Shown one piece after another: positions 1-64,000 of a DNA stretch of 64,000 bases. The translations under genes and the position numbers were made by a program. The notes beneath the pieces are model-generated. The model ran no database searches. It had not been told where the DNA came from and saw nothing but the letters and a program-made list of their open reading frames with translations. Numbering within the stretch: the first letter of the stretch is position 1; each line of letters begins with the position of its first letter. Origin of the DNA: Yinghuangia seranimata (GTDB lineage: Bacteria > Actinomycetota > Actinomycetes > Streptomycetales > Streptomycetaceae); assembly GCF_029953285.1 (NCBI RefSeq), contig NZ_JASAOI010000023.1, positions 62,001 through 126,000 on the forward strand, given 5' to 3'.

Positions 1-1909
1 GCACGCGTACCCGTTCGACGCGACGCGCAGCACGGTGATCGTCGAAATGGCCGAAGACGCCTGGCGTGCCGCCGGGTTCGCCGACCTCGCGGCTCGCGAC
101 CTGCCGCGCGGCGCCAGTGACGAGGCGAGCATCGCCCGCTGCGAGGAGCTGCTGGCCGAGCACCTCGACGGCCACCGGCTGATCCCCAACAACTCGCGCT
201 GGATCCGCTTCACGACCGTGCGCAACGCGACCTGGCGGCACGGCAACGTCGTGCTGCTCGGCGACGCCGCGCACACCGCGCACTTCTCGATCGGCTCGGG
301 CACCAAGCTCGCCATGGAGGACGCCCTCGCGCTCGCCGCGTGCCTGCACGAACAGCCCGGTATAGACGAGGCGTTGGCCGCGTACGAGGCCGAGCGCCGC
401 CCGGTCGTCGAGTCGACGCAGCGCGCCGCGCAGGCCAGCCTCGAGTGGTTCGAGAACATCGGCCGCTACACCGGGCAGGCGCCTGAGCAGTTCGCGTTCA
501 ACCTGCTCACCCGCAGCCGTCGGGTCACGTACGACAACCTGCGCTCCCGCGACGCCGACTTCGTGGGCGTGGCCGACCGCTGGTTCGCCGAGTCCACGGT
601 CGAGTCGGGCGGGGCCCCCGACGGGACGGTCCCCGCGGGCACGGCGGCCGCCGCGGACACGCCCCCGATGTTCCGCCCCTTCCGACTCGGCCGACTGCTC
701 CTCGGCAACCGCGTCGTGGTGCCGCCGATGACCACCGGCACCGCGTGCCGCGGCGTACCCGGCGACTTCGAGCAGGCCCACCTGACCGCGCTGGCGCTCG
801 GCGGCGCCGGGCTGGTCTTCGCCGGAATGACCGCCGTCACCCCGAACGGCCGCCCCGGGCCCGGGAGTCCAGGGCTGTACAACGACGAGCAGGAAGCCGC
901 CTGGCGGCGCATCGTCACCGCGGTCTCGGGGAACTCCGGCGCCGCGCTCGGCATCCAGCTCACCCACGCCGGGCGCCGCGCGGCACGCACCGATCCCGGG
1001 GCCGACGGCCGCTCCCGGCCGCTGGCCGACTCGGCCGCCTGGCCGGTCGTCGCCGCGTCCGCCCTCGCCTGGGACCAGGACAGTCAGACGCCGACCGCCG
1101 CAACCGCCGAGGAACTCTTCGAGATATCCAGCCAGTTCGCCGCGGCCGCGCGCCGCGCCGACCGTGCGGGCTTCGACGTCCTGGAACTCCAGTACGGGCA
1201 CGGGCACTTCATGTCCGGCTTCCTGTCCCCGCTGACCAACACCCGCACGGACGGGTACGGCGGCGACCTGGCCGGCCGGCTGCGCTACCCCCTCGAGGTC
1301 CTCGCCGCCGTGCGGGAGGTGTGGCCCGAGGACAAGGCGCTCGTCGTCCGGATCTCCGCGTGCGACTGGGCCGACGGCGGCACCACAGAGGACGAGGCGG
1401 TCGAGATCGCCCGCGCGCTGGCCGCCGCGGGCGCCGACGCGGTCGACGTGTCGACCGGCGAAGTCGTCTCGCACGAGCGCCCCGCGTACGGCCGCAGCTA
1501 CCAGACGCCGTTCGCCGACCTGATCCGCAACGCCACCGGCGTGCCGGTCATCGCGGTGGGCGCGATCTCCACGTACGACGACGTCAACTCCATCCTGCTG
1601 GCCGGCCGCGCCGACCTGTGCGCGATCGGCCGCGGGCACCTGCACGACCCGCTGTGGACCCTGCACGCCGCGACCGCGCAGGACTACCGGGGGCCCGGCG
1701 CCGTGTGGCCGGATCCGTGGCAGGCCGGCAGCGGGCGTCCGCCCGGCGCGCGCACCGACCGGGTGCCGCCGCGCCTGCACCTGCTGCGCGAACCGGTCGA
1801 GCCCACCCCCCAGCGCTGGCGGCCCGTGCCCGTGCCGCAACCGAGCGTCAACTCGTGGTCTTTCCCGAGGTATTCGCCGCGGGATACCCGTATTGGAACC
1901 GGACGATGA
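1..1909 (+). CDS. Salicylyl-CoA 5-hydroxylase / OYE-type oxidoreductase fusion (5' end missing)
   Basis: The gene is open from the left edge (codons begin at base 2), so its start and N-terminal FAD-binding Rossmann segment lie outside the window. The visible N-terminal part is the C-terminal half of an aromatic flavin monooxygenase: YPFDATRST at the edge, and the FAD-contacting GDAAHTAHFSIGSG near 260-300. From about base 667 a second domain begins (MFRPFRLG...NRVVVPPMT). This is an Old Yellow Enzyme FMN barrel, with IQLTHAGRRA, LQYGHGHFMSGFLSP and AIGRG. The same two-domain architecture is known in salicylyl-CoA 5-hydroxylases of aerobic CoA-dependent salicylate degradation, which yield gentisyl-CoA. 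The neighbouring hydrolase and maleate isomerase fit a gentisate-type pathway. The product is soluble. The substrate is inferred from architecture and context; another aryl-CoA hydroxylase is possible. Confidence 0.8.
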   Translation, partial: HAYPFDATRSTVIVEMAEDAWRAAGFADLAARDLPRGASDEASIARCEELLAEHLDGHRLIPNNSRWIRFTTVRNATWRHGNVVLLGDAAHTAHFSIGSGTKLAMEDALALAACLHEQPGIDEALAAYEAERRPVVESTQRAAQASLEWFENIGRYTGQAPEQFAFNLLTRSRRVTYDNLRSRDADFVGVADRWFAESTVESGGAPDGTVPAGTAAAADTPPMFRPFRLGRLLLGNRVVVPPMTTGTACRGVPGDFEQAHLTALALGGAGLVFAGMTAVTPNGRPGPGSPGLYNDEQEAAWRRIVTAVSGNSGAALGIQLTHAGRRAARTDPGADGRSRPLADSAAWPVVAASALAWDQDSQTPTAATAEELFEISSQFAAAARRADRAGFDVLELQYGHGHFMSGFLSPLTNTRTDGYGGDLAGRLRYPLEVLAAVREVWPEDKALVVRISACDWADGGTTEDEAVEIARALAAAGADAVDVSTGEVVSHERPAYGRSYQTPFADLIRNATGVPVIAVGAISTYDDVNSILLAGRADLCAIGRGHLHDPLWTLHAATAQDYRGPGAVWPDPWQAGSGRPPGARTDRVPPRLHLLREPVEPTPQRWRPVPVPQPSVNSWSFPRYSPRDTRIGTGR

Positions 1910-2175
1910 AGCCCAGACCGGGCTTCTCCCGGGAAGAGGCCTGCGCAGACAACGACGGCCACCAGAAAGCCGGCTGAGCCGGTGCCGCCGGGCAAGACCG
2001 AAACCCGCGAGCGGACGGGCGCGCGACCGCGGGGCCCGGCGGCACCTCCAGACCCCGGGGCACGTGTCGTGCCGTCATCCGCCCCGGGAGGGGTGGGGAC
2101 CGGCGCTCATCGGGGGTGAGCGCCGGGCCCTTCCCCGGCCCACACGTTCCATCGCGACAGACCAAGGACCATCGC

Positions 2176-3084
2176 ATGCGACTGATCACCTACACCGTGG
2201 CGACCACCGCCGATCCCCGCCTCGGCGCCGTGGTCGGCGACAACGCCGTCGACCTGGGCGCACTCGCCGCCGCCCGCGGCGTCGCGCTGCCCGGCGACCT
2301 GCTCTCCCTCATCGCCGCCGGACCGGTCGCCCAGGAGACCGCGCGCGAGCTCCTGGCCGGCGACCCGTCCGACCGGCCCGCCGGGTGCGTCCGCCCCCTG
2401 GCCGACGTCACGGTGCTGGCGCCGCTGCGTCCCGGCAAGGTCGTCGGTGTCGGCCTCAACTACGTCGAGCACGTCGAGGAGTCCAGCCGCAGCCTCGACA
2501 CCGACAAGGAACCGCCGACCCGGCCCGTCCTGTTCAGCAAGCCCGCCACGGCGGTCACCGGTCCCGGAGACCCCATCCTCCACAACGGCGACCTGACGCA
2601 GCAGCTCGACTGGGAGTGCGAACTCGCCGTCGTCATCGGGCGCACCGCGTTCAAGGTGAGCGAAGAGGACGCGTACGACTACGTCTTCGGCTACAGCATC
2701 GTCAACGACATCAGCGCCCGCGACCAGCGCCGCTCGGGCCAGTGGTTCTTCTCCAAGGGCCAGGACTCCTACTGCCCGTTCGGCCCCGCCGTGCTCACCG
2801 CCGACGAGATCGAGGACCCGCAGAACCTCGACCTGCACCTGGCGGTCAACGGCGAGACGAAGCAGAAGGGCAACACACGCGACATGCTCTTCCGGATCCC
2901 GAAGCTGATCGCCGACATCAGCTCCGGTGTCACCCTCGAACCCGGCGACGTCATCGCCACCGGCTCGCCGTCCGGTGTCGGCGCCGGCATGAACCCGCCC
3001 CAGTTCCTCACGCCGGGCGACATCGTCGAGGCCACCATCCAGGGCATCGGGACGCTGTCCAACCCCGTCGTCGACGCGCGCTGA
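2176..3084 (+). CDS. Fumarylacetoacetate hydrolase family protein (probable fumaryl-/maleylpyruvate hydrolase)
   Basis: 302 aa. The ATG at 2176 has AAGGA 8 nt upstream; an in-frame ATG at 2116 lacks this. The N-terminal cap (about residues 1-70) is followed by the FAH fold: VVGVGLNYVEHVEE, PVLFSKPATAVTG, a metal-binding E.E pair in DWECELAVVIGR, DISARDQRR and the GDVIATGSPSGVG signature near the end. Family members cleave C-C bonds in acylpyruvates. Placed between the aryl-CoA hydroxylase and a maleate isomerase, it most likely hydrolyses the ring-cleavage product of gentisate. Whether the cis (maleylpyruvate) or trans (fumarylpyruvate) isomer is used cannot be read from sequence, but the isomerase next door favours the cis form. 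The gap to the next gene is 55 nt, so the two are probably co-transcribed. Confidence 0.82.
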   Translation: MRLITYTVATTADPRLGAVVGDNAVDLGALAAARGVALPGDLLSLIAAGPVAQETARELLAGDPSDRPAGCVRPLADVTVLAPLRPGKVVGVGLNYVEHVEESSRSLDTDKEPPTRPVLFSKPATAVTGPGDPILHNGDLTQQLDWECELAVVIGRTAFKVSEEDAYDYVFGYSIVNDISARDQRRSGQWFFSKGQDSYCPFGPAVLTADEIEDPQNLDLHLAVNGETKQKGNTRDMLFRIPKLIADISSGVTLEPGDVIATGSPSGVGAGMNPPQFLTPGDIVEATIQGIGTLSNPVVDAR

Positions 3085-3139
3085 GCCGCACCGCCGCACC
3101 GACCACGCCCCGCCGCCCAGCTCCCCGGAAAGGCATCCG

Positions 3140-3925
3140 ATGACCCCACGCAGCTACCGCATCGGCCAGATCGTCCCGAGTTCGAACGTCACGATGGAGA
3201 CGGAGATCCCGGCGATCCTCCGGGCGCGTGAGACCGTCGCGCCCGAGCGGTTCACCTTCCACTCCAGCCGCATGCGCATGACGCATGTGACGCCCGAGCA
3301 GCTCAAGGCGATGGACGCCGACTCGGACCGGTGCGCCCTGGAGCTGTCCGACGCGCACGTGGACGTGCTCGGCTACGCGTGCCTGGTGGCGATCATGAGC
3401 ATGGGGCTGGGCTACCACCGCGAGTCCGAGACGCGCCTGCACGCCCGCACCGTGGAGAACGGCGCCCCGGCCCCGGTCGTGACCAGCGCGGGCGCGCTCG
3501 TCCACGGCCTGAACGTGCTCGGCGCGAAGAAGGTCGCGCTGGTCGCGCCGTACATGCAGCCGCTGACCCGCACCGTGGTCGAGTACCTGCAGCACGAGGG
3601 CGTGGAGGTGCTCGACTACACGGCGCTGGAGATCCCCAACAACCTCGACGTCGCGGCGCACGACCCGCTGAGGCTGCCGGGCATCGCCGCCGCGCTCGAC
3701 TACTCGGACGCCGACGCGGTGGTGCTGTCGGCGTGCGTGCAGATGCCGTCGCTGGCCGCGGTGGAGGAGGCCGAGCAGAAGCTGGGCAAGCCGGTCGTGT
3801 CCGCGGCGATCTGCACGGCGCACCAGATGCTGCGCTCGCTGGGGCTGCCCGCGGTCGCGCCGGGAGCGGGCACACTGCTGTCGGGGCGGTACGCCGAATC
3901 ACCGGTCCCGCCGGCGGCGCCCTGA
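3140..3925 (+). CDS. Maleate cis-trans isomerase (Asp/Glu racemase superfamily)
   Basis: 261 aa, with ATG preceded by GGAAAGG at 3127-3133. The protein starts with the family signature RIGQIVPSSNVTMETEIP. Two cysteines sit where the catalytic pair of maleate isomerases is expected: Cys81 (LGYACLVAIMS) and Cys199 (VVLSACVQMPS). Length and motif order match maleate isomerase and the related arylmalonate decarboxylase/racemase fold. The reaction would be maleate to fumarate. Maleate isomerases are best known from nicotinate degradation. Here no nicotinate gene is visible, and the neighbours suggest the maleate comes from maleylpyruvate hydrolysis. The PaaX-type regulator starts 58 nt downstream behind a near-identical ribosome-binding site. 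Confidence 0.85.
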   Translation: MTPRSYRIGQIVPSSNVTMETEIPAILRARETVAPERFTFHSSRMRMTHVTPEQLKAMDADSDRCALELSDAHVDVLGYACLVAIMSMGLGYHRESETRLHARTVENGAPAPVVTSAGALVHGLNVLGAKKVALVAPYMQPLTRTVVEYLQHEGVEVLDYTALEIPNNLDVAAHDPLRLPGIAAALDYSDADAVVLSACVQMPSLAAVEEAEQKLGKPVVSAAICTAHQMLRSLGLPAVAPGAGTLLSGRYAESPVPPAAP

Positions 3926-3983
3926 CCCGGGGCGAGACCGCCCGCCGGTAACATCGCCGCCGCACTGTTCCGGAAAGGCGATC

Positions 3984-4817
3984 ATGGCAGAGAGCGCGAG
4001 CCGACCCAGCTCACTGATCAACACGATCTACGGCGCGTTCGTCCGCCCGTGCGGCGGCTGGATCTCGATCGCCGACCTCATCACGTTGATGGCCGAGCTG
4101 GACGTCGACGGCCCCGCGGTGCGCTCCGCCATCTCCCGCCTGAAGAAGCGGGGAACGCTGGTCGGCGAACGCCGCTCCGGCACCGGCTACCGGCTCAGCC
4201 CGGCCATGGGCCCGGTGTTCGACGAAGGCGACGCGCGCATCTTCGGCCACCTGGAGCCGGCCCGGCTCGAGGACGGCTGGGTCGTCGCGGTGTTCTCCGT
4301 CCCCGAGAGCGAACGCGCCGCCCGGCACCAGCTGCGCTCCCGCCTGACCTGGCTCGGCTTCGGCAAGGTCTCGCCCGGTGTGTGGGTCGCGCCGGCCCGG
4401 CTCCTCGACGCCGCGCGGCGCACCCTCACCCGGGTCGGACTCAGCGACTACGTCCACCTGTTCGCCGGCGACTACGCGGCGTTCTCCGAACTGCGCGGCA
4501 CGGTCGGCGAGTGGTGGGACTTCGCCGCCGTCGAGGAGCAGTACGCCCGGTTCACCGCGACGTACGGGCCGGTCGCCGAGGCGTTGCGCACGGGGGACGA
4601 GGTCGGCCCGGACGACGCGTTCCGCGGCTACGTGCCGATGCTGACCGAATGGCGGCGGCTGCCGTACCTCGACCCGGGCCTGCCGTCCGAGCTGCTCCCG
4701 GACGACTGGAACGCGGTCGAAGCCCGGCAGGTCTTCGTCCGCCTGCACGAGCGCCTCGCGCCGCCGAGTCTGCGGCACGTCGAAAAGGTGACGGGGCTGA
4801 CCGCGGCGGAGGCGTGA
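3984..4817 (+). CDS. PaaX-family transcriptional regulator
   Basis: 277 aa, ATG at 3984 with GGAAAGG 6 nt upstream. The N-terminal winged helix (residues about 10-70; LDVDGPAVRSAISRLKKRG is the recognition segment) is followed by the central PaaX domain (WVVAVFSVPESERAARHQLR, LTWLGFGKVSPGVWVAPARL) and the C-terminal PaaX_C region (PYLDPGLPSELLPDDW). PaaX proteins repress aromatic-CoA catabolic operons and are released by an aryl-CoA effector. It lies at the end of the cluster on the same strand, so it is a plausible local repressor responding to salicylyl-CoA or gentisyl-CoA. The effector is inferred. Confidence 0.9.
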   Translation: MAESASRPSSLINTIYGAFVRPCGGWISIADLITLMAELDVDGPAVRSAISRLKKRGTLVGERRSGTGYRLSPAMGPVFDEGDARIFGHLEPARLEDGWVVAVFSVPESERAARHQLRSRLTWLGFGKVSPGVWVAPARLLDAARRTLTRVGLSDYVHLFAGDYAAFSELRGTVGEWWDFAAVEEQYARFTATYGPVAEALRTGDEVGPDDAFRGYVPMLTEWRRLPYLDPGLPSELLPDDWNAVEARQVFVRLHERLAPPSLRHVEKVTGLTAAEA

Positions 4818-5240
4818 CCGGGGTCCCCGCGACACCCCGTGACCCGGCGTGACCATGCCAAAGCGAACGCGTTCCGGCCGGGTGCGTGTGCTCCGCCCGA
4901 TCGGGCCGTAGCGCGTTCCCTTGACGGTCGCCATGACGGGTGAACAAACCATGCCGTCGGCCCAGCGGGCGGCGGCCGACAGTCGCGTCCGACCTCACGC
5001 GGCGGGACAATGGCGGGAACGGCACAAGCGGCGGAAACGGGCGAAGGCGGGCGCGGCGCCCGCAACCGCGCCTGTCCGCCGGGACGCGGCGGCACGCGGC
5101 CCGGACCCGGTGCGCGGGCCGCCGACGTGCCACACCGCCCCGGGCACGGGCCGCGCCGACGGGACCGCGACCGCGCAGGCGGCGCGGAACCGGCACCGTC
5201 CGCGCGACGCAGGCTCGGGGACGAAAGAAGGCGAGCCCAT
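4818..5240 (+). other. Intergenic region, 423 nt
   Basis: No convincing gene. Short open frames here have arginine/proline-rich composition typical of shadow frames. A TTGACG hexamer at 4921-4926 could be a -35 element for the downstream phosphatase gene, but no good -10 follows at the expected spacing. The related strings AACGCGTTCC (4865-4874) and AGCGCGTTCCC (4909-4919) form an imperfect direct repeat. No clear terminator is seen. Confidence 0.4.
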
Positions 5241-7334
5241 ATGAGCGCAGCGCCCGGCGCCGGCGCCCCCGAAGAACTCCCCGCCGACCTCGCGGCGGTG
5301 CTGCTGGACCCGGACGGCAACGTCCTGCTCGCCAGCCCCGCCGCCCGGCGCCAGCTCGGCCAGCCGCTGCCCCCGGCCGCCGCCGAAGCACTGCGCGGCA
5401 TCCCCGGCCGCGGGCCCGGAGCGCGCGTCACCGTCCCCGGAGCGCACGGTCTCCTGCACGCCCGCACGCTCACCACCCCGATGTCCGAGCCCGACCCCGA
5501 ACGCGTCTTCACGGGTCCCCGCGCGCGGCTCGTCCTCCTGCTGCCCGCCGACCGCGCCGGCGCGGGGCTGCCCGGCGTCGACGTCCGCGACCGCGAACAC
5601 GGCCGACTCGCCCACGCCGCCGCCGTCGACACCGGATCGAGCCTCGACCTGGCCGACATCGCGCGCGCGTTCGTCGACGTCCTCGTCCCCGACTTCGCCG
5701 ACCTCGCCTCCGTCGACCTCGACGAATCAGTCCTCGCAGGCGACGAGCCCGCCCCGATGGTCGGCGCCGTCCAGCCGCAGTTCCGGCGCGCCGCGGTCGC
5801 CGCCCGCCCCGGCCGTGAATGGCCCGCCGCAATGCTCGACGTCGGCGACGCCCTGCCGCACTTCGACGAGAGCCCCATGCTCGCCCCGCTCGCCGAAGGC
5901 ATCCCCGTCGTCGCCACCGACATGGCCATGCTGCGCGCCTCGCTCGGCCTCAGCGGCGCCGTCCTCGACTCGATGATCCCGGCCGAGGCCGACTCCTCGA
6001 TGGTCGCCACCCTCCTCGCCCGCGGCCTCGTCCTCGGCAGCATCACCGTCTGGCGGGCCGCGCCCCGCGCCAAGTTCGACGAACGCGACGCCACGCTCCT
6101 CGCCGAAATCGCCTCCCGCGCCGCCCTCAGCGTCGACAACGCGCGCCGCTACACCCGCGAACACCGCACCGCCGTCGCCCTCCAACGCGCCCTGCTCCCA
6201 CGCGCCCTCAACCGCACCCCGGCCGCCCACACCGCCGGCACCTACCTGCCCGCCGAAGGCGAGGCCGGCGTCGCGGGCGACTGGTTCGACGTCATCCCGC
6301 TCTCCTCACTGCGCACCGCCTTCGTCGTCGGCGACGTCGTCGGCCACGGCCTCATGGCCACCGCGGCCATGGGCCGGCTGCGCACCGCCGTCCAGACCCT
6401 CGCCGACCTCGACCTCGAACCCGGCGAACTCCTCAGCCACGTCGACGACCTCGTCCTCAGCTACTGGCCCGAGCACGACCCCGACGACCCCACCGCCGAA
6501 CTCGCCGCCCAAGGCGCCACCGCCCAGTACGCCGTCTACGACCCCGCCACCGGCGGCTTCACCATCGCGAGCGCCGGCCACCCGCCGCCCCTCGTCGTCG
6601 AACCCGGCGCCCCACCGCGGTTCGCCAAGTTCTCCCCGGGCCCGCCGCTCGGCGTCGGCGGCATGCCGTTCGAATCCGTCGAACTCGACCTGCCACCCGG
6701 CACCCTGCTGGCCTTCTACACCGACGGCCTCGTCGAAAAGCGCGACGCCGACCCCGGCGAAGGCATGGCCGCCCTCGCGCGAGCCGTCGACACGTACCGC
6801 GACCTGCCGCTCGAAGACCTCGGCCGGGCCGTCGTCGCCGAACTCGCCCCGCCGCGCGACGACGACATCGCCCTCCTCCTCGCCCGCACCGGCCGCCTCG
6901 GCCCCGACGCCATCGCCGAATGGGAACTCCCCGCCGACCTCGCCCTCGTCTCCCGCGCCCGCGAACTCGCCCGCGACCAGCTCACCGCCTGGGGCCTCGA
7001 CGACCTCGCCTACGCCACCGAACTCGTCGTCAGCGAACTCGTCACCAACGCGATCCGCTACGCGGGCGGGCCCGTCCACCTGCGGATGCTCCGCGACGAG
7101 GTCCTCGTCTGCGAGGTCGGCGACCCGAGCAACACCCAGCCCCGCCTCCGACGGGCCCGCGAAACCGACGAAGGCGGCCGCGGCCTCTTCCTCGTCGCCC
7201 AACTCACCAGCCGCTGGGGCAGCCGCTACCGCCGCAACGGCAAAACCATCTGGACCGAACAAGCCACCACCCCGGCCCCGCCCGCAGAGTCGCTGTCGGA
7301 AGCGGACCTCCTGGCCGCCTTCGACGACCTGTGA
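5241..7334 (+). CDS. PP2C/SpoIIE-type serine phosphatase with GAF and HATPase (anti-sigma kinase-like) domains
   Basis: 697 aa. ATG at 5241 follows AAGAAGG; upstream extension to 5010 is arginine-rich and unlikely. Order: a short PAS-like N-terminus (LDPDGNVLLASPAARRQLG), a GAF-like region (about 120-310), the SpoIIE/PP2C phosphatase (QRALLPRALNRTP, VAGDWFDVIPL, VVGDVVGHGLMATAAMG, YTDGLVEKR, DDDIALLLAR), and a C-terminal HATPase_c domain of the RsbW/SpoIIAB type (ELVVSELVTNAIRYAGG, DEGGRGLFLVAQL). Streptomycetes carry dozens of such proteins, which tune sigma factors by dephosphorylating anti-sigma antagonists and/or phosphorylating them. No partner is encoded next door. The input signal is unknown. 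Confidence 0.9.
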   Translation: MSAAPGAGAPEELPADLAAVLLDPDGNVLLASPAARRQLGQPLPPAAAEALRGIPGRGPGARVTVPGAHGLLHARTLTTPMSEPDPERVFTGPRARLVLLLPADRAGAGLPGVDVRDREHGRLAHAAAVDTGSSLDLADIARAFVDVLVPDFADLASVDLDESVLAGDEPAPMVGAVQPQFRRAAVAARPGREWPAAMLDVGDALPHFDESPMLAPLAEGIPVVATDMAMLRASLGLSGAVLDSMIPAEADSSMVATLLARGLVLGSITVWRAAPRAKFDERDATLLAEIASRAALSVDNARRYTREHRTAVALQRALLPRALNRTPAAHTAGTYLPAEGEAGVAGDWFDVIPLSSLRTAFVVGDVVGHGLMATAAMGRLRTAVQTLADLDLEPGELLSHVDDLVLSYWPEHDPDDPTAELAAQGATAQYAVYDPATGGFTIASAGHPPPLVVEPGAPPRFAKFSPGPPLGVGGMPFESVELDLPPGTLLAFYTDGLVEKRDADPGEGMAALARAVDTYRDLPLEDLGRAVVAELAPPRDDDIALLLARTGRLGPDAIAEWELPADLALVSRARELARDQLTAWGLDDLAYATELVVSELVTNAIRYAGGPVHLRMLRDEVLVCEVGDPSNTQPRLRRARETDEGGRGLFLVAQLTSRWGSRYRRNGKTIWTEQATTPAPPAESLSEADLLAAFDDL

Positions 7335-7483
7335 CCAGGTGCCGCGAGGCCCGGCGCAGGCGACGGCTTTGTCGGTTCGCGTCGTTAATCTGCTGCGCCG
7401 GCAGTCGGGCAGCCCGGGACGACTGGCTCTTCGGGGGAAGAGGCCTGCCGCCAATCCGATCACCGAGCGCGTGTGGAGTTTCA

Positions 7484-8038
7484 GTGGCTGTAGGAAGCGC
7501 TTTGTTGGGACTGCCGGAGCGTCCTCCGCGGGCAATCGATTGGCAGTCGGTGGAGGAAGCCCTCGGAACCCGGCTGCCAGCCGATTACAAGGACCTGATC
7601 GCGCGGTATCCCGAGCTCGTGGTGGGCGGCTTCATCCGGGTCCTCGGCCCGCACGGCCGGTTTCCCTCCATGGACATCGTCGCAGAGTCGCAGAGCAACC
7701 AGTCCTGGCTGGAGTACATCACCGAAGAGGCGGAGCACCACGACGAGGCGATCCCTTATGTCGCGTATCCGGCCCCGGGCGGCATCCTGCGGTGGGGGGT
7801 GACCACCAACGGCGACTACTGCCATTGGCGCACCGGCCCCGGCGATCCGGATGAATGGACCATCGTCGTCTCGGAGGGGAAAGGCGACGAGTGGACGGAA
7901 TTCGCGGGCGGCCTGGGCGCATTCATCGAAGCCCTTTTCCTCGCACGCTCCACGGTCCCGTGCTTTCGTGGCGACTGGCCGCACAGCGGATCGACGACAA
8001 CCTTCAGGGACAGAGGAGACCGCGCGGTCAGCGCCTGA
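7484..8038 (+). CDS. SMI1/KNR4 (SUKH) family protein
   Basis: 184 aa from GTG 7484 (GGAG at 7475-7478). SUKH features: an N-terminal helix before IDWQSVEEALGTRLPADYK, then LIARYPELVVGGFIRVLGPHG, LRWGVTTNGDYCHWRTGP, WTIVVSEGKGDEWTEFAGG and a C-terminal amphipathic helix. In bacteria SUKH proteins are common immunity proteins against polymorphic toxins, usually nuclease-type. No toxin gene is adjacent, so this is an orphan or acts against a toxin encoded elsewhere. At least two other SUKH proteins lie further right in the window. Confidence 0.8.
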   Translation: MAVGSALLGLPERPPRAIDWQSVEEALGTRLPADYKDLIARYPELVVGGFIRVLGPHGRFPSMDIVAESQSNQSWLEYITEEAEHHDEAIPYVAYPAPGGILRWGVTTNGDYCHWRTGPGDPDEWTIVVSEGKGDEWTEFAGGLGAFIEALFLARSTVPCFRGDWPHSGSTTTFRDRGDRAVSA

Positions 8039-8169
8039 CGCGGCTGCGGACTGCCAGCAAGGCCAGGCCCAGCAGGACCGGTTCAGCGATGCGGGAGGCC
8101 AGCCGAACAGCGGACGAGGTCCGCGCCGTGCGGCACGAGCCGGATCTCCCAGTGCGCCTCGGGCCGGGG

Positions 8170-8769
8170 TCAGGGGCTCGGTCGGACCGGGCCGTTCCCG
8201 GGATCGTAGTGGGCCCTCAGGTAGAGGCGGGTGCGGTCCGGGGCGTACGCGTGGGCGTAGAGGAGGACGCAGCGCTCGTCGGACGTGTCGTACGTGTCGG
8301 GCACGCCGGAAGGGAGCGCGGTCGGCCCGTCCGTGTCCGACGCCGGGCAGACGTAGCCGTAGCGCACGCCGTCCTTGAGCGTCTCCGGCTCCGGAAGGCC
8401 GAAGTGGGCGAAGTCGCGCGGCGGGACGCCAGAGGCGGCCGTGGGCTCCAGCCACTTGCCCTTCGGGGGGTTCTCCTTCAGGTACGTGTCCGCTTCGGCC
8501 CGGGTCAGCGTGAAGGTGAGCAGGCCCGTGTCGTAGCGGGAGGTGCTCTCGTACGCGGCCTCCGGCGACCTTGCCGTGCCCGGCAGCGGAAGGCCCATCT
8601 GCCTGCTCATCCACTCCGGTGTGATGCCGGCCGCCCAGTCGGAGCCCGGTGCCGGTCCCGTGCCGCGGGTGGTGTGCCCTCCGTCGCCGCTGCATGCGAC
8701 GAGGGCGGTCGCGAGCACCACCGCGGCCGCAACCGCGGCGGTCCGCCGTCGGACAGATCCGCCGTCCAC
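8170..8769 (-). CDS. Secreted lipoprotein, function unknown
   Basis: 199 aa from GTG 8769, which has AGGAGG (complement of 8774-8779) 4 nt away. The N-terminus is a typical lipoprotein signal: RRR, the hydrophobic core AAVAAAVVLATALVAC and cysteine followed by SGDGG. The mature part has no recognised domain: YLKENPPKGKWLEPTA, PPRDFAHFGLPEPETLK, then two cysteines (YVCPASDTDG, DERCVLLYA) that could form a disulfide. It probably sits on the outer face of the membrane. It is divergent from the dehydrogenase-like gene at 9161. A longer form starting further upstream is open, but it would put the signal peptide internally. Confidence 0.7.
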   Translation of the reverse strand: MDGGSVRRRTAAVAAAVVLATALVACSGDGGHTTRGTGPAPGSDWAAGITPEWMSRQMGLPLPGTARSPEAAYESTSRYDTGLLTFTLTRAEADTYLKENPPKGKWLEPTAASGVPPRDFAHFGLPEPETLKDGVRYGYVCPASDTDGPTALPSGVPDTYDTSDERCVLLYAHAYAPDRTRLYLRAHYDPGNGPVRPSP

Positions 8770-9160
8770 GCACCCTCCTGACGCTCCCGCCGCCCTGCGG
8801 CAGCCGGCCATGAGCATGCCCCACCGCCGCGCCCGGACCCGTTGGGCTATCCGGAATCCGCATCCGCACGGAGCCTGACCGGAGCCCATCGGCGCCCCTA
8901 CCCGGTCTGCTTGGGCCGAGTGGAGCCCCCCATCCGAGGACGACCATGACGTCCGGGCCGCACGGAAATACGTCAGGTGCCATGTCGGCCACCCGCCGAT
9001 CCCGCACCCGGCGCGATCGACAACACGTACTGGTCACCCGCGTCGCGCTCCTGGGCCGCCTGGGTGAAGGAGGTTGCAGCACTCGCCGGGCCGGGCACTC
9101 TCCGCGCGCCGCGTCCGTCACCGTGACGGGTGTCCGGCCGACGCGGAGGCGGAGGGCGAC
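8770..9160. other. Divergent intergenic region, 391 nt
   Basis: Lies between the lipoprotein and the dehydrogenase-like gene and must hold both promoters. On the minus strand, roughly 9075-8980, a short open segment reads protein-like (AAQERDAGDQYVLSIAPG) but has no start and ends at a stop. It may be a gene relic. No clear sigma consensus or operator is seen. Confidence 0.3.
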
Positions 9161-10306
9161 ATGCGAGACCGACGTACCGGAACGGCCGGGAGCTGGACGG
9201 CGGCCGCGCTGGCGGTCGCGCTCGTCGCGACCACGTCGGGGTGGACCTGGGAGCGTGGCGCCACAGCGCGGCCCGCCTGCTCGGTGGCGAAGACCCCGGC
9301 GGCGCCGCCCACGGGCCCGACCGCGCCGGCCGTACCGGACCTCTCGGTCACCGGCGACGTGGCGACCGGTCTGGACACTCCGTGGGGCGTGGCGCCGCTG
9401 CCGAACGGCGACGTCTTGGTGGCCTCGCGGGACAACGGCACCATCTCGCGCTTCACACCCGGCAAGCCCGGCCGCACCGAGGTCGGCAGCGTGCCGGGGT
9501 CGGAGCACGACAACGAGGGCGGCCTGCTCGGCATCGCGCTGTCTCCGCGCTTCGCGTTCGACCGCTGGGTGTACATCTATACGAGCGCCGCGAACGACAA
9601 CCGCATCCTGCGCATGAGGTACCTCGGCGGGCGGCTCGTCAGGCCGGAGGTGCTGGTCACCGGCATCCCGTCGGCCGGGGGGCACAACGGCGGGCGCATC
9701 GCGTTCGGCCCCGACTGCATGCTGTACGCCGGGACCGGCGAGGCCGGCAACGAGTCCCTCGCCCAAGACCCGAACTCGCTGGGCGGGAAGATCCTGCGCA
9801 TGACGCCCGAGGGCAAACCCGCGCGGGGCAACCCCTTCCCCGGCTCGCTCGTCTACAGCCTCGGCCACCGCAATGTGCAGGGCCTCGCGTGGGACTCGGC
9901 CGGGCGCCTGTGGGCCTCCGAGTTCGGCGCGAGCACGTGGGACGAGCTCAACCTGATCGTCCCGGGCGGCAACTACGGCTGGCCGAACGTCGAGGGCACG
10001 GGCGGAGCGCCGACGTACATCGACCCGCTCACGCAGTGGACCCCGGCCGAGGCGTCGCCGAGCGGCATCGCGATCGTGGACGACGTGATCTACGTGGCGG
10101 CCCTGCGCGGCCAACGCCTGTGGCAGGTCCCGATCGAGGGCACAAAGCTCGGGCAGCCGAAGGCGTACTTCCAGGGCACCTACGGCCGCCTCCGCACCGT
10201 GCTGCCGGCCCCCGGCGGCGGCCTGTGGGTCACCACGAGCAACACCGACGGCCGCGGCGACGTCCACGACGGCGACGACCGCGTGCTGCGCGTGACGCTG
10301 GGCTGA
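9161..10306 (+). CDS. PQQ-dependent glucose/sorbosone dehydrogenase-like secreted protein
   Basis: 381 aa from ATG 9161, with GGAGGG at 9151-9156. An N-terminal export signal (SWTAAALAVALVATTSG) is followed by a linker and a six-bladed GSDH propeller: LDTPWGVAPLPNGDVLVASR, EGGLLGIALSPRF, GGHNGGRIAFGPD, GGKILRMTPEGK, YSLGHRNVQGLAWD and EFGASTWDELN. These are the conserved strings of the soluble PQQ aldose dehydrogenase/sorbosone dehydrogenase family, acting on extracellular sugars. Actinomycete homologues often bind calcium and have unproven substrates. A cysteine at the mature N-terminus (ARPACSVAK) is present but not a canonical lipobox. Confidence 0.85.
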   Translation: MRDRRTGTAGSWTAAALAVALVATTSGWTWERGATARPACSVAKTPAAPPTGPTAPAVPDLSVTGDVATGLDTPWGVAPLPNGDVLVASRDNGTISRFTPGKPGRTEVGSVPGSEHDNEGGLLGIALSPRFAFDRWVYIYTSAANDNRILRMRYLGGRLVRPEVLVTGIPSAGGHNGGRIAFGPDCMLYAGTGEAGNESLAQDPNSLGGKILRMTPEGKPARGNPFPGSLVYSLGHRNVQGLAWDSAGRLWASEFGASTWDELNLIVPGGNYGWPNVEGTGGAPTYIDPLTQWTPAEASPSGIAIVDDVIYVAALRGQRLWQVPIEGTKLGQPKAYFQGTYGRLRTVLPAPGGGLWVTTSNTDGRGDVHDGDDRVLRVTLG

Positions 10307-10833
10307 ACCCGGAGCGGCTTCACGCAAGACCGGTCTGCACCCCGGCGTGCCGAGACGCCGAGACGCCGAGAGGGACGACTGCACGTGCTCCTGTCTGGGC
10401 CGATCCCACGGCGGTGGCGCGTGGTTGGACGGCTGGACAGACCTCGGAGAGATCGCCATCGGACACGAGCGCCGGACGCGAATCACGTACGAGGTGCGAC
10501 GCGGCTGGACGCACCACCTCCTCGCCGTCGATCCCGTCCGGCCGGGATTCGCCTGCCGCGTGACCCGCACCCGGACGACGTAGCCCCGTCCGGGCGGCTG
10601 TTCCGCGCCGACCGGGACCGTCCTCGTTGTCCGGCGTGGCCTCCAGAGAGGCAACGGCACCGGCGCTGACTCCACGCCCCCGGCCCAGTCACCTCAGCTA
10701 CCCGGTCTCGGCAGGAGCTGTTCGAGGACGAAGAAGCCCTCTGGGGAATCGCGTGACCGTCGACAGGCCGCGTTCAGCAGCTCTCGAGCTCCTGAGAACG
10801 GACGGGTTCGCGGCCGCTGGATAGCATCGCGAG
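10307..10833. other. Gene-poor stretch, 527 nt
   Basis: Holds only a C-terminal gene fragment (see 10443-10583) and the upstream region of the next gene. TAGCAT at 10822-10827 lies 6 nt before the GTG at 10834, the spacing of a -10 box for a leaderless transcript. Confidence 0.4.
10443..10583 (+). pseudogene. C-terminal relic related to the protein encoded at 19972-20412
   Basis: The reading frame ends in LLAVDPVRPGFACRVTRT, almost identical to the end of the membrane-anchored protein encoded on the other strand at 19972-20412. The match is also strong in DNA for about 75 nt around the stop codon. Upstream of this tail the residues (EIAIGHERRTRITYEVRRGW) are only distantly similar, and no signal or membrane segment is present, so this is a truncated paralogue. 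Confidence 0.55.
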
Positions 10834-11268
10834 GTGAACTCGACTCGCGACGCCGCCGACCTGATCACGGCGCTGGCCATCGCTTCGGACCGCTTCAGGA
10901 AAGCCGGCCACGGCATCTACCGAAGTCACGATGCGGAATGCGGGTGGAAGCAGTTCAGCAACTACGCGGGCTCGAAACAACGCGCCACCTGCCTTGGCTT
11001 CGCTATCACCCTCGAGGACGACCGCGAGATCGACGTCGAGGTCATGGTCGCCTCCGCACCGGACGGGCTGATCGTCAGCGGGGACATCATGATCGACGTT
11101 GACGATGAGGAGACGGGGCAGCGCCACCAAGAGCCGCTGCTGGAGCTGCCGGACGTCCTCACCACCACCGTGCGGGACTGCATATCGACGCTTGACGCCT
11201 ACGTCGAACAGCTCACTAACGCTGCGCCGGCGCTGGTGGCTCAGGCTCTCGTGCAACGCCTTCCTTGA
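10834..11268 (+). CDS. Hypothetical protein
   Basis: 144 aa, GTG start without a real Shine-Dalgarno sequence but with TAGCAT 6 nt upstream, suggesting a leaderless transcript. Not recognised. The centre (CLGFAITLEDDREIDVEVMVA, then LIVSGDIMIDVDDEETG) looks like paired beta strands, and the C-terminus is helical (TTVRDCISTLDAYVEQL). There is no signal peptide or membrane segment, so it is cytoplasmic. Composition is ordinary for the genome. It sits among immunity-type genes and may belong to that class, but no motif supports this. Confidence 0.6.
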   Translation: MNSTRDAADLITALAIASDRFRKAGHGIYRSHDAECGWKQFSNYAGSKQRATCLGFAITLEDDREIDVEVMVASAPDGLIVSGDIMIDVDDEETGQRHQEPLLELPDVLTTTVRDCISTLDAYVEQLTNAAPALVAQALVQRLP

Positions 11269-11392
11269 CCGTCGTACGGGTCGGTCGCCGGTTCCTCCCA
11301 CAGCACAGGCCGTGGGTGGCGGGTTAGGTCCTCGGGGTGCAGGCGGTAGGACGGTAGGGTCATGCCCGCGGCCATGGCCACGCGGGTGATCC

Positions 11393-11799
11393 TTCGCCGT
11401 GTCCGGCGGCGTCCGCGGCCTCGGCGGCGATCAGCCTGCCGGGTTCGGCGATCCAGCCCGCGTCGAAGTACACCCTGGACAGCAGCGCGGCCAGGTCCTG
11501 CCACACGGCCGGGTCCTGGGTGGGGAGTTCGGCCAGGTCGAGGCGAAGAGCCGGTCGGCGAGGTCGCCGGCGGGCGGTTCGAAGGTGGGGTGCTGCCGCG
11601 CGCGTTTGATGGCCTGGTCGACCGCGCCGACCGTGACGCGCATGTGGTCGGCGAACTGCTGGCGGCGCGGCGATGGCGGCGGCGCGCCGGTCGGCGCTCT
11701 CGGTCTGCTGGATGCCGAGCAGTTGGCTCTGCGCCGTGCACTCGCGCAGCGCGTCCTCCAGCCGGGTGCGCCAGTCCGTCGTCATGGTCGTGTCCTCCG
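11393..11799. repeat. Long direct repeat, copy A
   Basis: About 407 nt, nearly identical to 23733-24142 and in the same orientation. The shared block runs from TTCGCCGTGTCCGG to the upstream region of the encoded gene (GTCATGGTCGTGTCCTCCG); flanks differ completely. It carries most of the gene described at 11394-11785. Confidence 0.9.
11394..11785 (-). pseudogene. Truncated, frameshifted copy A of a duplicated HTH-like gene
   Basis: Starts MTTDWRTRLEDALRECTAQS with a good upstream GGAGGA-type site. It matches the gene at 23604-24128 until DAAGHGE, where homology stops, so about 40 C-terminal codons are lost. Within the copy, the segment QQFADHMRVTVGAVDQAI, which resembles a helix-turn-helix, is in a different frame from the start. 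A 2-nt shortfall precedes it and a missing C follows it (FAS versus FAL in copy B), and together these restore frame. Either this is a pseudogene or the sequence has indel errors. Confidence 0.65.
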
Positions 11800-11883
11800 G
11801 CGTCGCAGAACTCTCGCATCTGTTCGTTTGTGCGACAGCGGACCCGCGTCAACTCGGCAGCGGCGGTTCGAGAGGATGTTCGG

Positions 11884-12966
11884 GTGATCGCTAATTCGTT
11901 GGTTCCCTTCACCGTGCTGGAATCGGAAGCGAATGTGCTCGCGTTGGCGGGGGCTGGTACCAGCGAGTACCGCGTCGGTGATGCTCGTATCGTGTGCGGG
12001 GCCGCTGCGGCCGTGGTGATCGCGGAGGCGCACGACGACCTGGCCGTGAGCGGAGTCCGCAACAGTCGCACCTTCGAGCTGATCGATACCGCGCTCGACG
12101 ACTCCGCCGGCTGGCCGCCGATGCTCGTCGGACTGGTGCTGATGTTCGTACGAGTTCCCCACGGCATCGTCTACCTGGGGCAAGGCCAGTGGCGACAATG
12201 GGGAAACGGTTACGAAGGCGGCTTCTCGGCGGTTCTGGAGATCCGGCCGCCGGTGCCCGGGCCGGTGCTCGACCGTGTCCGCCCACCCCATCCTCCCGCG
12301 CCCGTGCCCGACGACGGCTGGATGGACCTCGTGGCCGACGACCCCCAAGCCGCATTGGCCGAGTTTGTGACCGGCTGGCACCCGACGGCCCAAGCAGCTC
12401 CTGCTTTGAACCTCCCTGGGACAACCAAGCCCCTCATCCCGCAGCCGCTCGCACATTTCCACCGGCTTGCCGCGGACCGCCCGCGGATCCTCGGTGTGCA
12501 GAACTTCATCGAACCGTGGGAGAAGCTGTCGCCTCGACCCGGCGAACTGATGCAGATCGCCGTCGAGAACCAAGGCGGCTGGGGCTGGCTCGTGGACCCG
12601 ACCGAGCCCGACCCGGCGGTATGGGTCCACCACGACGACGTCACCCCGATGGAGCGCGAGCCCGAACCGCTCAGCACCTGGCTGCTCCAGTTCGCGCTCG
12701 CCGAAGCTGCTTGCGGGGGCCCGTACGGCGCCTTCGCCACCCAGGTCCCGACGCCACGGGTCGACGACCTGGCCCGGATGCTGCGCCGTGTACCCCTGCG
12801 CTCCCGGTCGTGGTCGGGCTACCCGGCGTCCTTCTACGTCGCGCCCGGCCTTGTCGTGAAAGTCAGCGGTGACCAGTACATCTCGGTCGTGGCAGCCGCG
12901 AAGCACCGCGCCCTCCTGCACCCGCTTGCGCAGGCAGGCATCGAATGGCTGAAGTTCGACGGCTGA
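11884..12966 (+). CDS. Two-domain hypothetical protein with SUKH/immunity-like C-terminal half
   Basis: 360 aa from GTG 11884, with AGAGGA at 11870-11875. The N-terminal half (to about residue 180) is not recognised. The C-terminal half has IEPWEKLSPRPGELMQIAVE, NQGGWGWLVDPTEPDPAVWV, EPLSTWLLQFALAEAACGG and GLVVKVSGDQYISVVAAAK. This pattern (an 'ENQG..W' core, a PxVW strand and a leucine-rich helix) recalls SMI1/KNR4-related immunity proteins of streptomycetes. No export signal. It is divergent from the duplicated gene copy A. Family membership is a judgement from pattern, not a domain hit. Confidence 0.6.
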   Translation: MIANSLVPFTVLESEANVLALAGAGTSEYRVGDARIVCGAAAAVVIAEAHDDLAVSGVRNSRTFELIDTALDDSAGWPPMLVGLVLMFVRVPHGIVYLGQGQWRQWGNGYEGGFSAVLEIRPPVPGPVLDRVRPPHPPAPVPDDGWMDLVADDPQAALAEFVTGWHPTAQAAPALNLPGTTKPLIPQPLAHFHRLAADRPRILGVQNFIEPWEKLSPRPGELMQIAVENQGGWGWLVDPTEPDPAVWVHHDDVTPMEREPEPLSTWLLQFALAEAACGGPYGAFATQVPTPRVDDLARMLRRVPLRSRSWSGYPASFYVAPGLVVKVSGDQYISVVAAAKHRALLHPLAQAGIEWLKFDG

Positions 12967-13193
12967 GGCAACACCGCGGCAGCAAGGAGCTGGATGGGGT
13001 GCCGGAAGCCGGGGCTCTGGACGGGGACCGTTGGGCCGACTGGCCGGAGCCGTGGGTGGGCGCCGAGTGCGACGTGCGCACAGTCGTGAGTGCCATGTCG
13101 ATGGACGATGTGGGACTCCGGCAGGAGGTTGTTCTCCCACGTGTCGAGCTGCGAGCCGTCCGCCGCGGCGATGTGCCCGTCGCCCCGCCCGCG

Positions 13194-13518
13194 GCGTCAA
13201 GCTGTCGCTCGGCGGCACCCTGTACGACCCCGCCGACCCGATGGGCAAGATGGTCTTCAACATCCTGGCCACCTTCGCCGAGTTCAAGGTCGACCTCCCG
13301 CGCATGCGTACCCGCGAAGGCATGGCAGTCGCGCGGGCCAAGGGCAAACTCAAGGGGAAGCAGCCCAAGCTCACCGCCCGCCAACAGAGCCACCTCAGCA
13401 TTACCAGTTTGGCGAGCACACCATCGCCGACCTGCGGGGCGCTTCTCCGTCAGCCGCTATCTTCTACCGCGTCCTCGAACGGGTCCAGCGCAACAGTTCA
13501 CATGAGGGTCGTCTATGA
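13194..13518 (+). pseudogene. Serine recombinase (resolvase) relic
   Basis: Begins abruptly at GVKLSLGGTLYDPADPMGKM and continues VFNILATFAEFKVDLPRMR, REGMAVARAKGKLKGKQPKL. This is the end of the catalytic domain and the E-helix of Tn3-type resolvases. The C-terminal HTH is spread over other frames: GEHTIADL in one, then RFSVSR in the next, then YRVLERVQ. So there are at least two frameshifts and no N-terminus with the catalytic serine. It lies immediately upstream of the LRR gene and marks an old mobile element. Confidence 0.75.
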
Positions 13519-14318
13519 CTGAGTCAAGGCTGTTCTCGAACCGCTGGGCCGGAGCCGTCGGGCGCGGCAGCGCCGGATCCGACCGCGACCTGTGCCGATG
13601 CCTCGGGCAGCGCTTGGACCGGCCCCCGCGAAGCGTCAAGTTCCACAATGACCGCCAAGACACCGGTGCGGCTGGTTGGCAGCACCTGCTCGAACTGATC
13701 GAGGAGGCAGCTGACGACCAACGGGAGGAGTTCAAGCCGCTGATCGAGCTCAGCGCCGAGGAACGCAGGCAGGTCGTCACGCTTCCGCCGTCGATCGCCA
13801 AGCTGACCGCCGTACGGAACCTGGTGCTGTACGGCAGCAACCTGGTCCGCATCCCGCCAGAGATCGGAGCGATGCGGAGCCTGGAGGAGTTCACCCCGTA
13901 CACCTCGTACCGCCTCCACTGGCTCCCGTACGAGATAACCCGCTGCCCGAACCTCCATCGAAGCACCGTCAGCACCCGCGCCCTGTACGGCAACTACAAA
14001 TACCGCCCGCCGTTCCCCGCACTGCCCTCGCCGACTGCAGACGGAACCGGGGAGCTCGACATGGCCGAAGTCGACCCTGGAACGTGGGGCACGACGACGA
14101 TCCGCCGCTGCAGCGTGTGCAGCCGGCCGCTCCATGAGGCGGGCCTCCACCAGGCATGGATCTCGCTGCGCGTCGCCACCGATGTGCTTCCCCTGCTGGT
14201 CAACGCCTGCTCCAGCGAGTGCATCCAAGCGCTGGCACAACCGCCAGAGGACTACGTCCGGACACCTCATCGCGGTGGCTCCACAGTCGTCCAACCCGCT
14301 GCCGACCACTTGCTCTGA
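13515..14318 (+). CDS. Leucine-rich-repeat-like protein with zinc-ribbon-like C-terminus
   Basis: 267 aa if started at ATG 13515; the true start may be later, since the first 40 residues look non-conserved and the conserved part starts at VKFHNDRQDTGAAGW. LRR-type segments: LPPSIAKLTAVRNLVLYGS, NLVRIPPEIGAMRSLEEF, and HWLPYEITRCPNL. The C-terminal part has CSVC...C...C spacing (RRCSVCSRPL, LLVNACSSECIQ), a possible metal site. Such proteins are widespread but uncharacterised in Streptomyces and cluster with immunity-type genes. The start overlaps the resolvase relic, which may have removed the natural 5' end. Confidence 0.65.
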   Translation: MTESRLFSNRWAGAVGRGSAGSDRDLCRCLGQRLDRPPRSVKFHNDRQDTGAAGWQHLLELIEEAADDQREEFKPLIELSAEERRQVVTLPPSIAKLTAVRNLVLYGSNLVRIPPEIGAMRSLEEFTPYTSYRLHWLPYEITRCPNLHRSTVSTRALYGNYKYRPPFPALPSPTADGTGELDMAEVDPGTWGTTTIRRCSVCSRPLHEAGLHQAWISLRVATDVLPLLVNACSSECIQALAQPPEDYVRTPHRGGSTVVQPAADHLL

Positions 14319-14531
14319 ATCGCACTCCGTGGCGGCTCGGTCGGGAGACTTCCATTCCCCTTCTTCGCTACGCAGAGGTACTTGTCACTTGACCGGAGCT
14401 TCGGGAGAGCAGGGCCAGTTCACGCGTCGGCGGCGATAATTGGGGTGCGCGAAGTTCCCTCAACAGCTTGGATCAAGAGGCTGACTGACCGTTGAGGTGG
14501 GGCGACGAGCGCCCCGGAAGGCGGCACGCCG

Positions 14532-15332
14532 ATGGCGTTGCGACTGCACCCGCTGCAGGGCCCCCTGGACCGCATGACCGAGTACCTGCTCGATGCTCAG
14601 CAGATCCATGACGTGACCATGGAGCGCCTCCGAGCGACGCCGGAGGCCCGCCAAGCAGAGGGCAAGCCGGGCGGAGGCCAGCCTGGGCGTGTGCACTACT
14701 CACTCAACCGCGCGGTCATCGTCGCTGCGGTTGGTGCGCTGGAAGCCTTCAACGAGGATCTCGCGCTGACCGCGCAAGCCCTGGATCCCCAGGCCCAACG
14801 CGGCAACGACTGGTACCACATCGATGGCAAGCACGGGATGGTGCAGACGCCAAGCCCGCACAACCTCCGCAAGATGCTCTGGACGTTCTTCCGCTACGAC
14901 CCGCGCCCCGCGTGGCACTGGTCGGTCACCATCTCCGATTCCGAGGTGACTCCGGGCGGCAGCACATGGCGGTTCCCGGGTGCGCACGAGTGCACGGGGC
15001 CGGACGCTGCCGCCTTCCTGAAAGCGATGGTCAAGGTCCGGCACGGTTTCGCCCATCAGGACAAGGCCCGGAAGCCCAAGGCTTTCCCCGGCATCGTCAC
15101 CCTGACCCCGACGGGCCGGTTCGCGATCCACTCCCACCACGCCACGAATGCCCTGAGCGTCGTACTCCAGTACGCCGTGCTCACCGTTTCCGGACTCTCC
15201 GCCCACCTGTCCCTCTCCGGCCAGTTCCGGTGGTCCATCGCGATGACGGACGCAGGCTGGGAGGAGCTGCTGGCAAACACCCCGGCGGGCAGCGCGGTAT
15301 CCAGCGGTTGGAGGTACGCCCCGGCGCTGTAG
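14532..15332 (+). CDS. HEPN-like hypothetical protein
   Basis: 266 aa from ATG 14532 (GGAAGG at 14516-14521); ATG 14574 is an alternative. A predicted all-helical protein with ALEAFNEDLALTAQALDPQA and KAMVKVRHGFAHQDKARK. R170-HGFA-H175 fits the Rx4-6H catalytic motif of HEPN RNases, at the place in a helix where such motifs sit, and resembles RiboL-PSP-HEPN-type proteins. No antitoxin-like MNT gene is next to it. If real, it would be a cytoplasmic RNase or RNA-binding protein, perhaps toxin or stress related. Function is inferred from one motif only. Confidence 0.55.
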   Translation: MALRLHPLQGPLDRMTEYLLDAQQIHDVTMERLRATPEARQAEGKPGGGQPGRVHYSLNRAVIVAAVGALEAFNEDLALTAQALDPQAQRGNDWYHIDGKHGMVQTPSPHNLRKMLWTFFRYDPRPAWHWSVTISDSEVTPGGSTWRFPGAHECTGPDAAAFLKAMVKVRHGFAHQDKARKPKAFPGIVTLTPTGRFAIHSHHATNALSVVLQYAVLTVSGLSAHLSLSGQFRWSIAMTDAGWEELLANTPAGSAVSSGWRYAPAL

Positions 15333-15355
15333 CCGCGGCGTTCCCGCCCGCCGGT

Positions 15356-16082
15356 TCAGCGGCCGCGGTCCTGGCGCCGGAGCCCGGCCTGGGTCGCCTG
15401 CCGTACCCGCCGGTTCGTCGACACGTTGCGGGCCAGGATCATGCGCCGGACGTCGTCGGCCGGCCGCTCGCCAGGCGCGTGTACCGAGGCTTCGGGAAGC
15501 CGTGGGGCGGGCGGCGGCGTCTGCCCGACCGGGAGTTCGGCGGCCAGACGTTCCAGCGCGCGGGTGCGGTCTCCGCTCCGTGGGACGGCGTCCCACACCG
15601 CCGTGTACGCGGCGCGCAGTGCCTCCATCTGGGAGTCCGTGATCGGATAGGGCCGCTGGGGCGGGAGACCCGGCGGCCGGTGTGCGGGGGCGATCGCGAG
15701 GATCATGCCGCGCTCTGCCTGCTGCTGCGTCCGGTGCAGGTGTCCGGCTGCCAGCACTGCCCCGGTACGGGTGAGCGCGCAAACCTGGTCCAGGGTCCGG
15801 TGCGCTCGTGAGGCCTCGCCACGCGCCCGCGACGCGCTGCCACGCCGCGCCGACGGTCCGCGCCTCACGCACCGCGTCGGTCACCAGTTCGGCGACGTCG
15901 CGCCTCGCGGCGAGTTCGACGCAGGCGCCGTGGGCGCGGTCGACGAAGGCGGCGGCCTGGTCGTGCGCGACGGCCATGCCCAGCGCGACCTGACGCAGCG
16001 CCGAGGCGGTGGCCGGCACCGGCGGGGTGGCGAAGCCCGCAGCCGGCGGTCCGCCGTGCCTCCCGAACACGTCGACATTCAC
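15356..16082 (-). pseudogene. Hypothetical gene split by a frameshift
   Basis: One frame starts at GTG 16082 (VFGRHGG, ALRQVALGMAVAHDQAAAF, LVTDAVREARTVGAAWQRV) and a second carries on from about 15820 (SRAHRTLDQVCALTRTGAVL, PYPITDSQMEALRAAYTAVW, RALERLAAELPVGQ, RRMILARNVSTNRRVRQ). Both read as good helical protein and abut at GTGGCAGCGCGTCGCGGG, so a single-nucleotide indel there joins them into one gene of about 240 aa. The family is not recognised. It could be a true pseudogene or a sequencing indel. Confidence 0.5.
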
Positions 16083-16303
16083 GTGGCCGCGTCGCGGCCA
16101 GCGACTCCCGAAGTCGTCGACAAACGACTCCCGTTCCCGGGCTCCGGTCCATTTGTTGTGGTCGCGTACGCAACGTGACGGCGATGACTCCCAACCTCGA
16201 AGGTGCTCCTCCGGAGTCTGCGGTTAGGCTCGCGGCATGACAACGCCATCTGTCCGCCCACGACCGGCCCTTGGGGCAACTTCGAGCCGCCCGAGCCGCT
16301 GAA

Positions 16304-16891
16304 ATGGCGGTCCACGAGTCCACGCGCGAAGCTCGACTGGCCGTCTTCTTGTCCACGGTGCGTCGCGGTGAGATCCGCACAGGCGTGGTGGTCTCGATCC
16401 ACAATTTCGGTGTGTTCGTCACCCTGGACGGGGACGCCAGCGGTAGCCACTCGGGGTTCATCGACTGCGCCGGACTGTCCTGGCGCTCCTTCGACCACCC
16501 GAGCGAAATCGTTGAAGTCGGCCTGCGGATACGGGCAGAGGTGCTCGACGTTGACTTTGGCCGCGGCCAGGTCAAGCTGTCGCTGAAGGCGACCGTCCCC
16601 GACCCCTGGCGGCGGTACGCCGCGACGGTCCACGTCGGGGAGATCGTGGCCGGGACAGTGACCAAGCTCGTCCGGATCGGGGCGTTCGTCCGGGTCAGCG
16701 ACGGCATCGAGGGCCTGATTCCGTGCGCCGAGCCGGCGGATCATGCGGTGACCGCGCCGGAAGAACTCCTCAGCGAGGGCGAGGAGGTCCGTGTCGCGTT
16801 CGCCCATATCGACTTCGAACGACGCCGCTTGCTCCTGTCCCTGCGCCAAGCCCAGGCCGCGCTCCGAGCCACGCTTGGTCTTCACGAGTAG
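16304..16891 (+). CDS. S1 RNA-binding domain protein (two S1 domains)
   Basis: 195 aa from ATG 16304; TTG 16271 in frame is another option and no good Shine-Dalgarno sequence decides. Two OB-fold S1 motifs: VRRGEIRTGVVVSIHNFGVF...HSGFIDCAGLS...EVLDVDFGRGQVKLSLKA, then VGEIVAGTVTKLVRIGAFV...GIEGLIPCAE...AFAHIDFERRRLLLSLRQ. This is a small free-standing protein, much shorter than ribosomal protein S1. It probably binds RNA in the cytoplasm. Its last 10 nt overlap the end of the ISL3 relic on the other strand. Confidence 0.8.
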   Translation: MAVHESTREARLAVFLSTVRRGEIRTGVVVSIHNFGVFVTLDGDASGSHSGFIDCAGLSWRSFDHPSEIVEVGLRIRAEVLDVDFGRGQVKLSLKATVPDPWRRYAATVHVGEIVAGTVTKLVRIGAFVRVSDGIEGLIPCAEPADHAVTAPEELLSEGEEVRVAFAHIDFERRRLLLSLRQAQAALRATLGLHE

Positions 16892-17297
16892 AGCAATACG
16901 CGTTTGCGGAGGAGCTCGAAACCGGCACGGCCGAACATCTGGCGCTTGAGCATTTTGATCCGGTCGACGTGGCCTTCGACGACGCCGGAATTCCACGGCG
17001 CACCGCCTTGAGTCGGATCCTGTCGCTCTCGGCCAGCGCGTCGGGGTGAGTGAGCAGCCAGCAGGTCACGGCGCGGGCTGACGGCGCCCGCGGCCCGACG
17101 GGCTGGGGCTTGCCGCGCAAGGTCCGGCGGACGTAGTTGCGGACGTTGCCGTAGCCGTCGGGTGGCCCTGCCCTTTGATCTCCTCCCAGAGCCGCCAGGC
17201 ATTGGTGCAGCCGTCCTGCCACCGCTGGTCCAGGTAGGGCTTGTAGGCGTCGAGTTCGGTCGCTCGGCTTTGCCACTGTCGGCGTACACACGTATGT
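16882..17297 (-). pseudogene. Old ISL3-family transposase relic
   Basis: Minus-strand pieces in different frames: WQSRATELDAYKPYLDQRWQ, then DGCTNAWRLWEEIKGQG, then GYGNVRNYVRRTLRGKPQP, and after an internal loss WNSGVVEGHVDRIKMLKRQM, FGRAGFELLRKRVLLYS. The last strings are the conserved C-terminus (with the catalytic E) of ISL3 transposases. The N-terminal zinc-finger and the first catalytic D are missing, and the frame changes at least twice. The younger complete ISL3 element begins directly to its right. Confidence 0.8.
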
Positions 17298-17329
17298 GGC
17301 TCTGGCAAGATTTTCGTAGCCGGAGATCA
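17298..17329. repeat. ISL3 terminal inverted repeat, left
   Basis: 32 nt, exact reverse complement of 19652-19683; outer end GGCTCTGGCA. The preceding 8 nt (17290-17297, ACGTATGT) are the left target-site duplication. Confidence 0.95.
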
Positions 17330-17424
17330 AACCCGGCGTCTGCTCTTGGGGCGAGTTGTGTGAGTGGGGTTGCCTGTCGGTGGGGGTTCGGTGCGGTGGT
17401 GGACCGAGGTGCCATGTGTCGAGG

Positions 17425-17889
17425 TCAGCAAGTGACTGTTACGGAATCCGGCTTGGGAAACGGCATCATCTCCCACCCGAGTGGCCAGTCCCCTTCGCGT
17501 AGTTCTGACTCCTCGACTTCCAGAACCCGGGGAATCCGCCGGGTCCACCACCCGTCCTCGTCCTCGGGCCGCCCGGGCCACGGAACCGTGACCTGACGGA
17601 AGATCTCGTCACTTCGGTCGAGTTCGGGTTGTCTGAGCGCCTGGACGCGGGCGGGGAGCCGTGGCCACACCTCTGCCAGGATGGTCCGGTACCGGATGTC
17701 ATGGTGGAACTCCGGCGCGCACCAGGAGTACGGCTCGTCCATCCCCTTCACAGTCAGTCTCCACCGTTCGATGAGCACGTTGAGGGTGGTCGGCTGCCCG
17801 TCGGCCGAGGTGCCGACAACGGCATCCACGGCGGCCTGCACGGCCTCGGCATCCGCGGCGCTCAGCGCGCACTCGGTCGCTTGATTCAT
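17425..17889 (-). CDS. Hypothetical passenger protein inside the ISL3 element
   Basis: 154 aa from ATG 17889; GAGGAG lies 11 nt upstream (complement of 17901-17906). Acidic, tryptophan-rich and not recognised: ALSAADAEAVQAAVDAVVGT, TTLNVLIERWRLTVKGMDE, YSWCAPEFHHDIRYRTILAE, then VPWPGRPEDEDGWWTRRIPR. No membrane segment and no DNA-binding motif. It lies between the left inverted repeat and the 3' end of the transposase gene on the same strand, separated from the transposase by 79 nt, so it can be read from the same transcript. It is not a known ISL3 accessory gene, so it is either cargo or a regulator of transposition. Confidence 0.7.
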   Translation of the reverse strand: MNQATECALSAADAEAVQAAVDAVVGTSADGQPTTLNVLIERWRLTVKGMDEPYSWCAPEFHHDIRYRTILAEVWPRLPARVQALRQPELDRSDEIFRQVTVPWPGRPEDEDGWWTRRIPRVLEVEESELREGDWPLGWEMMPFPKPDSVTVTC

Positions 17890-17968
17890 GTCTCGACTAT
17901 CTCCTCGTGGCCCGTGCGCCACCACCCTCTGCGGCCGGTTCGCGCGCCATGGGTGAGGAGGGTGAGGT

Positions 17969-19561
17969 TCACGTCGCGGTGGATACGCGGTCTGGGTACC
18001 GGCGGCGCAGGTGGGCGATGAGCACGACACGCTGACGCAGCAGAGCGATGCCCGCGCGGCCTGCCATGATCCGCTTCTGGAGTTTGACGTCGGTGATGCG
18101 GCCTTCGTTGACCCCGGAACTGTAGGGGCTGGTGATCCCCTGGACGACCGCGTCGTGGTCTTCGCGGAGCGCCTTCGCCAGGCTGGCGAAGGCCGGGAGT
18201 CGGCAGGCGGTGAGTTCGCTGAGCCAGCCCGACAGCGCAGCCGCGTCGCCGGCTTGGAGCATGGCCGCGAACCGGCGGACCAGCGTGTGCGCCCGGTCGA
18301 GTTCGGGGCAGTGGGCAAGCAGGCGGTGCAGCCGATCCTCGGTCTCCAGGCCGCGTCGTTCCGGGCTGGTGGCGATCCAGCGGGCGACCTCGCGCGGCGA
18401 CGGCGGGAGCTCGTGAGGCTCGGCCAGGGGCAGCCCGTCGCGCATCGGGGCGACGGCCATCTTCACGCGCTGATAATGCCCGGTGTAGCCCTTGGCGGTG
18501 AGCTCCTCGTGCAGGACCTTCGCGCTGTGTTCGCCTTCCTCCCAGCGTTGCCGCAGGTAGCCGAGGTAAGGGTCGAGGGCGGTCGGGGTGCGCGGCCGGC
18601 GTCGGCGTACGACGTCCTGCCAGGTGGCGGCTGCTGCGTACTTGCGCACGGTGCGCCAGTTCAACCCCAGTTCCCGGGCGGCGGAGTTGTAGCTGCGGCC
18701 GGTGTCCGTGAGCGCGTGCACTGCGTCGAACAGCCGCTTCGCGTGCCTGCGGGCCGGCGTGTCCGCCGACTCCAGGGGACCGGGCACGGAACGCGGCGGA
18801 GCTGCGGGTTCGGTGTCGACGACGGCCTCGTCCAGGCAGCTGCGGTGCGCGGCGGCGACCTGCTGGACCCGTTTCGACAGGCCCTGCCAGAGGTGGAAGC
18901 GGTCGCTGACCTGCACCGCGTCCGGGGCACCGACGGTGACGCCCAGACGATAGGTCGGCGAGCCGTCCCGGCAGACGACTTCCACGCCGGGATGCTCCCG
19001 CAGCCAGGCGGCCAGTGTCTCGGCGTCGCGGCCTTCCCACAGCGTCACCGGCAGCCGGGTGTCCGCGTCGACCAGCAGCGTGCCGTACACGTCGCCGTAC
19101 AACGCGAAGTCGTCCACCCCCAGCACACGGGGCGCCGTGACGGGCGGGAACGGCACCCGCATCAGGTGGAACAGCACACTGGTGCGCGACAGGCCCGCAT
19201 GCACGACGCGCAGCATCCGCGCGCCGCCCCGGCCGGCGAGCAGCACACCGACCGCCTCCACCAAATGCTGCAGCAACGGCGTCCGGCGCTGGTAGCGCAC
19301 GGTCAGCCCGGGCACCTGCTCGGCGAACGTGACCCTCGAACAATCCGTGGTCTCGCAGTACAGGCGCCGCACCGACAGGTCGATCCGCACCGGCCGGCCA
19401 CCGAGCGCGACATCCGCGAGGCTGCGCACGTACCGGCTGTGCACCCAGCCGCTCGCCACACCGCAGCCCGGGCACGCAACGCAGACGCCGTCCCGGGTCT
19501 CGGCCCGGACGGCCACCACCGGACCGACAGCATCGACCGATGCCACGACCACGGTCGCCAA
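17969..19561 (-). CDS. ISL3-family transposase
   Basis: 530 aa counted from TTG 19561. The N-terminal zinc finger is present (CVACPGCGVASGWVHSRYV and YCETTDCSRVTF), followed by the DDE core (VLGVDDFALYGDVYGTLLVD, VVCRDGSPTYR, QVSDRFHLWQGLSKRV) and the end SGVNEGRITDVKLQKRIMAG with the catalytic E. The conserved family N-terminus 'LFPHL' seems to be present just upstream in frame (EFEELLPHLATVV), but no ATG/GTG/TTG serves it. True initiation may be at a CTG near 19596, or a nucleotide is missing there. It is otherwise full length and probably active. Confidence 0.93.
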   Translation of the reverse strand: MATVVVASVDAVGPVVAVRAETRDGVCVACPGCGVASGWVHSRYVRSLADVALGGRPVRIDLSVRRLYCETTDCSRVTFAEQVPGLTVRYQRRTPLLQHLVEAVGVLLAGRGGARMLRVVHAGLSRTSVLFHLMRVPFPPVTAPRVLGVDDFALYGDVYGTLLVDADTRLPVTLWEGRDAETLAAWLREHPGVEVVCRDGSPTYRLGVTVGAPDAVQVSDRFHLWQGLSKRVQQVAAAHRSCLDEAVVDTEPAAPPRSVPGPLESADTPARRHAKRLFDAVHALTDTGRSYNSAARELGLNWRTVRKYAAAATWQDVVRRRRPRTPTALDPYLGYLRQRWEEGEHSAKVLHEELTAKGYTGHYQRVKMAVAPMRDGLPLAEPHELPPSPREVARWIATSPERRGLETEDRLHRLLAHCPELDRAHTLVRRFAAMLQAGDAAALSGWLSELTACRLPAFASLAKALREDHDAVVQGITSPYSSGVNEGRITDVKLQKRIMAGRAGIALLRQRVVLIAHLRRRYPDRVSTAT

Positions 19562-19651
19562 GTGCGGTAGCAGTTCCTCGAATTCATCAGCACACGAACC
19601 CAGCCTGACTCAACGGGCCACGCCCACGGCACAGGGAAGCCCGCCAACAGA

Positions 19652-19683
19652 TGATCTCCGGCTACGAAAATCTTGCCAGAGCC
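19652..19683. repeat. ISL3 terminal inverted repeat, right
   Basis: 32 nt, exact reverse complement of 17298-17329. The following 8 nt (19684-19691, ACGTATGT) are the right target-site duplication. Confidence 0.95.
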
Positions 19684-19971
19684 ACGTATGTCCCCAGCCA
19701 CGTACGGATGAACGCGGCCAGTTGTCGATGCAGTGAGTTCCAGTGCTCGTCACGCTGCTGTATGAGGCAGTTGGCGGAGGTGACTCGCTGTGGTCTTGGA
19801 TCCGCGTCGGTGGTTGGAGCTTCGTCGTTTCCGGGGTCTGCTCGGAGTCCGAGGCGTCGGGGTTCGGGTCCTAGACGGAGGTCACCAGCAGGCTCGGAAG
19901 TGAAATGGACACCGCTCGCCCGACACCCGACGGTCGACGGCGCTATGGAGCCGGGGCCGCCCCGGACCGGG

Positions 19972-20412
19972 CTATGTCGTCCGGGTGCGGGTCACGCGGC
20001 AAGCGAATCCCGGTCGGACGGGATTGACGGCCAGGAGATCCGCAGACCAGGCCTTCGTCTCCTTGTAGTGGACCGTGACGAAGGGACGCACCGTGTCCAG
20101 GTGCGTGCCGTCGGCGGCGGTCAGCTCGACGGTGACGCGGTAGGAAGCGATCCTGCCAGGATTGGCGACGGTGCCCGTCACGTGTACGGTCCGCGGGTCC
20201 TGGTCGGAGAGCGTGCACGAGGTGACGTGCACATCGTCTATCGGCGAGGGGCTGTCGAGGCTTGTGGCGACGAGGACTCCGACCGCAACGGCGAAGACCG
20301 CGACGACCCCGACGAGACGCCAGGCCGACGGCTTCGGCGCGTCGGGATCGGGCGGCGGCGGTACCCAGCGGGGCATCTCCGGTCGGTAATACGGCCCAAC
20401 CTTGCTGCCCAC
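19972..20412 (-). CDS. Membrane-anchored extracytoplasmic protein, FxLYD-like
   Basis: 146 aa from GTG 20412; ATG 20376 is a second option, but GGAG directly abuts it. A proline-rich cytoplasmic start (WVPPPPDPDAPKPSAW) is followed by one transmembrane helix (LVGVVAVFAVAVGVLVATSL) and a beta-sandwich-like ectodomain: CTLSDQDPRTVHVTGTVANP, ASYRVTVELTAADG, VTVHYKETKAWSADLL. The 'TGTVANP...YRV.VE' pattern resembles FxLYD domains found in actinobacterial surface proteins. There are two cysteines, one near each end of the domain. A relic of a related gene lies inverted at 10443-10583. Function unknown. Confidence 0.65.
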   Translation of the reverse strand: MGSKVGPYYRPEMPRWVPPPPDPDAPKPSAWRLVGVVAVFAVAVGVLVATSLDSPSPIDDVHVTSCTLSDQDPRTVHVTGTVANPGRIASYRVTVELTAADGTHLDTVRPFVTVHYKETKAWSADLLAVNPVRPGFACRVTRTRTT

Positions 20413-20628
20413 GGCGCCCCCGCTTCGCACAGGGCAGACACTCGCCTGCCCCAAACAGCCAGTGTTCCACGCGAGCGCGATTCCCGACCGCTCACCCCGG
20501 CGCGTATCCGCCACGCCTCCGAAAAGGCGGTGACCGGCCGGGTCGGTGGCAGGCAGGATGATCCACAGTTGGCGGCCGCGTGCCTGCGTCCGCCCCACCG
20601 CGCCCAGCACTGCACTCCGGAGCCGCCC

Positions 20629-22983
20629 GTGTTCGTCCCCCTTGCGTCCGGAGCCGGCGGTCTGTTGCCGCACTTGCCTGTCATCGATGTCGGGCCCTTT
20701 CTCGCGCGGATGAGCCTCGACGATCGCGGCGTCCTCCTCGGTGGTCCGCTGGCGCGCGACCTGCGGACCCGCCGCGCCGTATTGGTCTGGGCGACGGAAC
20801 ACGGATCCGGCGACGACCGCCGCGCCCTCCTCGATCCGCAGCTCAAGCACCCGACCGTGAAGCACATACCCGTCGATGTCCTGGACGCGCTCGCCCGATC
20901 CACCGAGCCCGCGGCCGTTGTCGCCGGCTACGCCCACCCCGACGCCTCGACCGCGCTGCGCCGCCGCATCCTGGCGGGCGGCCCCGGCACCCCGCCCGTC
21001 CCCGCCGAACTGCGCGAACTCCTGTACGCGACCAGCGCGGTGCCCCTGCTCGCCCCGGCCCTCCACGGCCAGGACCGCGACCTCGCCGCCCATGCCGCTG
21101 CCGTCGTCGACAGCACGGGGCCCAACAGCGCGCCCCGCGAGCCGGCGGACGTGTACACGTGGCTGCGCAGCGGCCGTCGGACGCCGGACGAGGAGGCGGA
21201 CGGCCAGGATGAAGAGAAAGCGGTCCAAGACCTGCTGGACTCGGTCGCCTTCGGACTGTGGACCGCCGGCGAGTGGAACGATTTCGCCGCCCGGTACGCC
21301 GCCCAGCCGATCGCGTCCATGATGACCTGGCGGCTCCTGACCCACCCCGACTGCCCGCCGGCCGCCGCGGTCACCCTGATGCTTGCCTGCGACGACGGCA
21401 CGTCCGCGCTGCTGCACGGCCTGGTGACCGGCAGGCTGACGCCCGAGTACCTCGCCACCGAGGCGTCGGGCGCGGCCGGACTGGTCTCCGTCCTGTGCGC
21501 GGCCGCCGTGCGGGCGAGGGCCTACAGCGAACCCACCGTGCCGGCCGCGGTCGACGCGGTGCGCGCAGCCGTACGCGCCGAGCTCGGCGCCGACCCGGAG
21601 CGGTGGCGCGCACTCCTCGCGCTCCTGCGCACCGGCTACTCCGGCTCCCTGCCGGAACTCCTGCGCGCGACCGCGGACCCTGCGCCCGCGCGTCTGCCTG
21701 CCGCGCCGAAGCGGCGCGACCCGGAAGCGGACACGCACCCCGGTGACGCCCGTACCGGATCGTCGTGGACCTGGCTGCTCACACTGGCCGAGCCCGCGCA
21801 CCAGGGCCGGGTCGTCCGCGCGTTGACCGCGAGGCTCTCGGACGCCGACCGGCAGGAGATCCTCGCCGAGATCTGCCTCTGCGGTGACCCTCGCATGCTC
21901 TCGGACGATCTCGTCGAGGCGTTCCTCGCCAGCGCCGACGCGCGGCACCGGGCGCGGTTCGCCGCGCTGCGCTGGCACCGTCCGCAAACCCTGGCGAGGT
22001 TGGCCGCGCTCGACGACACCGCCGTCAACAGTGTGCTGCTCAACAAGCCCGGGATCCCGGCCGCGATGAAGGGCCGGATCGCGCATAGCGGCTGGTTCAC
22101 CCTGCCCGGCACCGATGCCGACGATCCGGTGGTCCGGCAGTACGGCGGTGCAGCGTTGCCCAAAGCCCTGATCCATGCCCCGGACGCGCACCTCGTCTAC
22201 GGGGTGCTGGGCACGTCGGCCCACTCCCTGTGTGCGACCTACCAAGTCGCGGGCTGCCGCCGCCTCATCGCCCTCGGCCGACTCGACCTGGCCGCCGACT
22301 TCGTCCTCGGCGAGCCGGCGGCGAACACGGCGCGTCCGCACAACATCGTCGTCACGACGCTGCGCGAACCGCTGGGGGCAGGCGACGCCGCCGCGGCGGA
22401 GGACGCCGCGCGGGCCCTGGTCGAAAGCTTGTTCGCCACCCACCTCCTCACCCCCACGGGCTCCGAGCTCACCTGCCACTTCGAAGTGGACCTCGACCCC
22501 GACTGGCCGCGCATCGCCCGCCTGCTCGCCGGGCGCCCCGTACCGCAGCACGCCGCCGCCACGCTCGCCGCACTCCCCGGGGCACCCGACCACCTCGCCC
22601 GCGCGATCCTCGAGGCCGACCCCGCCCAAACAGCACGGCACATCGCCGTCCTCTCGCCCGAACTCGCCTCCGCCGCACTGGACCTCGTGTCCCTGGAGGG
22701 AGCCCGGGGCACCGACTGGATCAGGGACTGCATCGAGCAAGGGCTGCTCACCGCCGAAGACGTCGCCACCCGCGCCTGGCCGGCGGGCGCGCTGCTGGGC
22801 CTGTGCTTCCGGCAGCCCGACACCTTCGCCAACCTGTCCGGCCACGTCCGCGACCTGATCGCCCGCCACAGCCCACTCGCCGGTGAGACAACCGCCATCC
22901 TTGCCCAACTGGCCCCGGAATTCACCGGCACCCTCCCCGAGCTCCTGGCCACGGCTTCCGCCGCAGCGGAACCCGTGCGGTAG
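20629..22983 (+). CDS. Large helical-repeat hypothetical protein
   Basis: 784 aa from GTG 20629 with GGAG at 20619-20622. Almost entirely alpha-helical by composition, with recurrent two-helix units (for example ARYAAQPIASMMTWRLLTHP, CPPAAAVTLMLACDDGTSAL, WLLTLAEPAHQGRVVRALTA, ARFAALRWHRPQTLARLAAL). This suggests a HEAT/ARM-like solenoid. No catalytic motif, signal peptide or membrane segment, so it is probably a cytoplasmic scaffold. Large uncharacterised proteins of this kind are frequent in Streptomyces. It is divergent from the membrane-anchored protein. Confidence 0.7.
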   Translation: MFVPLASGAGGLLPHLPVIDVGPFLARMSLDDRGVLLGGPLARDLRTRRAVLVWATEHGSGDDRRALLDPQLKHPTVKHIPVDVLDALARSTEPAAVVAGYAHPDASTALRRRILAGGPGTPPVPAELRELLYATSAVPLLAPALHGQDRDLAAHAAAVVDSTGPNSAPREPADVYTWLRSGRRTPDEEADGQDEEKAVQDLLDSVAFGLWTAGEWNDFAARYAAQPIASMMTWRLLTHPDCPPAAAVTLMLACDDGTSALLHGLVTGRLTPEYLATEASGAAGLVSVLCAAAVRARAYSEPTVPAAVDAVRAAVRAELGADPERWRALLALLRTGYSGSLPELLRATADPAPARLPAAPKRRDPEADTHPGDARTGSSWTWLLTLAEPAHQGRVVRALTARLSDADRQEILAEICLCGDPRMLSDDLVEAFLASADARHRARFAALRWHRPQTLARLAALDDTAVNSVLLNKPGIPAAMKGRIAHSGWFTLPGTDADDPVVRQYGGAALPKALIHAPDAHLVYGVLGTSAHSLCATYQVAGCRRLIALGRLDLAADFVLGEPAANTARPHNIVVTTLREPLGAGDAAAAEDAARALVESLFATHLLTPTGSELTCHFEVDLDPDWPRIARLLAGRPVPQHAAATLAALPGAPDHLARAILEADPAQTARHIAVLSPELASAALDLVSLEGARGTDWIRDCIEQGLLTAEDVATRAWPAGALLGLCFRQPDTFANLSGHVRDLIARHSPLAGETTAILAQLAPEFTGTLPELLATASAAAEPVR

Positions 22984-23092
22984 CCCGACCCGTCGGGCCG
23001 GCGTCCGTTCGTTCCGGCGCACCGGTCAGGCCCGCCCCACAGGTTGGCCGGATCGCACGGCTACGTCTGCGGAAGGATCGGCCCGGAGTCGT

Positions 23093-23440
23093 CTTGAGGT
23101 ACTGAGCATCGGCCTCTGGGACGGTGCCCCGTTCCACCTCACCGCCGCGCACGGCCTGTCCCGGTTGCGAACCCTGTCCGCGTACCCGGGAACGCTCGCC
23201 GATCCGTTGGAGGTCACCGGTCTCACGGACTTGGAGTTCCTGACACTCGGGCCGGACGAATGGTGGGTGCTCCTCGACGCCTGCGCCGTCCCGAAAGGGC
23301 TGTCCGCCGCCCAAGTCGTCGTCTATGGCCAACCGGACCCCGTCCCGATCATTGCGCTCGCAAACGAGATCCTCGGACTGTGGGACCGGCCCGCGATCAT
23401 CGACCTCGTCCTCGAAGGGCAGCTCTCCTCCGCAGAATGA
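23093..23440 (+). pseudogene. C-terminal fragment of an LRR-like protein
   Basis: Reads LEVLSIGLWDGAPFHLTAAH, GLSRLRTLSAYPGTLADP, LEVTGLTDLEFLTLGPDEWW, VLLDACAVPKGLSAAQVVVY and ends ALANEILGLWDRPAIIDLVL before the stop. Leucine-rich-repeat-like spacing is visible, but there is no start codon with a ribosome-binding site, and the upstream frame is proline/arginine-rich noise. Most likely the 5' part was lost. Confidence 0.55.
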
Positions 23441-23603
23441 GACCACGAACACGTGCAAGCGACTTCGGACATGAAGGCCAGCAGCCCCCAAGGCTCGTGA
23501 GGCGCGCAGCCCGTACCCAGACAGCAGCCAGTACCCGGTGATCAGGGCGCGTTCGCCAGCCGGGGTGCGGCTGTTCGGCGCCAGCATGCGGGTGGCCACA
23601 GCT

Positions 23604-24128
23604 TCACGCCTTCGCGGTGGTGGGCAGGGCCTCGAGGTTGCGGGCGCGGAAGGCGTCGATGACGGCGAGTGCCTGGACGCGGGTCCACGACGCGGCCGCG
23701 CGGGCGATGGCGGTGGCGGCCGCCGGATCCAGTTCGCCGTGTCCGGCGGCGTCCGCGGCCTCGGCGGCGATCAGCCTGCCGGGTTCGGCGATCCAGCCCG
23801 CGTCGAAGTACACCCCGGACAGCAGCGCGGCCAGGCCCTGCCACACGGCCGGGTCCTGGGCGGGGAGTTCGGCCAGTTCGAGGGCGAAGAGCCGGTCGGC
23901 GAGGTCTCCGGCGAGCGGTTCGAAGGTGGGCCGCTGCCGCGCGCTCGATGGCCTGGTCGACCGCGCCGACCGTGACGCGCATGTGGTCGGCGACCTGCTG
24001 GCGGCCGCCGCGGCGATGGCGGCGGCGCGCCGGTCGGCGCTCTCGGTCTGCTGGATGCCGAGCAGTTGGCTCTGCGCCGTGCACTCGCGCAGCGCGTCCT
24101 CCAGCCGGGTGCGCCAGTCCGTCGTCAT
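23604..24128 (-). pseudogene. Copy B of the duplicated HTH-like gene, internally frame-shifted
   Basis: 174 codons open from ATG 24128 behind GGAGGA. N-terminus MTTDWRTRLEDALRECTAQS and C-terminus FEPLAGDLADRLFALELAEL, LSGVYFDAGWIAEPGRLIAA, SWTRVQALAVIDAFRARNL read well. Between residues about 43 and 63 the protein-like sequence (QQVADHMRVTVGAVDQAIE, a likely helix-turn-helix) is in another frame. Extra bases before it and a loss of two (CG) after it keep the rest in frame. The encoded protein would thus lack its HTH. The family is not known to me. It is followed on the same strand by nothing obvious and preceded by the gene at 24216-24815. Confidence 0.55.
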
Positions 24129-24142
24129 GGTCGTGTCCTCCG
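23733..24142. repeat. Long direct repeat, copy B
   Basis: About 410 nt, partner of 11393-11799 in the same orientation. Differences include single substitutions, a 4-nt insertion near 24011 and a 2-nt loss near 23940 relative to copy A. Confidence 0.9.
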
Positions 24143-24215
24143 AAGGGGGGCCGGGTGGGTGGCGAAGGCCGATCCGGGGTGTGCCCGGACCGGCCGGGGA
24201 AGCTGGTGCCGGTGG

Positions 24216-24815
24216 TCAGTCGTCCTGGTCGGCGGCCAGGTCGTCGCGGAGCTCGCGCAGGTGGGCGTCGAGCCGGTGGATGACGGCGTGCGGCTGGCCC
24301 ATGCCCTCGCGGAACTCGGCGAGCAGCGTCGTGGCGATCGACACGAGTTCCGCGTCGGTGGTTGCGGCGGTGATGCCGGCGTCGTCGGCGTCCCGCAGGG
24401 TGCCGATCGAGCCGATGTCCCAGATGTCCGTGAGGCCTTCGGCGTCGTCGCCGTCGGCGGCCCGGCGCGCGCACACCGCCGCGATCTCCTCGGCGGCGAC
24501 GGCGTCCGGCCCGAGCACGGCCGCGAAGTGTTCGCCGTTCCAGTCGATCGCGCAGTCGTCCAGGACGCGCTGGGCGAGCGGCGCCAGTTCGTACAGCAGT
24601 GCGGTGGCCGCCTCAGCGGTCAGCACCGGGATGCGGTGGCGGCGGTCGATGCCCATCGCCACGCTCTGCGGGCGGCCGCCTCCGATCACTGCGTCGTAGG
24701 TGGCGAGCAGGACCCCGTCACGCAGCGAGAGTTCGACGTACGCGCGCTGCTGTTCGGTCTGCCCCTGGTACCAGCGGTACAGCGGGGCGTCGCCGATGCA
24801 CGGCTGGACGGTCAC
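24216..24815 (-). CDS. Hypothetical protein
   Basis: 199 aa if started at GTG 24815. The better ribosome-binding site is GGGAGGG (complement of 24851-24857) further upstream. Residues in between (ATNPSDTAATV) look coding, but only a CTG could serve there, so the start is unsettled. Not recognised. The protein has a beta-rich beginning (YRWYQGQTEQQRAYVELSLR, LLATYDAVIGGGRPQS) and a helical C-terminus (IATTLLAEFREGMG, HRLDAHLRELRDDLAA). It lies 87 nt upstream of the copy-B gene on the same strand, and the two probably share a transcript. A strong hairpin lies in its upstream region (24923-24963). Confidence 0.6.
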   Translation of the reverse strand: MTVQPCIGDAPLYRWYQGQTEQQRAYVELSLRDGVLLATYDAVIGGGRPQSVAMGIDRRHRIPVLTAEAATALLYELAPLAQRVLDDCAIDWNGEHFAAVLGPDAVAAEEIAAVCARRAADGDDAEGLTDIWDIGSIGTLRDADDAGITAATTDAELVSIATTLLAEFREGMGQPHAVIHRLDAHLRELRDDLAADQDD

Positions 24816-24922
24816 GGTGGCGGCGGTGTCGGACGGATTGGTTGCCAGTACCCTCCCGAGATGTGGGCCCTGCCTGGCGCGGGGCCCGGGGTGCTGGGTC
24901 TCGACCACCCGGCACCCCGGAG

Positions 24923-24963
24923 CTACACCCCTGCCGGTAGTTTTCCTATAGGTAGGGGTGTAG
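24923..24963. promoter_or_regulatory. Long imperfect inverted repeat upstream of 24216-24815
   Basis: The arms are 18 nt each (24923-24940 and 24946-24963) around TTTTC; 15 of 18 positions pair, including an outer perfect 10 (CTACACCCCT / AGGGGTGTAG). It is locally AT-richer than its surroundings. Position about 60 nt upstream of the gene's likely Shine-Dalgarno sequence suggests an operator. A structured replication or recombination site is also possible. Confidence 0.6.
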
Positions 24964-25167
24964 TGCTCGGTTGGGTGCCGACTGGCGGCCCTTGGGGGTG
25001 GGGTCCCCGACGGGTGAGCTCGCACATTCAGGTGTCTCGCATTCGCGGCCGGGTAGAGAAGCTCGCTGTGGGTGACCTGCGCGAGCCCGGCAGCACCCGG
25101 CAGTCTGCTGGTCGGCGATGGGCATGATGAGCGGCGGCAAGTCTCAGGTGTCTCCAGGGGAGTGACT

Positions 25168-25734
25168 ATGGCGTTCAGGACCCGGGCCGCCGGACGGGAG
25201 GACTGGTCCTACGCGCCGGCTGTCGGTGTCGGACCGCTCCGATTCGGTATGACCGTCGGCGAAGTGGTCGAGGCGGGTGAGGGATTCGGCCGGACGGACG
25301 TCAGCGACTGCGCGCGAGACCATGCGGTGTTCTCGCCGACCTGGAAGGTCGAAATCCACCGCCGCGGGGTGGATCCTTCGCCGCCTGCGGTCACGGCCTA
25401 TGTAAGCCAGGTGGCGGGGTTGTTCTGTATCGCCGCCGACGCCGTGCACGGCCCCCAGGTCGTGTATGACGGACTCCCGATGGTTGGGAGGGACATGTCG
25501 GAGCTGGAGCGCGACGCCATCGCGTACGCCGAGGCCATGGACGTGGGCTTGCGCTATACGCCCGAGGGCTGGACAGGACTGGACGACCCCGGCGTCGTGA
25601 TGCGCGCGCAACTCGTCTCGCAGGTCCTGCGCTCGCGTCCGTTGTTCATGGTGACGCGGGACGGCGCGAACACCGAGTGGGACTCGATGCCCTCAGAGGA
25701 GTACCACGTCCACGGCCAGGCCACCGTTCCGTAG
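25168..25734 (+). CDS. Hypothetical protein
   Basis: 188 aa from ATG 25168 (GGGGAG 6 nt upstream); GTG 25162 is in frame too. N-terminus WSYAPAVGVGPLRFGMTVGE, middle AYVSQVAGLFCIAADAVHGP, VVYDGLPMVGRDMSELERD, C-terminus MVTRDGANTEWDSMPSEEY. The 'GVGPLRFGMT' start is a pattern seen in uncharacterised actinobacterial proteins with a repeated beta-strand/helix module. No export or membrane signal. It sits alone between an operator-like hairpin and a gene-poor region. No function can be given. Confidence 0.65.
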   Translation: MAFRTRAAGREDWSYAPAVGVGPLRFGMTVGEVVEAGEGFGRTDVSDCARDHAVFSPTWKVEIHRRGVDPSPPAVTAYVSQVAGLFCIAADAVHGPQVVYDGLPMVGRDMSELERDAIAYAEAMDVGLRYTPEGWTGLDDPGVVMRAQLVSQVLRSRPLFMVTRDGANTEWDSMPSEEYHVHGQATVP

Positions 25735-26483
25735 CCGTAGCGCCTCGAGGTCGTGCCCTGACCCCGCTGTTCTGGGGGCGCGTGCGCCCTACGGCGAGGT
25801 TCGCCTGGACCTCGGCTCGCGCTTGCGGATTGACCTGGCCGAAAGCGCCTGAGCCGTGCCAGTGTCATGTCTCCGTTCTGACGGTGCGTTGAGCCGTACG
25901 TCGGCCGGGTGTCCGAGGATGCCGACCACTTATGTGCTCAGGGCGGTGCGGCCTCCACGTCGCCACCGCCGTGCAGTGGCGCCGCCGTGCGGCCACTGAC
26001 TGGACCGCCTACCTCCAAGCACGCACCCGCAACCGTCAGGCCGCCGTCGGTAACAACCACCTGTAGCCACGCCCCGCACGCCGACGTCACGCGTCTCGGA
26101 TGCAGGTCACCGATTCGTCTGAACCGCCGTGCGCCACCGCGGATTTCGGTGCGGGAGCCGGAAGCACGGCCACCAGGCCAACGGCGCTTTTGGAAGTGGC
26201 CGTGCGCTTCCGTGCGCTGCCCGCCCTGGCAGTTATCGCCGTTGGCGGGCGCGAAAGTAGCTCAGCCCTCACTGTCTGATCGCGCGAATGATCAGCCGCG
26301 TCGTGGAGTACGGGCTTCGCTGCCGCCTGGCATCCGCGAAACGCGGGGGCAGCGCTTGCGTCCGCCGGCTTCGGTACGCTCTGCGGCCCAGCGCTGATCC
26401 TGGCACCGCCAGGCAACTCCGCGCCCACGCGGGCGAGTCCACCGCCGACGGGGCCCGCCGTACCCGAAAGGCGGTGTCGACCG
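25735..26483. other. Gene-poor stretch, 749 nt
   Basis: No intact gene. A plus-strand frame at about 25951-26067 ends in protein-like VQWRRRAATDWTAYLQART and stops at TAG 26065-26067; it looks like the C-terminus of a lost gene, perhaps a plasmid or recombinase gene. The rest has no codon bias or hairpin that stands out. The ankyrin-SUKH gene's ribosome-binding site lies at the right edge. Confidence 0.4.
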
Positions 26484-27836
26484 ATGCGCGATGGCCAGGC
26501 TCTGTGGGACGCCCTCGCCGCGCGCGACACAGCTGAGCTCACGCGTCTTCTGGACAGCGGCCTGAGCTCCGACCGCACCGACGAATGGGGCAGGCCGATC
26601 CTCGCCGTGGCGCTCGACTCGGACGACGTCGAGCTGGTGCGGCCCTTCCTGGACTCCGGAACGCCGGTCGACATGGTCACCACCGAACGGGGCACGACAC
26701 CGCTGATGATCGCCGCGATGAACGGAAACCCCTCCCTGGTGGAGTTCCTGATCTCCCGGGGCGCCAACGTCAACCTCAGGGAGACCGGCGACTTCGACAC
26801 GGGAACCTCGCTCACCCACGCCGTGGAATCCGACGAGCCCGCCGCGATCGTGCCCCTGCTCCTGAGCGCGGGCGCCGACCCCGATCTCCCGCGCCCGGAC
26901 GGCTGGACGCCGCTGGTGCTGGCCGCCTACTTCGGGCACACAGAGGTGGTGCGGGCCCTGCTGGCCGCAGGCGCGAGCACGGCCCCGTCGATCCACGACG
27001 GTACGGTGAACGCCCTCGGCGTCGCGGAGGAACGCGGGCACGCCACCATCGCCCGCCTGCTGCGCGACCACGGCGCCCCGCAGCCGGCCGAGCCTCACAT
27101 GGAGCACCTGGCGGCGGCACTCGCCGACATCACCACCTGGTGCGCCACCCACGCCGCACCCCTTGGCCGGGCCCCGCACGACCGCGGCCGAATCGCCGGC
27201 GCGCCCCGCACGACGGCCGGCATGACGGCGAACCCGACAGTCGAAGCGGATGACCTCGGCGCACTCACCGCACGGCTGCAGACCCTGGTCTCGGACATCA
27301 CCGACTGGCTCGCCGGGCACGCCGCGCCCGCCCACGCCCAGCTGACCGCATCCCTGGGCCCGGCCGGCCCCGATGCGGTCACGAAACTCGAGGATGCGGT
27401 CGGCGAGTTCCTGACCGCCGACTTCCGCGCGTACCTGCGGCTGTTCGGCGGCCACGCGGGCCTGGGCGTCTTCGAGTACGAAGGGCTGTCCGTCGCGGGC
27501 ATGATGGAGCGGCGGCGGTCCCTCGAACAACTCCGGGAGACGGGGACCTTCGACACCTGGCCCCCGCGGGAACTGGACCCCGAGCGTGCGCGCGTGCGGT
27601 TCGCGTGGTGGCACCCGGGCTGGGTCCCGTTCGCCGCCGACGGCGGCGGCAACCTGTGGTGCATCGACCTCGCACCCCCAGAACACGGCACCCGCGGTCA
27701 GGTCTTCGCCTGGGAGGAGCACGCAGGCCCGCTCAACCCCCGCGCGTCGTCGTTCGAGCGGTTCCTCAGCGACTACCGCGACGAACTGCTCAGCGGCCGA
27801 CACGCCTACGACCCCGACAGCGGCACCTACTTCTGA
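26484..27836 (+). CDS. Ankyrin-repeat / SMI1-KNR4 (SUKH) fusion protein
   Basis: 450 aa, ATG 26484 after GAAAGGCGG. Residues about 5-200 form four to five ankyrin repeats (TTPLMIAAMNGNPSLVEFLI, GWTPLVLAAYFGHTEVVRAL, VAEERGHATIARLLRDHGA). A linker follows, then from about 280 a SUKH domain: VTKLEDAVGEFLTADFRAYL, RLFGGHAGLGVFEYEGLSV, FAWWHPGWVPFAADGGGNLW, CIDLAPPEHGTRGQVFAWEE and ASSFERFLSDYRDELLSG. SUKH domains serve as immunity modules, and ankyrin repeats give a second protein-binding surface. No toxin is visible nearby. Cytoplasmic. Confidence 0.88.
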   Translation: MRDGQALWDALAARDTAELTRLLDSGLSSDRTDEWGRPILAVALDSDDVELVRPFLDSGTPVDMVTTERGTTPLMIAAMNGNPSLVEFLISRGANVNLRETGDFDTGTSLTHAVESDEPAAIVPLLLSAGADPDLPRPDGWTPLVLAAYFGHTEVVRALLAAGASTAPSIHDGTVNALGVAEERGHATIARLLRDHGAPQPAEPHMEHLAAALADITTWCATHAAPLGRAPHDRGRIAGAPRTTAGMTANPTVEADDLGALTARLQTLVSDITDWLAGHAAPAHAQLTASLGPAGPDAVTKLEDAVGEFLTADFRAYLRLFGGHAGLGVFEYEGLSVAGMMERRRSLEQLRETGTFDTWPPRELDPERARVRFAWWHPGWVPFAADGGGNLWCIDLAPPEHGTRGQVFAWEEHAGPLNPRASSFERFLSDYRDELLSGRHAYDPDSGTYF

Positions 27837-27997
27837 CCCCACCCCCCGTCGACCCCACCGGCACCCGGGGCGGGTGGCCATGTCGCAACAGCGCCCGGCG
27901 GTTAGTTCGGTCGGCCCCCGAGTCTCCGATGCCTGGAGGAGCACGCTCACCCTCACCCCCGAGCTTCCCCGCGGGGAATACCGCACGTCGAGAATGA

Positions 27998-28013
27998 CGC
28001 TCCCCGCCAGCTG
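27998..28013. repeat. 16-bp direct repeat, copy 1
   Basis: CGCTCCCCGCCAGCTG, repeated exactly at 28724-28739. The preceding bases are also similar (CGCACGTCGAGAATGA versus CGCACATCTCGAATAG). The pair brackets the minus-strand gene 28049-28642. Confidence 0.8.
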
Positions 28014-28048
28014 AGTAGGCGGTACCCGCCGGGTTCTCCGCTGTCGGT

Positions 28049-28642
28049 TCAGCGGTCGGGGGCGGGACCGGGACGGGTCCAGAGACTGAGGTCGCTGCTG
28101 GTGGCGACCGCCAGGACGAGGCCGGACGGGGAGAAGCCGGCGGCGCGGAGCTCCGAGGCCTCCGAGTTGAAGACGTGCCACCATGTGTCGCCCGCCGGGC
28201 CCTTGTGCGCTCCGCCGTCGGTGGAGAGGATCACGCGGTCGTGGGGCCACTCGGGGCTGACGACGTCCAGGGTCCAGCCGTCCGGCGTGGTGCTGTGCAG
28301 GCCACCGCCGAAGAGCCCGGCGACGCGGACCTGGGTGCCCTCGATCGGGCCGAGTCCGGGGCAGGTGAGGTCCGGTGCCGCGTCGGGGGTGCTGGTCTCA
28401 GGGTCGGGATCTCGGTCGCGGGCGATCTTCTCGCCGGTAACCGCGTCGAAGAGTCCGTGGCCGTCGTGGGATACGACCATGACGAGGTCGCGGCCGCTGT
28501 CGGGGTGGACGGCGAAGCCCATGCCGAGCAGACCGCCCACGGGGGTTCCGCCGTCCAGCACAGGCTGCCAGGGTTCCGGGGCCTGCGCGACGGGGGCGGC
28601 GAGGTATCGCTCGCGCAGTTTCTGCTGGTAGGCGGTGATCAA
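28049..28642 (-). CDS. Hypothetical protein, beta-propeller-like
   Basis: 197 aa from TTG 28642 with GAGGAG (complement of 28648-28653) 5-6 nt away. N-terminal helix (ITAYQQKLRERYLAAPV), then repeated beta segments: GLLGMGFAVHPDSGRDLVMV, VSHDGHGLFDAVTGEKIA, PIEGTQVRVAGLFGGGL and ELRAAGFSPSGLVLAVATSS, LSLWTRPG. The last string resembles a WD40/propeller blade. It has no catalytic motif and is cytoplasmic. The gene is bracketed by 16-bp direct repeats and surrounded by gene fragments, so it may have been inserted as a cassette. Confidence 0.6.
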   Translation of the reverse strand: MITAYQQKLRERYLAAPVAQAPEPWQPVLDGGTPVGGLLGMGFAVHPDSGRDLVMVVSHDGHGLFDAVTGEKIARDRDPDPETSTPDAAPDLTCPGLGPIEGTQVRVAGLFGGGLHSTTPDGWTLDVVSPEWPHDRVILSTDGGAHKGPAGDTWWHVFNSEASELRAAGFSPSGLVLAVATSSDLSLWTRPGPAPDR

Positions 28643-28723
28643 CTCGTCTCCTCGGTTCGGTCCGCGTCGAGGATCTCTCGCCCGGCGGCTCGAGTCGACT
28701 TGAATAGCGCACATCTCGAATAG

Positions 28724-28739
28724 CGCTCCCCGCCAGCTG
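28724..28739. repeat. 16-bp direct repeat, copy 2
   Basis: Identical to 27998-28013. GAATAGCGC just upstream also occurs twice (28702-28710 and 28718-28726). Confidence 0.8.
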
Positions 28740-29023
28740 GGGCCTCCGGCTGGGACACCAAGACCCGGGAGCGGTACGCCAACGACCTCGACGACCCGCG
28801 GTTGCTGATCGCCGTGTCGGCGGCGTCGAACCGGAGCAAGGCGGACAAGGACCCCGCGGAGTGGATGCCGCCGTATCTGCCGTCCCGGTGCGAGTACACC
28901 GCGAACTGGATCGCGATGAAGCTGCGGTGGGGACTCGCGGTCGACGAGACCGAGCGGGCGGCGCTGGCCGAACACGCCGCCGCCTGCCCGGACATGGAGA
29001 TCACCGGGGTGCGGGCCCGCTGA
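28739..29023 (+). pseudogene. HNH endonuclease family fragment (C-terminal part)
   Basis: Open frame starting at GASGWDTKTRERYANDL and running DDPRLLIAVSAASNRSKAD, KDPAEWMPPYLPSRCEYTA, NWIAMKLRWGLAVDETERAA to a stop at 29023. This is the C-terminal half of actinobacterial secreted HNH (DUF1524/GmrSD-C-like) nucleases, in which 'ASNRSKADKDPAEW' is highly conserved. The N-terminal signal peptide and the catalytic HxxP-type half are missing. The fragment begins right at the 16-bp repeat. Confidence 0.8.
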
Positions 29024-29202
29024 GTGCCGTGGTCCGCAAGGCCTTCGCGTCCTCTGTGGCCGCGTCTGCGGCCGCCCGGTGGTGCGCATCACCGAACGTC
29101 GCACCACGGCTGGCCCCGGCTGGCGCAAACCCATGATTCGGACTGTCGTTCGAATAGGAAGGTGGATTTCGGACACTGGGGGTGCGAGGCGGGAGGTGCG
29201 CG

Positions 29203-29456
29203 GTGGCCGGGTTCGCGCACCTGCATGTGGCGTCGGGCTATTCGGCGCGGTACGGCGCCTCCCACCCCAAGGCCCTCGCCGCCCAGGCGGCGAAGCGCGG
29301 CATCGACGTGCTGGCGCTGACCGACCGGGCTCGACTGTGGGGAACGCTGGCTGAAGGGCCCCGAGGAGATGGCGGCCGCCGCGCGCCAGGTCGCGGAGGC
29401 CGCGGGATGCGGGCCGGAGCGGGCCGCAGCGCTGCTCGCGCAGACGCGGGCTCGTC
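29203..29456 (+). pseudogene. dnaE2-type error-prone DNA polymerase relic
   Basis: GTG 29203 has GGGAGG at 29191-29196 and encodes AGFAHLHVASGYSARYGASH, PKALAAQAAKRGIDVLALTD. This is the start of the PHP domain of DnaE2-like DNA polymerase III alpha subunits. After 'LTDR' the frame changes. A second piece RWLKGPEEMAAAARQVAEAA, ERAAALLAQTRA follows; in the full protein this lies several hundred residues later. A large internal deletion has fused the two pieces. An intact dnaE2 would be over 1000 codons. Confidence 0.75.
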
Positions 29457-29723
29457 AGCCTTGGTGCCTTAGCCGGACTGGCAGTGACCCTGCTGATGGC
29501 AGCGATGGCTGCGCCGGACTCCGGCGCGTGGCAGAGGCTGACAGGCTACGCGGGAGCCGCGCTCGCAGCAGCCTGCCTCGTAGAACTGGACTGGGAACCG
29601 AATGGCGACTTCCAAGCCACCTACGTCGGCCTGGGGCTTTTCTACCTCACGGCGGTCCTCACCATCGCCACGTACATATACCGCGACATCACAGCAAGAA
29701 CCGCACATCGCCGGTTGCGCTGA
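29451..29723 (+). pseudogene. Small membrane protein or C-terminal membrane fragment
   Basis: Frame with transmembrane helices VSLGALAGLAVTLLMAAMA, YAGAALAAACLVELDW and YVGLGLFYLTAVLTIATYIY, ending YRDITARTAHRRLR. A GTG at 29484 would start inside the first helix, and the frame runs upstream into the dnaE2 relic without a ribosome-binding site, so the 5' end was probably lost. If translated from 29484 it would be 79 aa with two or three helices. Confidence 0.45.
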
Positions 29724-30050
29724 CCCGATCCGTCTCACGGCGCGTCGCGGCCGGTCGTACAGCGCCTACGACGACCGCCACTCCGGAAGCCCGAGTCTGA
29801 TCGATATTGGCCATTTCATGGTGTCCCTGCGCCGCGGCAACTGCGCGCCGGACCGCCTGCGCAAGGTTCAGTCGGGGCTGGGCAAGCACAGGGATCAACC
29901 CGAGCCGGTCCTTCATCTCATCATTTGCGCAGTCCCATCGCACGTACTGATCGGAACGGCCGCCAAAATCAAGGCTGTTCATTGCACCGATGCGGCAGGG
30001 TGCCTCGCTACGCTGCCAGACGGCCACGAAGCGTCAAAAGAGAGGCGCCG

Positions 30051-32018
30051 ATGGAGCAGCTCAGGCCAGGCGACCCGCATGCGATAGGCGCATACCAACT
30101 GGAGGCTGTGCTGGGTGCGGGCGGGATGGGTGAGGTGTTCCTCGGTCGCTCGCCCGGAGGACGCCGGGTAGCGATCAAGGTGGTGCGGCCCGACTTCGCC
30201 GCAGCCGCTGAGTTTCGGCGGCGCTTCGCGCAGGAAGTTGAGGCGGCACGGCGGGTCGGCGGCTTCTGGACCGCGCCGGTGGTCGATGCCGACCCGGAGG
30301 CGGTGCGTCCGTGGGTGGCCACCGCCTATTTCGATGCCCCCGACCTGACCACCGTCATTAACCGTGCCGGCCCGCTCGACGAACAGCATGTCGGCGAACT
30401 CGGGGCGGGGCTGGCCGAGGCACTTGCGTCCATCCATAAAGTGGGCCTGGTCCACCGCGACCTGAAGCCGTCCAACATCCTGATCACCGACGACGGCCCC
30501 CGCATCATCGATTTCGGTATCGCCAAAGCCGTGGAAGGTACCGCCCTCACCGCCAAAGGCACCGTCATCGGCACCCCCGGCTTCATGGCGCCCGAGCAGG
30601 TCACCGGTGGCACCGTTACCGAGGCCAGTGACGTGTTCTCCCTCGGCGCGGTCCTCACCTACGCCGCAGCCGGCCACGGCCCGTTCGGCGAAGGCTCCGC
30701 CCACGTCCTCCTCTACCGCGTCGTGCACGACGAACCCGACCTGCGCGAAGTACCGGCCGGGTTGCGATCCGCCCTGGCCGCCTGCCTCAGCAAGCACCCC
30801 CAGCAGCGTCCCACCACCGACAAGCTGCTCCACCTCCTCACCGGCACACAGACCCCGCGGTGGGGAAACCCGGCGCCACCCCCGCATCCGACGGCGCTCG
30901 CCACCGCTGCAACCGTGAACGCCGCCGTCCCGGACTCGGCGTCAAACTCTGGGCGCCTCATGGGATGGCGTCCGAGTCGCCGCGCCGTCCTGGCCGCTGG
31001 CGTCAGCGCCTTGGCCGCGGCAGCTGTCCCGGTGGTGATGGAGCTGGCCACTTCGTCGTCGCAGGACCCCCGCCGCGGCAATGCCGGGGGCACTCCATCC
31101 CCGGCGAACAGCGGTGGCACGATCGCCCCACCAGTCGATATCGCTGTCAACAACGGCGTCGTACGGGGCGTGGCCTTCAGCCCGGACGGCTCGATGCTGG
31201 CCGTCTCCGGCGGCTACACCATCACGCTGTGGGATCCCAGCACACACCGAGTCCTCTTCCCGCTCACCGGCCACCTGGCCATTGCCGGTCCGGTTCGGTT
31301 CAGCCCGGACGGCAAGATCCTGGTCTGCGTCAACGCGGGTGATGTCGGGCTGTGGGACCCGGTCGCCCGAACCTACATCACCACCTTGGCCGACACCGGT
31401 TCTGCGAAAGCGGTGGCGTTCCACCCCGACAGCACAGGGCTCGCCTTAGCCGGTGAAGACGGAACCATCACCCGCTGGACCATCAGCACACGCAGCCGCC
31501 TCGACGCCCTGCCCTCCGCGTTCGCCGCCAGCGCGCGCCCGCCGGCCGCGAATGCGGTGGCATGGAACGCCAGCGGTTCGATAGTGGCCGCCGGCTACGC
31601 CGACAACACCGTGCGCGTGTGGGAACTGGCCAGACCCGGTAGTCCGCCAGAGACGTTTGCCAGCCACACCGATCCGGTCACGTGCCTCGCCTTCAGCCCT
31701 GTAGCTCCCAGCCTCCTGGTAAGCGGTAGCAGCGACCACACCGTCAAGATGTGGGGACCCGGCGTCACGAGCCCGCTCGACGCCACGTGTACCGGGCACA
31801 CCGGTGCGGTTCGGTCTCTGGCCTTCAGCCCGATGGGTGACACTCTTGCCAGCGCGAGCGACGACGGAACTGTCCGCTTGTGGGATCCGGTCAATCACAA
31901 GAACGTCGCGGTTCTCACCGGCCACACGGGCCCTGTCAATGCAGTCGCCTTCAGCCCTGACGGCAAGACGCTCGCCAGTGCAGGTTACGACGCCGTCAAA
32001 CTCTGGACCATCAAATGA
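30051..32018 (+). CDS. Serine/threonine protein kinase with C-terminal WD40 repeats
   Basis: 655 aa, ATG 30051 with AGAGAGG upstream. Kinase domain (about 10-270): LGAGGMGEVFLGR (P-loop), VAIKVVRP (lysine), LVHRDLKPSNILI (catalytic loop), IIDFGIAKA (DFG), GTPGFMAPEQV and ASDVFSLGAVL. A twin-arginine-containing hydrophobic segment (RPSRRAVLAAGVSALAAAAV) near residue 305 is probably the membrane anchor. Then about seven WD40 blades follow (VRGVAFSPDGSMLAVSGG, AVRSLAFSPMGDTLASAS, VNAVAFSPDGKTLASAG). In Hanks-type WD40 kinases of actinomycetes the propeller is normally an extracellular sensor or protein-binding platform. Its substrate is unknown. Convergent with the WGR/WD40-like gene. Confidence 0.92.
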   Translation: MEQLRPGDPHAIGAYQLEAVLGAGGMGEVFLGRSPGGRRVAIKVVRPDFAAAAEFRRRFAQEVEAARRVGGFWTAPVVDADPEAVRPWVATAYFDAPDLTTVINRAGPLDEQHVGELGAGLAEALASIHKVGLVHRDLKPSNILITDDGPRIIDFGIAKAVEGTALTAKGTVIGTPGFMAPEQVTGGTVTEASDVFSLGAVLTYAAAGHGPFGEGSAHVLLYRVVHDEPDLREVPAGLRSALAACLSKHPQQRPTTDKLLHLLTGTQTPRWGNPAPPPHPTALATAATVNAAVPDSASNSGRLMGWRPSRRAVLAAGVSALAAAAVPVVMELATSSSQDPRRGNAGGTPSPANSGGTIAPPVDIAVNNGVVRGVAFSPDGSMLAVSGGYTITLWDPSTHRVLFPLTGHLAIAGPVRFSPDGKILVCVNAGDVGLWDPVARTYITTLADTGSAKAVAFHPDSTGLALAGEDGTITRWTISTRSRLDALPSAFAASARPPAANAVAWNASGSIVAAGYADNTVRVWELARPGSPPETFASHTDPVTCLAFSPVAPSLLVSGSSDHTVKMWGPGVTSPLDATCTGHTGAVRSLAFSPMGDTLASASDDGTVRLWDPVNHKNVAVLTGHTGPVNAVAFSPDGKTLASAGYDAVKLWTIK

Positions 32019-32142
32019 CGCCGGACCCAACGGCCCCTGTGCGGGCAACTTCAGGAGATCGGCGAGGTATGCCTCCAAATCGGGGAGGTGGGAGACGTCG
32101 GTGCGGAAGTGGTCGCAGTGCCGGGCCTGCCCTGCCTGTGGG

Positions 32143-33387
32143 TCAGGCCCGGAGCACGACGATGCGGCCGCTGTCGCCCCCGCACACCAGCAGATCCCCG
32201 GCGTCCGTGTACGTGACCCGGTAGGCGCGGCCTGTTCCCGTGTGCAGTTGCGGAACGGGGGCTTCGGCGCCGGTGGCGGGGTCGCGCAGCACGACCGTGC
32301 CGCGTTCGCCGACCGCGAGGCGGGTGCCGTCGGGGGAGAACGCCCAGGCGTAGCACGTGCCCCACCGGTCGGTCCGGTGCGGATCCGGGACCGCCCACGC
32401 CAGCGCGCCCGTGTCCAGCGCCATCGAGAACGGGCCTTCGGCGAAACCCCCGTTGGCGATCACATACCGCTCCGTCGGGTCGAAATCGAGCACGTCCACA
32501 CCGCCGCATCCCGCCGAACCGCGGTTCTCCGGGAACGGGAACGGAAACCGGTGGCGCTGCACCTGCCGGCCGGTGTCGACGTCCCACACCTCCACGTGCG
32601 CCGGCTCCATCCCGAACGCGAGTGCCAGCAGCCGCCCCGACGGGGACAGGGCGCCGGCCCGGCACTCGGGACGCTGCGCCACGTCGAGGTCCAGCAGCGG
32701 CTCACCGGCGTCGTCGAGCACGCGGACCCGGTTCCCGGCATCGAAGACCAGCAGGCGCCGCCGGGCGCGGTCCCAGGACGGCTGCAGGCAGAACGGATTG
32801 AAGTCCGCGGTCTGCCACTGCTCGTAGGAGGCGAGGGTGCGCGACCTCCCGTCGGCCAGGTCCAGGTACCGGGTCTCCCCGTTGAGGGCGTAGACCACGC
32901 CCTGCCCGTCGGCGTGGAAACGCACGGCGTGGAGAAACGTCTGCCGTTCGCCCGCCGGCTCCGTGTGCACCAGACGCCGCACGCCGGTTGCGACGTCGAT
33001 CAGGTGGATCTCGGCGCCGTAGGCCTCCTTTAGCGTCGTGCCGACCACGAGCGTGTGCCCCTGGGGATGCACGTCGAGCGCCGCCGACGAGCAACGATTC
33101 GGCGCGGCGGCGACCAAGACCGGTTCGCCGACGGCCGCATCGGCCGGGTCGCGCAGCATCACGAACCCGTCGTTCATGCGCTTCCGCGTTTCCTTGTCCA
33201 GCGCGTATGCGGCTTCCGTCGGCGACCCGTAGTCTTTGGCGCTCTGTCGGGGCGTACCGGACGCGCTGCCGCGGCTCTCCCTGCGCAGCCATCCGCCGTC
33301 CACCCGCAGGCGGACGTATTTGGCCTTCGGGAAGCCTTGGTGCACCAGGGTGATCTCGTCCGTGTCCACGAGGGGGACGGTAGCCAC
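32143..33387 (-). CDS. WGR-like N-terminal domain plus WD40-type propeller protein
   Basis: 414 aa from GTG 33387. A longer form from ATG 33513 is open but adds a low-complexity start. Residues about 5-85 (ITLVHQGFPKAKYVRLRVDG, KDYGSPTEAAYALDKETRKR) resemble a WGR domain, the strand-helix module of PARPs and bacterial DNA-end proteins. The rest is a seven-bladed propeller: AALDVHPQGHTLVVGTTLKE, LHAVRFHADGQGVVYALNG, AGALSPSGRLLALAFGMEPA, YAWAFSPDGTRLAVGERGTV. No membrane segment. The combination is unusual. It lies tail-to-tail with the WD40 kinase, and a functional link is speculative. Confidence 0.65.
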   Translation of the reverse strand: MATVPLVDTDEITLVHQGFPKAKYVRLRVDGGWLRRESRGSASGTPRQSAKDYGSPTEAAYALDKETRKRMNDGFVMLRDPADAAVGEPVLVAAAPNRCSSAALDVHPQGHTLVVGTTLKEAYGAEIHLIDVATGVRRLVHTEPAGERQTFLHAVRFHADGQGVVYALNGETRYLDLADGRSRTLASYEQWQTADFNPFCLQPSWDRARRRLLVFDAGNRVRVLDDAGEPLLDLDVAQRPECRAGALSPSGRLLALAFGMEPAHVEVWDVDTGRQVQRHRFPFPFPENRGSAGCGGVDVLDFDPTERYVIANGGFAEGPFSMALDTGALAWAVPDPHRTDRWGTCYAWAFSPDGTRLAVGERGTVVLRDPATGAEAPVPQLHTGTGRAYRVTYTDAGDLLVCGGDSGRIVVLRA

Positions 33388-33542
33388 GCGCACCGACAGG
33401 GGTGCGGCGGGGACGGTGACTCCAGCCCCAAGGCTGCGCGCCCGTTCCCGGCGCGCCTCGGTGCGCCCACTGGAGCATGCGGCCCGCAGGCCGGTCGTTA
33501 GCATCGTCGCCATGTTGACGATCTGCCGAAAGGCCGATGCCG

Positions 33543-33630
33543 CGTAAGCGGCCTGGCGCGGTTCGCGCCGCACGACTGGAGCGGATATCTGTACCCCTGG
33601 TGGCGCAGGCGACTGTACGAGGGCGAGTAG
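33543..33630 (+). pseudogene. Possible C-terminal gene fragment
   Basis: VSGLARFAPHDWSGYLYPWW ending shortly after at TAG 33628-33630. The aromatic-rich, low-arginine composition reads as protein, but there is no start. Probably the end of a lost gene. Confidence 0.3.
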
Positions 33631-33646
33631 AGGTTAAACGGCAAGG

Positions 33647-33766
33647 TTGGAGCTGGTCTTCGAACAGTCTGGCTGGCCGATCCGACTGCCTGACCCCGAT
33701 GACCGGCAGATCGAGCTGACCAGGATGATGCCGGGATGGCATCGGTGTCGGCTGCGTCTCGTCTGA
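33647..33766 (+). CDS. Possible small ORF (39 aa) or fragment
   Basis: TTG start, LELVFEQSGWPIRLPDPDDR then QIELTRMMPGW. It looks protein-like but has no ribosome-binding site and overlaps the start of the next gene. It may be a relic of an immunity-type gene. Weakly supported. Confidence 0.25.
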   Translation: MELVFEQSGWPIRLPDPDDRQIELTRMMPGWHRCRLRLV

Positions 33767-34147
33767 TCGCGTCTGCGGCGCGCGAGGAACTTCGTCCGCT
33801 CGGGTTGCAGCGTCGGGGTGCGTCACGGGTGTGGATCGACGACCACGACTGGTGGTTGTGCGTGGTGGAGTTCGGGTCGCCGACGTGGAGTCAGGGCAGC
33901 CGGCTGAACGTCGCTGCGATGTGGTTGTGGCAGGACAGCAGCGGCCACCTGGCGTTCAACGCGCCCGAGGCGGGTGCCGGCCCTCGATCTCGACGCCCCC
34001 TGGGTCAGCCAGGCCAAGGCGCGGGTGCGGAGCATCCGCGAACTCACCGATGACCCCGCGGCCGCAAGGATCTGGGCGGCCGACATGGTCGCACGGTGTC
34101 GGTCGCGGTTGACGCTGCCTCCGGTCCAGACCGCGTTCGGCCCATGA
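33736..34147 (+). pseudogene. DUF4304-like gene with one frameshift
   Basis: From ATG 33736: ASRLIASAAREELRPLGLQR, RGASRVWIDDHDWWLCVVEF, RLNVAAMWLWQDSSGHLAFN. Near 33975 the protein-like frame jumps by one and continues LDLDAPWVSQAKARVRSIRE, LTDDPAAARIWAADMVARC, RSRLTLPPVQTAFGP to TGA 34145. The N-terminal 'LRPLGLQRRG..W' plus 'VEFGS' pattern is that of DUF4304-type proteins, found beside polymorphic toxin systems. Repairing one indel would give a normal protein of about 137 aa. Confidence 0.55.
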
Positions 34148-34402
34148 CGCGCGGGGGTCCTGCGCCGCTTGTTCCGGGCCGATGGGACCAGCGGCGAAGG
34201 GGACCCTCGGATGCCTCAGCGCACATATGTGAAGCCGCATTTGGTCTGGGGACTACCGACGTTGGGCGCGAACATGACGCCATTGGCGTTGATGGTTTGA
34301 ACTGGTCCCAGTTTTCCGGCCGGAGCTGGCCCCGGGAGGCGGTGGAGGAGCTTCTGGTTCCGGTCTCGTTTGGCTCCGGCTTCCGGTCCGGTCCGGCCCG
34401 GC

Positions 34403-34543
34403 CTACTGGTCGACGGTGAAGATCGCCGCTCGGCCGTTGGCGGCGGCCGTCCGGTAGAAGTCTTTGAGGCTGGGCAGAAACGCGAGGGTGTAGGTGATGT
34501 CGTCCTCGTCTCCAGTGCCCTGGTAGTTGTCGAAGGTCAGCAT
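34403..34543 (-). CDS. Small hypothetical ORF (46 aa) or C-terminal fragment
   Basis: ATG 34543, MLTFDNYQGTGDEDDITYTL, AFLPSLKDFYRTAAANGR. The acidic, aromatic sequence is not a shadow-frame composition. A weak GAGAG lies upstream. It may be the end of a lost protein. It lies just downstream of the SUKH gene at 34587 on the same strand. Confidence 0.35.
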   Translation of the reverse strand: MLTFDNYQGTGDEDDITYTLAFLPSLKDFYRTAAANGRAAIFTVDQ

Positions 34544-34586
34544 GGAGAACCGCTCTCGCAGCCAGTGCCGGTTGTGTTCCGGGGGG

Positions 34587-35720
34587 TCAACCAGGGTGTG
34601 GCGGCCAAGCGCTGGCGAGCAGTCGCTCGGCTTCCGCGACGATTGCTGAGGCAAGTTCCGCGGGTGTGCTTTGCTGCCCGGTCTGCTGGTCGGCGCGGTT
34701 CCGGATCAGGTCGGCCAGGGGCCGCAGTGCCGGGGGTTCGGCCAGCGCGGCCCACCCGTCATACGCAATCACCGCAGCACCTGCGACAGGGGCCATGCTG
34801 CCGATGACGATCAGCCGCAACCACCAGCGCACGAGCTCCCAACGGGCGATTTCCCACGAGATGCGGGTGTCGTCGGCAGGCAGGCCAGACACGAGATCCA
34901 GCTCGGACAGGACCTGATCGAAGAGCGCGGACGCCTGCCGGTACTCGCGTTGCGGCAAGGCGGCGAGCAGCGGCAGCGAGGGTGCCTCGACGTCGAGGAC
35001 CGAGGCCACTAGCCCTGCCTGGATGAGTTGGTCGTCGTCCACTTGGCGGCCGATCAGACGCTCCAGCGCCAGCATCCGCAGGTATTCGACCGCCTCTCGT
35101 GCCGTGGTCGCATAGGGGTCGTGCGGCGTGGTGAGTGCGCGCTCCGTGCAGCCATCGACGATGTACGACCAGAACGCGACGGTGGCGCGGGCTCTGGGCA
35201 GCGTGCTGGGCCGGCCGGTGAACTCGTTGCGGATGTAGTCGGCGAGGTCGTTGCCGTAGTAGATGATGTCGGTCTGGTGGACAGAGAGCACCGGGTGGCC
35301 CCAGGTGCCGGCCGCGGCGGGGAGGTAGCGGTGGCTGTAGATCGGGGCCAGCCGCGGGACACCGGCCAGTGCGGTCCGTGCGACGTGGAGCGCGTCCTTC
35401 GTCTCCGTCGGCCTCGGACCCCACGCCGGGTGCCAGAAGCCGTTCATGCGGACGTCGAAGAGCACGCCGTCGACCGGCCACGACAACCGTGCCCGCAGGT
35501 TCTCCGGGCCGCCGTGCCGCCAGTCCGGCCAACTCGGGGAACCGAGCGGGAGCCCGGCCGCGAGGAAGATCCGGTGGTCCGCCGCGAACCGAAAACCGAA
35601 CCGTGCCTCGACGTCGTCGAGTTCCCGCTCGCTGAGTCCCGGCCCGACATCTGCGCCGAGCAGACGCTGAAGAACCCTGGCGTCATCGAGCGTAAGCAGA
35701 GGGGACGGCGATCGGAGCAT
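34587..35720 (-). CDS. SUKH (SMI1/KNR4) family protein with long helical C-terminus
   Basis: 377 aa from ATG 35720. SUKH core in the first 190 residues: LLGADVGPGLSERELDDVEA, RFGFRFAADHRIFLAAGLPL, LRARLSWPVDGVLFDVRMNG, FWHPAWGPRPTETKDALHVA, PAAAGTWGHPVLSVHQTDII and YYGNDLADYIRNEF. The remaining part is helical (AREAVEYLRMLALERLIGRQ, WEIARWELVRWWLRLIVIGS). The ending, IVAEAERLLASAWP, is about twice the usual SUKH length, so the C-terminal half is a separate uncharacterised module. Cytoplasmic. Probably an immunity-type protein; the partner toxin is not visible. Confidence 0.8.
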   Translation of the reverse strand: MLRSPSPLLTLDDARVLQRLLGADVGPGLSERELDDVEARFGFRFAADHRIFLAAGLPLGSPSWPDWRHGGPENLRARLSWPVDGVLFDVRMNGFWHPAWGPRPTETKDALHVARTALAGVPRLAPIYSHRYLPAAAGTWGHPVLSVHQTDIIYYGNDLADYIRNEFTGRPSTLPRARATVAFWSYIVDGCTERALTTPHDPYATTAREAVEYLRMLALERLIGRQVDDDQLIQAGLVASVLDVEAPSLPLLAALPQREYRQASALFDQVLSELDLVSGLPADDTRISWEIARWELVRWWLRLIVIGSMAPVAGAAVIAYDGWAALAEPPALRPLADLIRNRADQQTGQQSTPAELASAIVAEAERLLASAWPPHPG

Positions 35721-35977
35721 TCCGGCAGCGTAGTAACGGAACGACGGCGAGCTCGGCGCCCTGGCCCCCAAAGACCACGAAGTAGTGGCCGGGAGCTCCG
35801 ACGCTCTTCGCCCTCACCAACATTCGAGACGCTGAAGTGGCCGGCACGCTGTCCAGGACCACCAACAAACGCTCTTCAAACACACCTACGCAGCCATGTT
35901 GAGGGGCCGCGTCATGCGCGGGCATCTGGCGCGCCGTCGGGGCAGGGACGGTGCGAACGTTTGCGCCCGGCGTTTGG

Positions 35978-37138
35978 TCAGACGTTTGCCCAGGGCGGGG
36001 AGCCCGGGCGGTCGCACCAGATGTGCTGGCCCGTCGGGCCCACCGTGATGCCGAACTCGGTGGTCTCGGGACGGCCCGCGGTCTGCCACCACGCGGCGGA
36101 GTCCTCGACCCGGGACCACAAGTCGCCCACGCCCCAGGCACGCACCTCGGGCCCGTCGGCCGACACGTTCGTCGCGCACGCGTACGCGCCTCCCGGCCCC
36201 CAGACGTGCGCCCGCGACCGCCCGGCGTCGTCCTCGTCGACGGCGAGCACGAGGTCCGGCAGCACGATGCCCAGGACGGCGAGCAGGTCGGGATCGGCGA
36301 CGGACCCCGGGTCGAGCGCGGTGCGCCGAGGCGGGCCGGGTGCCGGTGCCGCCTTCCGGGCGGCGTCCGGATCGGGGGCGGCCTCGGTGGCGAGCATGAA
36401 GTCGGCGCGGGTGCCGAAGTGTCCGCGCGCGCGGCCGTGCTCGTCGACGTCCAGGGCGAGCAAGTAGCCCGCGCCGGTGCCGCCGCCGGCCCAGGGGGTG
36501 ACGATGCGTCCGCCGGGCCGGGTGCGTTCGATCCAGGCGTACGGCACGCGGCGGATCGCGACGGTCGCCTCGATCCGGTCGTACAGTTCGTCGCCTGGCA
36601 GGTTCGCGGTGCCGTCGCCGACCACCAGGTGGGGGGCGAAGCCCGCGGCCTGGAGCGCGGTGTCCGCGGCCGCTGCGGTGTCGGCGTCGATCTCGATGCT
36701 GGTGACCGCGTGGTCGTCGCCGAGCAGTGCGCACAGCAGCGCCGCGTTGTAGCCGGTCCCGGTGCCGATCTCCAGCACCCGGTGCCCGGGTCGGACGTCC
36801 AGGAGGTCGAGCATCACGGCGACCAGGGAGGGCATCGAGGCCGACGACGCGGAGATCTGCCGTCCGGTGCCGTCGTCGGCGAGCCGCGTGACCACCGGCT
36901 CGTCCGCGTACGCCAGGGCCCACCACGCCTCAGGGTCACGGGCCCGGTCCACCGGGGTGTAGCCGCCGCCGGCGCGCGGCCTCCACACCTGCTCGGGGAG
37001 GAACCGGTGCCGCGGCACGCACGCGAACGCGCCCCGGCAGGACGGGGCTTCGCCGTCCGGCCGGACCGCGTCGGCGAGCGCCGCGGCGCGCTGACGCCAG
37101 CGCGCGGACGCAGTGGCCGTGGTTGCCTCGCTGGTCAT
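35978..37138 (-). CDS. Protein-L-isoaspartate O-methyltransferase-like SAM methyltransferase
   Basis: 386 aa from ATG 37138. N-terminus ARWRQRAAALADAVRPDGEA followed by FACVPRHRFLPEQVW, the active-site loop region of PIMT-like enzymes (ISASSASMPSLVAVMLDLLD), SAM motif I (VLEIGTGTGYNAALLCALLG), SIEIDADTAAAADTAL and VGDGTANLPGDELYDRIEA. The C-terminal 150 residues (LALDVDEHGRARGHFGTRAD, WGVGDLWSRVEDSAAWW) are the extra domain typical of actinobacterial members. Those members are often encoded with ribosomal-peptide maturases, but no ATP-grasp or precursor gene is seen here. Alternatively a repair enzyme for damaged aspartates. Confidence 0.8.
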   Translation of the reverse strand: MTSEATTATASARWRQRAAALADAVRPDGEAPSCRGAFACVPRHRFLPEQVWRPRAGGGYTPVDRARDPEAWWALAYADEPVVTRLADDGTGRQISASSASMPSLVAVMLDLLDVRPGHRVLEIGTGTGYNAALLCALLGDDHAVTSIEIDADTAAAADTALQAAGFAPHLVVGDGTANLPGDELYDRIEATVAIRRVPYAWIERTRPGGRIVTPWAGGGTGAGYLLALDVDEHGRARGHFGTRADFMLATEAAPDPDAARKAAPAPGPPRRTALDPGSVADPDLLAVLGIVLPDLVLAVDEDDAGRSRAHVWGPGGAYACATNVSADGPEVRAWGVGDLWSRVEDSAAWWQTAGRPETTEFGITVGPTGQHIWCDRPGSPPWANV

Positions 37139-37485
37139 TTGGGGCGCCGGTGGGTCCCGTCTCCGGGCCTGCTCACGTCGTCGTTGCGGCCGTCGTCGCG
37201 CTGCGGCGCCGGCGGTGTCGGCGGCGGAGTCGGCGCGGGCTCGCTCGGCTTGCGGTGGTCTCCCACAGCGTTCCCCTATTTCCTCGTCGACGAGGGCACC
37301 ACCGAGCGTAACGGTTCGGATACGCCATGGGCAGGGGGCGGAGCTCACGCCGACCTGGACCATGCCGGTCACTACCGGCCGATACACACCACTACCCGCC
37401 GCGCCAAGCCGACCACGGCCAAAGGCGTTGCCGTACTTCACCGCCCAACGTGGAACGACCCACGTCTTCACGGCATGATCGCCCC
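37139..37485. other. Divergent intergenic region, 347 nt
   Basis: Between the methyltransferase and the small gene at 37486. No gene supported. CATGAT at 37475-37480 ends 5 nt before the ATG at 37486 and could be a -10 box for a leaderless transcript. No precursor-peptide-like ORF was found for the methyltransferase. Confidence 0.35.
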
Positions 37486-37734
37486 ATGGAACGCGCCAGG
37501 CTCTCCACGCTGCTTGGCGACCTCGCCACACCGCACGCTCTCGCAGCGCAGCAGGCGCTGGACGCTGGCGCCCACTTCGCGTTCCAAGCCGCGGCTGACC
37601 CCGCCGGCTACTTCGTGAGCCTGTGGGAACTCCGCATCCAGATGGTCGCCGAAAACGGCGAGGTTCTCCGTGGCCTGGACGAGGCCCTGACCGCCCTCAC
37701 CGCGTACATCCCGGACACGTCTGCGGCGGCCTGA
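37486..37734 (+). CDS. Small hypothetical protein
   Basis: 82 aa, ATG 37486 with no Shine-Dalgarno sequence. Entirely helical and acidic: LSTLLGDLATPHALAAQQAL, GYFVSLWELRIQMVAENGEV, LRGLDEALTALTAYIPD. No known motif. A dyad-symmetric sequence directly behind the stop looks like a terminator. Confidence 0.55.
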   Translation: MERARLSTLLGDLATPHALAAQQALDAGAHFAFQAAADPAGYFVSLWELRIQMVAENGEVLRGLDEALTALTAYIPDTSAAA

Positions 37735-37757
37735 TCCGCACCGTTCGAACGTGCGGA
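37735..37757. terminator. Hairpin directly after a stop codon
   Basis: TCCGCAC (37735-37741) and GTGCGGA (37751-37757) pair perfectly around a loop containing GTTCGAAC, itself self-complementary. It starts at the first base after TGA of the small gene. No U-run follows, as is usual for GC-rich actinomycete terminators. Confidence 0.5.
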
Positions 37758-37955
37758 AGTTCGCAGCGAGTCGTCCGAGGACCGCTGCGCCGGCGCCGAG
37801 GACGGCGACCGCAGGCTCGGCGTAGGCGCGCCGGCCGCGGTAGTTCAGCACCAGCTCGGCCCCCTCGGGCAGCGCCCCACCGGGGCTTGCGGCGCTCAGC
37901 GGGGCGACGGCGACGACGCCGAAGTCGGCCGAGGTCTTCGCCTGGTTCGTACAGC
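37740..37955 (-). pseudogene. Possible gene relic on the minus strand
   Basis: A minus frame without a start reads KTSADFGVVAVAPLSAASPG, GALPEGAELVLNYRGRRAYA and AVAVLGAGAAVLGRLAANFR. The amino-acid balance is that of a real protein rather than a shadow frame. It enters the region antisense to the small gene at 37486 and cannot be resolved further. The rest of 37735-38106 holds nothing else I can support. Confidence 0.3.
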
Positions 37956-38106
37956 GGGACCGCGCGTTGCAAGCCCCCCGCCGCCTGGCAGACCCAACAA
38001 GCCGAGACTTCGCCCCGATCCGTCACCCGCATCGTTCTGGAAGCACAGGATCGGACGTAGGACACCGTCGTCATGCGCAACCGCCGAAACCGCGGATGCG
38101 CAAGGG

Positions 38107-38448
38107 GTGTGCTGCTACGACGACGAGACGTACTGCCTGCTGACAACCCGCGACCGTGACGAGTGGTACTTCGAACTGAGCGCGGCGCTGACCGCCCCCA
38201 GTGTGTGGCAGGACTCGCCCCGCCCTGCGGCTGCGATCCCCGGAACAGCCGTGGTCACCGCGATCCGCTACCACCTTGAGGGGGAGAAGCCGGTCTCCGT
38301 GCACCTGGCCCTGGACACCAACAGCGGCCGAGAGCTGCCGTTCGATGCCCTGTGCTGGTTCATCGAACGCGTCACACAGGCACTGGCCGAGGACTTCACA
38401 CCGACTCACGACACAAACGACGAGCCGCCCACCAGCCCGAACGGTTAA
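38107..38448 (+). CDS. Hypothetical protein
   Basis: 113 aa from GTG 38107. Sequence CLLTTRDRDEWYFELSAALT, VVTAIRYHLEGEKPVSVHLA, LCWFIERVTQALAEDFTP: an acidic alpha/beta protein with no signal. AAGGG sits too close to the GTG to be an ideal site, so the real start might lie a little downstream or upstream. No known family. Confidence 0.5.
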   Translation: MCCYDDETYCLLTTRDRDEWYFELSAALTAPSVWQDSPRPAAAIPGTAVVTAIRYHLEGEKPVSVHLALDTNSGRELPFDALCWFIERVTQALAEDFTPTHDTNDEPPTSPNG

Positions 38449-38529
38449 GCGACAAGCTCAGGGTGGCACGGACATGGCCGCGTCCACCGCCGACACCACC
38501 GTCGGCCCGCGCCCGTCCAGTCCGGCGCC

Positions 38530-38870
38530 ATGACCATCCGCACACAGACGTACATCGGAACGCCCGACGACGCGCCCCGCCCCAGCCCCCTGCCGTCGCC
38601 GGTCGCCGACGAGACCGACGACGACGTGCTGATGGCGAAGCTGGCCGCGCGCGCCTGGGACCCCGGGCAGCGCCACGACGAGGCGTGGATCCCGAACGCG
38701 TGGATCGCCGAACGGTACGGCCCGGAGCGGCTCGAGCAGCTCGAGGGCTGCGCGGTGTTGTCGTACGCCGGCGAGGTGACGCACGTCGAACGCCCGGCGT
38801 CAGCCGAGGAGGTGGCGGCGTACTCCGCCGACGCCGCGGAACACACCTTCGACGGCCTGCACGACGACTC
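38530..38870 (+). pseudogene. N-terminal part of a hypothetical protein cut off by the ArsR-type gene
   Basis: ATG 38530: TIRTQTYIGTPDDAPRP, DETDDDVLMAKLAARAWDPG, AWIPNAWIAERYGPERLEQL, EGCAVLSYAGEVTHVERPA, AAYSADAAEHTFDGLHDDSE. After about residue 115 the frame runs into the complement of the regulator gene and becomes arginine/glycine noise. No stop lies at the junction, so the natural 3' end was replaced by the sequence carrying the regulator. Confidence 0.5.
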
Positions 38871-39852
38871 AGAGGCCTCCACCAGGCGTGGGGGCGGCCA
38901 CGGGTGTCACACCGGTCAGGAGTCCGAGGCCGAGTGGGGTGCAGGAGTGCCAGACCGCCTTGCCGTCGCGCTGGGCGGTGATGAGGCGGGCGGCGCGCAG
39001 CGCCTTGGTGTGCTCGGACACCGAGGACTTGGCCAGGCCGAGGTCGCGGACGAGGTCGGTGCTGGTGCGTGGTCGGATCAGCTGTTCCAGGACCGTGGCG
39101 CGTGTGCGTCCCAACAACATGGCCAGTGCGTCGGCTGTGGAGGGTTCGTCGATCAGGGGCAGCGGGGTGACGGCCGGATACACCAGGAACGAGCTCTGGT
39201 CGTAGCGGCCCAGCAGGGGACGGCCGGTCCAGAAGACGGACGGAAGCAGGGTCACACCTGCCCCGCCGAGGGTGATCTCGACGTCGTCGGTGCTGTCGAA
39301 CTCCAGGGTCATCTCGCGCCAGCGTGCTGTCGGGGTGAGTCCGGCCAGCATCGCCCGGATGCCGTGGCCGGCCAGGAGCTGGGTGCGCCAAGCACGTTCG
39401 GCGTCGAAACCCGCGCGGATGCGGTCCCACGACCCGCCGATGACGCGGGCGTGTGCTGTTCGTACGGCGCGCTCGAGGCTCCGCCAGGCGTCCCGGTCAC
39501 GGTCGACCAGCTGGCGCGTCCACAGGCCCGGGCGGCGGTCTGGGGCGTGCACACGGCGTAACTCGGAGCGGACGAGCGCGGTGGGGGTCGACAGGACATG
39601 GTCGAGCCCGTCTTCGAAGCCCGGGTTCGGCGGATCGAGGAACAACGGCCCCTTCGCGGTGGCCGGCACCACCTCCAACAAGGGTCCCGCGGTGCGCGTC
39701 AGGGTCTGGCCCATCCGCCGCCGCCACAGACCGAAGACCGCGTCGGACCGCTGCAGCATCGCGATGGCGAGCACCAACTCGACCATCGGTGCCGGTTCAT
39801 CAGCGAACCTGACACGCATCAGGTCCTCAGGAGTGAAGCGCACCCGCAGCAC
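38869..39852 (-). CDS. ArsR-family transcriptional regulator with DUF5937-type N-terminal domain
   Basis: 327 aa from GTG 39852 (GGGAGAG just upstream); an in-frame ATG at 39879 is less likely. The long N-terminal part (RFTPEDLMRVRFADEPAPM, ELVLAIAMLQRSDAVFGLWR) is the domain seen in actinobacterial ArsR-like regulators. The C-terminal winged helix is complete: TADALAMLLGRTRATVLEQL, IRPRTSTDLVRDLGLAKSSV, SEHTKALRAARLITAQRDGK. These regulators usually act on a neighbouring transporter or enzyme gene; none is adjacent. The gene's 3' end abuts the truncated ORF at 38530, suggesting arrival by recombination. Confidence 0.85.
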   Translation of the reverse strand: MLRVRFTPEDLMRVRFADEPAPMVELVLAIAMLQRSDAVFGLWRRRMGQTLTRTAGPLLEVVPATAKGPLFLDPPNPGFEDGLDHVLSTPTALVRSELRRVHAPDRRPGLWTRQLVDRDRDAWRSLERAVRTAHARVIGGSWDRIRAGFDAERAWRTQLLAGHGIRAMLAGLTPTARWREMTLEFDSTDDVEITLGGAGVTLLPSVFWTGRPLLGRYDQSSFLVYPAVTPLPLIDEPSTADALAMLLGRTRATVLEQLIRPRTSTDLVRDLGLAKSSVSEHTKALRAARLITAQRDGKAVWHSCTPLGLGLLTGVTPVAAPTPGGGL

Positions 39853-40039
39853 GGCTCTCCCTTGCCAGGTAAGTGGCAACGCTGCCCGGTCAGTTCGGCC
39901 AGCGCCGAACCGAATGCGTGGAAGCGCTCGCAGGCCCGACGGTGGAACTGCGGTTCCAAGCCTGAGCCGCTCCCAGAAGACGCGGAAGCAACTAATCGGC
40001 CACAGCCCGAGTAGCCGCGATCACCAGGATCGGAGAACG

Positions 40040-40450
40040 ATGCGTGCCACAACGGATGCCTTCACGCCCACCCGCCGTTTCCGACGGCTCCGTACCCTCG
40101 CCGCCAGCTCCGCAGTAGCTGGCGCGCTGCTGGTCAGCGCGCTGCCCGGCGCGGCAGGCGCCACGGCCGGACGCAGCGCCCAGCCGGCGACGCTTCCCGC
40201 AGGGTGCTGGGGGGCAGGCTACTTCTGCGGGTCCCAGGACAACAGCAGCCCGCCGAACAACTACGGCTGCGGTTGGCACGACATCACCATGACCGGCCCG
40301 GGCTGGTGGGTCAACAACCTGAACCAAGGCACGAAGAGGGTCAAGATGTACAACTACGACTACACGCGCGTGATCTACACGACGCCTGCCGCCCCATACA
40401 GCGACTGGACGGCCGACTGGACGCAGGTCTACCACATCTACGCCTGCTAG
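40040..40450 (+). CDS. Small secreted protein, possible peptidase-inhibitor/crystallin-like fold
   Basis: 136 aa, ATG 40040 with GGAG at 40032-40035. Signal peptide: RRFRRLRT then LAASSAVAGALLVSALPGAAGA. The mature part is about 90 aa with four cysteines (LPAGCWGAGYFCGSQDN, YGCGWHDITMT, YHIYAC) and many aromatic residues (GPGWWVNNLNQGTKRVKMYN, WTADWTQVYH). Size, cysteine pattern and the final 'C' recall streptomycete inhibitor I36-like beta/gamma-crystallin proteins, but the match is loose. Exported, probably by Sec or Tat. Confidence 0.65.
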   Translation: MRATTDAFTPTRRFRRLRTLAASSAVAGALLVSALPGAAGATAGRSAQPATLPAGCWGAGYFCGSQDNSSPPNNYGCGWHDITMTGPGWWVNNLNQGTKRVKMYNYDYTRVIYTTPAAPYSDWTADWTQVYHIYAC

Positions 40451-40778
40451 AGCCCACTATCGGCGGCGGCCGCAGAAGCGCGCAGTACGCGGTTGCCGCG
40501 GCGAACACTGTCAACCACGTCTACGCCGAGAATGCGGCCCCACTGGGAACGGCTCGGTGGCGTGAATAGTGGGGGTCGTCTGGGGGCTTCGGCTGGTTCG
40601 CGATCCCGCTCGGCGACCGGCGGCCGACCGGTCGTGCGGCGCAGCCAGGACCCGTTCGGCCGCGTCGGGAGCCCCGGGCGCCGTTGTCGCCTCATGCAAC
40701 CAGCGTGGCATCGCCTCGCGGCCGCCCGAACCGGCTAAGCCAGCGAGGCCGTCCAACGACGAACTGCTCGCCGAGCTC
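40451..40778. other. Intergenic stretch, 328 nt
   Basis: No gene supported. Open frames here are short and arginine-rich. No clear hairpin after the secreted-protein stop. Confidence 0.3.
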
Positions 40779-41063
40779 ATGCCCGTCGAGGTGTACGTGG
40801 TGGACCTGCCCAGGCCGGACGTGCCGGGCGCGCCGGGCGCGGCCGTGGGACAGCTCGTGGCCGCGCCCGGAACCGCGCGGGCGCACATCAGCTGGGCGCA
40901 CGAGGACGCCCAGACCACTCTGGAAGGCATCCTCGACACCGTCACCGCGGTCGTCGCCGTTACAGCCGCCGTTGCGACGCGGACATGGCAGCGGCGACGC
41001 AGCGACCCGGACCTGATCCGCCGGCCCCCGGACAGTGGCCAACGCTGCCCCAGGGGCGGATGA
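40779..41063 (+). CDS. Small hypothetical protein, coupled to the next ORF
   Basis: 94 aa, ATG 40779 with weak upstream site. MPVEVYVVDLPRPDVPGAPG, then AHISWAHEDAQTTLEGILD and a hydrophobic helix TVTAVVAVTAAVA before a basic tail. The stop overlaps the next start as ATGA (41060-41063), so translation is probably coupled. Function unknown; one weak membrane helix is possible. Confidence 0.5.
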   Translation: MPVEVYVVDLPRPDVPGAPGAAVGQLVAAPGTARAHISWAHEDAQTTLEGILDTVTAVVAVTAAVATRTWQRRRSDPDLIRRPPDSGQRCPRGG

Positions 41064-41221
41064 CCGCATTCGGCGGCTACCAGCCCGCCCCGCTGAAGCA
41101 GTTCGGGCCGGAAGGCAGGCTGCTGATGCATCCGTCCCGCGTCCGGCGCCTGAACGCAGGCTGGCTCATGGACGCGGACCGCCGTCAGTTGAACGCCTGG
41201 ATGTCGGCGCCGCAATCGTGA
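41060..41221 (+). CDS. Small hypothetical protein
   Basis: 53 aa, ATG 41060 with AGGGGCGG upstream, overlapping the previous stop by 4 nt. TAFGGYQPAPLKQFGPEGRL, LMHPSRVRRLNAGWLMDAD, RRQLNAWMSAP. No known motif; not recognised. Confidence 0.45.
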   Translation: MTAFGGYQPAPLKQFGPEGRLLMHPSRVRRLNAGWLMDADRRQLNAWMSAPQS

Positions 41222-41311
41222 AGGTTCTGCCACTGAGTCTTGGCGGGCCGGGGGGCACAGGGACGAGCAGCCGAGGATAGCTATTCGGGGGACGAGACCG
41301 CGGCGCGCTCG

Positions 41312-41323
41312 TACGATCGAGCA
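41312..41323 (+). promoter_or_regulatory. Likely -10 box for a leaderless HIT-protein transcript
   Basis: TACGAT at 41312-41317 is followed by six nucleotides and then the ATG at 41324, the usual geometry for leaderless actinobacterial transcripts. No Shine-Dalgarno sequence precedes this ATG. No good -35 hexamer is visible. Confidence 0.5.
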
Positions 41324-41788
41324 ATGGCCGAGCCAACGGAGTGTTTCTCCTGCCGGCAGCAAGCGCGGTTCGACGAGCTGGGCCCACGCGAGCGGATCGC
41401 CGCCGACGCCCACTGGGTGGTCAGCCACTCCATCGACACAAGCGTGCCCGGCTGGCTGGTGCTGGTCCCCCGCCGCCACGTCACCGCGATCGCCGACCTG
41501 AGCGACCAGGAAGCAGCCACGCTCGGGGTGTGGCAGGTACGGCTGTCGCGAGCCCTGCACACGGTGACCGGCTGCGTGAAGACCTACATCGCGCAGTTCG
41601 GCGAAGCCGAGGGCTTCGCGCACGTGCACTTTCACATCGTCCCGCGCTCGCCGCTGCTGCCCTCGCAATTCCACGGGCCTCGCATCTTCCCTGCCGCGTT
41701 GCGACAGCACCCCGACGACCGCGTGTCCACGGCCGAGATGGACCGCGTGTCCACCCGACTGAGCAAGGTCCTCGCTGGCGACTCGTGA
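41324..41788 (+). CDS. HIT-family hydrolase (histidine triad)
   Basis: 154 aa. N-terminal CFSCRQQARFDELGPRERIA, core WVVSHSIDTSVPGWLVLVPR, RHVTAIADLSDQEAATLG, KTYIAQFGEAEGFAHVHFHI. The HVHFHIV string is the HxHxH catalytic triad of nucleotide hydrolases/transferases such as HINT and Fhit. Two cysteines near the N-terminus (CFSC) may bind zinc, as in some HIT proteins. Cytoplasmic. It overlaps no neighbour; the next gene starts 9 nt downstream and could be co-transcribed. Confidence 0.88.
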   Translation: MAEPTECFSCRQQARFDELGPRERIAADAHWVVSHSIDTSVPGWLVLVPRRHVTAIADLSDQEAATLGVWQVRLSRALHTVTGCVKTYIAQFGEAEGFAHVHFHIVPRSPLLPSQFHGPRIFPAALRQHPDDRVSTAEMDRVSTRLSKVLAGDS

Positions 41789-41796
41789 GGCGCGGC

Positions 41797-42084
41797 GTGA
41801 GCAATGAGGGCCGTTGGCACACCATCAGGAGGAGATCCCGATGGCTGAAAGGCGAGCAGTGGTGGTGTCCGAACGATGAGGACGGGGCCGCCGCATGGTC
41901 GGACGCGTCCATCTGGAAGGTGGAAGAAGAGAACGAGCCCGGACACCGAGAGTTTTGGCACGTGTGCCCGCGCGGGCACGGCTTCCTGGGGCGCAGCCCT
42001 TGCGCGTTCCGCGAGGCCGAGGCGTGCGCCCGGCGTGCGGCGGATGGCACGGCGATTGTGTATCCCGGACCGGTACGCGAGTGA
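41797..42084 (+). CDS. Hypothetical protein with zinc-ribbon-like cysteines
   Basis: 95 aa from GTG 41797. RRRSRWLKGEQWWCPNDEDG, ASIWKVEEENEPGHREFWHV, CPRGHGFLGRSPCAFREAEA. The Cys/His spread (WWCP; HVCPRGH; PCAF) suggests a small metal-binding or disulfide protein. No known family. It follows the HIT gene by 9 nt on the same strand. Confidence 0.5.
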   Translation: MSNEGRWHTIRRRSRWLKGEQWWCPNDEDGAAAWSDASIWKVEEENEPGHREFWHVCPRGHGFLGRSPCAFREAEACARRAADGTAIVYPGPVRE

Positions 42085-42094
42085 CGAGCACGCT

Positions 42095-42332
42095 CCCGAG
42101 GTTGCGACGAAGTGACAGGTATCCCTCAGCCGAAGGGTGCTGGGGGCCATGGACAGTTCGGCCGCGATGTCTGCGGTGGTGCGACCACGTGACGCCAGGC
42201 GATCTTGCGCATGCGGGCGGGGAGCCGTTGCAGTGCTGGCAGCAGGGCGTTGTTCACTGCGGTCGTGGTGGCGGGAAGGTCCGGGTCGTCCTCGTCCATC
42301 CAGATGTCGGGCCAGTCGTCCACGGTGTCCAC
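42095..42332 (-). pseudogene. Sigma-factor-like relic with a frameshift
   Basis: Minus frame: MDTVDDWPDIWMDEDDPDLP, NNALLPALQRLPARMRKIAW, RHVV, then after a one-base shift TTADIAAELSMAPSTLR. The second half is the shape of a sigma-70 region 4 helix-turn-helix (LP...R......G.T..DIA..L..S..TLR). Regions 2 and 3 are absent. Probably the 3' end of an ECF sigma gene. Confidence 0.45.
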
Positions 42333-42348
42333 CAGGCGTACCCGCGCG

Positions 42349-43173
42349 TCAGGGCAGGGCGCGGCGGTGCGGGTCGGGGTGAAGTGCCTGCTCGATCAGG
42401 TCTTCGAGTTCGGGGAACGGGTAGGGGCGGTCCTCGCGTAGAGCACGCGGCGGGCCGTGGGCGATGGCATGCAGGAGCCTGCCCGGTCCTGCGTCGCCGG
42501 GGTCGCGACGGCCTGCGGGCGGGTGGCCGGTCCAGGCCCAGCGGATCGCGGCGCCGAGCGCGTAGACCTCGGCCTCCGGGTGCAGTTCGGCGGCGTGCTG
42601 CTGCGAGTCGACGAGTTGGCGGGCGACCTCCGGGGCGGTGGTCTCCGCGATGCCGCCGCGGTAGGGGTACGGCAGGCGGAGGCGCGGATGCCGGGCGTAC
42701 TCCAGGTCGATGAACATGGCCGCCCGCCCGGCAACGACGATGTTCGCCGGCTGGACGTCGCCGTGCAGCCACGCGTCGCGGTGCCAGCGCCGCAGTTCGG
42801 CCGCGGCGGCGAGCGCGGCGTCCAGAAGCCCGCCGCGCGCGGCGGACGAGCCGTGCGCGTTCCGGGCTGGGGCGAACGCCTCCCACAGGGTCGGGCCCGG
42901 CACCCAGGGGACGGCCAGCCACCGGCCCGCGTCCGGGTGTCCGTCGTCCAGGTGTCCGTGTCGGGTGCCGCGGTGCAGTCCCTGGCGTTCGCGCGCCTGG
43001 TAGACGCAGGCCTCGTGGTGCAGGCGCAGTGCGGGCGCCGGCATGGTCTTGATCTTCCAGCCGCCGGCCCGGTAGGTGCGGGTCCCGCGGTCGAGGCCGG
43101 CCGGGTTGGGGATCTGCGTACATCCGGCGGCGCCGTCTAGCGCGCCCAGCGCCGCGCGGAGCAGGCCATCCAC
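42349..43173 (-). CDS. Kinase-like phosphotransferase (APH/choline-kinase-type fold)
   Basis: 274 aa from GTG 43173 with AGAGGA 8 nt upstream. N-terminal strands YRAGGWKIKTMPAPALRLHH; hinge LAVPWVPGPTLWEAFAP; catalytic loop WLHGDVQPANIVVAGRAAMF and metal motif IDLEYARH; C-terminal AELHPEAEVYALGAAIRWAW. HGDxxxxN plus DLE is the Brenner motif of aminoglycoside and small-molecule phosphotransferases. The 'EVYALGAAI' part is closer to protein kinases. The substrate (antibiotic, metabolite or protein) is unknown. It is divergent from the sigma operon at 43496. Confidence 0.8.
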   Translation of the reverse strand: MDGLLRAALGALDGAAGCTQIPNPAGLDRGTRTYRAGGWKIKTMPAPALRLHHEACVYQARERQGLHRGTRHGHLDDGHPDAGRWLAVPWVPGPTLWEAFAPARNAHGSSAARGGLLDAALAAAAELRRWHRDAWLHGDVQPANIVVAGRAAMFIDLEYARHPRLRLPYPYRGGIAETTAPEVARQLVDSQQHAAELHPEAEVYALGAAIRWAWTGHPPAGRRDPGDAGPGRLLHAIAHGPPRALREDRPYPFPELEDLIEQALHPDPHRRALP

Positions 43174-43495
43174 GGCGTACGTTCCTCTCGTTCGGCGAGT
43201 GAACCCTGCGGAACCGCGTACACGCGCAGTCTCCCAGCAGCGCACGGGCGCATTCGACGCAACCGCCCGGCGGCCTGGGCCAGGGAGGCTGATCACCCAC
43301 CAGGACATGCGGCAGTGGATGCCGTTGAACTTGCGGAACCCGTGGCCGCCTTCAGCCCGCTGGGGTCGACACCGCAAGCAAGGCGTCGCCGGGGTCCTCC
43401 GCGTGGGATTTCTGGTTCCACGGATTGGCGTGGTGCGGCCACTGATAGGTAGGCCGGTATCTCGCCGGGGCGGTTGGTGCGGTGGAGGCGGTGTT

Positions 43496-43723
43496 GTGGA
43501 TCTGGACTCGGGGCTAGCGGTGGCCGGAGCGCTGGCGGGACCGGTGCTGGGAGGGGTCGCGTGTTGGGTGCGGTGCCGGTTGCAGGCCCGGCTGTGGCGG
43601 GAGGAGCGGCTGCTGGATCAGGTGCGCCACCTTCCCGAGGGGGGATACCTGGTGGATGTCGGGGGCCGCGTGGTCGTGGTCGGGAGCGGTTGCAGGAGGG
43701 ACCAGCACGGTGGGCGACGTTGA
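43496..43723 (+). CDS. Small membrane protein, first gene of the ECF sigma operon
   Basis: 75 aa from GTG 43496, GGAGG at 43484-43488. VDLDSGLAVAGALAGPVLGG then VACWVRCRLQARLWREERLL: one N-terminal transmembrane helix and a basic cytoplasmic tail, followed by HLPEGGYLVDVGGRVVVVGS. Its last 14 nt overlap the sigma-factor start, indicating coupled translation. It might be a small anti-sigma or tether protein; no zinc-binding anti-sigma motif (HxxxCxxC) is present. Confidence 0.55.
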   Translation: MDLDSGLAVAGALAGPVLGGVACWVRCRLQARLWREERLLDQVRHLPEGGYLVDVGGRVVVVGSGCRRDQHGGRR

Positions 43724-44327
43724 CGGGGAAGGGGCGCACGATGCCGCTCCTGCCACGGTATCCGGGCGGCCGGGAGCACCGGCTGCGGGCCTTGCTCTGG
43801 CGGTTCTGCAGGAGTTCGTCGAGTTCGTCGACCGGGAGGACGCGCCGTTGGTGCTGCATCTGCGGATGCGGGGGGCGCAGTTGGAGGACGCGAAGGACGC
43901 GGCTCAGGAGGCGTTCATGACCGCCTGGCAGCACGTGCAGCAGTTCGACGGGTGGGGCGGGGTCGCCTCGCCGCGGGCCTGGATCCGGACGGTGGCTTGG
44001 CGGGCATGGTGCCGGCCGCCAGGCCGCCGCCGCATACAACCCACCGTCATTCCGGTCGCGGAACTGCCGGACCGGCCCGACGCCGGTGCGGAGCACGCCG
44101 AGGCAACGGTGGTGAAGGAGACGACGCTCGCCGCGCTGTCCCGGTGTTCGGATCAGGTGCGTGCCGTGATGGTGTTCCACCTCGAGGGGTTCCCCGCCCG
44201 GGAGATCGCGGCCACCTTGGGGCTTACCGACCAGCAGGTGCGCGACGCGCTGCGCGCGGGCCGGCTGAAGGCGCGAGCGGCGTTCACCGACGCTGCGCAC
44301 TTCGAGAGGGGGTACTGGCGGCGATGA
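43710..44327 (+). CDS. ECF-type RNA polymerase sigma factor
   Basis: 205 aa from GTG 43710 with GGAGG at 43695-43699. Region 2: VLQEFVEFVDREDAPLVLHL, AKDAAQEAFMTAWQHVQQFD, SPRAWIRTVAWRAWCRPP. Region 4: TLAALSRCSDQVRAVMVFHL, EGFPAREIAATLGLTDQQVR, DALRAGRLKARAAF. Typical ECF size and layout, without an SnoaL-type C-terminal extension. The gene overlaps both neighbours (14 nt upstream, ATGA downstream), so all three are made together. Its promoter set is unknown. Confidence 0.9.
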   Translation: MGDVDGEGAHDAAPATVSGRPGAPAAGLALAVLQEFVEFVDREDAPLVLHLRMRGAQLEDAKDAAQEAFMTAWQHVQQFDGWGGVASPRAWIRTVAWRAWCRPPGRRRIQPTVIPVAELPDRPDAGAEHAEATVVKETTLAALSRCSDQVRAVMVFHLEGFPAREIAATLGLTDQQVRDALRAGRLKARAAFTDAAHFERGYWRR

Positions 44328-45472
44328 ACGACGAAATCATCTGCGGTGACGGTCCGGAGGCGCAGGACGAGACGCAGTTCGCCCTTCGGGTCGACCATTT
44401 CCTGGCGGTCGGTGTGCAGGCCCTGCGCGAGGAGGTGCGCGGCCAAGTCGACTCCAGTCGGGTGCTGGTGGCGCTCATGGACAGGCTGGGTCCGGCCGGC
44501 TGCGGCAGCCGCGACGTACAGCGGCGCGGCGCCAAGGAGACGATCGCCTTGCGTGATGGCATCCACACGCTGGTGCGGCATGCCTCGGAGCTGGAGCTGC
44601 TGGTGGACGGCCAGCGTGCGGCGGTGGATGTGGCGCGTGTCTTCTGCGGTGCCTGCCGGACGCTGGCCGACGGCGTCAACTACGTGCCGCGGCCCGACAC
44701 GGCGGATGCCAGGGACATCGAAGGCACCCTGGTGGCCATCCGGGCGTTGGCGGCCCGTTTCAGCCTGGCCCGTCTCGCCGAGGACCCGGAGGACGTCGCA
44801 GAGTTCCTCGGTGCCGTCCGCCGCATGGTGGGTCGCGGTGTCGCGTGGACGGGAGCGCGTTCCTCTCTGACTGCGGAGCAGCTTGCCGCGGCGGTGCAGG
44901 TGGGGGACGAAGTCCGTGGCGCGGTGGACCGGGTCGGCACGGCGTTGGGCGTGCAGCTTGAGCGCGACGGGGTCGCCGATCTGGCTCGCGAGGTCGATGC
45001 CGCGTTGGGCCAGTGGTTCGGGTCGTCTGCGGCCGGGCTGCTGCGCGGCCCGGAACAGGCTCCGGGCCTGGACGCAGGCGAGTTGTTCGTTACGGCGGTT
45101 CCGGTGATCGGCGACGCGCCTGTCGGACGGGGCGGGGACATGGCCGGGCTCGTGCAGCAGCGCGAGGAACTGACGCAGCTCACCCTGCGGCTGGACGCGG
45201 TCCGTCAGGAGCTGGTCAAGGTTCAGACGTGGCTTGGCAGGGTCCGGCCCCGCGTCGACGGCCTCGTGGTGGACGTGTCCGGCGCGGACCTGTCCGATTT
45301 CGGCGTCCGGGAACGTTCCGCGTTGGGTGGGGTCGTGTGGACCAAGGCGACCATCTGGCCCGACGGGTACGGCGACTGGGTCGCCGCTTCCTCGCGGGAA
45401 CTCGGTGAAGGGCGCTTCCAGGTGCGGGGCGACACCGATCCTGTGCCGGCACCGGCCATGACCTCCTGCTAG
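44324..45472 (+). CDS. Hypothetical protein translationally coupled to the ECF sigma factor
   Basis: 382 aa, ATG 44324 overlapping the sigma stop. Mostly helical: FALRVDHFLAVGVQALREEV, HTLVRHASELELLVDGQRAA, FLGAVRRMVGRGVAWTGARS, LVQQREELTQLTLRLDAVRQ. It ends in a separate small domain with VVWTKATIWPDGYGDWVAAS and FQVRGDTDPVPAPA. That last module recurs in uncharacterised streptomycete proteins beside sigma factors. No membrane helix, so it is not a membrane anti-sigma. The role is probably in control of, or by, the sigma factor. Confidence 0.65.
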   Translation: MNDEIICGDGPEAQDETQFALRVDHFLAVGVQALREEVRGQVDSSRVLVALMDRLGPAGCGSRDVQRRGAKETIALRDGIHTLVRHASELELLVDGQRAAVDVARVFCGACRTLADGVNYVPRPDTADARDIEGTLVAIRALAARFSLARLAEDPEDVAEFLGAVRRMVGRGVAWTGARSSLTAEQLAAAVQVGDEVRGAVDRVGTALGVQLERDGVADLAREVDAALGQWFGSSAAGLLRGPEQAPGLDAGELFVTAVPVIGDAPVGRGGDMAGLVQQREELTQLTLRLDAVRQELVKVQTWLGRVRPRVDGLVVDVSGADLSDFGVRERSALGGVVWTKATIWPDGYGDWVAASSRELGEGRFQVRGDTDPVPAPAMTSC

Positions 45473-45500
45473 CCGCAGGACCACGTCTGGGCCGGGGCGT

Positions 45501-45560
45501 GGGGGGGGGGGGGGGGGGGGCGGGGGGGGGCCCGCCGCCCCCCCCCCCGCCCCCCCCCGG
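45501..45560. repeat. Homopolymer G/C tract forming a giant hairpin
   Basis: Twenty G (45501-45520), C, nine G, then after CCCGCCG a run of eleven or so C, G, eight C. The G and C blocks are complementary and flank a short loop. G-runs of this length are very rare even in 70+% GC genomes. It lies just behind the 382-aa gene, so it may be a terminator whose exact length is unreliable. Confidence 0.85.
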
Positions 45561-45756
45561 GGCGCCGCTGGACCCCTTCGGGGCGGGGGGGGGTGGGGGC
45601 AGCGGGGGTCACGGCAAGGTGACCCGGCTACCCGACCGCAGCCCACCAAGGGACACCCGACGGGTCCGCTTCAGACGGAGCGGTCGAACAAGGCGGCGTT
45701 GAGTCGCCCCACCAGGTCGACGGAGATGGCTCCCAGCGATCGCCAATGGATCTGCT

Positions 45757-46021
45757 TCAGAGCCGCTCTTGGGGGTCGCGCGTGAGAGCTTCGATGAGGA
45801 TGTCCGGTGGCGGCGCGGTCTCAGACGCGGGCTCTGTGCTGCGGCGCCCCCGGTTGCGGCAGTCGGTGCGTACGGCCGACTGTGCACGGCGCAGTTCCGC
45901 GACGGCGTTGTCCTTGAGGCGGCGGAGCACCAGGAAGCCCCCTCCGGTGACCAGGCTGGCTGATCCCGACGCGATTGCGCCGATGGGGTGTGCGGTGGCG
46001 ACCTGGACGAGAGCGACGACG
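45757..46021 (-). pseudogene. C-terminal fragment of a hypothetical (membrane-associated?) protein
   Basis: A minus frame without a start: VALVQVATAHPIGAIASGSA, SLVTGGGFLVLRRLKDNAVA, ELRRAQSAVRTDCRNRGRR, PPPDILIEALTRDPQERL, stop 45757-45759. A glycine/alanine-rich hydrophobic stretch then basic tail. It begins where the IS5-type transposase frame breaks, so it was fused to or cut by that element. Confidence 0.45.
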
Positions 46022-46372
46022 GTGTTTCGCGCGCTTGTAGGCGTCGCGGTCCAGGTGACGCGGGCGACCCCCGCGCCGGCCGCGCCGCCTGCGGTTGGCC
46101 TGCTGGTCGGCGGGCTCCGGGATCACCGACCGGATGCCTCGCCGCCGCAGGAGCGCGCGGATCGCCCGCGACGAGTAGGCCCTGTCCGCGAGCACGACCG
46201 CGGGCCGGGTGCGCGGTCGGCCGACCGCTCGCGGCACCCGGATCGCGGCGAGCACGCTCGGGAACTGCGGTGCGTCGCCGCGCTGTCCGGCGGTGACCAC
46301 GAACGCGAGCGGGCGGCAGTTGCCGTCGGCGGCCAGGTGGACCTTCGTGGTCAGTCCTCCGCGCGAGGACAC
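46022..46372 (-). mobile_element. IS5-family transposase relic
   Basis: Minus frame: SRGGLTTKVHLAADGNCRPL, AFVVTAGQRGDAPQFPSVLA, RTRPAVVLADRAYSSRAIRA, LLRRRGIRSVIPEPADQQAN, GRPRHLDRDAYK. These are the central DDE strings of streptomycete IS5 transposases, with D in 'LADRAYSS'. The N-terminal half (with the first D) and the C-terminal E motif are missing, and no terminal repeats are visible. Confidence 0.85.
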
Positions 46373-46375
46373 GGT

Positions 46376-46648
46376 CTAAGCCCGGATGGCCTGACCTGAA
46401 TCGTGGGTCAGAGCAGCCGCAGTCAAAGTGAGGTGTTGGACCAGGACCGCGGCCGCGGTGTCGGCGTCGCGGCGCCCGGGAATGGCCACGCGTTCGCCTT
46501 GGACATCGACCGGGAACGGCTCCACGGGCTTCAGCCTGTGCGGCGGCATCGCCGACGCGACGCCGAGCACGTCGGCGGCGAGAAACCCCGGGAACGCCGC
46601 GACGAAGTAGGCGGCGTGGTCCGGCGCCTCAGCGGAAACGGAATTCAT
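46376..46648 (-). CDS. Hypothetical protein, probably 3'-truncated by the IS5 relic
   Basis: 90 aa from ATG 46648, overlapping the stop of the upstream gene by 4 nt (ATGA). NSVSAEAPDHAAYFVAAFPG, FLAADVLGVASAMPPHRLKP, VEPFPVDVQGERVAIPGRRD. The middle resembles a recurrent uncharacterised streptomycete protein with 'G..L.IPGRIY' strings. The last 10 residues look out of place and end next to the transposase relic. Confidence 0.5.
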   Translation of the reverse strand: MNSVSAEAPDHAAYFVAAFPGFLAADVLGVASAMPPHRLKPVEPFPVDVQGERVAIPGRRDADTAAAVLVQHLTLTAAALTHDSGQAIRA

Positions 46649-46941
46649 CGGCAGGAGCCGTCGGCGTCGGCAGCCAGACGCAAGCCGGCGGCCGTGAGGA
46701 ACTCCGCGAGCAGCATGTACCCCTCGTTTGTGTCGTCGTTCCATTCCTTCACCGTCCGGGACCGCCCGGTCTCCCAAGCCTCGTTGGTCCACGAGCGCGG
46801 GTCGCAGTCCGGATGCTCCTCGACGGTGCCGATGCCGAGGCGGTAGTGCAGGAAGAGGTAGTGGCCCTCAGCGGTCCACGCGTCCCACTGCGACGGGTGA
46901 CTCGCGCACGTCTCCACCACCCGCACGATCACGTCATCCAT
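46645..46941 (-). CDS. Hypothetical protein
   Basis: 98 aa from ATG 46941 with a G-rich upstream site. DDVIVRVVETCASHPSQWDA, WTAEGHYLFLHYRLGIGTVE, RSWTNEAWETGRSRTVKEWN, GYMLLAEFLTAAGLRLAADA. Acidic and tryptophan-rich, no export signal. Possibly an immunity-type protein by size and composition, but without a motif. It is coupled to the next gene, and a dyad about 50 nt upstream may be its operator. Confidence 0.55.
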   Translation of the reverse strand: MDDVIVRVVETCASHPSQWDAWTAEGHYLFLHYRLGIGTVEEHPDCDPRSWTNEAWETGRSRTVKEWNDDTNEGYMLLAEFLTAAGLRLAADADGSCR

Positions 46942-46991
46942 CGCCCCCCGCAACGTCGTGCATTTCGGCGAATGCCCGTATCCGGCAACGG

Positions 46992-47018
46992 CCGCAGTGA
47001 ATACCGGATTTACTGCGG
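46992..47018. promoter_or_regulatory. 27-bp dyad upstream of 46645-46941
   Basis: CCGCAGT (46992-46998) and ACTGCGG (47012-47018) are perfectly inverted, with further symmetric AAT/ATT inside. The surrounding 60 nt are AT-richer than average. Position 51 nt before the ATG suits a repressor site. Confidence 0.5.
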
Positions 47019-47185
47019 CAGTCCCATTATGGCGATCCTCGCGACCTGCAGTGCGGCCTCCGTCCGTCGGCGCGAGGTGTACGCATTTAAGGGGCGGCCT
47101 CGACGCTGTGTCGGGCGAGGCGGGCCGGCAGGGCTGGGTGTCGGCGCAGTTCCTCGTGCTTCAGGTAGGCGGCTTCACACCTGGG

Positions 47186-48409
47186 TCAGCCCTCTTCCAG
47201 CCATGCCGCACGGTCCTCGGCGGTGGGGGCCGGGGTGTCGACCATGTGGGGGACGAAGCGGGCGTAGAAGTCCGTGACGGGGCCGTCGGATTCGCGGATG
47301 CCCAGGCCGGCCGGTTTGCCGTCGACGATCCAGGAGCCGAGCACGACCTGGTTGCCGTCGAGGTCGGGGAGCGGCACGTATTCCTGGTAGCACCAGCCTT
47401 CCGAGCCGTCGTAGTCGACGGTCGGGTGCACGTAGGTCGAGTCGGGGGTCACGATGCGCACCGAGTCGCCTTCGCGGCCGTGCAGCGGTTTGGCGACGTA
47501 CGAGGTCAGCTCGCGTGGCGAGTCGAGGTAGGCGGGCAGCAGGTTGGGGTGCCCCGGGTACAGCTCCCACAGCGTCGCGAGCAGCGCTTTGTTCGACAGC
47601 ACGACCTTCCAGGCCGGTTCGACGAAGAGGCAGGAGCGGGGGTGTGCGATGACGTTCGCGCCGAAGGGCTCGGTGAGCATGTCCTCCCACGGGTAGAGCA
47701 CGAACATCGTGTCGATCGCGCGCTCTTCGAGGTCGACGAAGCGCAGGTCGCCGTCGTGCCAGCCGATGTCGGCGACTTCCAGGCCGACGGTGTTCAGGCC
47801 CGCCTCGATCGCCGTGTCGCGTAGGTAGGACGCGGTCAGCCACTCCTCGTCGAAGTCCGTGCCGCCCACGTGCGCGAAGTGGACCGTGTCCGAGCGCAGC
47901 GCGGGCGTCATGCGCGCCCAGGCGCGTACCAGGCGCTCGTGCAGGCTGTTCCACTGGTCGCGGTCCGGGAATCGGTCGCGCAGCCAGAACCACTGGATGA
48001 GCGACGCCTCGATCAGGGTGGTGGGCGTGTCGGCGTTGTACTCGAGCAGCTTCACGCCGTCGACCGGGCCGCCCTCGCCGCCCCACGCCAGGTCGAAACG
48101 GCCGTACAGGCTCGGGTGGTTCTCGTCGAGCGTCCTACGCAGGTACGGTCGGGCCTCCTCGGGCAGGCCGAACGCCGCGAGCGAGCCGCGGTCGAGGATG
48201 TGGCGGGCGGCCGCCACGCACATCTCGTGCAGCTCGCGGGTCACCTCCTCGAGGTGCTCGACCTCGGGGAGCGTGAAGCGGTAGTACGCCTCCTCGTGCC
48301 AGTACGGCACCTCGCTGCCGTCCTCCAGGCGGGTCGCGGCGTACAGCATGCCCTGCGACTCGATCAGGTGCCGCCAGTCCGGCCGCGGGTCGATGGGGAC
48401 GCGCTCCAC
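47186..48409 (-). CDS. Glutathionylspermidine-synthase-like ATP-grasp protein (YgiC/YjfC type)
   Basis: 407 aa from GTG 48409, one nucleotide after the lipoprotein stop. RRTLDENHPSLYGRFDLAWG, KLLEYNADTPTTLIEASLIQ, WFWLRDRFPDRDQWNSLHER, FAHVGGTDFDEEWLTASYLR, SNKALLATLWELYPGHPNLL, SYVAKPLHGREGDSVRIV and GSWIVDGKPAGLGIRESDGP. These are the preATP-grasp and ATP-grasp segments of the GSP_synth family, and 'EYNADTPT' is the hallmark. Real glutathionylspermidine synthases carry an amidase domain; this one does not. In enterobacteria the homologues YgiC/YjfC also stand next to a small secreted protein. The ligase substrate is unknown. Confidence 0.88.
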   Translation of the reverse strand: MERVPIDPRPDWRHLIESQGMLYAATRLEDGSEVPYWHEEAYYRFTLPEVEHLEEVTRELHEMCVAAARHILDRGSLAAFGLPEEARPYLRRTLDENHPSLYGRFDLAWGGEGGPVDGVKLLEYNADTPTTLIEASLIQWFWLRDRFPDRDQWNSLHERLVRAWARMTPALRSDTVHFAHVGGTDFDEEWLTASYLRDTAIEAGLNTVGLEVADIGWHDGDLRFVDLEERAIDTMFVLYPWEDMLTEPFGANVIAHPRSCLFVEPAWKVVLSNKALLATLWELYPGHPNLLPAYLDSPRELTSYVAKPLHGREGDSVRIVTPDSTYVHPTVDYDGSEGWCYQEYVPLPDLDGNQVVLGSWIVDGKPAGLGIRESDGPVTDFYARFVPHMVDTPAPTAEDRAAWLEEG

Positions 48410-48410
48410 G

Positions 48411-48773
48411 TCAGCCGCCCCCGCCCTTGCCCCCGCCGCCGAAGCCGCCGCGCGAGACCGAGCCCTTGCCCGGGCGCACAAACGTTCCGCCACCGGAACC
48501 GACCGAACTCCCGGACGGCGGCAGCGTGCTCGTGCCGCCGCCCGAGCCCTTGCGCGGCACGTAGTACCAGGCGTACACGCCCGTCCGGTCGCTCAGGCAC
48601 AGCTCGTCGGCGACCCGCATCATCGTCTGCTTGTGCACGCAGACCTCCGCGTAGTCCGCCTGCTTCGAACCGCCGGAGCTGCACGCCGTCAGGCCGCTCG
48701 CGAGGCCCAGGGTGAGCGTCGCGGCGACCGCCGTGGAACGCAGCCGCCGACCCGAATCCGCGGGCGTGGGCAC
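48411..48773 (-). CDS. Small lipoprotein in operon with the GSP-synthetase-like gene
   Basis: 120 aa from GTG 48773; GGGGAGG 5 nt upstream. Signal: RRLRSTAVAATLTLGLASGL then TAC lipobox cysteine and SSGG. Mature part YAEVCVHKQTMMRVADELCL, SDRTGVYAWYYVPRKGSGGG and a glycine-rich tail (GGFGGGGKGGGG). The 'VC....T..R..D..C' and W-Y strand resemble the secreted partner (YgiB/DUF1190-like) of YgiC proteins. Two cysteines may pair. Membrane-anchored outside. Confidence 0.75.
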   Translation of the reverse strand: MPTPADSGRRLRSTAVAATLTLGLASGLTACSSGGSKQADYAEVCVHKQTMMRVADELCLSDRTGVYAWYYVPRKGSGGGTSTLPPSGSSVGSGGGTFVRPGKGSVSRGGFGGGGKGGGG

Positions 48774-48844
48774 CCGTACCTCCCCGTATGTCGATGGAGG
48801 AAGGACGGTACCGGCCCGGCACCGCGGCCCACCAGTCAGGTGCC

Positions 48845-49627
48845 TCAGTGCACCGACAGGCCGCCGTCGACGAACAGCGACTGACCGGTGATGTACGCCG
48901 ACGACCGGCCGGCCAGGAACACGGCCGCCCCGGCGAAGTCCTCGGCCACGCCGTTGCGGCCGACCATCGTGCGGGCGGCCAACTCGGCGACCTTCGCCGG
49001 GTCGTCCGCCAGACGCGCGTTCAGCGGCGTCATCACGAAGCCCGGCACGAGCGTGTTGCAGGTGACGCCGTGCGGCGACCACGCCTCCGCCTGCGAACGG
49101 GCGAGCGACTCGAGGCCGCCCTTGGAGACGCCGTACGCGCCGCTCTGCACGAACGCCCGGTGCGCCTGCTGCGACGAGACGTGGATGATCCGGCCGTAGC
49201 CGCGCTCCGCCATGCCCGGCCCGAAACGCTGGCCGAGCAGGAACGGGGCCTCGAGGTTGACCGCCATGACCGCGTCCCACACGTCCTCGCCGAGCTCGCC
49301 CAACGGCGGACGCAGGTTGATACCCGCCGAGTTGACGAGGATGTCCGGCTCCCCGAACACCGCGGCCGCGGCGTCGGCGGCGACCCGCACCCCGTCCCGA
49401 CTCCCGAGATCGGCGCTGACCCACGCCGCCTCGCCCCCGTGGGCGGCCAGTTCGTCGACGGTCTCGACCAGCTCCGCCTCCCGACGGGCGACGACCACCA
49501 CCCGAGCCCCGGCCCGCGCGAGCCCGCTCGCAACGGCCCGCCCGATCCCGGAACTCCCGCCGGTCACGAAGGCGGTGAGACCGCCGAGGGAGAACATGTC
49601 CGACAGGTGGGTGTTCGTGTGCGTCAT
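48845..49627 (-). CDS. SDR-family oxidoreductase (gluconate 5-dehydrogenase-like)
   Basis: 260 aa, ATG 49627. TAFVTGGSSGIGRAVASGLA (TGxxxGIG NAD(P) site), ILVNSAGINLRPPL (NAG-like), GRIIHVSSQQAHRAFVQSGA with catalytic S and the YGVSK motif (GAYGVSKGGLESLARSQAEA), and C-terminal ITGQSLFVDGGLSV. Full classical SDR length. Members of this subgroup reduce keto-sugars or 3-oxoacyl compounds. The neighbours do not define the substrate. Cytoplasmic. Confidence 0.88.
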   Translation of the reverse strand: MTHTNTHLSDMFSLGGLTAFVTGGSSGIGRAVASGLARAGARVVVVARREAELVETVDELAAHGGEAAWVSADLGSRDGVRVAADAAAAVFGEPDILVNSAGINLRPPLGELGEDVWDAVMAVNLEAPFLLGQRFGPGMAERGYGRIIHVSSQQAHRAFVQSGAYGVSKGGLESLARSQAEAWSPHGVTCNTLVPGFVMTPLNARLADDPAKVAELAARTMVGRNGVAEDFAGAAVFLAGRSSAYITGQSLFVDGGLSVH

Positions 49628-50109
49628 GTCCGCACCCTAGTTCGACCGGATGCCTGCGACGCGTTGCGGGGATGTTCAGGCGCGGGATGTGGCGACTGCA
49701 GGCGGGCTCGGCGGTGCCCGGTCGGAAACGAGGTCGGCCGTTCGAGGGGGAGCCGGCCCAGACGCGGACTGGGTGGGCCGGGCACGGGCGTCGGCTCCGC
49801 GAGCGCGCTGCTGCCCGCGCCCCCGGCGGCCCGGACCGGCTGGCGCGGGCGGGTGTGGAACGCGGCAACCGCGGGTGGTGCCGGCTGGGCACGGTGTTGC
49901 ACGGACGCAACGCGAACCGGGGAGGACTCCCGTGCCTCGACTCCGCGACGCCATATGCACGGCGCAGGCGGCGCCTCCGGCGGCGCGGCGGGGGCGTACG
50001 CGGGAGGTCCGGGATCTGGAACCGTCGAAACGCGAACCGGGCGGGCGGGGCGGGGGTGTCGGCTTCGCCCGGCGCCGTGAGGGGGTCTCCGCGCCGCGTC
50101 GCGTAGTCC
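49628..50109. other. Gene-free GC-rich stretch, 482 nt
   Basis: Frames here are arginine/glycine-rich on all strands and none is supported. ACGCGAACCGGG occurs twice (about 49909 and 50029). It probably holds the SDR promoter and a terminator for the gene at 50110, but none is clear. Confidence 0.35.
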
Positions 50110-50382
50110 CTACGCCAAGTCGTCCAGCAAGGCCGCCGGGGTCCAGCGGTGGTTGCTGGCGTCGAGGATGACCGGGGGGACGGCGACGCGGCGCATCGCG
50201 GAGTAGCCCGGGAGGCGGATCGCGCCGCCTTCCGGGGTGTGGATGATCAGGTTGCCGTTGAGGAGCTCGCGACCCGCGTCGGCCATCACGAAGCCGACGC
50301 GGATCCGGTCGCCCGGCTGCGCGTCCACGGTGACGATCCGCTTGCCGACGCCGGTCAGGTCGTGCGTGTGGAAGTCGGCCAT
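50110..50382 (-). CDS. Small conserved-looking hypothetical protein
   Basis: 90 aa, ATG 50382 with AGGAG 6 nt upstream. HTHDLTGVGKRIVTVDAQPG, DRIRVGFVMADAGRELLNGN, LIIHTPEGGAIRLPGYSAMR, VAVPPVILDASNHRW. Beta-rich and compact, no signal peptide. Good codon use and a clean start. No known family; it stands alone, divergent from the GNAT gene. Confidence 0.65.
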   Translation of the reverse strand: MADFHTHDLTGVGKRIVTVDAQPGDRIRVGFVMADAGRELLNGNLIIHTPEGGAIRLPGYSAMRRVAVPPVILDASNHRWTPAALLDDLA

Positions 50383-50596
50383 CGCCTGCTCCTTCGGTCG
50401 CGTGCCGGTGCGCCCGGGGGACAGGCGCACACTCGCTGACGGATATCCGGGCCCCGCCGCGGCCACACCTGAACGGACGCGGCGGCATCCATCCGGACCT
50501 GCGCCGCGGCCCCGTCGCGCACTCGGCGCCATGTCGTCGGCGCGCGGCCGGATTTCCGGTGGAGCACCGGCGCGCCGTCCGCTTGGATGGGAGGCG

Positions 50597-51439
50597 ATGA
50601 CCACGAACACCACGCCGCCCGGCGACCTGCTCGAGCGCGTCGAGGCCTATCTCGACGCCGTGCCCCGCGCCGCCCGCCCGCCCGAGGACTTCGGCTCCCT
50701 GACCCTGTTCCTGCAAGAGGGCGACGGCTGGCCCTACTACGCGCGCCCCACGCTGGGGCACGCCGCGCAGCCCACCGTCGGCGACGTGGCCGCCGTACGG
50801 CTGCGGCAGCGTGAGCTCGGTGTCCCCGAGGCGTTCGAGTGGGTGCACGAGAGCACGCCGGGCCTGCGCGACGCCGCCGAGCGGGCCGGGCTGCGCGTGC
50901 ACAGCCACCCGCTGATGGTGCTGGACGTCGACGCCTTCCACGCCGCCGAACGCCCCGCGCCGCCCGACGTGACGGTCCGGCGCGTCCCGCACGACGCGCT
51001 CGACCTGGCCATCGTGCAGAGCGTCCCCGCCGTCGCGTTCTCCGAGCCCGGAACCGCGGTCGGCCTCGGCGGCGCCGACCTGCGCGACGCCGCCGCGCCC
51101 GGCCAGCCCCTGGGGCTGCTGCGCTACGTCGGCGAGCGGCTGCGCGCCGAGCGGACCGTCACTTATGCGGCGTACGGCGCGAAGGGCCCGCTCGCGGTCG
51201 GCAGCCACCAGCCGCGAGGCGGCGCCAGCGAGCTCGTCGGCATCGGCACGCTGCCCGACGCGCGCCGCCAGGGGCTGGGCGCCGCCGTCACGTGGCACCT
51301 GACCGCCGACGCGCTGGACCGCGGCCTCGGGCTGGTGCTGCTGAGCGCCGGCGACGAGGACGTCGCGCGGATCTACGGGCGGCTCGGCTTCCGGCGCGTC
51401 GCGACGTCGATGATCGCCGAGCCGTCGACCGACGACTAA
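50597..51439 (+). CDS. GNAT-family N-acetyltransferase
   Basis: 280 aa, ATG 50597 with GGGAGG just upstream. The N-terminal half (RVEAYLDAVPRAARPPEDFG, LTLFLQEGDGWPYYARPTLG, WVHESTPGLRDAAERAGLRV) is a degenerate first GNAT-like domain. The C-terminal half has the acetyl-CoA site: ASELVGIGTLPDARRQGLGA (R-x-x-G-x-G/A) and GLVLLSAGDEDVARIYGRLG, FRRVATSMIAEP. Tandem GNAT layouts of this sort are common in actinomycetes. Substrate unknown. The gene is followed by a tandem repeat and a bidirectional hairpin. Confidence 0.85.
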   Translation: MTTNTTPPGDLLERVEAYLDAVPRAARPPEDFGSLTLFLQEGDGWPYYARPTLGHAAQPTVGDVAAVRLRQRELGVPEAFEWVHESTPGLRDAAERAGLRVHSHPLMVLDVDAFHAAERPAPPDVTVRRVPHDALDLAIVQSVPAVAFSEPGTAVGLGGADLRDAAAPGQPLGLLRYVGERLRAERTVTYAAYGAKGPLAVGSHQPRGGASELVGIGTLPDARRQGLGAAVTWHLTADALDRGLGLVLLSAGDEDVARIYGRLGFRRVATSMIAEPSTDD

Positions 51440-51445
51440 GACCCG

Positions 51446-51532
51446 AGAACACGCCGAGACACGCCGAGAACACGCCGAGAACACGCCGAGAACACGCCGA
51501 GAACACGCCGAGAACACGCCGAGAACACGCAG
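51446..51532. repeat. Tandem repeat, 11-bp unit, eight copies
   Basis: Unit GAACACGCCGA. The second copy lacks one A and the last is GAACACGCAGA. It starts 6 nt after the GNAT stop and runs directly into the terminator hairpin. Confidence 0.9.
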
Positions 51533-51567
51533 AGGCCCCGTCGGAAGTCGCCTTCCGACGGGGCCTC
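51532..51567. terminator. Bidirectional terminator hairpin between convergent genes
   Basis: Perfect 16-bp stem (GAGGCCCCGTCGGAAG and its complement) around TCGC. It lies between the GNAT and L,D-transpeptidase stop codons and can end transcripts from both sides. No U-run, as usual in actinomycetes. Confidence 0.85.
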
Positions 51568-51585
51568 GTGCCGTTCAGCGGCGCG

Positions 51586-52881
51586 TCACTGCGCCTGTGT
51601 GGTCGCGCCGGACGACAGCGCGCTCTTCGCCTGCCACTGGCTCCACGTCAGCTGCCACGCGCCGAAGCCGTTGCCCGGGTCGGTCGCCGTCCTGCTCTTC
51701 GAGCCCTTGATCACCACCGGGTCGCCGACCTGCACGCGGTCGTAGAACCACTTGGCGTCGTCCACCGTCATGCCGACGCAGCCGTGGCTGGTGTTCGTCT
51801 TGCCGATGTTGCCGGTGTTCCACGCGGCCGAGTGGAAGAACGTGCCCGAGGTGGTGAAGTGCACGACCCACGGCACGTCCGGCAGGTTGTAGCTGTCGCC
51901 CAGACCCACCGTCTGCGAGTCCAGGGTCTCCTTGGCGTTCTTCGACAGGATCACGTGCGTGCCGCCGCGTGTCGGGTACTCGTCCGAGCCCGCCGACATC
52001 GGCAGCGACTTCACCAGCTGCCCGCCCTCCATGACGTTGACCTTGTGGTTCGGCACGTCGACCTCGACGACGCGGGAGCTGCCGACCGTGAAGGACGCCT
52101 CGTAGTCGCGCGCGAAGTAGGTGCCGGCGCCGCTCTTGACGCCCTTCAGGTCCGCGTCGAGCGTGACCTTTGTGCCCGGCTTCCAGTAGTCCTTCGGCCG
52201 CCAGTCCACGCGGTCCTTGCCGGAGTAGTCCTTCATCCAGCCCCACGAGCCCTCGGTGGGCACCGACGCGGTGACCTTCAGGTTCCGCTCGACCGCGGCC
52301 TTGTCCACCACCGGGTAGTCGAACGTGATCGACACCGGCTGCGCGACGCCGAACGTCCCGCCGCCGGTCGGCTTCATCGCCAGCTTGTTGGTGCGGTCCG
52401 CCTTCTTCGTGGCGAACGTGCTCGCCGAGGTCTGGTCCTTGCCCTTGGCGGTACGGCTCGCGACCTCGACGGTGTACGAGGTGCCCGGCGCGGTGCTGCC
52501 GCTGGAGGTCCACGTGCGGCCGTCCGCCGACAGCGAGCCGGCGACCGCCCCGCCCTGCCCGTCGGAGACCTTCACGCCGGTGAGGGTGCCCTCCTGGGCG
52601 ACGACCGTGATCGGCGAGCCGGGCTCGACGCCGGTCGTCTTGTCGGCGGGGGCGACGGTCATCTTCGCGGGCGCGTCGTGGTCCTTCTGCTTCCCCTCAC
52701 CGCCGGTGAGCGCGGCGCCGCCGTTTCCCGCGGTCGTCCCCTGGTCTCTCGGTCCGTCCTCGCCGGACGATCCTCCGCCGCAGGCGGCGAGCAGCAGGGC
52801 TGACGCGGCGACCACGGGGACGACCGGGAGGAAGGTGGAACGGAGGCCCTTGCGGGGACCGGGTATGGCTGCGCGACTCAC
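51586..52881 (-). CDS. L,D-transpeptidase lipoprotein with Ig-like domains
   Basis: 431 aa from GTG 52881. Lipoprotein signal: FLPVVPVVAASALLLAAC then GGGSSGEDG. Two Ig-like domains follow (ITVVAQEGTLTGVKVSDGQG, VSITFDYPVVDKAAVERNLK). The YkuD catalytic domain comes next: VVEVDVPNHKVNVMEGGQLV, SLPMSAGSDEYPTRGGTHVI, VHFTTSGTFFHSAAWNTGNI and TNTSHGCVGMTVDDAKWFYD with the catalytic cysteine in SHGC. The C-terminal tail FGAWQLTWSQWQAKSAL is typical for actinobacterial Ldt. It makes 3-3 peptidoglycan cross-links outside the membrane. The region upstream is AT-rich, a likely promoter. Confidence 0.93.
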   Translation of the reverse strand: MSRAAIPGPRKGLRSTFLPVVPVVAASALLLAACGGGSSGEDGPRDQGTTAGNGGAALTGGEGKQKDHDAPAKMTVAPADKTTGVEPGSPITVVAQEGTLTGVKVSDGQGGAVAGSLSADGRTWTSSGSTAPGTSYTVEVASRTAKGKDQTSASTFATKKADRTNKLAMKPTGGGTFGVAQPVSITFDYPVVDKAAVERNLKVTASVPTEGSWGWMKDYSGKDRVDWRPKDYWKPGTKVTLDADLKGVKSGAGTYFARDYEASFTVGSSRVVEVDVPNHKVNVMEGGQLVKSLPMSAGSDEYPTRGGTHVILSKNAKETLDSQTVGLGDSYNLPDVPWVVHFTTSGTFFHSAAWNTGNIGKTNTSHGCVGMTVDDAKWFYDRVQVGDPVVIKGSKSRTATDPGNGFGAWQLTWSQWQAKSALSSGATTQAQ

Positions 52882-53014
52882 GGAGTTACCTCGGAGGTAG
52901 GGAACCGGGTGATTTTCCCCTTATCCGAGATGAACGACCAAATCCCCCGAATCGGTTGCGTGGAGTGGATCACACGCGGTCGTCACGCAGCGCGATGCCG
53001 CGTCGGCAGGGCGC

Positions 53015-53875
53015 TCATCCGACGCCGAAAACCCCACGTGGCGGGGCGGGTGAGCCGACCGCTGTGGCATCCGTCACAACCGCCGCGTCGCCGGTGAACG
53101 CGACCAGTTCCCCGCCCGCGACGACGACCGCCGGATACGGGTCCGCGGCCGCCCGCTCGGACAGTCGTTCGAGCGGCAGCGGGGCGTCGGAGGCGACCAG
53201 GACCGCGTTCGCGAACCGCTCGCCCGTCAGGTGGTCCTCCTCGGTGACCAGGCAGACGTGTGCGAAGACCGCCCGCGCGGTCGCGACCTGGCCGCGGAGG
53301 AACGCCAGCGCGCCGCCGTCGGACAGGTTCGCGGCGTACACCCCGCCCGGGCGCAGCACGCGCGCCGCGTCGCGGACGAACTCCACCGAGGTCAGGTGGG
53401 CCGGGATCAGCGCGCCGCCGAAGACGTCGGCGACGACCGCGTCGGCGGACCCGGCGGGGCGGGCCGCGAGGCCGGCGCGCGCGTCGGCGACCTCGACGGC
53501 GATCGGCTCGGCGGGCGGCAGCGGCAGGCGGGCGGTCACGAGGTCGACCAGCGGGCCGTCCGCCTCGACGACCCGCTGCGGCGAGCCGGGACGGGTCGCG
53601 GCGACGTAGCGGGGGAGCGTCATGGCGCCGCCGCCGAGGTGCAGGACCGCGAGCGGCGCCGCGGCCGGGGCGGCCAGGTCCAGCACGTGGGCGAGGCGGC
53701 GGGCGTACTCGAACTCGACGTACGCCGGCTCGTCGAGGTCGACGTACGACTGCGGCGAACCGTCGAGCGTCAGCAGCCAGGCGCGCGGCCGGTCGATGTC
53801 CGGCAGCAGCGCGGCGCGGCCGAAGGCGACGTCGGCGGTGACGGGTACGGGCTCGTCAGGGGTGTCGGAGGCCAT
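53015..53875 (-). CDS. Spermidine-synthase-fold methyltransferase-like protein
   Basis: 286 aa, ATG 53875. AWLLTLDGSPQSYVDLDEPA, YVEFEYARRLAHVLDLAAPA, VLHLGGGAMTLPRYVAATRP (SAM/dcSAM-binding GGG), QRVVEADGPLVDLVTARLPL, DAVVADVFGGALIPAHLTSV and LRPGGVYAANLSDGGALAFL. Matches the actinobacterial stand-alone 'spermidine synthase' group, which lacks parts of the putrescine pocket and usually has unproven activity. Divergent from the alkyl sulfatase with a 112-nt gap. Cytoplasmic. Confidence 0.8.
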   Translation of the reverse strand: MASDTPDEPVPVTADVAFGRAALLPDIDRPRAWLLTLDGSPQSYVDLDEPAYVEFEYARRLAHVLDLAAPAAAPLAVLHLGGGAMTLPRYVAATRPGSPQRVVEADGPLVDLVTARLPLPPAEPIAVEVADARAGLAARPAGSADAVVADVFGGALIPAHLTSVEFVRDAARVLRPGGVYAANLSDGGALAFLRGQVATARAVFAHVCLVTEEDHLTGERFANAVLVASDAPLPLERLSERAAADPYPAVVVAGGELVAFTGDAAVVTDATAVGSPAPPRGVFGVG

Positions 53876-53987
53876 CCGCCGATTGTCCCGCGCCGCCCCG
53901 ACCGTGGAGTTGCCGGGCCCGGATACTCCGGCAAAGCTGGCAAATAGTACCTTTCGCATGCCTTGCGCCGCACCGGGAGGCCCACCG

Positions 53988-55844
53988 ATGACCACGCCTT
54001 CGCCCACGCCGGCCGACCTGCCGCCGTTCGAGGACCGCACCGACTTCGAGGACGCCGACCGCGGCTTCGTCGCCGCGTTCGAGCCCGGCGTCGTCGAGGA
54101 CGCCGACGGCCGCGTGGTGTGGGACGCGAACGCCTACGCGTTCATCGAAGGCGACTGCCCCGAAACCGCCGACCCCAGCCTGTGGCGGCAGGCCCAACTC
54201 GTCGCCAGGCAGGGGCTGTACGAGGTCGCCGACGGCATCTTCCAGGTGCGCGGCCTCGACCTGTCCAACATGACCCTCGTCGAAGGCGACACCGGCGTCA
54301 TCGTCGTCGACCCGCTCGTCTCCGCGGAGACCGCCGCCGCGGCGCTGGAGCTCTACCGCGCGCACCGCGGCGACCGCCCCGTCACCGGCCTGATCTACAC
54401 GCACTCGCACGTCGACCACTTCGGCGGCGCCCGCGGCGTCCTGCCCGACGGCAGCCGCGGCATCCCGGTCATCGCGCCGGTCGGGTTCCTCGAACACGCC
54501 GTGGCCGAGAACGTGTACGCGGGCAACGCCATGACGCGACGCGCCGTCTACATGTACGGCGACCTCCTCCCCAAGGGCCCCGCCGGCCAGATCGGCGCCG
54601 GCCTCGGCATGACCACCTCGCACGGCACGGTCACGCTCATCCCGCCGACCATCGACGTCACCGCCACCGGACAGCAGGAGACCGTCGACGGCGTGCCGGT
54701 CGTCTTCCAGCTCACCCCGGGCACCGAGGCGCCCGCCGAGATGAACTTCCTCTTCCCGGACCGGCGCGCGCTGTGCCTGGCGGAGAACTGCTCGCACACC
54801 ATGCACAACGTGCTCACCCTGCGCGGGGCGCTGGTGCGCGACCCGCGGATGTGGGCGCGCTACCTCGACGAGGCCATCGACCTGTTCACCTTCGGCACCG
54901 ACGTGGCGTTCGGCTCGCACCACTGGCCGACGTGGGGCACCGACCGGGTCATCGCGCTCATGGCCGGGCAGCGCGACATGTACGCGTACATGCACGACCA
55001 GACCCTGCGCCTGCTGAACGCCGGCCTCACCGGCACCGAGATCGCCGAGGAGCTGAAGATGCCGCCCGCGCTGGAGCGTTCGTGGCACGCGCGCGGCTAC
55101 TACGGCTCGCTCAGCCACAACGTGAAGGCCGTCTACCAGCGCTACATGGGATGGTTCGACGGCAACCCCGCCCACCTGTGGGAGCACCCGCCGGTCGCGC
55201 AGTCCCGGCGGCTGGTCGACTGCATGGGCGGCATCGACGCCGTCGTCGCCAAGGCGCGCGCGTACATGGACGACGGCGACCTGCGGTTCGCCGCAACGCT
55301 GCTGAACCACGCCGTCTTCGCGGCCCCAGACGCCTCGGCGGCCACCGAGGCGCGCGGAGTCCTCGCCCAGGTCTACGACACGCTCGGCCACGGCGCCGAG
55401 AACGGGCCGTGGCGCAACTTCTTCCTGATGGGCGCCGCCGAACTCCGCGACGGGGTCACGCCGCCCGCCGTCGACACCACCGGGAGCGTCGGGCTCACGG
55501 GCGCGCTCACCGTCGACCAGATCCTCGACTCCGTCGCCGTCGCCGTCGACGGGCCCGCGTGCTGGGAGGACCACCTCGTCGTCGACTTCGTCGTCACGGA
55601 CGAAGGGCGCACCTGGCAGGTCTCGCTCACCAACGGCGTCCTGACCCACCGCAGCACCCGGTCGGGGCTGCCCACCCGGGAGACCGCCGACCTGACGCTG
55701 ACGCTCACCAAGGAACGGCTCCTCGGCGTACTGCACGGGCGCGGCCTCGACGGCATCGCCGCGGACGGTGACCGTGCCGTGCTGAGGCGGTTGGCGTCGT
55801 ACGTGGAGGACCCGGATCCGGCGTTCCCGATCGTGACGCCGTAG
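53988..55844 (+). CDS. SDS-type alkyl sulfatase (metallo-beta-lactamase fold)
   Basis: 618 aa, ATG 53988 with GGGAGG at 53975-53980. Metal-site motif THSHVDHFGG at residues 138-147, further ligands in AENCSHTMHNV and VAFGSHHWPTWG. A dimerisation domain follows (MPPALERSWHARGYYGSLSH, YMGWFDGNPAHLWEHPP, DDGDLRFAATLLNHAVFAAP), then a C-terminal SCP2-like lipid-binding domain (VDFVVTDEGRTWQVSLTNGV, LTLTLTKERLLGVLHGRGLD). The full three-domain layout of SdsA/YjcS enzymes, which hydrolyse primary alkyl sulfates. No signal peptide, so it is likely intracellular. A LysR gene follows tail-to-tail. Confidence 0.92.
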   Translation: MTTPSPTPADLPPFEDRTDFEDADRGFVAAFEPGVVEDADGRVVWDANAYAFIEGDCPETADPSLWRQAQLVARQGLYEVADGIFQVRGLDLSNMTLVEGDTGVIVVDPLVSAETAAAALELYRAHRGDRPVTGLIYTHSHVDHFGGARGVLPDGSRGIPVIAPVGFLEHAVAENVYAGNAMTRRAVYMYGDLLPKGPAGQIGAGLGMTTSHGTVTLIPPTIDVTATGQQETVDGVPVVFQLTPGTEAPAEMNFLFPDRRALCLAENCSHTMHNVLTLRGALVRDPRMWARYLDEAIDLFTFGTDVAFGSHHWPTWGTDRVIALMAGQRDMYAYMHDQTLRLLNAGLTGTEIAEELKMPPALERSWHARGYYGSLSHNVKAVYQRYMGWFDGNPAHLWEHPPVAQSRRLVDCMGGIDAVVAKARAYMDDGDLRFAATLLNHAVFAAPDASAATEARGVLAQVYDTLGHGAENGPWRNFFLMGAAELRDGVTPPAVDTTGSVGLTGALTVDQILDSVAVAVDGPACWEDHLVVDFVVTDEGRTWQVSLTNGVLTHRSTRSGLPTRETADLTLTLTKERLLGVLHGRGLDGIAADGDRAVLRRLASYVEDPDPAFPIVTP

Positions 55845-55894
55845 GGCGCGCCTCGCAGGGGCGCCTACCGCCGCGCGGGGCCGCCCCGGGGTGG

Positions 55895-56821
55895 CTACGG
55901 CCGGTCGGGGTTTCCTGCGTCGTCCAGTCGCGGTGCGAGTTCGAGGAACGCGCGGCCGGCAGCGCTGAGCCGGTCGCGGTGCCAGACCAGCGCCATCGGG
56001 CGGTGCGGCGCAGGCGCCCGCACCGGCACGGACACGACTTCGGACGCGGAGCCCTCGGCGACCGACCGGGGGACCAGGGCGATGCCGAGGCCGCGCGCGG
56101 CCAGGCCGGGCAACACGGCCAGGTCGTCGGTCTCCGCGACGACGTCGGGCGTGAACCCGGCGTCCGCGCACGCGTTGTCGAGCTCGGCGCGCAGGCCGGT
56201 GACCGGTGGGAGGGTGACGATGCCGTGGCCGCGCAGCTCGGCGATCGCCACGTCCGGCGCCGCGGCCAGCGGATGGCCGGGCGGCACCGCGACGACCAGC
56301 GGTTCCTGGGCGAACGGCGCGTACGCGAGCGCGGCGGGCAGCCGTTGCCCGGCCGGGCCGGCCACCTGCCGGGGGCCTGACACCCCGATGAGGGCGAGGT
56401 CGGACACGCCCGCGGCGACGTCGGCCGTCAGCGCCTCGGGGTCACCGGAGAGCAGTCGCAGGCGGACCTGAGGGTGATGGCTCCCGAAGTCGGCCACGCG
56501 TTCCAGGAGTTCGGGCGGCGGCGCCGGGACCGTCCCGATGCGCAGCTCGCCGACGAGCACCCCGCGCAGCGCCGCGACCGCGTCCCGCCCGGCCTCGGCC
56601 GCGGCGAGCGCGGCACGGGCGTGCGGCAGGAACGCCTCCCCGGCCGGGGTGAGCCGCACCCGCCGCCCCGTCCGGTCGAACAGCAGGTCGCCGACCTCCC
56701 GTTCCAGGCGCGCGATCTGCTGGCTGACCGCGGGCTGGGCCACCCGCACCCGCTCGGCGGCACGGGTGAAGCCGCCCTCTTCGGCGACCGCCACGACGTA
56801 GGCGAGTTGACGCAGTTCCAT
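55895..56821 (-). CDS. LysR-family transcriptional regulator
   Basis: 308 aa from ATG 56821. HTH: MELRQLAYVVAVAEEGGFTR, AAERVRVAQPAVSQQIARLE, REVGDLLFDRTGRRVRLTPA. The effector domain has LRIGTVPAPPPELLERVADF, VSDLALIGVSGPRQVAGPAG and ARGLGIALVPRSVAEGSASE. Complete and canonical. A perfect palindrome overlaps its start codon, so it is probably autoregulated and may also control the divergent small membrane-protein gene. The alkyl sulfatase is on the other side, but its promoter is far away, so control of it is less likely. Confidence 0.92.
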   Translation of the reverse strand: MELRQLAYVVAVAEEGGFTRAAERVRVAQPAVSQQIARLEREVGDLLFDRTGRRVRLTPAGEAFLPHARAALAAAEAGRDAVAALRGVLVGELRIGTVPAPPPELLERVADFGSHHPQVRLRLLSGDPEALTADVAAGVSDLALIGVSGPRQVAGPAGQRLPAALAYAPFAQEPLVVAVPPGHPLAAAPDVAIAELRGHGIVTLPPVTGLRAELDNACADAGFTPDVVAETDDLAVLPGLAARGLGIALVPRSVAEGSASEVVSVPVRAPAPHRPMALVWHRDRLSAAGRAFLELAPRLDDAGNPDRP

Positions 56822-56835
56822 AAGCAAAGCTTATG
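56819..56835. promoter_or_regulatory. LysR-box palindrome at the lysR start
   Basis: CATAAGCAAAGCTTATG, perfect 7-bp arms around AAA, strongly AT-rich against its surroundings. It contains the T-N11-A pattern of LysR sites and overlaps the ATG of the minus-strand regulator gene, a position suited to autorepression. Confidence 0.75.
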
Positions 56836-56979
56836 CGAGTCGATCGCTCGAATATGTTGGACATCTGGGACCGGGCTCGGGAGAGTGGGAGGACAGGCAG
56901 GGCGCCCCGCCCGCACTGGTTCAGAACCCGGCTCCGCGCCGAACCCCCGCCGTGAGCCGAACCCCCGCTGGAGGCCGCC

Positions 56980-57174
56980 GTGTCCCGCCACCGCCAAGCG
57001 TTCCTCGTGTGGGCCGCCGTGCTGCCCACGCTCACCGTGCTGCAGCTGGTCCTCGGCGGCGCGCTGGCCGACGTACCCCCGCTGCTGCGCCCGCCGATCA
57101 TGGCGACGCTCGCGGTACCGGTCGTCGTGTACCTGCTCATGCCGGCGCTGGCCAAGCGGTTCGCGAGGGACTGA
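56980..57174 (+). CDS. Small membrane protein
   Basis: 64 aa from GTG 56980 with GGAGG 5-6 nt upstream. Two transmembrane helices (FLVWAAVLPTLTVLQLVLGG and PIMATLAVPVVVYLLMPALA) joined by ALADVPPLLRP, with basic ends (SRHRQ, KRFARD). Similar in plan to DUF2798-type small membrane proteins. It is divergent from the LysR gene, which is its likely regulator. Confidence 0.75.
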   Translation: MSRHRQAFLVWAAVLPTLTVLQLVLGGALADVPPLLRPPIMATLAVPVVVYLLMPALAKRFARD

Positions 57175-57296
57175 CGGGCACTCAGGCGCGGTGCATACGC
57201 GGAGTTCCCCGGCGCCGCTGTCGACAAAGAGATGCCCATCGGCGTGTCGTCTCGAACATGCGTCCGATGTCGGCGTGGGTCGCTAGCCTCCGCAGC

Positions 57297-58424
57297 ATGA
57301 CGACCTTCTGGGACGGACCACACTCCGACACCGCGTTCGAGGACGTCGACTGGGCGTCGCTCACGCACGCCTACGGGCCCGCCGACGACGTCCCCGGGCA
57401 ACTGGCCGCGCTGCGCTCCGGCGAGCAGGCCGTGCGGGACACCGCGTACTGGCGGTTGTACGGCAACGTCTTCCACCAGGGCGACCGTTACGCCGCCACG
57501 CCGTACGCCGCACGGCACCTGATATCCGTGGCGGCCGACCCCGCCACCCCGGAGCGGCACCGCGCGCTCGGGCTGCTCGCGCGGCTCGCCATCGGGTACG
57601 ACGACGCGTACCTGCCGCGCGGGTTCGACGCGGGCCTGCTGCGTGCCGAGGCCGCGCGGATCGCCGCGCTCGACCCCGAGCAGGCGCGCCGCGAACTGGC
57701 CGAGTGGGTCGCCGAGGCGCCCAACGAGGACATCGCCCGCAACCGCGCGTACCACCTGGAGGTGTTCGACGTCGCGCACGAGCGCGACGCCGTGCGCTGG
57801 GCGCTCGAGTCCTACGACGCCGTGCGCGCCGGCACCGCCGTCTACCGCGCGCTGCTGGAGGACCCGTCGCCCGCCGTGCGAATAGGGGCCGCGTACCTGC
57901 TCGGCTGGTTCCCCGAGGACGCCGCGCGCAGCGTGTCCGCGCTCGTCGAGGTCCTGCGGTCCGAGACGCATCCGCCGGTGGCGGCCACCGCGGCGGTGGC
58001 GGCCGCGCTGCTCGGCGGCGGCCCGGCGGTGGCGCGGTGGGCCGAGGCCGCGCTCGCGGACCCGGCCGAGGTGGTGGCGTGGGCCGGCGCCGTCGTGCTC
58101 GCGCTGCGGTACGCCGGGACGGGCCCGGGCGCCGTACGCGTGTACCCGGCCTCGCTGGACGACGAGGCACTACACGAACGAGTGATCGCCGTGTTGCGCG
58201 CCCACATCGCCGACGCCCCCGACCTGCCCGACGCCCCGGGTGGCGAAGACCTCGACGACGTGGTGGGCGAGTTCGAGGACTACGTGCCACAGCCCGAGGG
58301 CGACGCCGGCTCGCGCGTCCCCTACCTGGACGGCGACCTGGCCGGGCTCGCGATGGGCGCGCTCGAACTGCTGGGCGAGGACGGCTGCGACGACGGCCGC
58401 GAGGAGGCCGGCCTCGGCGGCTGA
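57297..58424 (+). CDS. HEAT-repeat protein
   Basis: 375 aa, ATG 57297, no Shine-Dalgarno sequence but TAGCCT at 57284-57289 ends 7 nt before the start, suggesting a leaderless transcript. Repeats: LAALRSGEQAVRDTAYWRLY, RHRALGLLARLAIGYDD, AVYRALLEDPSPAVRIGAAY, LLGWFPEDAARSVSALVEVL and HPPVAATAAVAAALLGGGPA. The acidic C-terminus (DDVVGEFEDYVPQ, LGEDGCDDGREEAG) may be a flexible tail. Probably a protein-binding scaffold; no enzyme motif. Confidence 0.8.
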   Translation: MTTFWDGPHSDTAFEDVDWASLTHAYGPADDVPGQLAALRSGEQAVRDTAYWRLYGNVFHQGDRYAATPYAARHLISVAADPATPERHRALGLLARLAIGYDDAYLPRGFDAGLLRAEAARIAALDPEQARRELAEWVAEAPNEDIARNRAYHLEVFDVAHERDAVRWALESYDAVRAGTAVYRALLEDPSPAVRIGAAYLLGWFPEDAARSVSALVEVLRSETHPPVAATAAVAAALLGGGPAVARWAEAALADPAEVVAWAGAVVLALRYAGTGPGAVRVYPASLDDEALHERVIAVLRAHIADAPDLPDAPGGEDLDDVVGEFEDYVPQPEGDAGSRVPYLDGDLAGLAMGALELLGEDGCDDGREEAGLGG

Positions 58425-58610
58425 CCCGGCGTCACCACCCGTCATCCGTACGGCCCAACGCGCTGAGGCGGCGTCAGCTCCTGTTGCGGCGGCCATGATG
58501 CTGCCGAATGATGCAACGGTGGAGAAAAACCGGACTAAATAGGGCAAACTGCCCCTGTTGGTCTCCCGGCCCCCGGGTCCGGTGTGCCGCCCACCGTGAG
58601 GAGCCCCGAC

Positions 58611-60107
58611 GTGGCATCAATGGACGTGCCCGCAGGCCAAGTCATAACCCAGCCCCAACGCGCGCCCCGCGCGGCCCCCAAGCTCAACGCGATCTCGTGG
58701 CTCGCCCTCGCCCTGATGACCACCAGCTCGGTGGCGTCGCTGCGCGCCGCGCCGACCATGGCCGTCTACGGCCTCGCCGCGGTCTTCCTGTACCTGGTCC
58801 CCGCGATCGTGTTCCTGCTGCCGACCGCGATGGTCTCCGCCGAACTCGCCTCCGGCTGGTCAGGCGGCGTGTACCGCTGGGTCGCGGAGGGCCTGAGCAA
58901 ACCGCTCGGATTCCTGGCCGTGTGGTGCCAGTTCGCGATGACGATCTTCTACTACCCGAGCCTGCTCGCCTACGTGGCGAGCACTTTCGCGTACGTCATC
59001 AACCCTAGCCTCGCCAACAGCGGCGTCTACACAGCGGTCATCATCATCTCGCTGTACTGGCTCGGCGTGTGGGTCTCGTCGCGCGGCACCAAGACCGTCG
59101 CCGGCCTGTCGAGCACGGGCCTCGTCATCGGCACCCTCATCCCCGGCCTGCTGCTGGTCGTCCTCGGCTTCGTGTTCCTCGGCCAGGGCAACCCCTCCGC
59201 GGCCCCGATGAACAGCAGCCACATCCTGCCGCCGTGGACCGGCCTGGCCAGCCTCGTGCTCATCGTCAACAACTTCCTGAGCTACAGCGGCATGGAGATG
59301 AACGCCGTCCACGTCTCGTCGCTGCGGAAGCCCGCCAAGGAGTTCCCTCGGGCGATGTTCCTCGCCGTGGGGCTCGTGCTGCTGATCTTCATCCTGCCGG
59401 CGCTCGCGATCAGCTGGGTCGTCCCGTCGTCCAGCCTGTCGCTCACCGCGGGCGTCATGCAGGCGTTCGACGCGTTCTTCGCCTACTTCAACGTCACCTG
59501 GCTGACACCCGTGCTGGGCATCATGCTCATCGCCGCCTCGCTCGGCGGCATGCTCACCTGGCTCGCCGGGCCGTCCAAGGGCCTGCTGACCGTCGCGCGC
59601 GAAGAGGGCTACCTGCCGCCGTACCTGCAGAAGCTCAACAAGCACGGCGTGCAGCAGAACATCCTGGTCGCCCAGGGCGTCGTCACCACCGGCATCGCGC
59701 TGCTCTACGCGTTCATCCCCGACGTCTCCAGCGCCTACTGGATCCTGTCGGTCATCACCACGCAGGTCTACCTCATCGTCTACCTGCTGATGTTCGTCGC
59801 CGCGATGCGCCTGCGCCGGATCGCCCCCGCCCACCCGCGCGGCTTCCGCGCCCCGGCACTGCACGTGCTGTGCGTCGTGGGCTGGCTCGCCTCCGCCGCC
59901 GCGCTCGTCATCGGCTTCGTGCCGCCCTCGCAGTACGGCTCCGGCAGCGTGTGGTCCTACCTGCTGATCGTCGGCGGCGGCCTCGTCGTGGTCGGCCTCC
60001 TCGTCCCGTTCGCGTTCTACAGGTTCCGCAAGCCCGGCTGGAAGCAGCCGGACACCGAGTGGAAGGCCGGCGTCGGCACCACCACCGAAGGCGAGGCCAC
60101 GGCGTGA
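58611..60107 (+). CDS. APC-superfamily amino-acid permease
   Basis: 498 aa from GTG 58611 with GAGGAG at 58598-58603. About twelve transmembrane helices; helix 1 starts at LNAISWLALALMTTSSVASL. APC signatures include VSAELASGWSGGVYRWVAEG and FLSYSGMEMNAVHVSSLRKP, AKEFPRAMFLAVGLVLLIF. LAGPSKGLLTVAREEGYLPP in helix 8/loop is typical of the glutamate:GABA antiporter (YjeM/GadC-like) branch. Operon with a small membrane protein (stop/start overlap) and an M20 peptidase, suggesting import of an amino acid or dipeptide that the peptidase cleaves. Confidence 0.9.
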   Translation: MASMDVPAGQVITQPQRAPRAAPKLNAISWLALALMTTSSVASLRAAPTMAVYGLAAVFLYLVPAIVFLLPTAMVSAELASGWSGGVYRWVAEGLSKPLGFLAVWCQFAMTIFYYPSLLAYVASTFAYVINPSLANSGVYTAVIIISLYWLGVWVSSRGTKTVAGLSSTGLVIGTLIPGLLLVVLGFVFLGQGNPSAAPMNSSHILPPWTGLASLVLIVNNFLSYSGMEMNAVHVSSLRKPAKEFPRAMFLAVGLVLLIFILPALAISWVVPSSSLSLTAGVMQAFDAFFAYFNVTWLTPVLGIMLIAASLGGMLTWLAGPSKGLLTVAREEGYLPPYLQKLNKHGVQQNILVAQGVVTTGIALLYAFIPDVSSAYWILSVITTQVYLIVYLLMFVAAMRLRRIAPAHPRGFRAPALHVLCVVGWLASAAALVIGFVPPSQYGSGSVWSYLLIVGGGLVVVGLLVPFAFYRFRKPGWKQPDTEWKAGVGTTTEGEATA

Positions 60108-60601
60108 ACACCAAGGCACCGCACACGAGCACCCACCACCTCGGCGAGGACGTCGACCACGCCGGACACGTCGACACCGGCATCATGAGCCGGCGCTGGA
60201 TCTACATCGGCTCCGTCGTGCTGCTGGTCGGCCTCCTCATCGGCGGGATCCTCGCCTACCGCGACGTCCGCCAGACCAACGAGGCCACCGACAAGGCCAA
60301 CGAACTGCGCGAGACGCTCACCGCCGCCGGCCTGCCGGCCCCCTCCACCGACACCATCACCCGTACGCTCGGCACCGACGGCGGGCCCGTGTGCGAGGAC
60401 CCCGGCAAGGCCCTGCACAACGGCGTCGACCGGGTCGGCCTCGACAACGGCGCGGCCGGGCCGGGCCTGCGGCCGGTCATCGGCACCGCGCGCATCGCGC
60501 AGGCCGAGCGCATCGTCCTGCAGACGTACTGCCCCGACAAGGTCGACGACTTCGACGACGAACTCGGCGACCTCACGTTCGACGACGTCGTCAAGCCATG
60601 A
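60104..60601 (+). CDS. Single-pass membrane protein coupled to the APC permease
   Basis: 165 aa, GTG 60104 overlapping the permease stop (GTGA). Histidine-rich start (HTSTHHLGEDVDHAGHVD), one helix IYIGSVVLLVGLLIGGILAY, then a soluble domain RQTNEATDKANELRETLTAA, CEDPGKALHNGVDRVGLDNG, AQAERIVLQTYCPDKVDDFD. Two cysteines outside the helix. No known family. Tight coupling to the transporter suggests an auxiliary subunit or substrate-binding partner. Confidence 0.75.
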   Translation: MNTKAPHTSTHHLGEDVDHAGHVDTGIMSRRWIYIGSVVLLVGLLIGGILAYRDVRQTNEATDKANELRETLTAAGLPAPSTDTITRTLGTDGGPVCEDPGKALHNGVDRVGLDNGAAGPGLRPVIGTARIAQAERIVLQTYCPDKVDDFDDELGDLTFDDVVKP

Positions 60602-60644
60602 CGCCGGCCACGCCGCCGCCCCCGAACCCGCGGAAGGACAACGC

Positions 60645-62033
60645 ATGACCTCGCAGGCCACCTCGGCAGCCGGCACCGACGGGGCGGGCTCCGACCTCGC
60701 CCGCCGCGTCGCCGGACTCATGCCGCGCGCCAAGCAGGACCTCGCCACCCTGGTCGGCTTCAGGTCCGTCGCCGACCCGCGCCAGTTCCCGCCCGAGGAG
60801 TGCGAGAAAGCCGCCCGCTTCGTCGCCGACGCCTTCCGCGAACTCGGCTTCGCCGACGCCCGGCCCGAGAAGACCCCCGACGACAGCTACGCCGTCGTCG
60901 GCCACCGGCCCGGCCCGCCCGGCGCGCCGACCGTCCTCCTGTACTGCCACTACGACGTCCAGCCGCCGCTCGACGACGCCGCCTGGACCACCCCGCCGTT
61001 CGAACTCACCGAACGCGACGGACGCTGGTACGGGCGCGGCGCCGCCGACTGCAAGGGCAACATCGCCATGCACCTCACCGCGCTGCGGGCCCTCGGCGAC
61101 GACATCCCCGTCTCGCTGCGCCTGGTCGCGGAGGGCTCGGAGGAGCAGGGCACAGGCGGGCTCGACGAGTTCGTCCCGCGGCACCCCGAACTGCTGCGGG
61201 CCGACGCGATCCTGGTCTGCGACACGGGCAACGCGGCCGTGGGCGTACCGACGTTGACCACGACGCTGCGCGGCGTCGCCAACGTGGTCGTGGAAGTCCG
61301 GGCGCTCAAGAGCGAGGTCCACTCCGGCATGTTCGGCGGCCCGGCGCCCGACGCCCTCGCCGCGCTGATCACCATGCTCGCTTCGCTCCGCGACGAGAAC
61401 GGGGCCACCGCGATCGACGGACTCGCCCACGACCAGGTGTGGGACGGCGAGGCCTACGACGCCGACCAGTTCCGGGCGGACGCCGGCGTGCTCGACGGCG
61501 TCTCGCTCGTCGGCGGGGGAGCGGTCGCCGACCTGGTGTGGGCCCGGCCCGCGGTGACCGTGCTCGGCATCGACTGCCCGCCGGTCGTCGGGTCCACGGC
61601 CGCCGTGCCCGCGGTCGCCCGGGCCCGCGTGAGCCTGCGCGTGCCACCGGGCACGGACCCGGAACAGGCGCTGGCGAAACTGACCGACCACCTGAAGGCC
61701 CACGCGCCGTGGGGCGTACGGCTGGAGTTCACGCCGGAGCAGAGCGGCTCGCCGTTCAAGGCCGAGATGGGCGGGCCGGCGTACCAGGCGCTCTCCGAGG
61801 CGCTCTCCGAGGCGTACGGCCGGCCGATGACCACCGTGGGGCAGGGCGGGTCCATCCCGCTGTGCACGATCCTGCGGGACACCTTCCCGGACGCGGAGAT
61901 CGCCCTCATGGGCGTCGAGGAGCCCAAGTGCCTCATCCACGCGCCCAACGAGAGCGTGGACCCGGCCGAGATCGAGCACATGGCGCTGGCCGAGGCCCTG
62001 TTCCTGCGGAAGTACGCGGCCGCGAAGAGCTGA
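60645..62033 (+). CDS. M20-family dipeptidase
   Basis: 462 aa, ATG 60645 with GGAAGGA at 60632-60638. LLYCHYDVQPPLDDAAWTTP (metal His, catalytic Asp), RGAADCKGNIAMHLTALRAL (bridging Asp), LVAEGSEEQGTGGLDEFVPR (catalytic and metal Glu), DAILVCDTGNAAVGVPTLTT; dimerisation lid VRALKSEVHSGMFGGPAPDA; C-terminal LIHAPNESVDPAEIEHMALA with the last metal His. Complete family member related to cytosolic non-specific/beta-Ala dipeptidases. Third gene of the permease operon. Confidence 0.92.
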   Translation: MTSQATSAAGTDGAGSDLARRVAGLMPRAKQDLATLVGFRSVADPRQFPPEECEKAARFVADAFRELGFADARPEKTPDDSYAVVGHRPGPPGAPTVLLYCHYDVQPPLDDAAWTTPPFELTERDGRWYGRGAADCKGNIAMHLTALRALGDDIPVSLRLVAEGSEEQGTGGLDEFVPRHPELLRADAILVCDTGNAAVGVPTLTTTLRGVANVVVEVRALKSEVHSGMFGGPAPDALAALITMLASLRDENGATAIDGLAHDQVWDGEAYDADQFRADAGVLDGVSLVGGGAVADLVWARPAVTVLGIDCPPVVGSTAAVPAVARARVSLRVPPGTDPEQALAKLTDHLKAHAPWGVRLEFTPEQSGSPFKAEMGGPAYQALSEALSEAYGRPMTTVGQGGSIPLCTILRDTFPDAEIALMGVEEPKCLIHAPNESVDPAEIEHMALAEALFLRKYAAAKS

Positions 62034-62089
62034 TGAACAGGCCGGTCGGGGTCGGCCCGCGACCCGCCGCCCACAGGGGCGGCGAGCGC

Positions 62090-62125
62090 GGGCTTCGGCG
62101 TGGGCTTCGGTGCGGGCTTCGGCGT
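62090..62125. repeat. Three 12-bp tandem repeats
   Basis: GGGCTTCGGCGT, GGGCTTCGGTGC, GGGCTTCGGCGT, between the dipeptidase and the next gene. Perhaps a slippage product; in one frame it encodes a Gly-Phe-Gly-like repeat. Confidence 0.75.
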
Positions 62126-62163
62126 GATCTCCACGGGTATCGGCACAGGTGGAGGTGTGGGCG

Positions 62164-63240
62164 ATGAGCGGGCCGCCGCCGGAGGACCGGGTGCCGGGCG
62201 AGGACGTGCCGGTCGACGGCGCGGCCGGCGCGGCCGGCGCGGCCGACGCCGCCCTCGACGCGCTCGGCGACGAGGACGCCTGGCTGCCGCCCGCGCTGCT
62301 CAAGGCCGTGTGGGCCGACCCCGCGCACCTGCCGGAGATCATGGCGCTGTTCGCGGTACGGCACCTCGGAACCGGCGCCGAGCGCGTGGCGCGGAAGCTG
62401 CGGGAAGAGCAGCCGGACGCGCACCCCGCCACCTTCGACCGGCACGTCGTCGTCCGTGGGACCCGCACCAGCGTCGCCGAAGGGACGTGCATCGGCGGCC
62501 CGTTCGTCGTCATCATCCCCGTCGCGTTCTGCGCCGCGCTGCTCGCCCAGGCCGGCATGGTGCTGCAACTCGCGGCGCTGCACGGACGCGACCCGCGCGC
62601 CGAGACGCGGGCCGCCGACCTCCTCGTGCTGCAAGGCGCCTACCCGGACCAGCAGCAGGCCGCCCGGGCCATCGCCGCCGTACGCGACGGCGAGCCCGGC
62701 GGCTCCCACCGCGTCCCACGCGGCCAACGGCTCGCCACCCTCGCGCGGATGGCCGCCATCCTCGGCATCACCCAACCCGACGAAGGCCACCGCGTCGGGC
62801 GGGTGCGCCAGGTGCTCACCTGGGTCGGGATCACGCTGTTCGTCGTCGTCGGCCTCTTCCTGCCGTTCATCTGGCTCCCCGCGATGGCCTGGTCCTACCA
62901 GCGCGCCACGCCGCGCCTCGGGCGCCGCGCCGTCAGGTTCTACGCGGCGACGAGCTCGGCGGCCGAGGCCACCGGGCAGCGCATCGCCGCAGGACGCGCC
63001 CCCCGCCGCGAGGGGGAGGCGGTCGAACCGCTGGGCCTGCTGGGCGTCCTGCGAACACTGGCGGCGGTCGTACTTCCGCTGGGCGCGCTGGCGTTCGTGC
63101 TCTTGGCGGACGTCCGGTTCGGGGAGAGCAACCTCGCCGCGGCGGGCCTGTGGCTGGTGGTCGGGGCCCAAGTGGGGGCGCTGCTGTGGTTCCTGGCGTG
63201 GTGGTGGCGGAGGCGGCGGCGCCGGAAGCGGGGGGCCTAG
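62164..63240 (+). CDS. Hypothetical multi-pass membrane protein
   Basis: 358 aa, ATG 62164 with GGAGG about 9 nt upstream. Acidic Ala/Gly-rich N-terminus, a helical domain (ALLKAVWADPAHLPEIMALF, AVRHLGTGAERVARKLREEQ), then membrane segments VVIIPVAFCAALLAQAGMVL, VLTWVGITLFVVVGLFLPFI, TLAAVVLPLGALAFVLL and LWLVVGAQVGALLWFLAWWW, ending in a run of arginines (positive cytoplasmic tail). Not recognised. It follows the dipeptidase by 130 nt and may be a separate unit. Confidence 0.7.
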   Translation: MSGPPPEDRVPGEDVPVDGAAGAAGAADAALDALGDEDAWLPPALLKAVWADPAHLPEIMALFAVRHLGTGAERVARKLREEQPDAHPATFDRHVVVRGTRTSVAEGTCIGGPFVVIIPVAFCAALLAQAGMVLQLAALHGRDPRAETRAADLLVLQGAYPDQQQAARAIAAVRDGEPGGSHRVPRGQRLATLARMAAILGITQPDEGHRVGRVRQVLTWVGITLFVVVGLFLPFIWLPAMAWSYQRATPRLGRRAVRFYAATSSAAEATGQRIAAGRAPRREGEAVEPLGLLGVLRTLAAVVLPLGALAFVLLADVRFGESNLAAAGLWLVVGAQVGALLWFLAWWWRRRRRRKRGA

Positions 63241-63249
63241 GCTGAACCC

Positions 63250-63795
63250 ATGCCGCTCAGCAACGCCGTTCGTGCCCGCGCGGCCGAACTCCTGTGCCTT
63301 CCCCTGCTCTCCGGGGCGATGCTCGTCGTCGCCGGCTGTTCCGACTCCGGATCCGGCGGGAACACCCGGAACGGGGCCGCGACTTCGGCCGCTCCGGGCC
63401 CGGCAGGCACGTCGTCGGCCGGCGGCGCGTCCGCCACTCCGTCCCGCGCGGACTACTGGGCCGGCAAGGCCGACGTCGCGCTCTTCCTCTGCAACAAGTT
63501 TGATCCCACGCGCGACGGCTGCGCCAACGGCCCGGTCACCGACGCCGAGCGGGAGGCGGTGCGCCAGGACCTCCAGCGCATGCCCGAGGTCGAAAAGGTC
63601 TACTACGAGAACCAGGCCGAGGCGTTCGAGCACTTCAAGGCGGCCGAGAAGGACAGCGCGCTGGCCGCCGCGGTCACCGTGGACCAGATGCCGGAGTCCT
63701 TCCGCGTGAAACTCCGCGACCCGCGCTCCGCCGACGTCGTGACCACGGCGTTCCGCGGACGCGCCGGGGTCCAGTCCGTCATCGTGCGCCGCTGA
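63250..63795 (+). CDS. Lipoprotein with FtsX extracellular-domain-like fold
   Basis: 181 aa, ATG 63250; TAGGCT at 63238-63243 ends 6 nt before it, so the transcript is probably leaderless. Signal: ELLCLPLLSGAMLVVAGC lipobox, then a Ser/Ala/Gly-rich linker. Mature domain: DVALFLCNKFDPTRDGCANG, PVTDAEREAVRQDLQRMPEV, EKVYYENQAEAFEHFKAAEK, VTVDQMPESFRVKLRDPRSA and VVTTAFRGRAGVQSVIV. This matches the extracellular domain (ECD) of actinobacterial FtsX, which recruits peptidoglycan hydrolases, but here it is free-standing on a lipid anchor without FtsX's four helices. Confidence 0.85.
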   Translation: MPLSNAVRARAAELLCLPLLSGAMLVVAGCSDSGSGGNTRNGAATSAAPGPAGTSSAGGASATPSRADYWAGKADVALFLCNKFDPTRDGCANGPVTDAEREAVRQDLQRMPEVEKVYYENQAEAFEHFKAAEKDSALAAAVTVDQMPESFRVKLRDPRSADVVTTAFRGRAGVQSVIVRR

Positions 63796-63834
63796 ACCAC
63801 CGCCCGGACTCCGGCGCGCACCCTCGTGGCGGGC

Positions 63835-64000
63835 CTAACTGCGGAGGTACGACGCCCCGTTCAGGTCCAGGATCGTGCCCGACGACCATTCCGCCTGCGG
63901 GGACGCCAGCCACAGCACCGCCGCCGCGACCTCGTCCGGCTCGGCCACGCGGCCGAAGGGGCTCTGGGCGCGGATGGCCTCGCCCGTAGCGCCCGCCAGG
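63835..64000 (-). CDS. SDR-family oxidoreductase, C-terminal end (5' part outside window)
   Basis: Minus frame open from the right edge: [54 protein letters not shown], stop TAG at 63835-63837. '[16 protein letters not shown]...W..G..L..NG' is the C-terminal signature of classical short-chain dehydrogenases. The active site and cofactor motif lie beyond the window, so its substrate cannot be guessed. Confidence 0.85.

Follow-up and report, generated by a model that had tools for sequence, protein, structure and literature searches.

Organization of the locus

The window, the whole stretch of 64,000 nucleotides that was analyzed, contains an ISL3-family element that belongs to the long-transposase clade, is complete and was inserted recently; remains of an IS21-family element and of an older ISL3 transposase flank it (Table 1). 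No second full-length copy turned up in the genome assembly. The preliminary description had proposed a 2386-bp unit bounded by perfect 32-bp inverted repeats and an exact 8-bp duplication, in which a co-oriented 154-aa ORF stands beside the transposase; coordinates and sequence agree with this, and the ORF is intact. A repeat finder returned the inverted repeats as 40 bp at 95% identity, because the match extends into the duplication.

Table 1. Features of the ISL3 element and its surroundings, in positions of the window.
Feature	Position	Strand	Remarks
Older decayed ISL3 transposase	16885–17290	−	protein similarity to P0002, two stretches
21-bp tip (first terminal repeat) of IS21-family element, TGTCGGCGTAC plus 10 bp	17277–17297	+	contains the left 8-bp duplicate
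8-bp target duplication, left copy, ACGTATGT	17290–17297	+	exact
Complete ISL3-family element, 2386 bp	17298–19683	.	perfect 32-bp inverted repeats and 8-bp duplication
Inverted repeat, cargo side	17298–17329	+	32 bp, identical to partner
Cargo gene P0001, 154 aa	17425–17889	−	intact ORF; homologues outside intact ISL3 elements
ISL3 transposase P0002, 530 aa, TTG start	17969–19561	−	Pfam and NCBIfam profiles
Tandem helix-turn-helix domain, transposase residues 281–375	18437–18721	−	related to IS21 IstA end-binding domain
Inverted repeat, transposase 5' side	19652–19683	−	32 bp, identical to partner
8-bp target duplication, right copy, ACGTATGT	19684–19691	+	exact
Rest of this IS21 element beyond the ISL3 insertion, with its second terminal repeat and the beginning of istA	19690–19854	+	

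P0002 is a DDE transposase of the ISL3 type with an N-terminal zinc ribbon (Pfam DDE_Tnp_ISL3, E=1.1e-22; Zn_ribbon_ISL3, 1.2e-7; NCBIfam ISL3 NF033550, E=2.8e-87), and no Pfam or NCBIfam match to an IS110/IS1111 transposase was found in the element. ISL3 inverted repeats begin with GG, as do those observed here. ISL3 elements usually, though not by definition, consist of the transposase gene alone, a plan from which the window element departs by its additional 154-aa gene. The direct repeat of 8 bp has the length given for classical ISL3 elements (PMC7643977).

On the left, the decayed ISL3 transposase is 46% identical to P0002 over 54 aa (16885–17040) and 42% over 43 aa (17162–17290), the second stretch overlapping the IS21 tip by a few bases. 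On the right, the IS21 remnant aligned with an IS21 element (L197) at 75% in blastn (171 columns) and encodes, at 19787–19843, residues 9–27 of IstA (tblastn, 95% over 19 aa); only this fragment of istA is left in the window. The left flank had thus been correctly recognized as a decayed ISL3 transposase. The earlier statement that the element landed next to a relative holds for the adjoining relic but had missed the direct target, the tip of an IS21 element, 21 bp inside its end. The flanks read as a succession in which an ISL3 relic was probably entered by an IS21 element, and the window element then inserted into the IS21 tip; which of the first two came earlier is our inference.

Identity of the outer element

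A search of 394 family genomes found the tip together with the second repeat (at most one mismatch) in 64, and the controls gave no matches. Most of the 13 tip-bearing loci that were fetched have IstA- and IstB-like ORFs, and the one copy scanned with profiles (L195) contains both proteins (IstB_IS21, E=2.4e-106; rve, 5.3e-13). The ends read TGT...ACA, with the TG...CA termini of IS21, and in the end pattern GTAC motifs recur at a spacing of 24 bp; the terminal repeats of IS5376 are described as 23 bp apart (PMC10122671). An exact 5-bp duplication was seen at 8 of 12 two-ended IS21 loci. Once IstA and IstB had been found, an assignment of the outer element as Tn7/Tn5053-like was dropped for IS21. 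The locus L201 holds a 795-bp unit with IS21 ends, a 5-bp duplication and one unrelated ORF, and no istA/istB ORF.

Placement of related elements at IS21 tips

The 32 complete elements whose placement was tallied stem from 20 regions fetched for the best genome matches, 15 fetched plasmid regions, the window and L044, and all fractions refer to this fetched sample rather than to all matches. Searches of plasmids with P0002 (tblastn) were run twice, with different sampling of the rows. L159 (the same insertion as L151) was dropped before counting, as were the one-ended L010, L106, L112, L113, L114, L117, L121, L122, L127, L128, L134, L137 and L146. A tip was called when TGTCGGCGTAC, with up to 2 mismatches, plus 10 bp adjoined an inverted repeat.

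At least one inverted repeat adjoins a 21-bp IS21-family tip in 31 of the 32 elements, which thus lie in the terminal inverted repeat of another transposon, at one and the same nucleotide position apart from a single one-base shift on one flank of one element. Eighteen have a tip on both sides (with 9 bp instead of 10 on one side of L115), and in ten a tip adjoins one inverted repeat and IS21 second-repeat sequence the other; eight of these ten are within 3 mismatches of the 12-bp motif, and L099 and L103 are degenerate and were assigned by eye. Three elements have a tip on one side only. The remaining one, L098, carries the transposase of the clade and lies without tips at an ordinary site, with an 8-bp duplication.

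The duplications differ between these classes. Exact 8-bp copies at the ISL3 ends were found in 6 of the 10 tip/second-repeat elements (absent in 4) and in 0 of the 18 tip/tip elements. Directly outside their tips, 10 of these 18 show an exact 5-bp duplication and 8 do not; 12 other offsets gave 0 or 1 such duplications, and permutation gave a mean of 0.67 and a maximum of 5. IstA remnants lie on the inner side of four of the ten tip/second-repeat elements (the window element, L097, L107 and L155); inspection for such remnants covered 16 of the 18 both-sided elements, that is, all except L115 and L044. A palindromic host target with an 8-bp duplication was rejected because in all 18 both-sided elements the inner 8 bp on one side differ from those on the other. 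Judged from its sequence, the window element is an 8-bp-duplicating insertion at the inner edge of the tip, between the first and second terminal repeats of IS21.

The same position is used in three IS21 groups. In Escherichia coli 536 an ISEc38-like copy is bordered by the two 21-bp tips of IS100, left and right, with no 5-bp duplication outside them, and in an E. albertii copy 4 bp of IS100 are missing and there is no 8-bp duplication. Of 5389 matching records 60 were listed; among these, every one of the 32 ISEc38-like copies that reach 92% coverage or more retains the left tip. That ISEc38 adjoins IS100 interior as a rule in E. coli was unsupported, as only one record (H168) spans the junction at full length among the 60 listed. 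Among 30 fetched loci of a third IS21 group, 3 have an ISL3-like inverted repeat directly behind the 21-bp tip, and two of these 3 also show similarity to ISL3 transposases; IS21-type continuations, counted by eye, numbered 24. L207, a 45%-identical relative, has both tips and a CAGGG duplication (by eye).

In principle, the 21-bp TGTC tip could be the true end of the ISL3 element, with two-part ends, a 5-bp duplication and no involvement of IS21. Both the 18 two-sided elements, ten of them with the outer duplication, and the constant left tip of the ISEc38-like copies would fit such ends. However, the tips are also found without ISL3, in IstA/IstB elements with 5-bp duplications, and in several cases the two tips of a two-sided element correspond to those of IS21, whose left and right tips are unequal. 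Moreover, elements with IS21 interior on one side have their 8-bp duplications at the ISL3 repeat itself, and L098 has such a duplication and no tips. We therefore regard the true-end reading as improbable, and treat the tips as IS21 sequence.

Insertion might also be broad, with only the harmless events inside other insertion sequences surviving and no active targeting. Insertions into insertion sequences should, on general grounds, do less harm, and one element of the main set is indeed at an ordinary site. Survival of this kind predicts insertions anywhere in IS21, istA and istB included, which is at odds with the single nucleotide position recurring in three groups, and it is in our view very unlikely. 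Active placement at the tip is the reading followed below.

An IstA-like domain in the transposase

The tandem helix-turn-helix domain of P0002 matched IstA residues 10–103 in PDB 8q4d/8b4h (E=2.7e-7), and the NCBIfam IS21 transposase model matched residues 284–374 (E=5.7e-15) with 55.6 bits, below the whole-protein cut-off of 160, as expected for a single domain. In the account of the IS21 complex (PMC10122671), IstA residues 1–39 and 55–104 form the two domains that contact the terminal repeats. The IS21 model matched 10 of 10 long ISL3 transposases tested versus 0 of 6 short ones. Capture of the domain recently, within the Streptomyces group alone, was rejected because ISEc38 and a Skermanella element also carry it. 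L218, from another family, has the IstA-like domain, yet is at an ordinary site with an 8-bp duplication, and the flanks of L208, L209, L212, L213, L219 and L254 were ambiguous.

Compared one sequence to one, the domain is 33% identical to the IstA of the targeted IS21 group (E=2e-10). The domains of the window element, L153 and L147 scored 97, 114 and 104 against the targeted IstA and 94, 114 and 129 against IS100 IstA; those of L207 and L266 scored 79 and 73 against an IstA from their target group and 131 and 122 against IS100 IstA. Pairing of domain and targeted IstA thus appears uneven. We infer that the IstA-like domain directs insertion into IS21 ends; no report of ISL3 targeting IS21 ends through such a domain was found in the open-access literature.

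The cargo slot and the 154-aa gene

Five of the 32 complete elements carry one extra gene each, always in the stretch that separates the transposase stop codon from the distal inverted repeat, and the five genes are mutually unrelated. The cargo of one element is Imm35, and a DUF2283 cargo was seen again in a distant, decayed element. The other 27 of the 32 (a total that includes the window element) have no room for an extra gene, some of them with identical 32-bp inverted repeats. Sister elements differ in cargo: L010, sister to the window element, holds a different gene. Such relatives with identical ends and no 154-aa ORF could speak for a secondary local insertion, but the same slot is filled repeatedly, and cargo is therefore a repeated property of the clade rather than a one-off event. 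The comparisons show that the slot contents are interchangeable single genes.

P0001 gave no Pfam or NCBIfam match up to E=1, known immunity families included, and no match among phage records; its AlphaFold model is poor (mean pLDDT 59.8). Its closest relatives are located outside intact ISL3 elements, and the neighborhoods of the homologues listed had, by eye, no constant partner gene; an Imm21 gene lies close to one homologue, separated from it by a single gene. The preliminary description had left open whether the gene is cargo or a transposition regulator. A regulator would suit its orientation and its start 79 bp beyond the transposase stop. Against this stand the 27 elements without room, the unrelated genes of the four other carriers, the different gene of the sister and the location of the nearest relatives, and we ruled the regulator out as barely conceivable. 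P0001 is, by these comparisons, captured cargo, most likely a small accessory protein outside the transposition machinery, and might perhaps be of immunity-gene type.

Discussion

Overall, we consider it likely that the window element is a tip-inserted ISL3 whose site was set by the IstA-like domain, that such insertions proceed by replacement to tip/tip units, and that the cargo is interchangeable, with P0001 as an accessory gene. The grafted domain would anchor the ISL3 transpososome at a terminal repeat of IS21, thereby determining where insertion takes place. Recombination between ISL3 copies in both IS21 ends could then leave ISL3 in place of the IS21 interior; alternatively, one copy might make an adjacent deletion with the same outcome. 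Cargo could enter when a second inverted repeat further out is used, or by recombination between elements with common 32-bp repeats.

The tip/tip units could instead be mobile as such, moved in trans by IstA and IstB of IS21. This would agree with the exact 5-bp duplications just outside the tips of 10 of the 18, with the similar tip pairs of L151 and L158 (about 97% identical by tree distance) and with the duplication around the 795-bp unit L201. On the other hand, ISL3 bodies about 93% identical have quite different tips (L153 versus L151 and L158), and two unequal tips occur in either orientation around ISL3 (L109, L150), which together fit repeated local replacement. In addition, the units retain the first terminal repeat alone, while contacts to two are described for the IstA complex (PMC10122671). 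Mobilization in trans is thus possible but somewhat doubtful, and local replacement is preferred. For the family at large, we lean slightly toward an ISL3 clade of Actinomycetota and Proteobacteria that targets one IS21-tip position through an IS21 end-binding domain, often replaces IS21 and ferries single genes.

Several known systems share part of these properties. IS4321 and IS5075 (IS1111/IS110 group) are reported to target Tn21-family terminal inverted repeats (PMC8269217, citing Partridge and Hall 2003), and the window element is likewise an insertion sequence in the terminal inverted repeats of another transposon; they have a DEDD transposase, whereas the window element targets IS21 with a DDE ISL3 transposase bearing a protein domain akin to the one with which its target binds its own ends. 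For IS110/IS1111, target choice is described as RNA-guided (PMC11187229, PMC11208160). ISPst2 and CLJ-ISL3 are described as ISL3 elements with passenger genes and 8-bp duplications, for which recombination of two copies was proposed to delete the intervening DNA (PMC7643977, PMC6305408). The window element shares the passenger gene inside the inverted repeats and the duplication; ISPst2/CLJ-ISL3 differ in length (2985 bp), passengers (permease and ArsR-type regulator), inverted repeats and sites (ordinary genes), and the window clade has one gene per element, different in sisters. ISEc38 (ISL3 family) of Enterobacteriaceae shares the long transposase, the IstA-like domain and the position 21 bp inside the ends of an IS21-family element (IS100); its transposase is about 31% identical to P0002, and its inverted repeat and IS21 target differ. 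The IS21 family itself (IS100, IS5376) is host to the insertions and source or sister of the tandem helix-turn-helix domain; the window element differs from IS21 in its ISL3 catalytic domain and in lacking IstB.

If this reading is correct, a protein-only route by which one insertion sequence finds another would exist beside the RNA-guided route of IS110/IS1111. It would account for the usual sites of an ISL3 clade, including the ISEc38-like copies common in E. coli, and for one way in which IS21 elements get broken, and it raises the question whether swapping a domain of about 95 residues would retarget an ISL3 transposase to another IS21 group. The cargo slot illustrates how a single host gene, an immunity gene among them, can travel in an element hardly larger than an insertion sequence.

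The ISL3 element and its relatives

The ISL3-family element of the window is bounded by perfect 32-bp inverted repeats, flanked by the target duplication ACGTATGT, and codes for a 530-aa transposase and, in the same direction, a 154-aa protein. No other full-length copy was found in the genome assembly; a decayed relative, L010 (90% identical), lies on another contig. That contig and the window have three further stretches in common (87–93% identity, including the two in the table), which suggests a mosaic of rearranged copies at the L010 locus. The common stretches take in part of the gene to the right of the element.

Related elements were taken from the best matches in 394 family genomes (20 regions) and in named plasmids (15 regions), and their ends were located. 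The resulting 32 complete elements, including that of the window, are thus the best matches and not all relatives. Most (23) were 1734–1744 bp long, with space for the transposase alone, and some were frameshifted; four were deleted or rearranged (L044, L115, L116 and L161). The remaining five had one extra gene, always located past the transposase stop and before the distal inverted repeat.

Elements with cargo genes and other features located in the window and related loci
Locus	Position	Length	Feature
Window	17298–19683		Complete ISL3 element; cargo, 154-aa gene
Window	16271–16891		ORF left of the relic ISL3; two S1-type RNA-binding repeats (read by eye)
Window	10516–10769		Stretch in common with L010 contig
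Window	19956–20118		Stretch in common with L010 contig
L097		2335 bp	ISL3 element; cargo without Pfam match
L098		2403 bp	ISL3 element; cargo Imm35 (E=2e-13)
L105		2460 bp	ISL3 element; cargo putative lipoprotein (by eye), without Pfam match
L148		2111 bp	ISL3 element; cargo annotated DUF2283
L044 (plasmid NZ_CP109481)	4144–4682	539 bp	Internally deleted ISL3 remnant, IS21 tips on both sides
L044	5905–6381		Homologue of window cargo gene, ~1.2 kb from the remnant
L116	1931 and 2178		Distal inverted repeat doubled in tandem (spacing 247 bp) in a deleted ISL3 element
L199	402–1049	3087 bp (element)	Methyltransferase gene in element with targeted IS21 ends
L194	2451–3033	2736 bp (element)	ORF without Pfam match in IS21-ended element; listed start falls outside element
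L201	302–1096	795 bp	Unit with both IS21 ends, exact 5-bp duplication and one unrelated 211-aa ORF only

Placement at IS21 ends

The flanks of the ISL3 inverted repeats are non-random. The motif TGTC[GC]GCGTAC, where present beside a repeat, was exactly 10 bp off it, except on one side of L115 (9 bp). The 21-bp tip made up of this motif and the 10 bp (up to 2 mismatches) was present on both sides of 18 of the 32 elements. Ten combined a tip at one end with a second motif (GTTCATCCGTAC in the direction of the element) at the opposite end; this second motif had at most 3 mismatches in eight and was degenerate in L099 and L103. Three had a tip on one side only, and L098 had neither motif. Ordinary sites with 8-bp duplications were seen for L098 and for L218, which comes from another family.

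The tip plus second motif (up to 1 mismatch) occurred in 64 of the 394 family genomes; controls gave no match. Most of 13 such loci fetched contained IstA- and IstB-like ORFs among the matches listed, and the one copy scanned with Pfam gave rve (5.3e-13) and IstB_IS21 (2.4e-106). An exact 5-bp duplication flanked 8 of the 12 two-ended loci; two loci were short (795 and 849 bp). These loci are IS21-family elements or derivatives. Tip plus second motif make up an IS21 end, so ISL3 lies past the first IS21 terminal repeat and ahead of the second. The small unit of L201 looks as if it had moved in trans.

Of the ten elements flanked on one side by IS21 interior, six had exact 8-bp duplications and four (window, L097, L107 and L155) retained IstA remnants in that flank. 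The 18 both-sided elements had no 8-bp duplications, and neither IstA nor IstB similarity was found beside the 16 examined. Ten of the 18 had a 5-bp duplication outside the tips; 12 other offsets gave 0 or 1, and when the right flanks were shuffled 20000 times the mean was 0.67 and the maximum 5. In several of the 18 the two tips are unequal in the same way as the left and right ends of IS21. The simplest reading is that the IS21 interior was replaced by ISL3. ISL3 would have inserted at both IS21 ends, or at one end with a later deletion reaching the opposite end. As a published parallel, PMC7643977 proposes deletion through recombination of two ISL3 copies.

The window copy belongs to the one-sided elements. 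The preliminary description had it landing beside an ISL3 relative; an older relic does adjoin, but the insertion itself lies at an IS21 remnant, whose similarity restarts directly past the element, extends to 19854 (75% identity to L197, an IS21 element) and includes IstA residues 9–27.

The placement extends beyond this group. An ISEc38-like copy in E. coli 536 (annotated pseudogene) lies between TGTCAACGACGGATGAAAAGT, the left 21-bp tip of IS100, and TGTCACGAACAGTGCAAAAGT, the right tip with 2 mismatches; no 5-bp duplication was found outside these tips. Among 60 rows listed of 5389 matching records, all 32 ISEc38-like copies covered to 92% or more kept the left tip. The ISEc38 of E. albertii has an IS100 tip on one flank and, on the other, the IS100 interior with istB and istA; 4 bp of IS100 are gone and there is no 8-bp duplication. 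A Streptomyces relative (L207, 45% identical) has the tips TGTCGGCGACGGGTGAATCGT and TGTCGGCGGCGGTTGAATCCT and the duplication CAGGG; from these tips a third IS21 group was predicted. The pattern was present in 16 of 111 genomes. In 24 of 30 loci fetched, the tip is followed by sequence of the IS21 type, with IstA similarity close by in several; in three (L264, L266 and L271) an ISL3-like inverted repeat begins immediately past base 21, with transposase similarity in L264 and L266, and three fit neither continuation clearly.

Cargo genes

The passenger gene noted in the preliminary description is cargo, in that five of the 32 elements carry mutually unrelated single genes in the same slot (no pair of the five proteins matching at E≤0.1). 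Carriers occupy three places in the transposase-region tree (window with L010; L097, L098 and L148; L105 amid cargo-free elements), and sister elements differ in cargo. A DUF2283 gene is also present in L010 (1.7e-13), its protein 73% identical to that of L148 although the branches are distant. Immediately inside the repeat, L105 has about 730 bp where cargo-free L102 (91.6% identical) has about 10 bp. L097 retains between cargo and transposase a second repeat, truncated to the part from position 15 onwards, which suggests, in this one element, capture between two ends. The tandem repeats of L116 look like the end-duplication step expected ahead of such capture.

Relatives of the 154-aa protein were found in 35 of the 394 family genomes (E≤0.001, counting Yinghuangia seranimata itself and weak partial matches). 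Two named Streptomyces genomes and 8 plasmid records had them as well; none were found in the phage collection. No related ISL3 transposase (E≤1e-4) was detected within the flanks (1.5–6 kb) of the homologues fetched by then, own-genome loci and L044 being left out. The window gene and its L079 homologue differ at 33, 40 and 68 sites by codon position over 154 codons. One plasmid has an Imm21 immunity gene close to the homologue, separated from it by a single gene. Because of the company these cargos keep, our guess is an immunity-like accessory role.

An IstA-like domain in the transposase

Residues 281–375 of the window transposase match residues 10–103 of IS5376 IstA (PDB 8q4d, 8b4h; E=2.7e-7). 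PMC10122671 describes residues 1–39 and 55–104 of this structure as the two helix-turn-helix domains contacting the terminal repeats, whose spacing there is 23 bp. The IS21 model matched the corresponding site in 10 of 10 long and 0 of 6 short ISL3 transposases tested. The ends of four short elements, inspected by eye, showed no tips; three had 8-bp duplications at ordinary sites.

The second recognition segment, YQRVK, is identical in window-type transposases and the targeted IstA, and ISEc38 scored 107 with IS100 IstA versus 50 with the other IstA. Co-variation of domain and targeted IstA is only suggestive, because window-type domains scored about equally with IS100 IstA and the targeted IstA, and third-group ISL3 domains scored higher with IS100 IstA than with one from their own target group. 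In the titles and abstract starts listed from an open-access library, neither ISL3 in IS21 ends nor an IstA domain in ISL3 was reported. We infer that the IstA-like domain sets the ISL3 insertion target.
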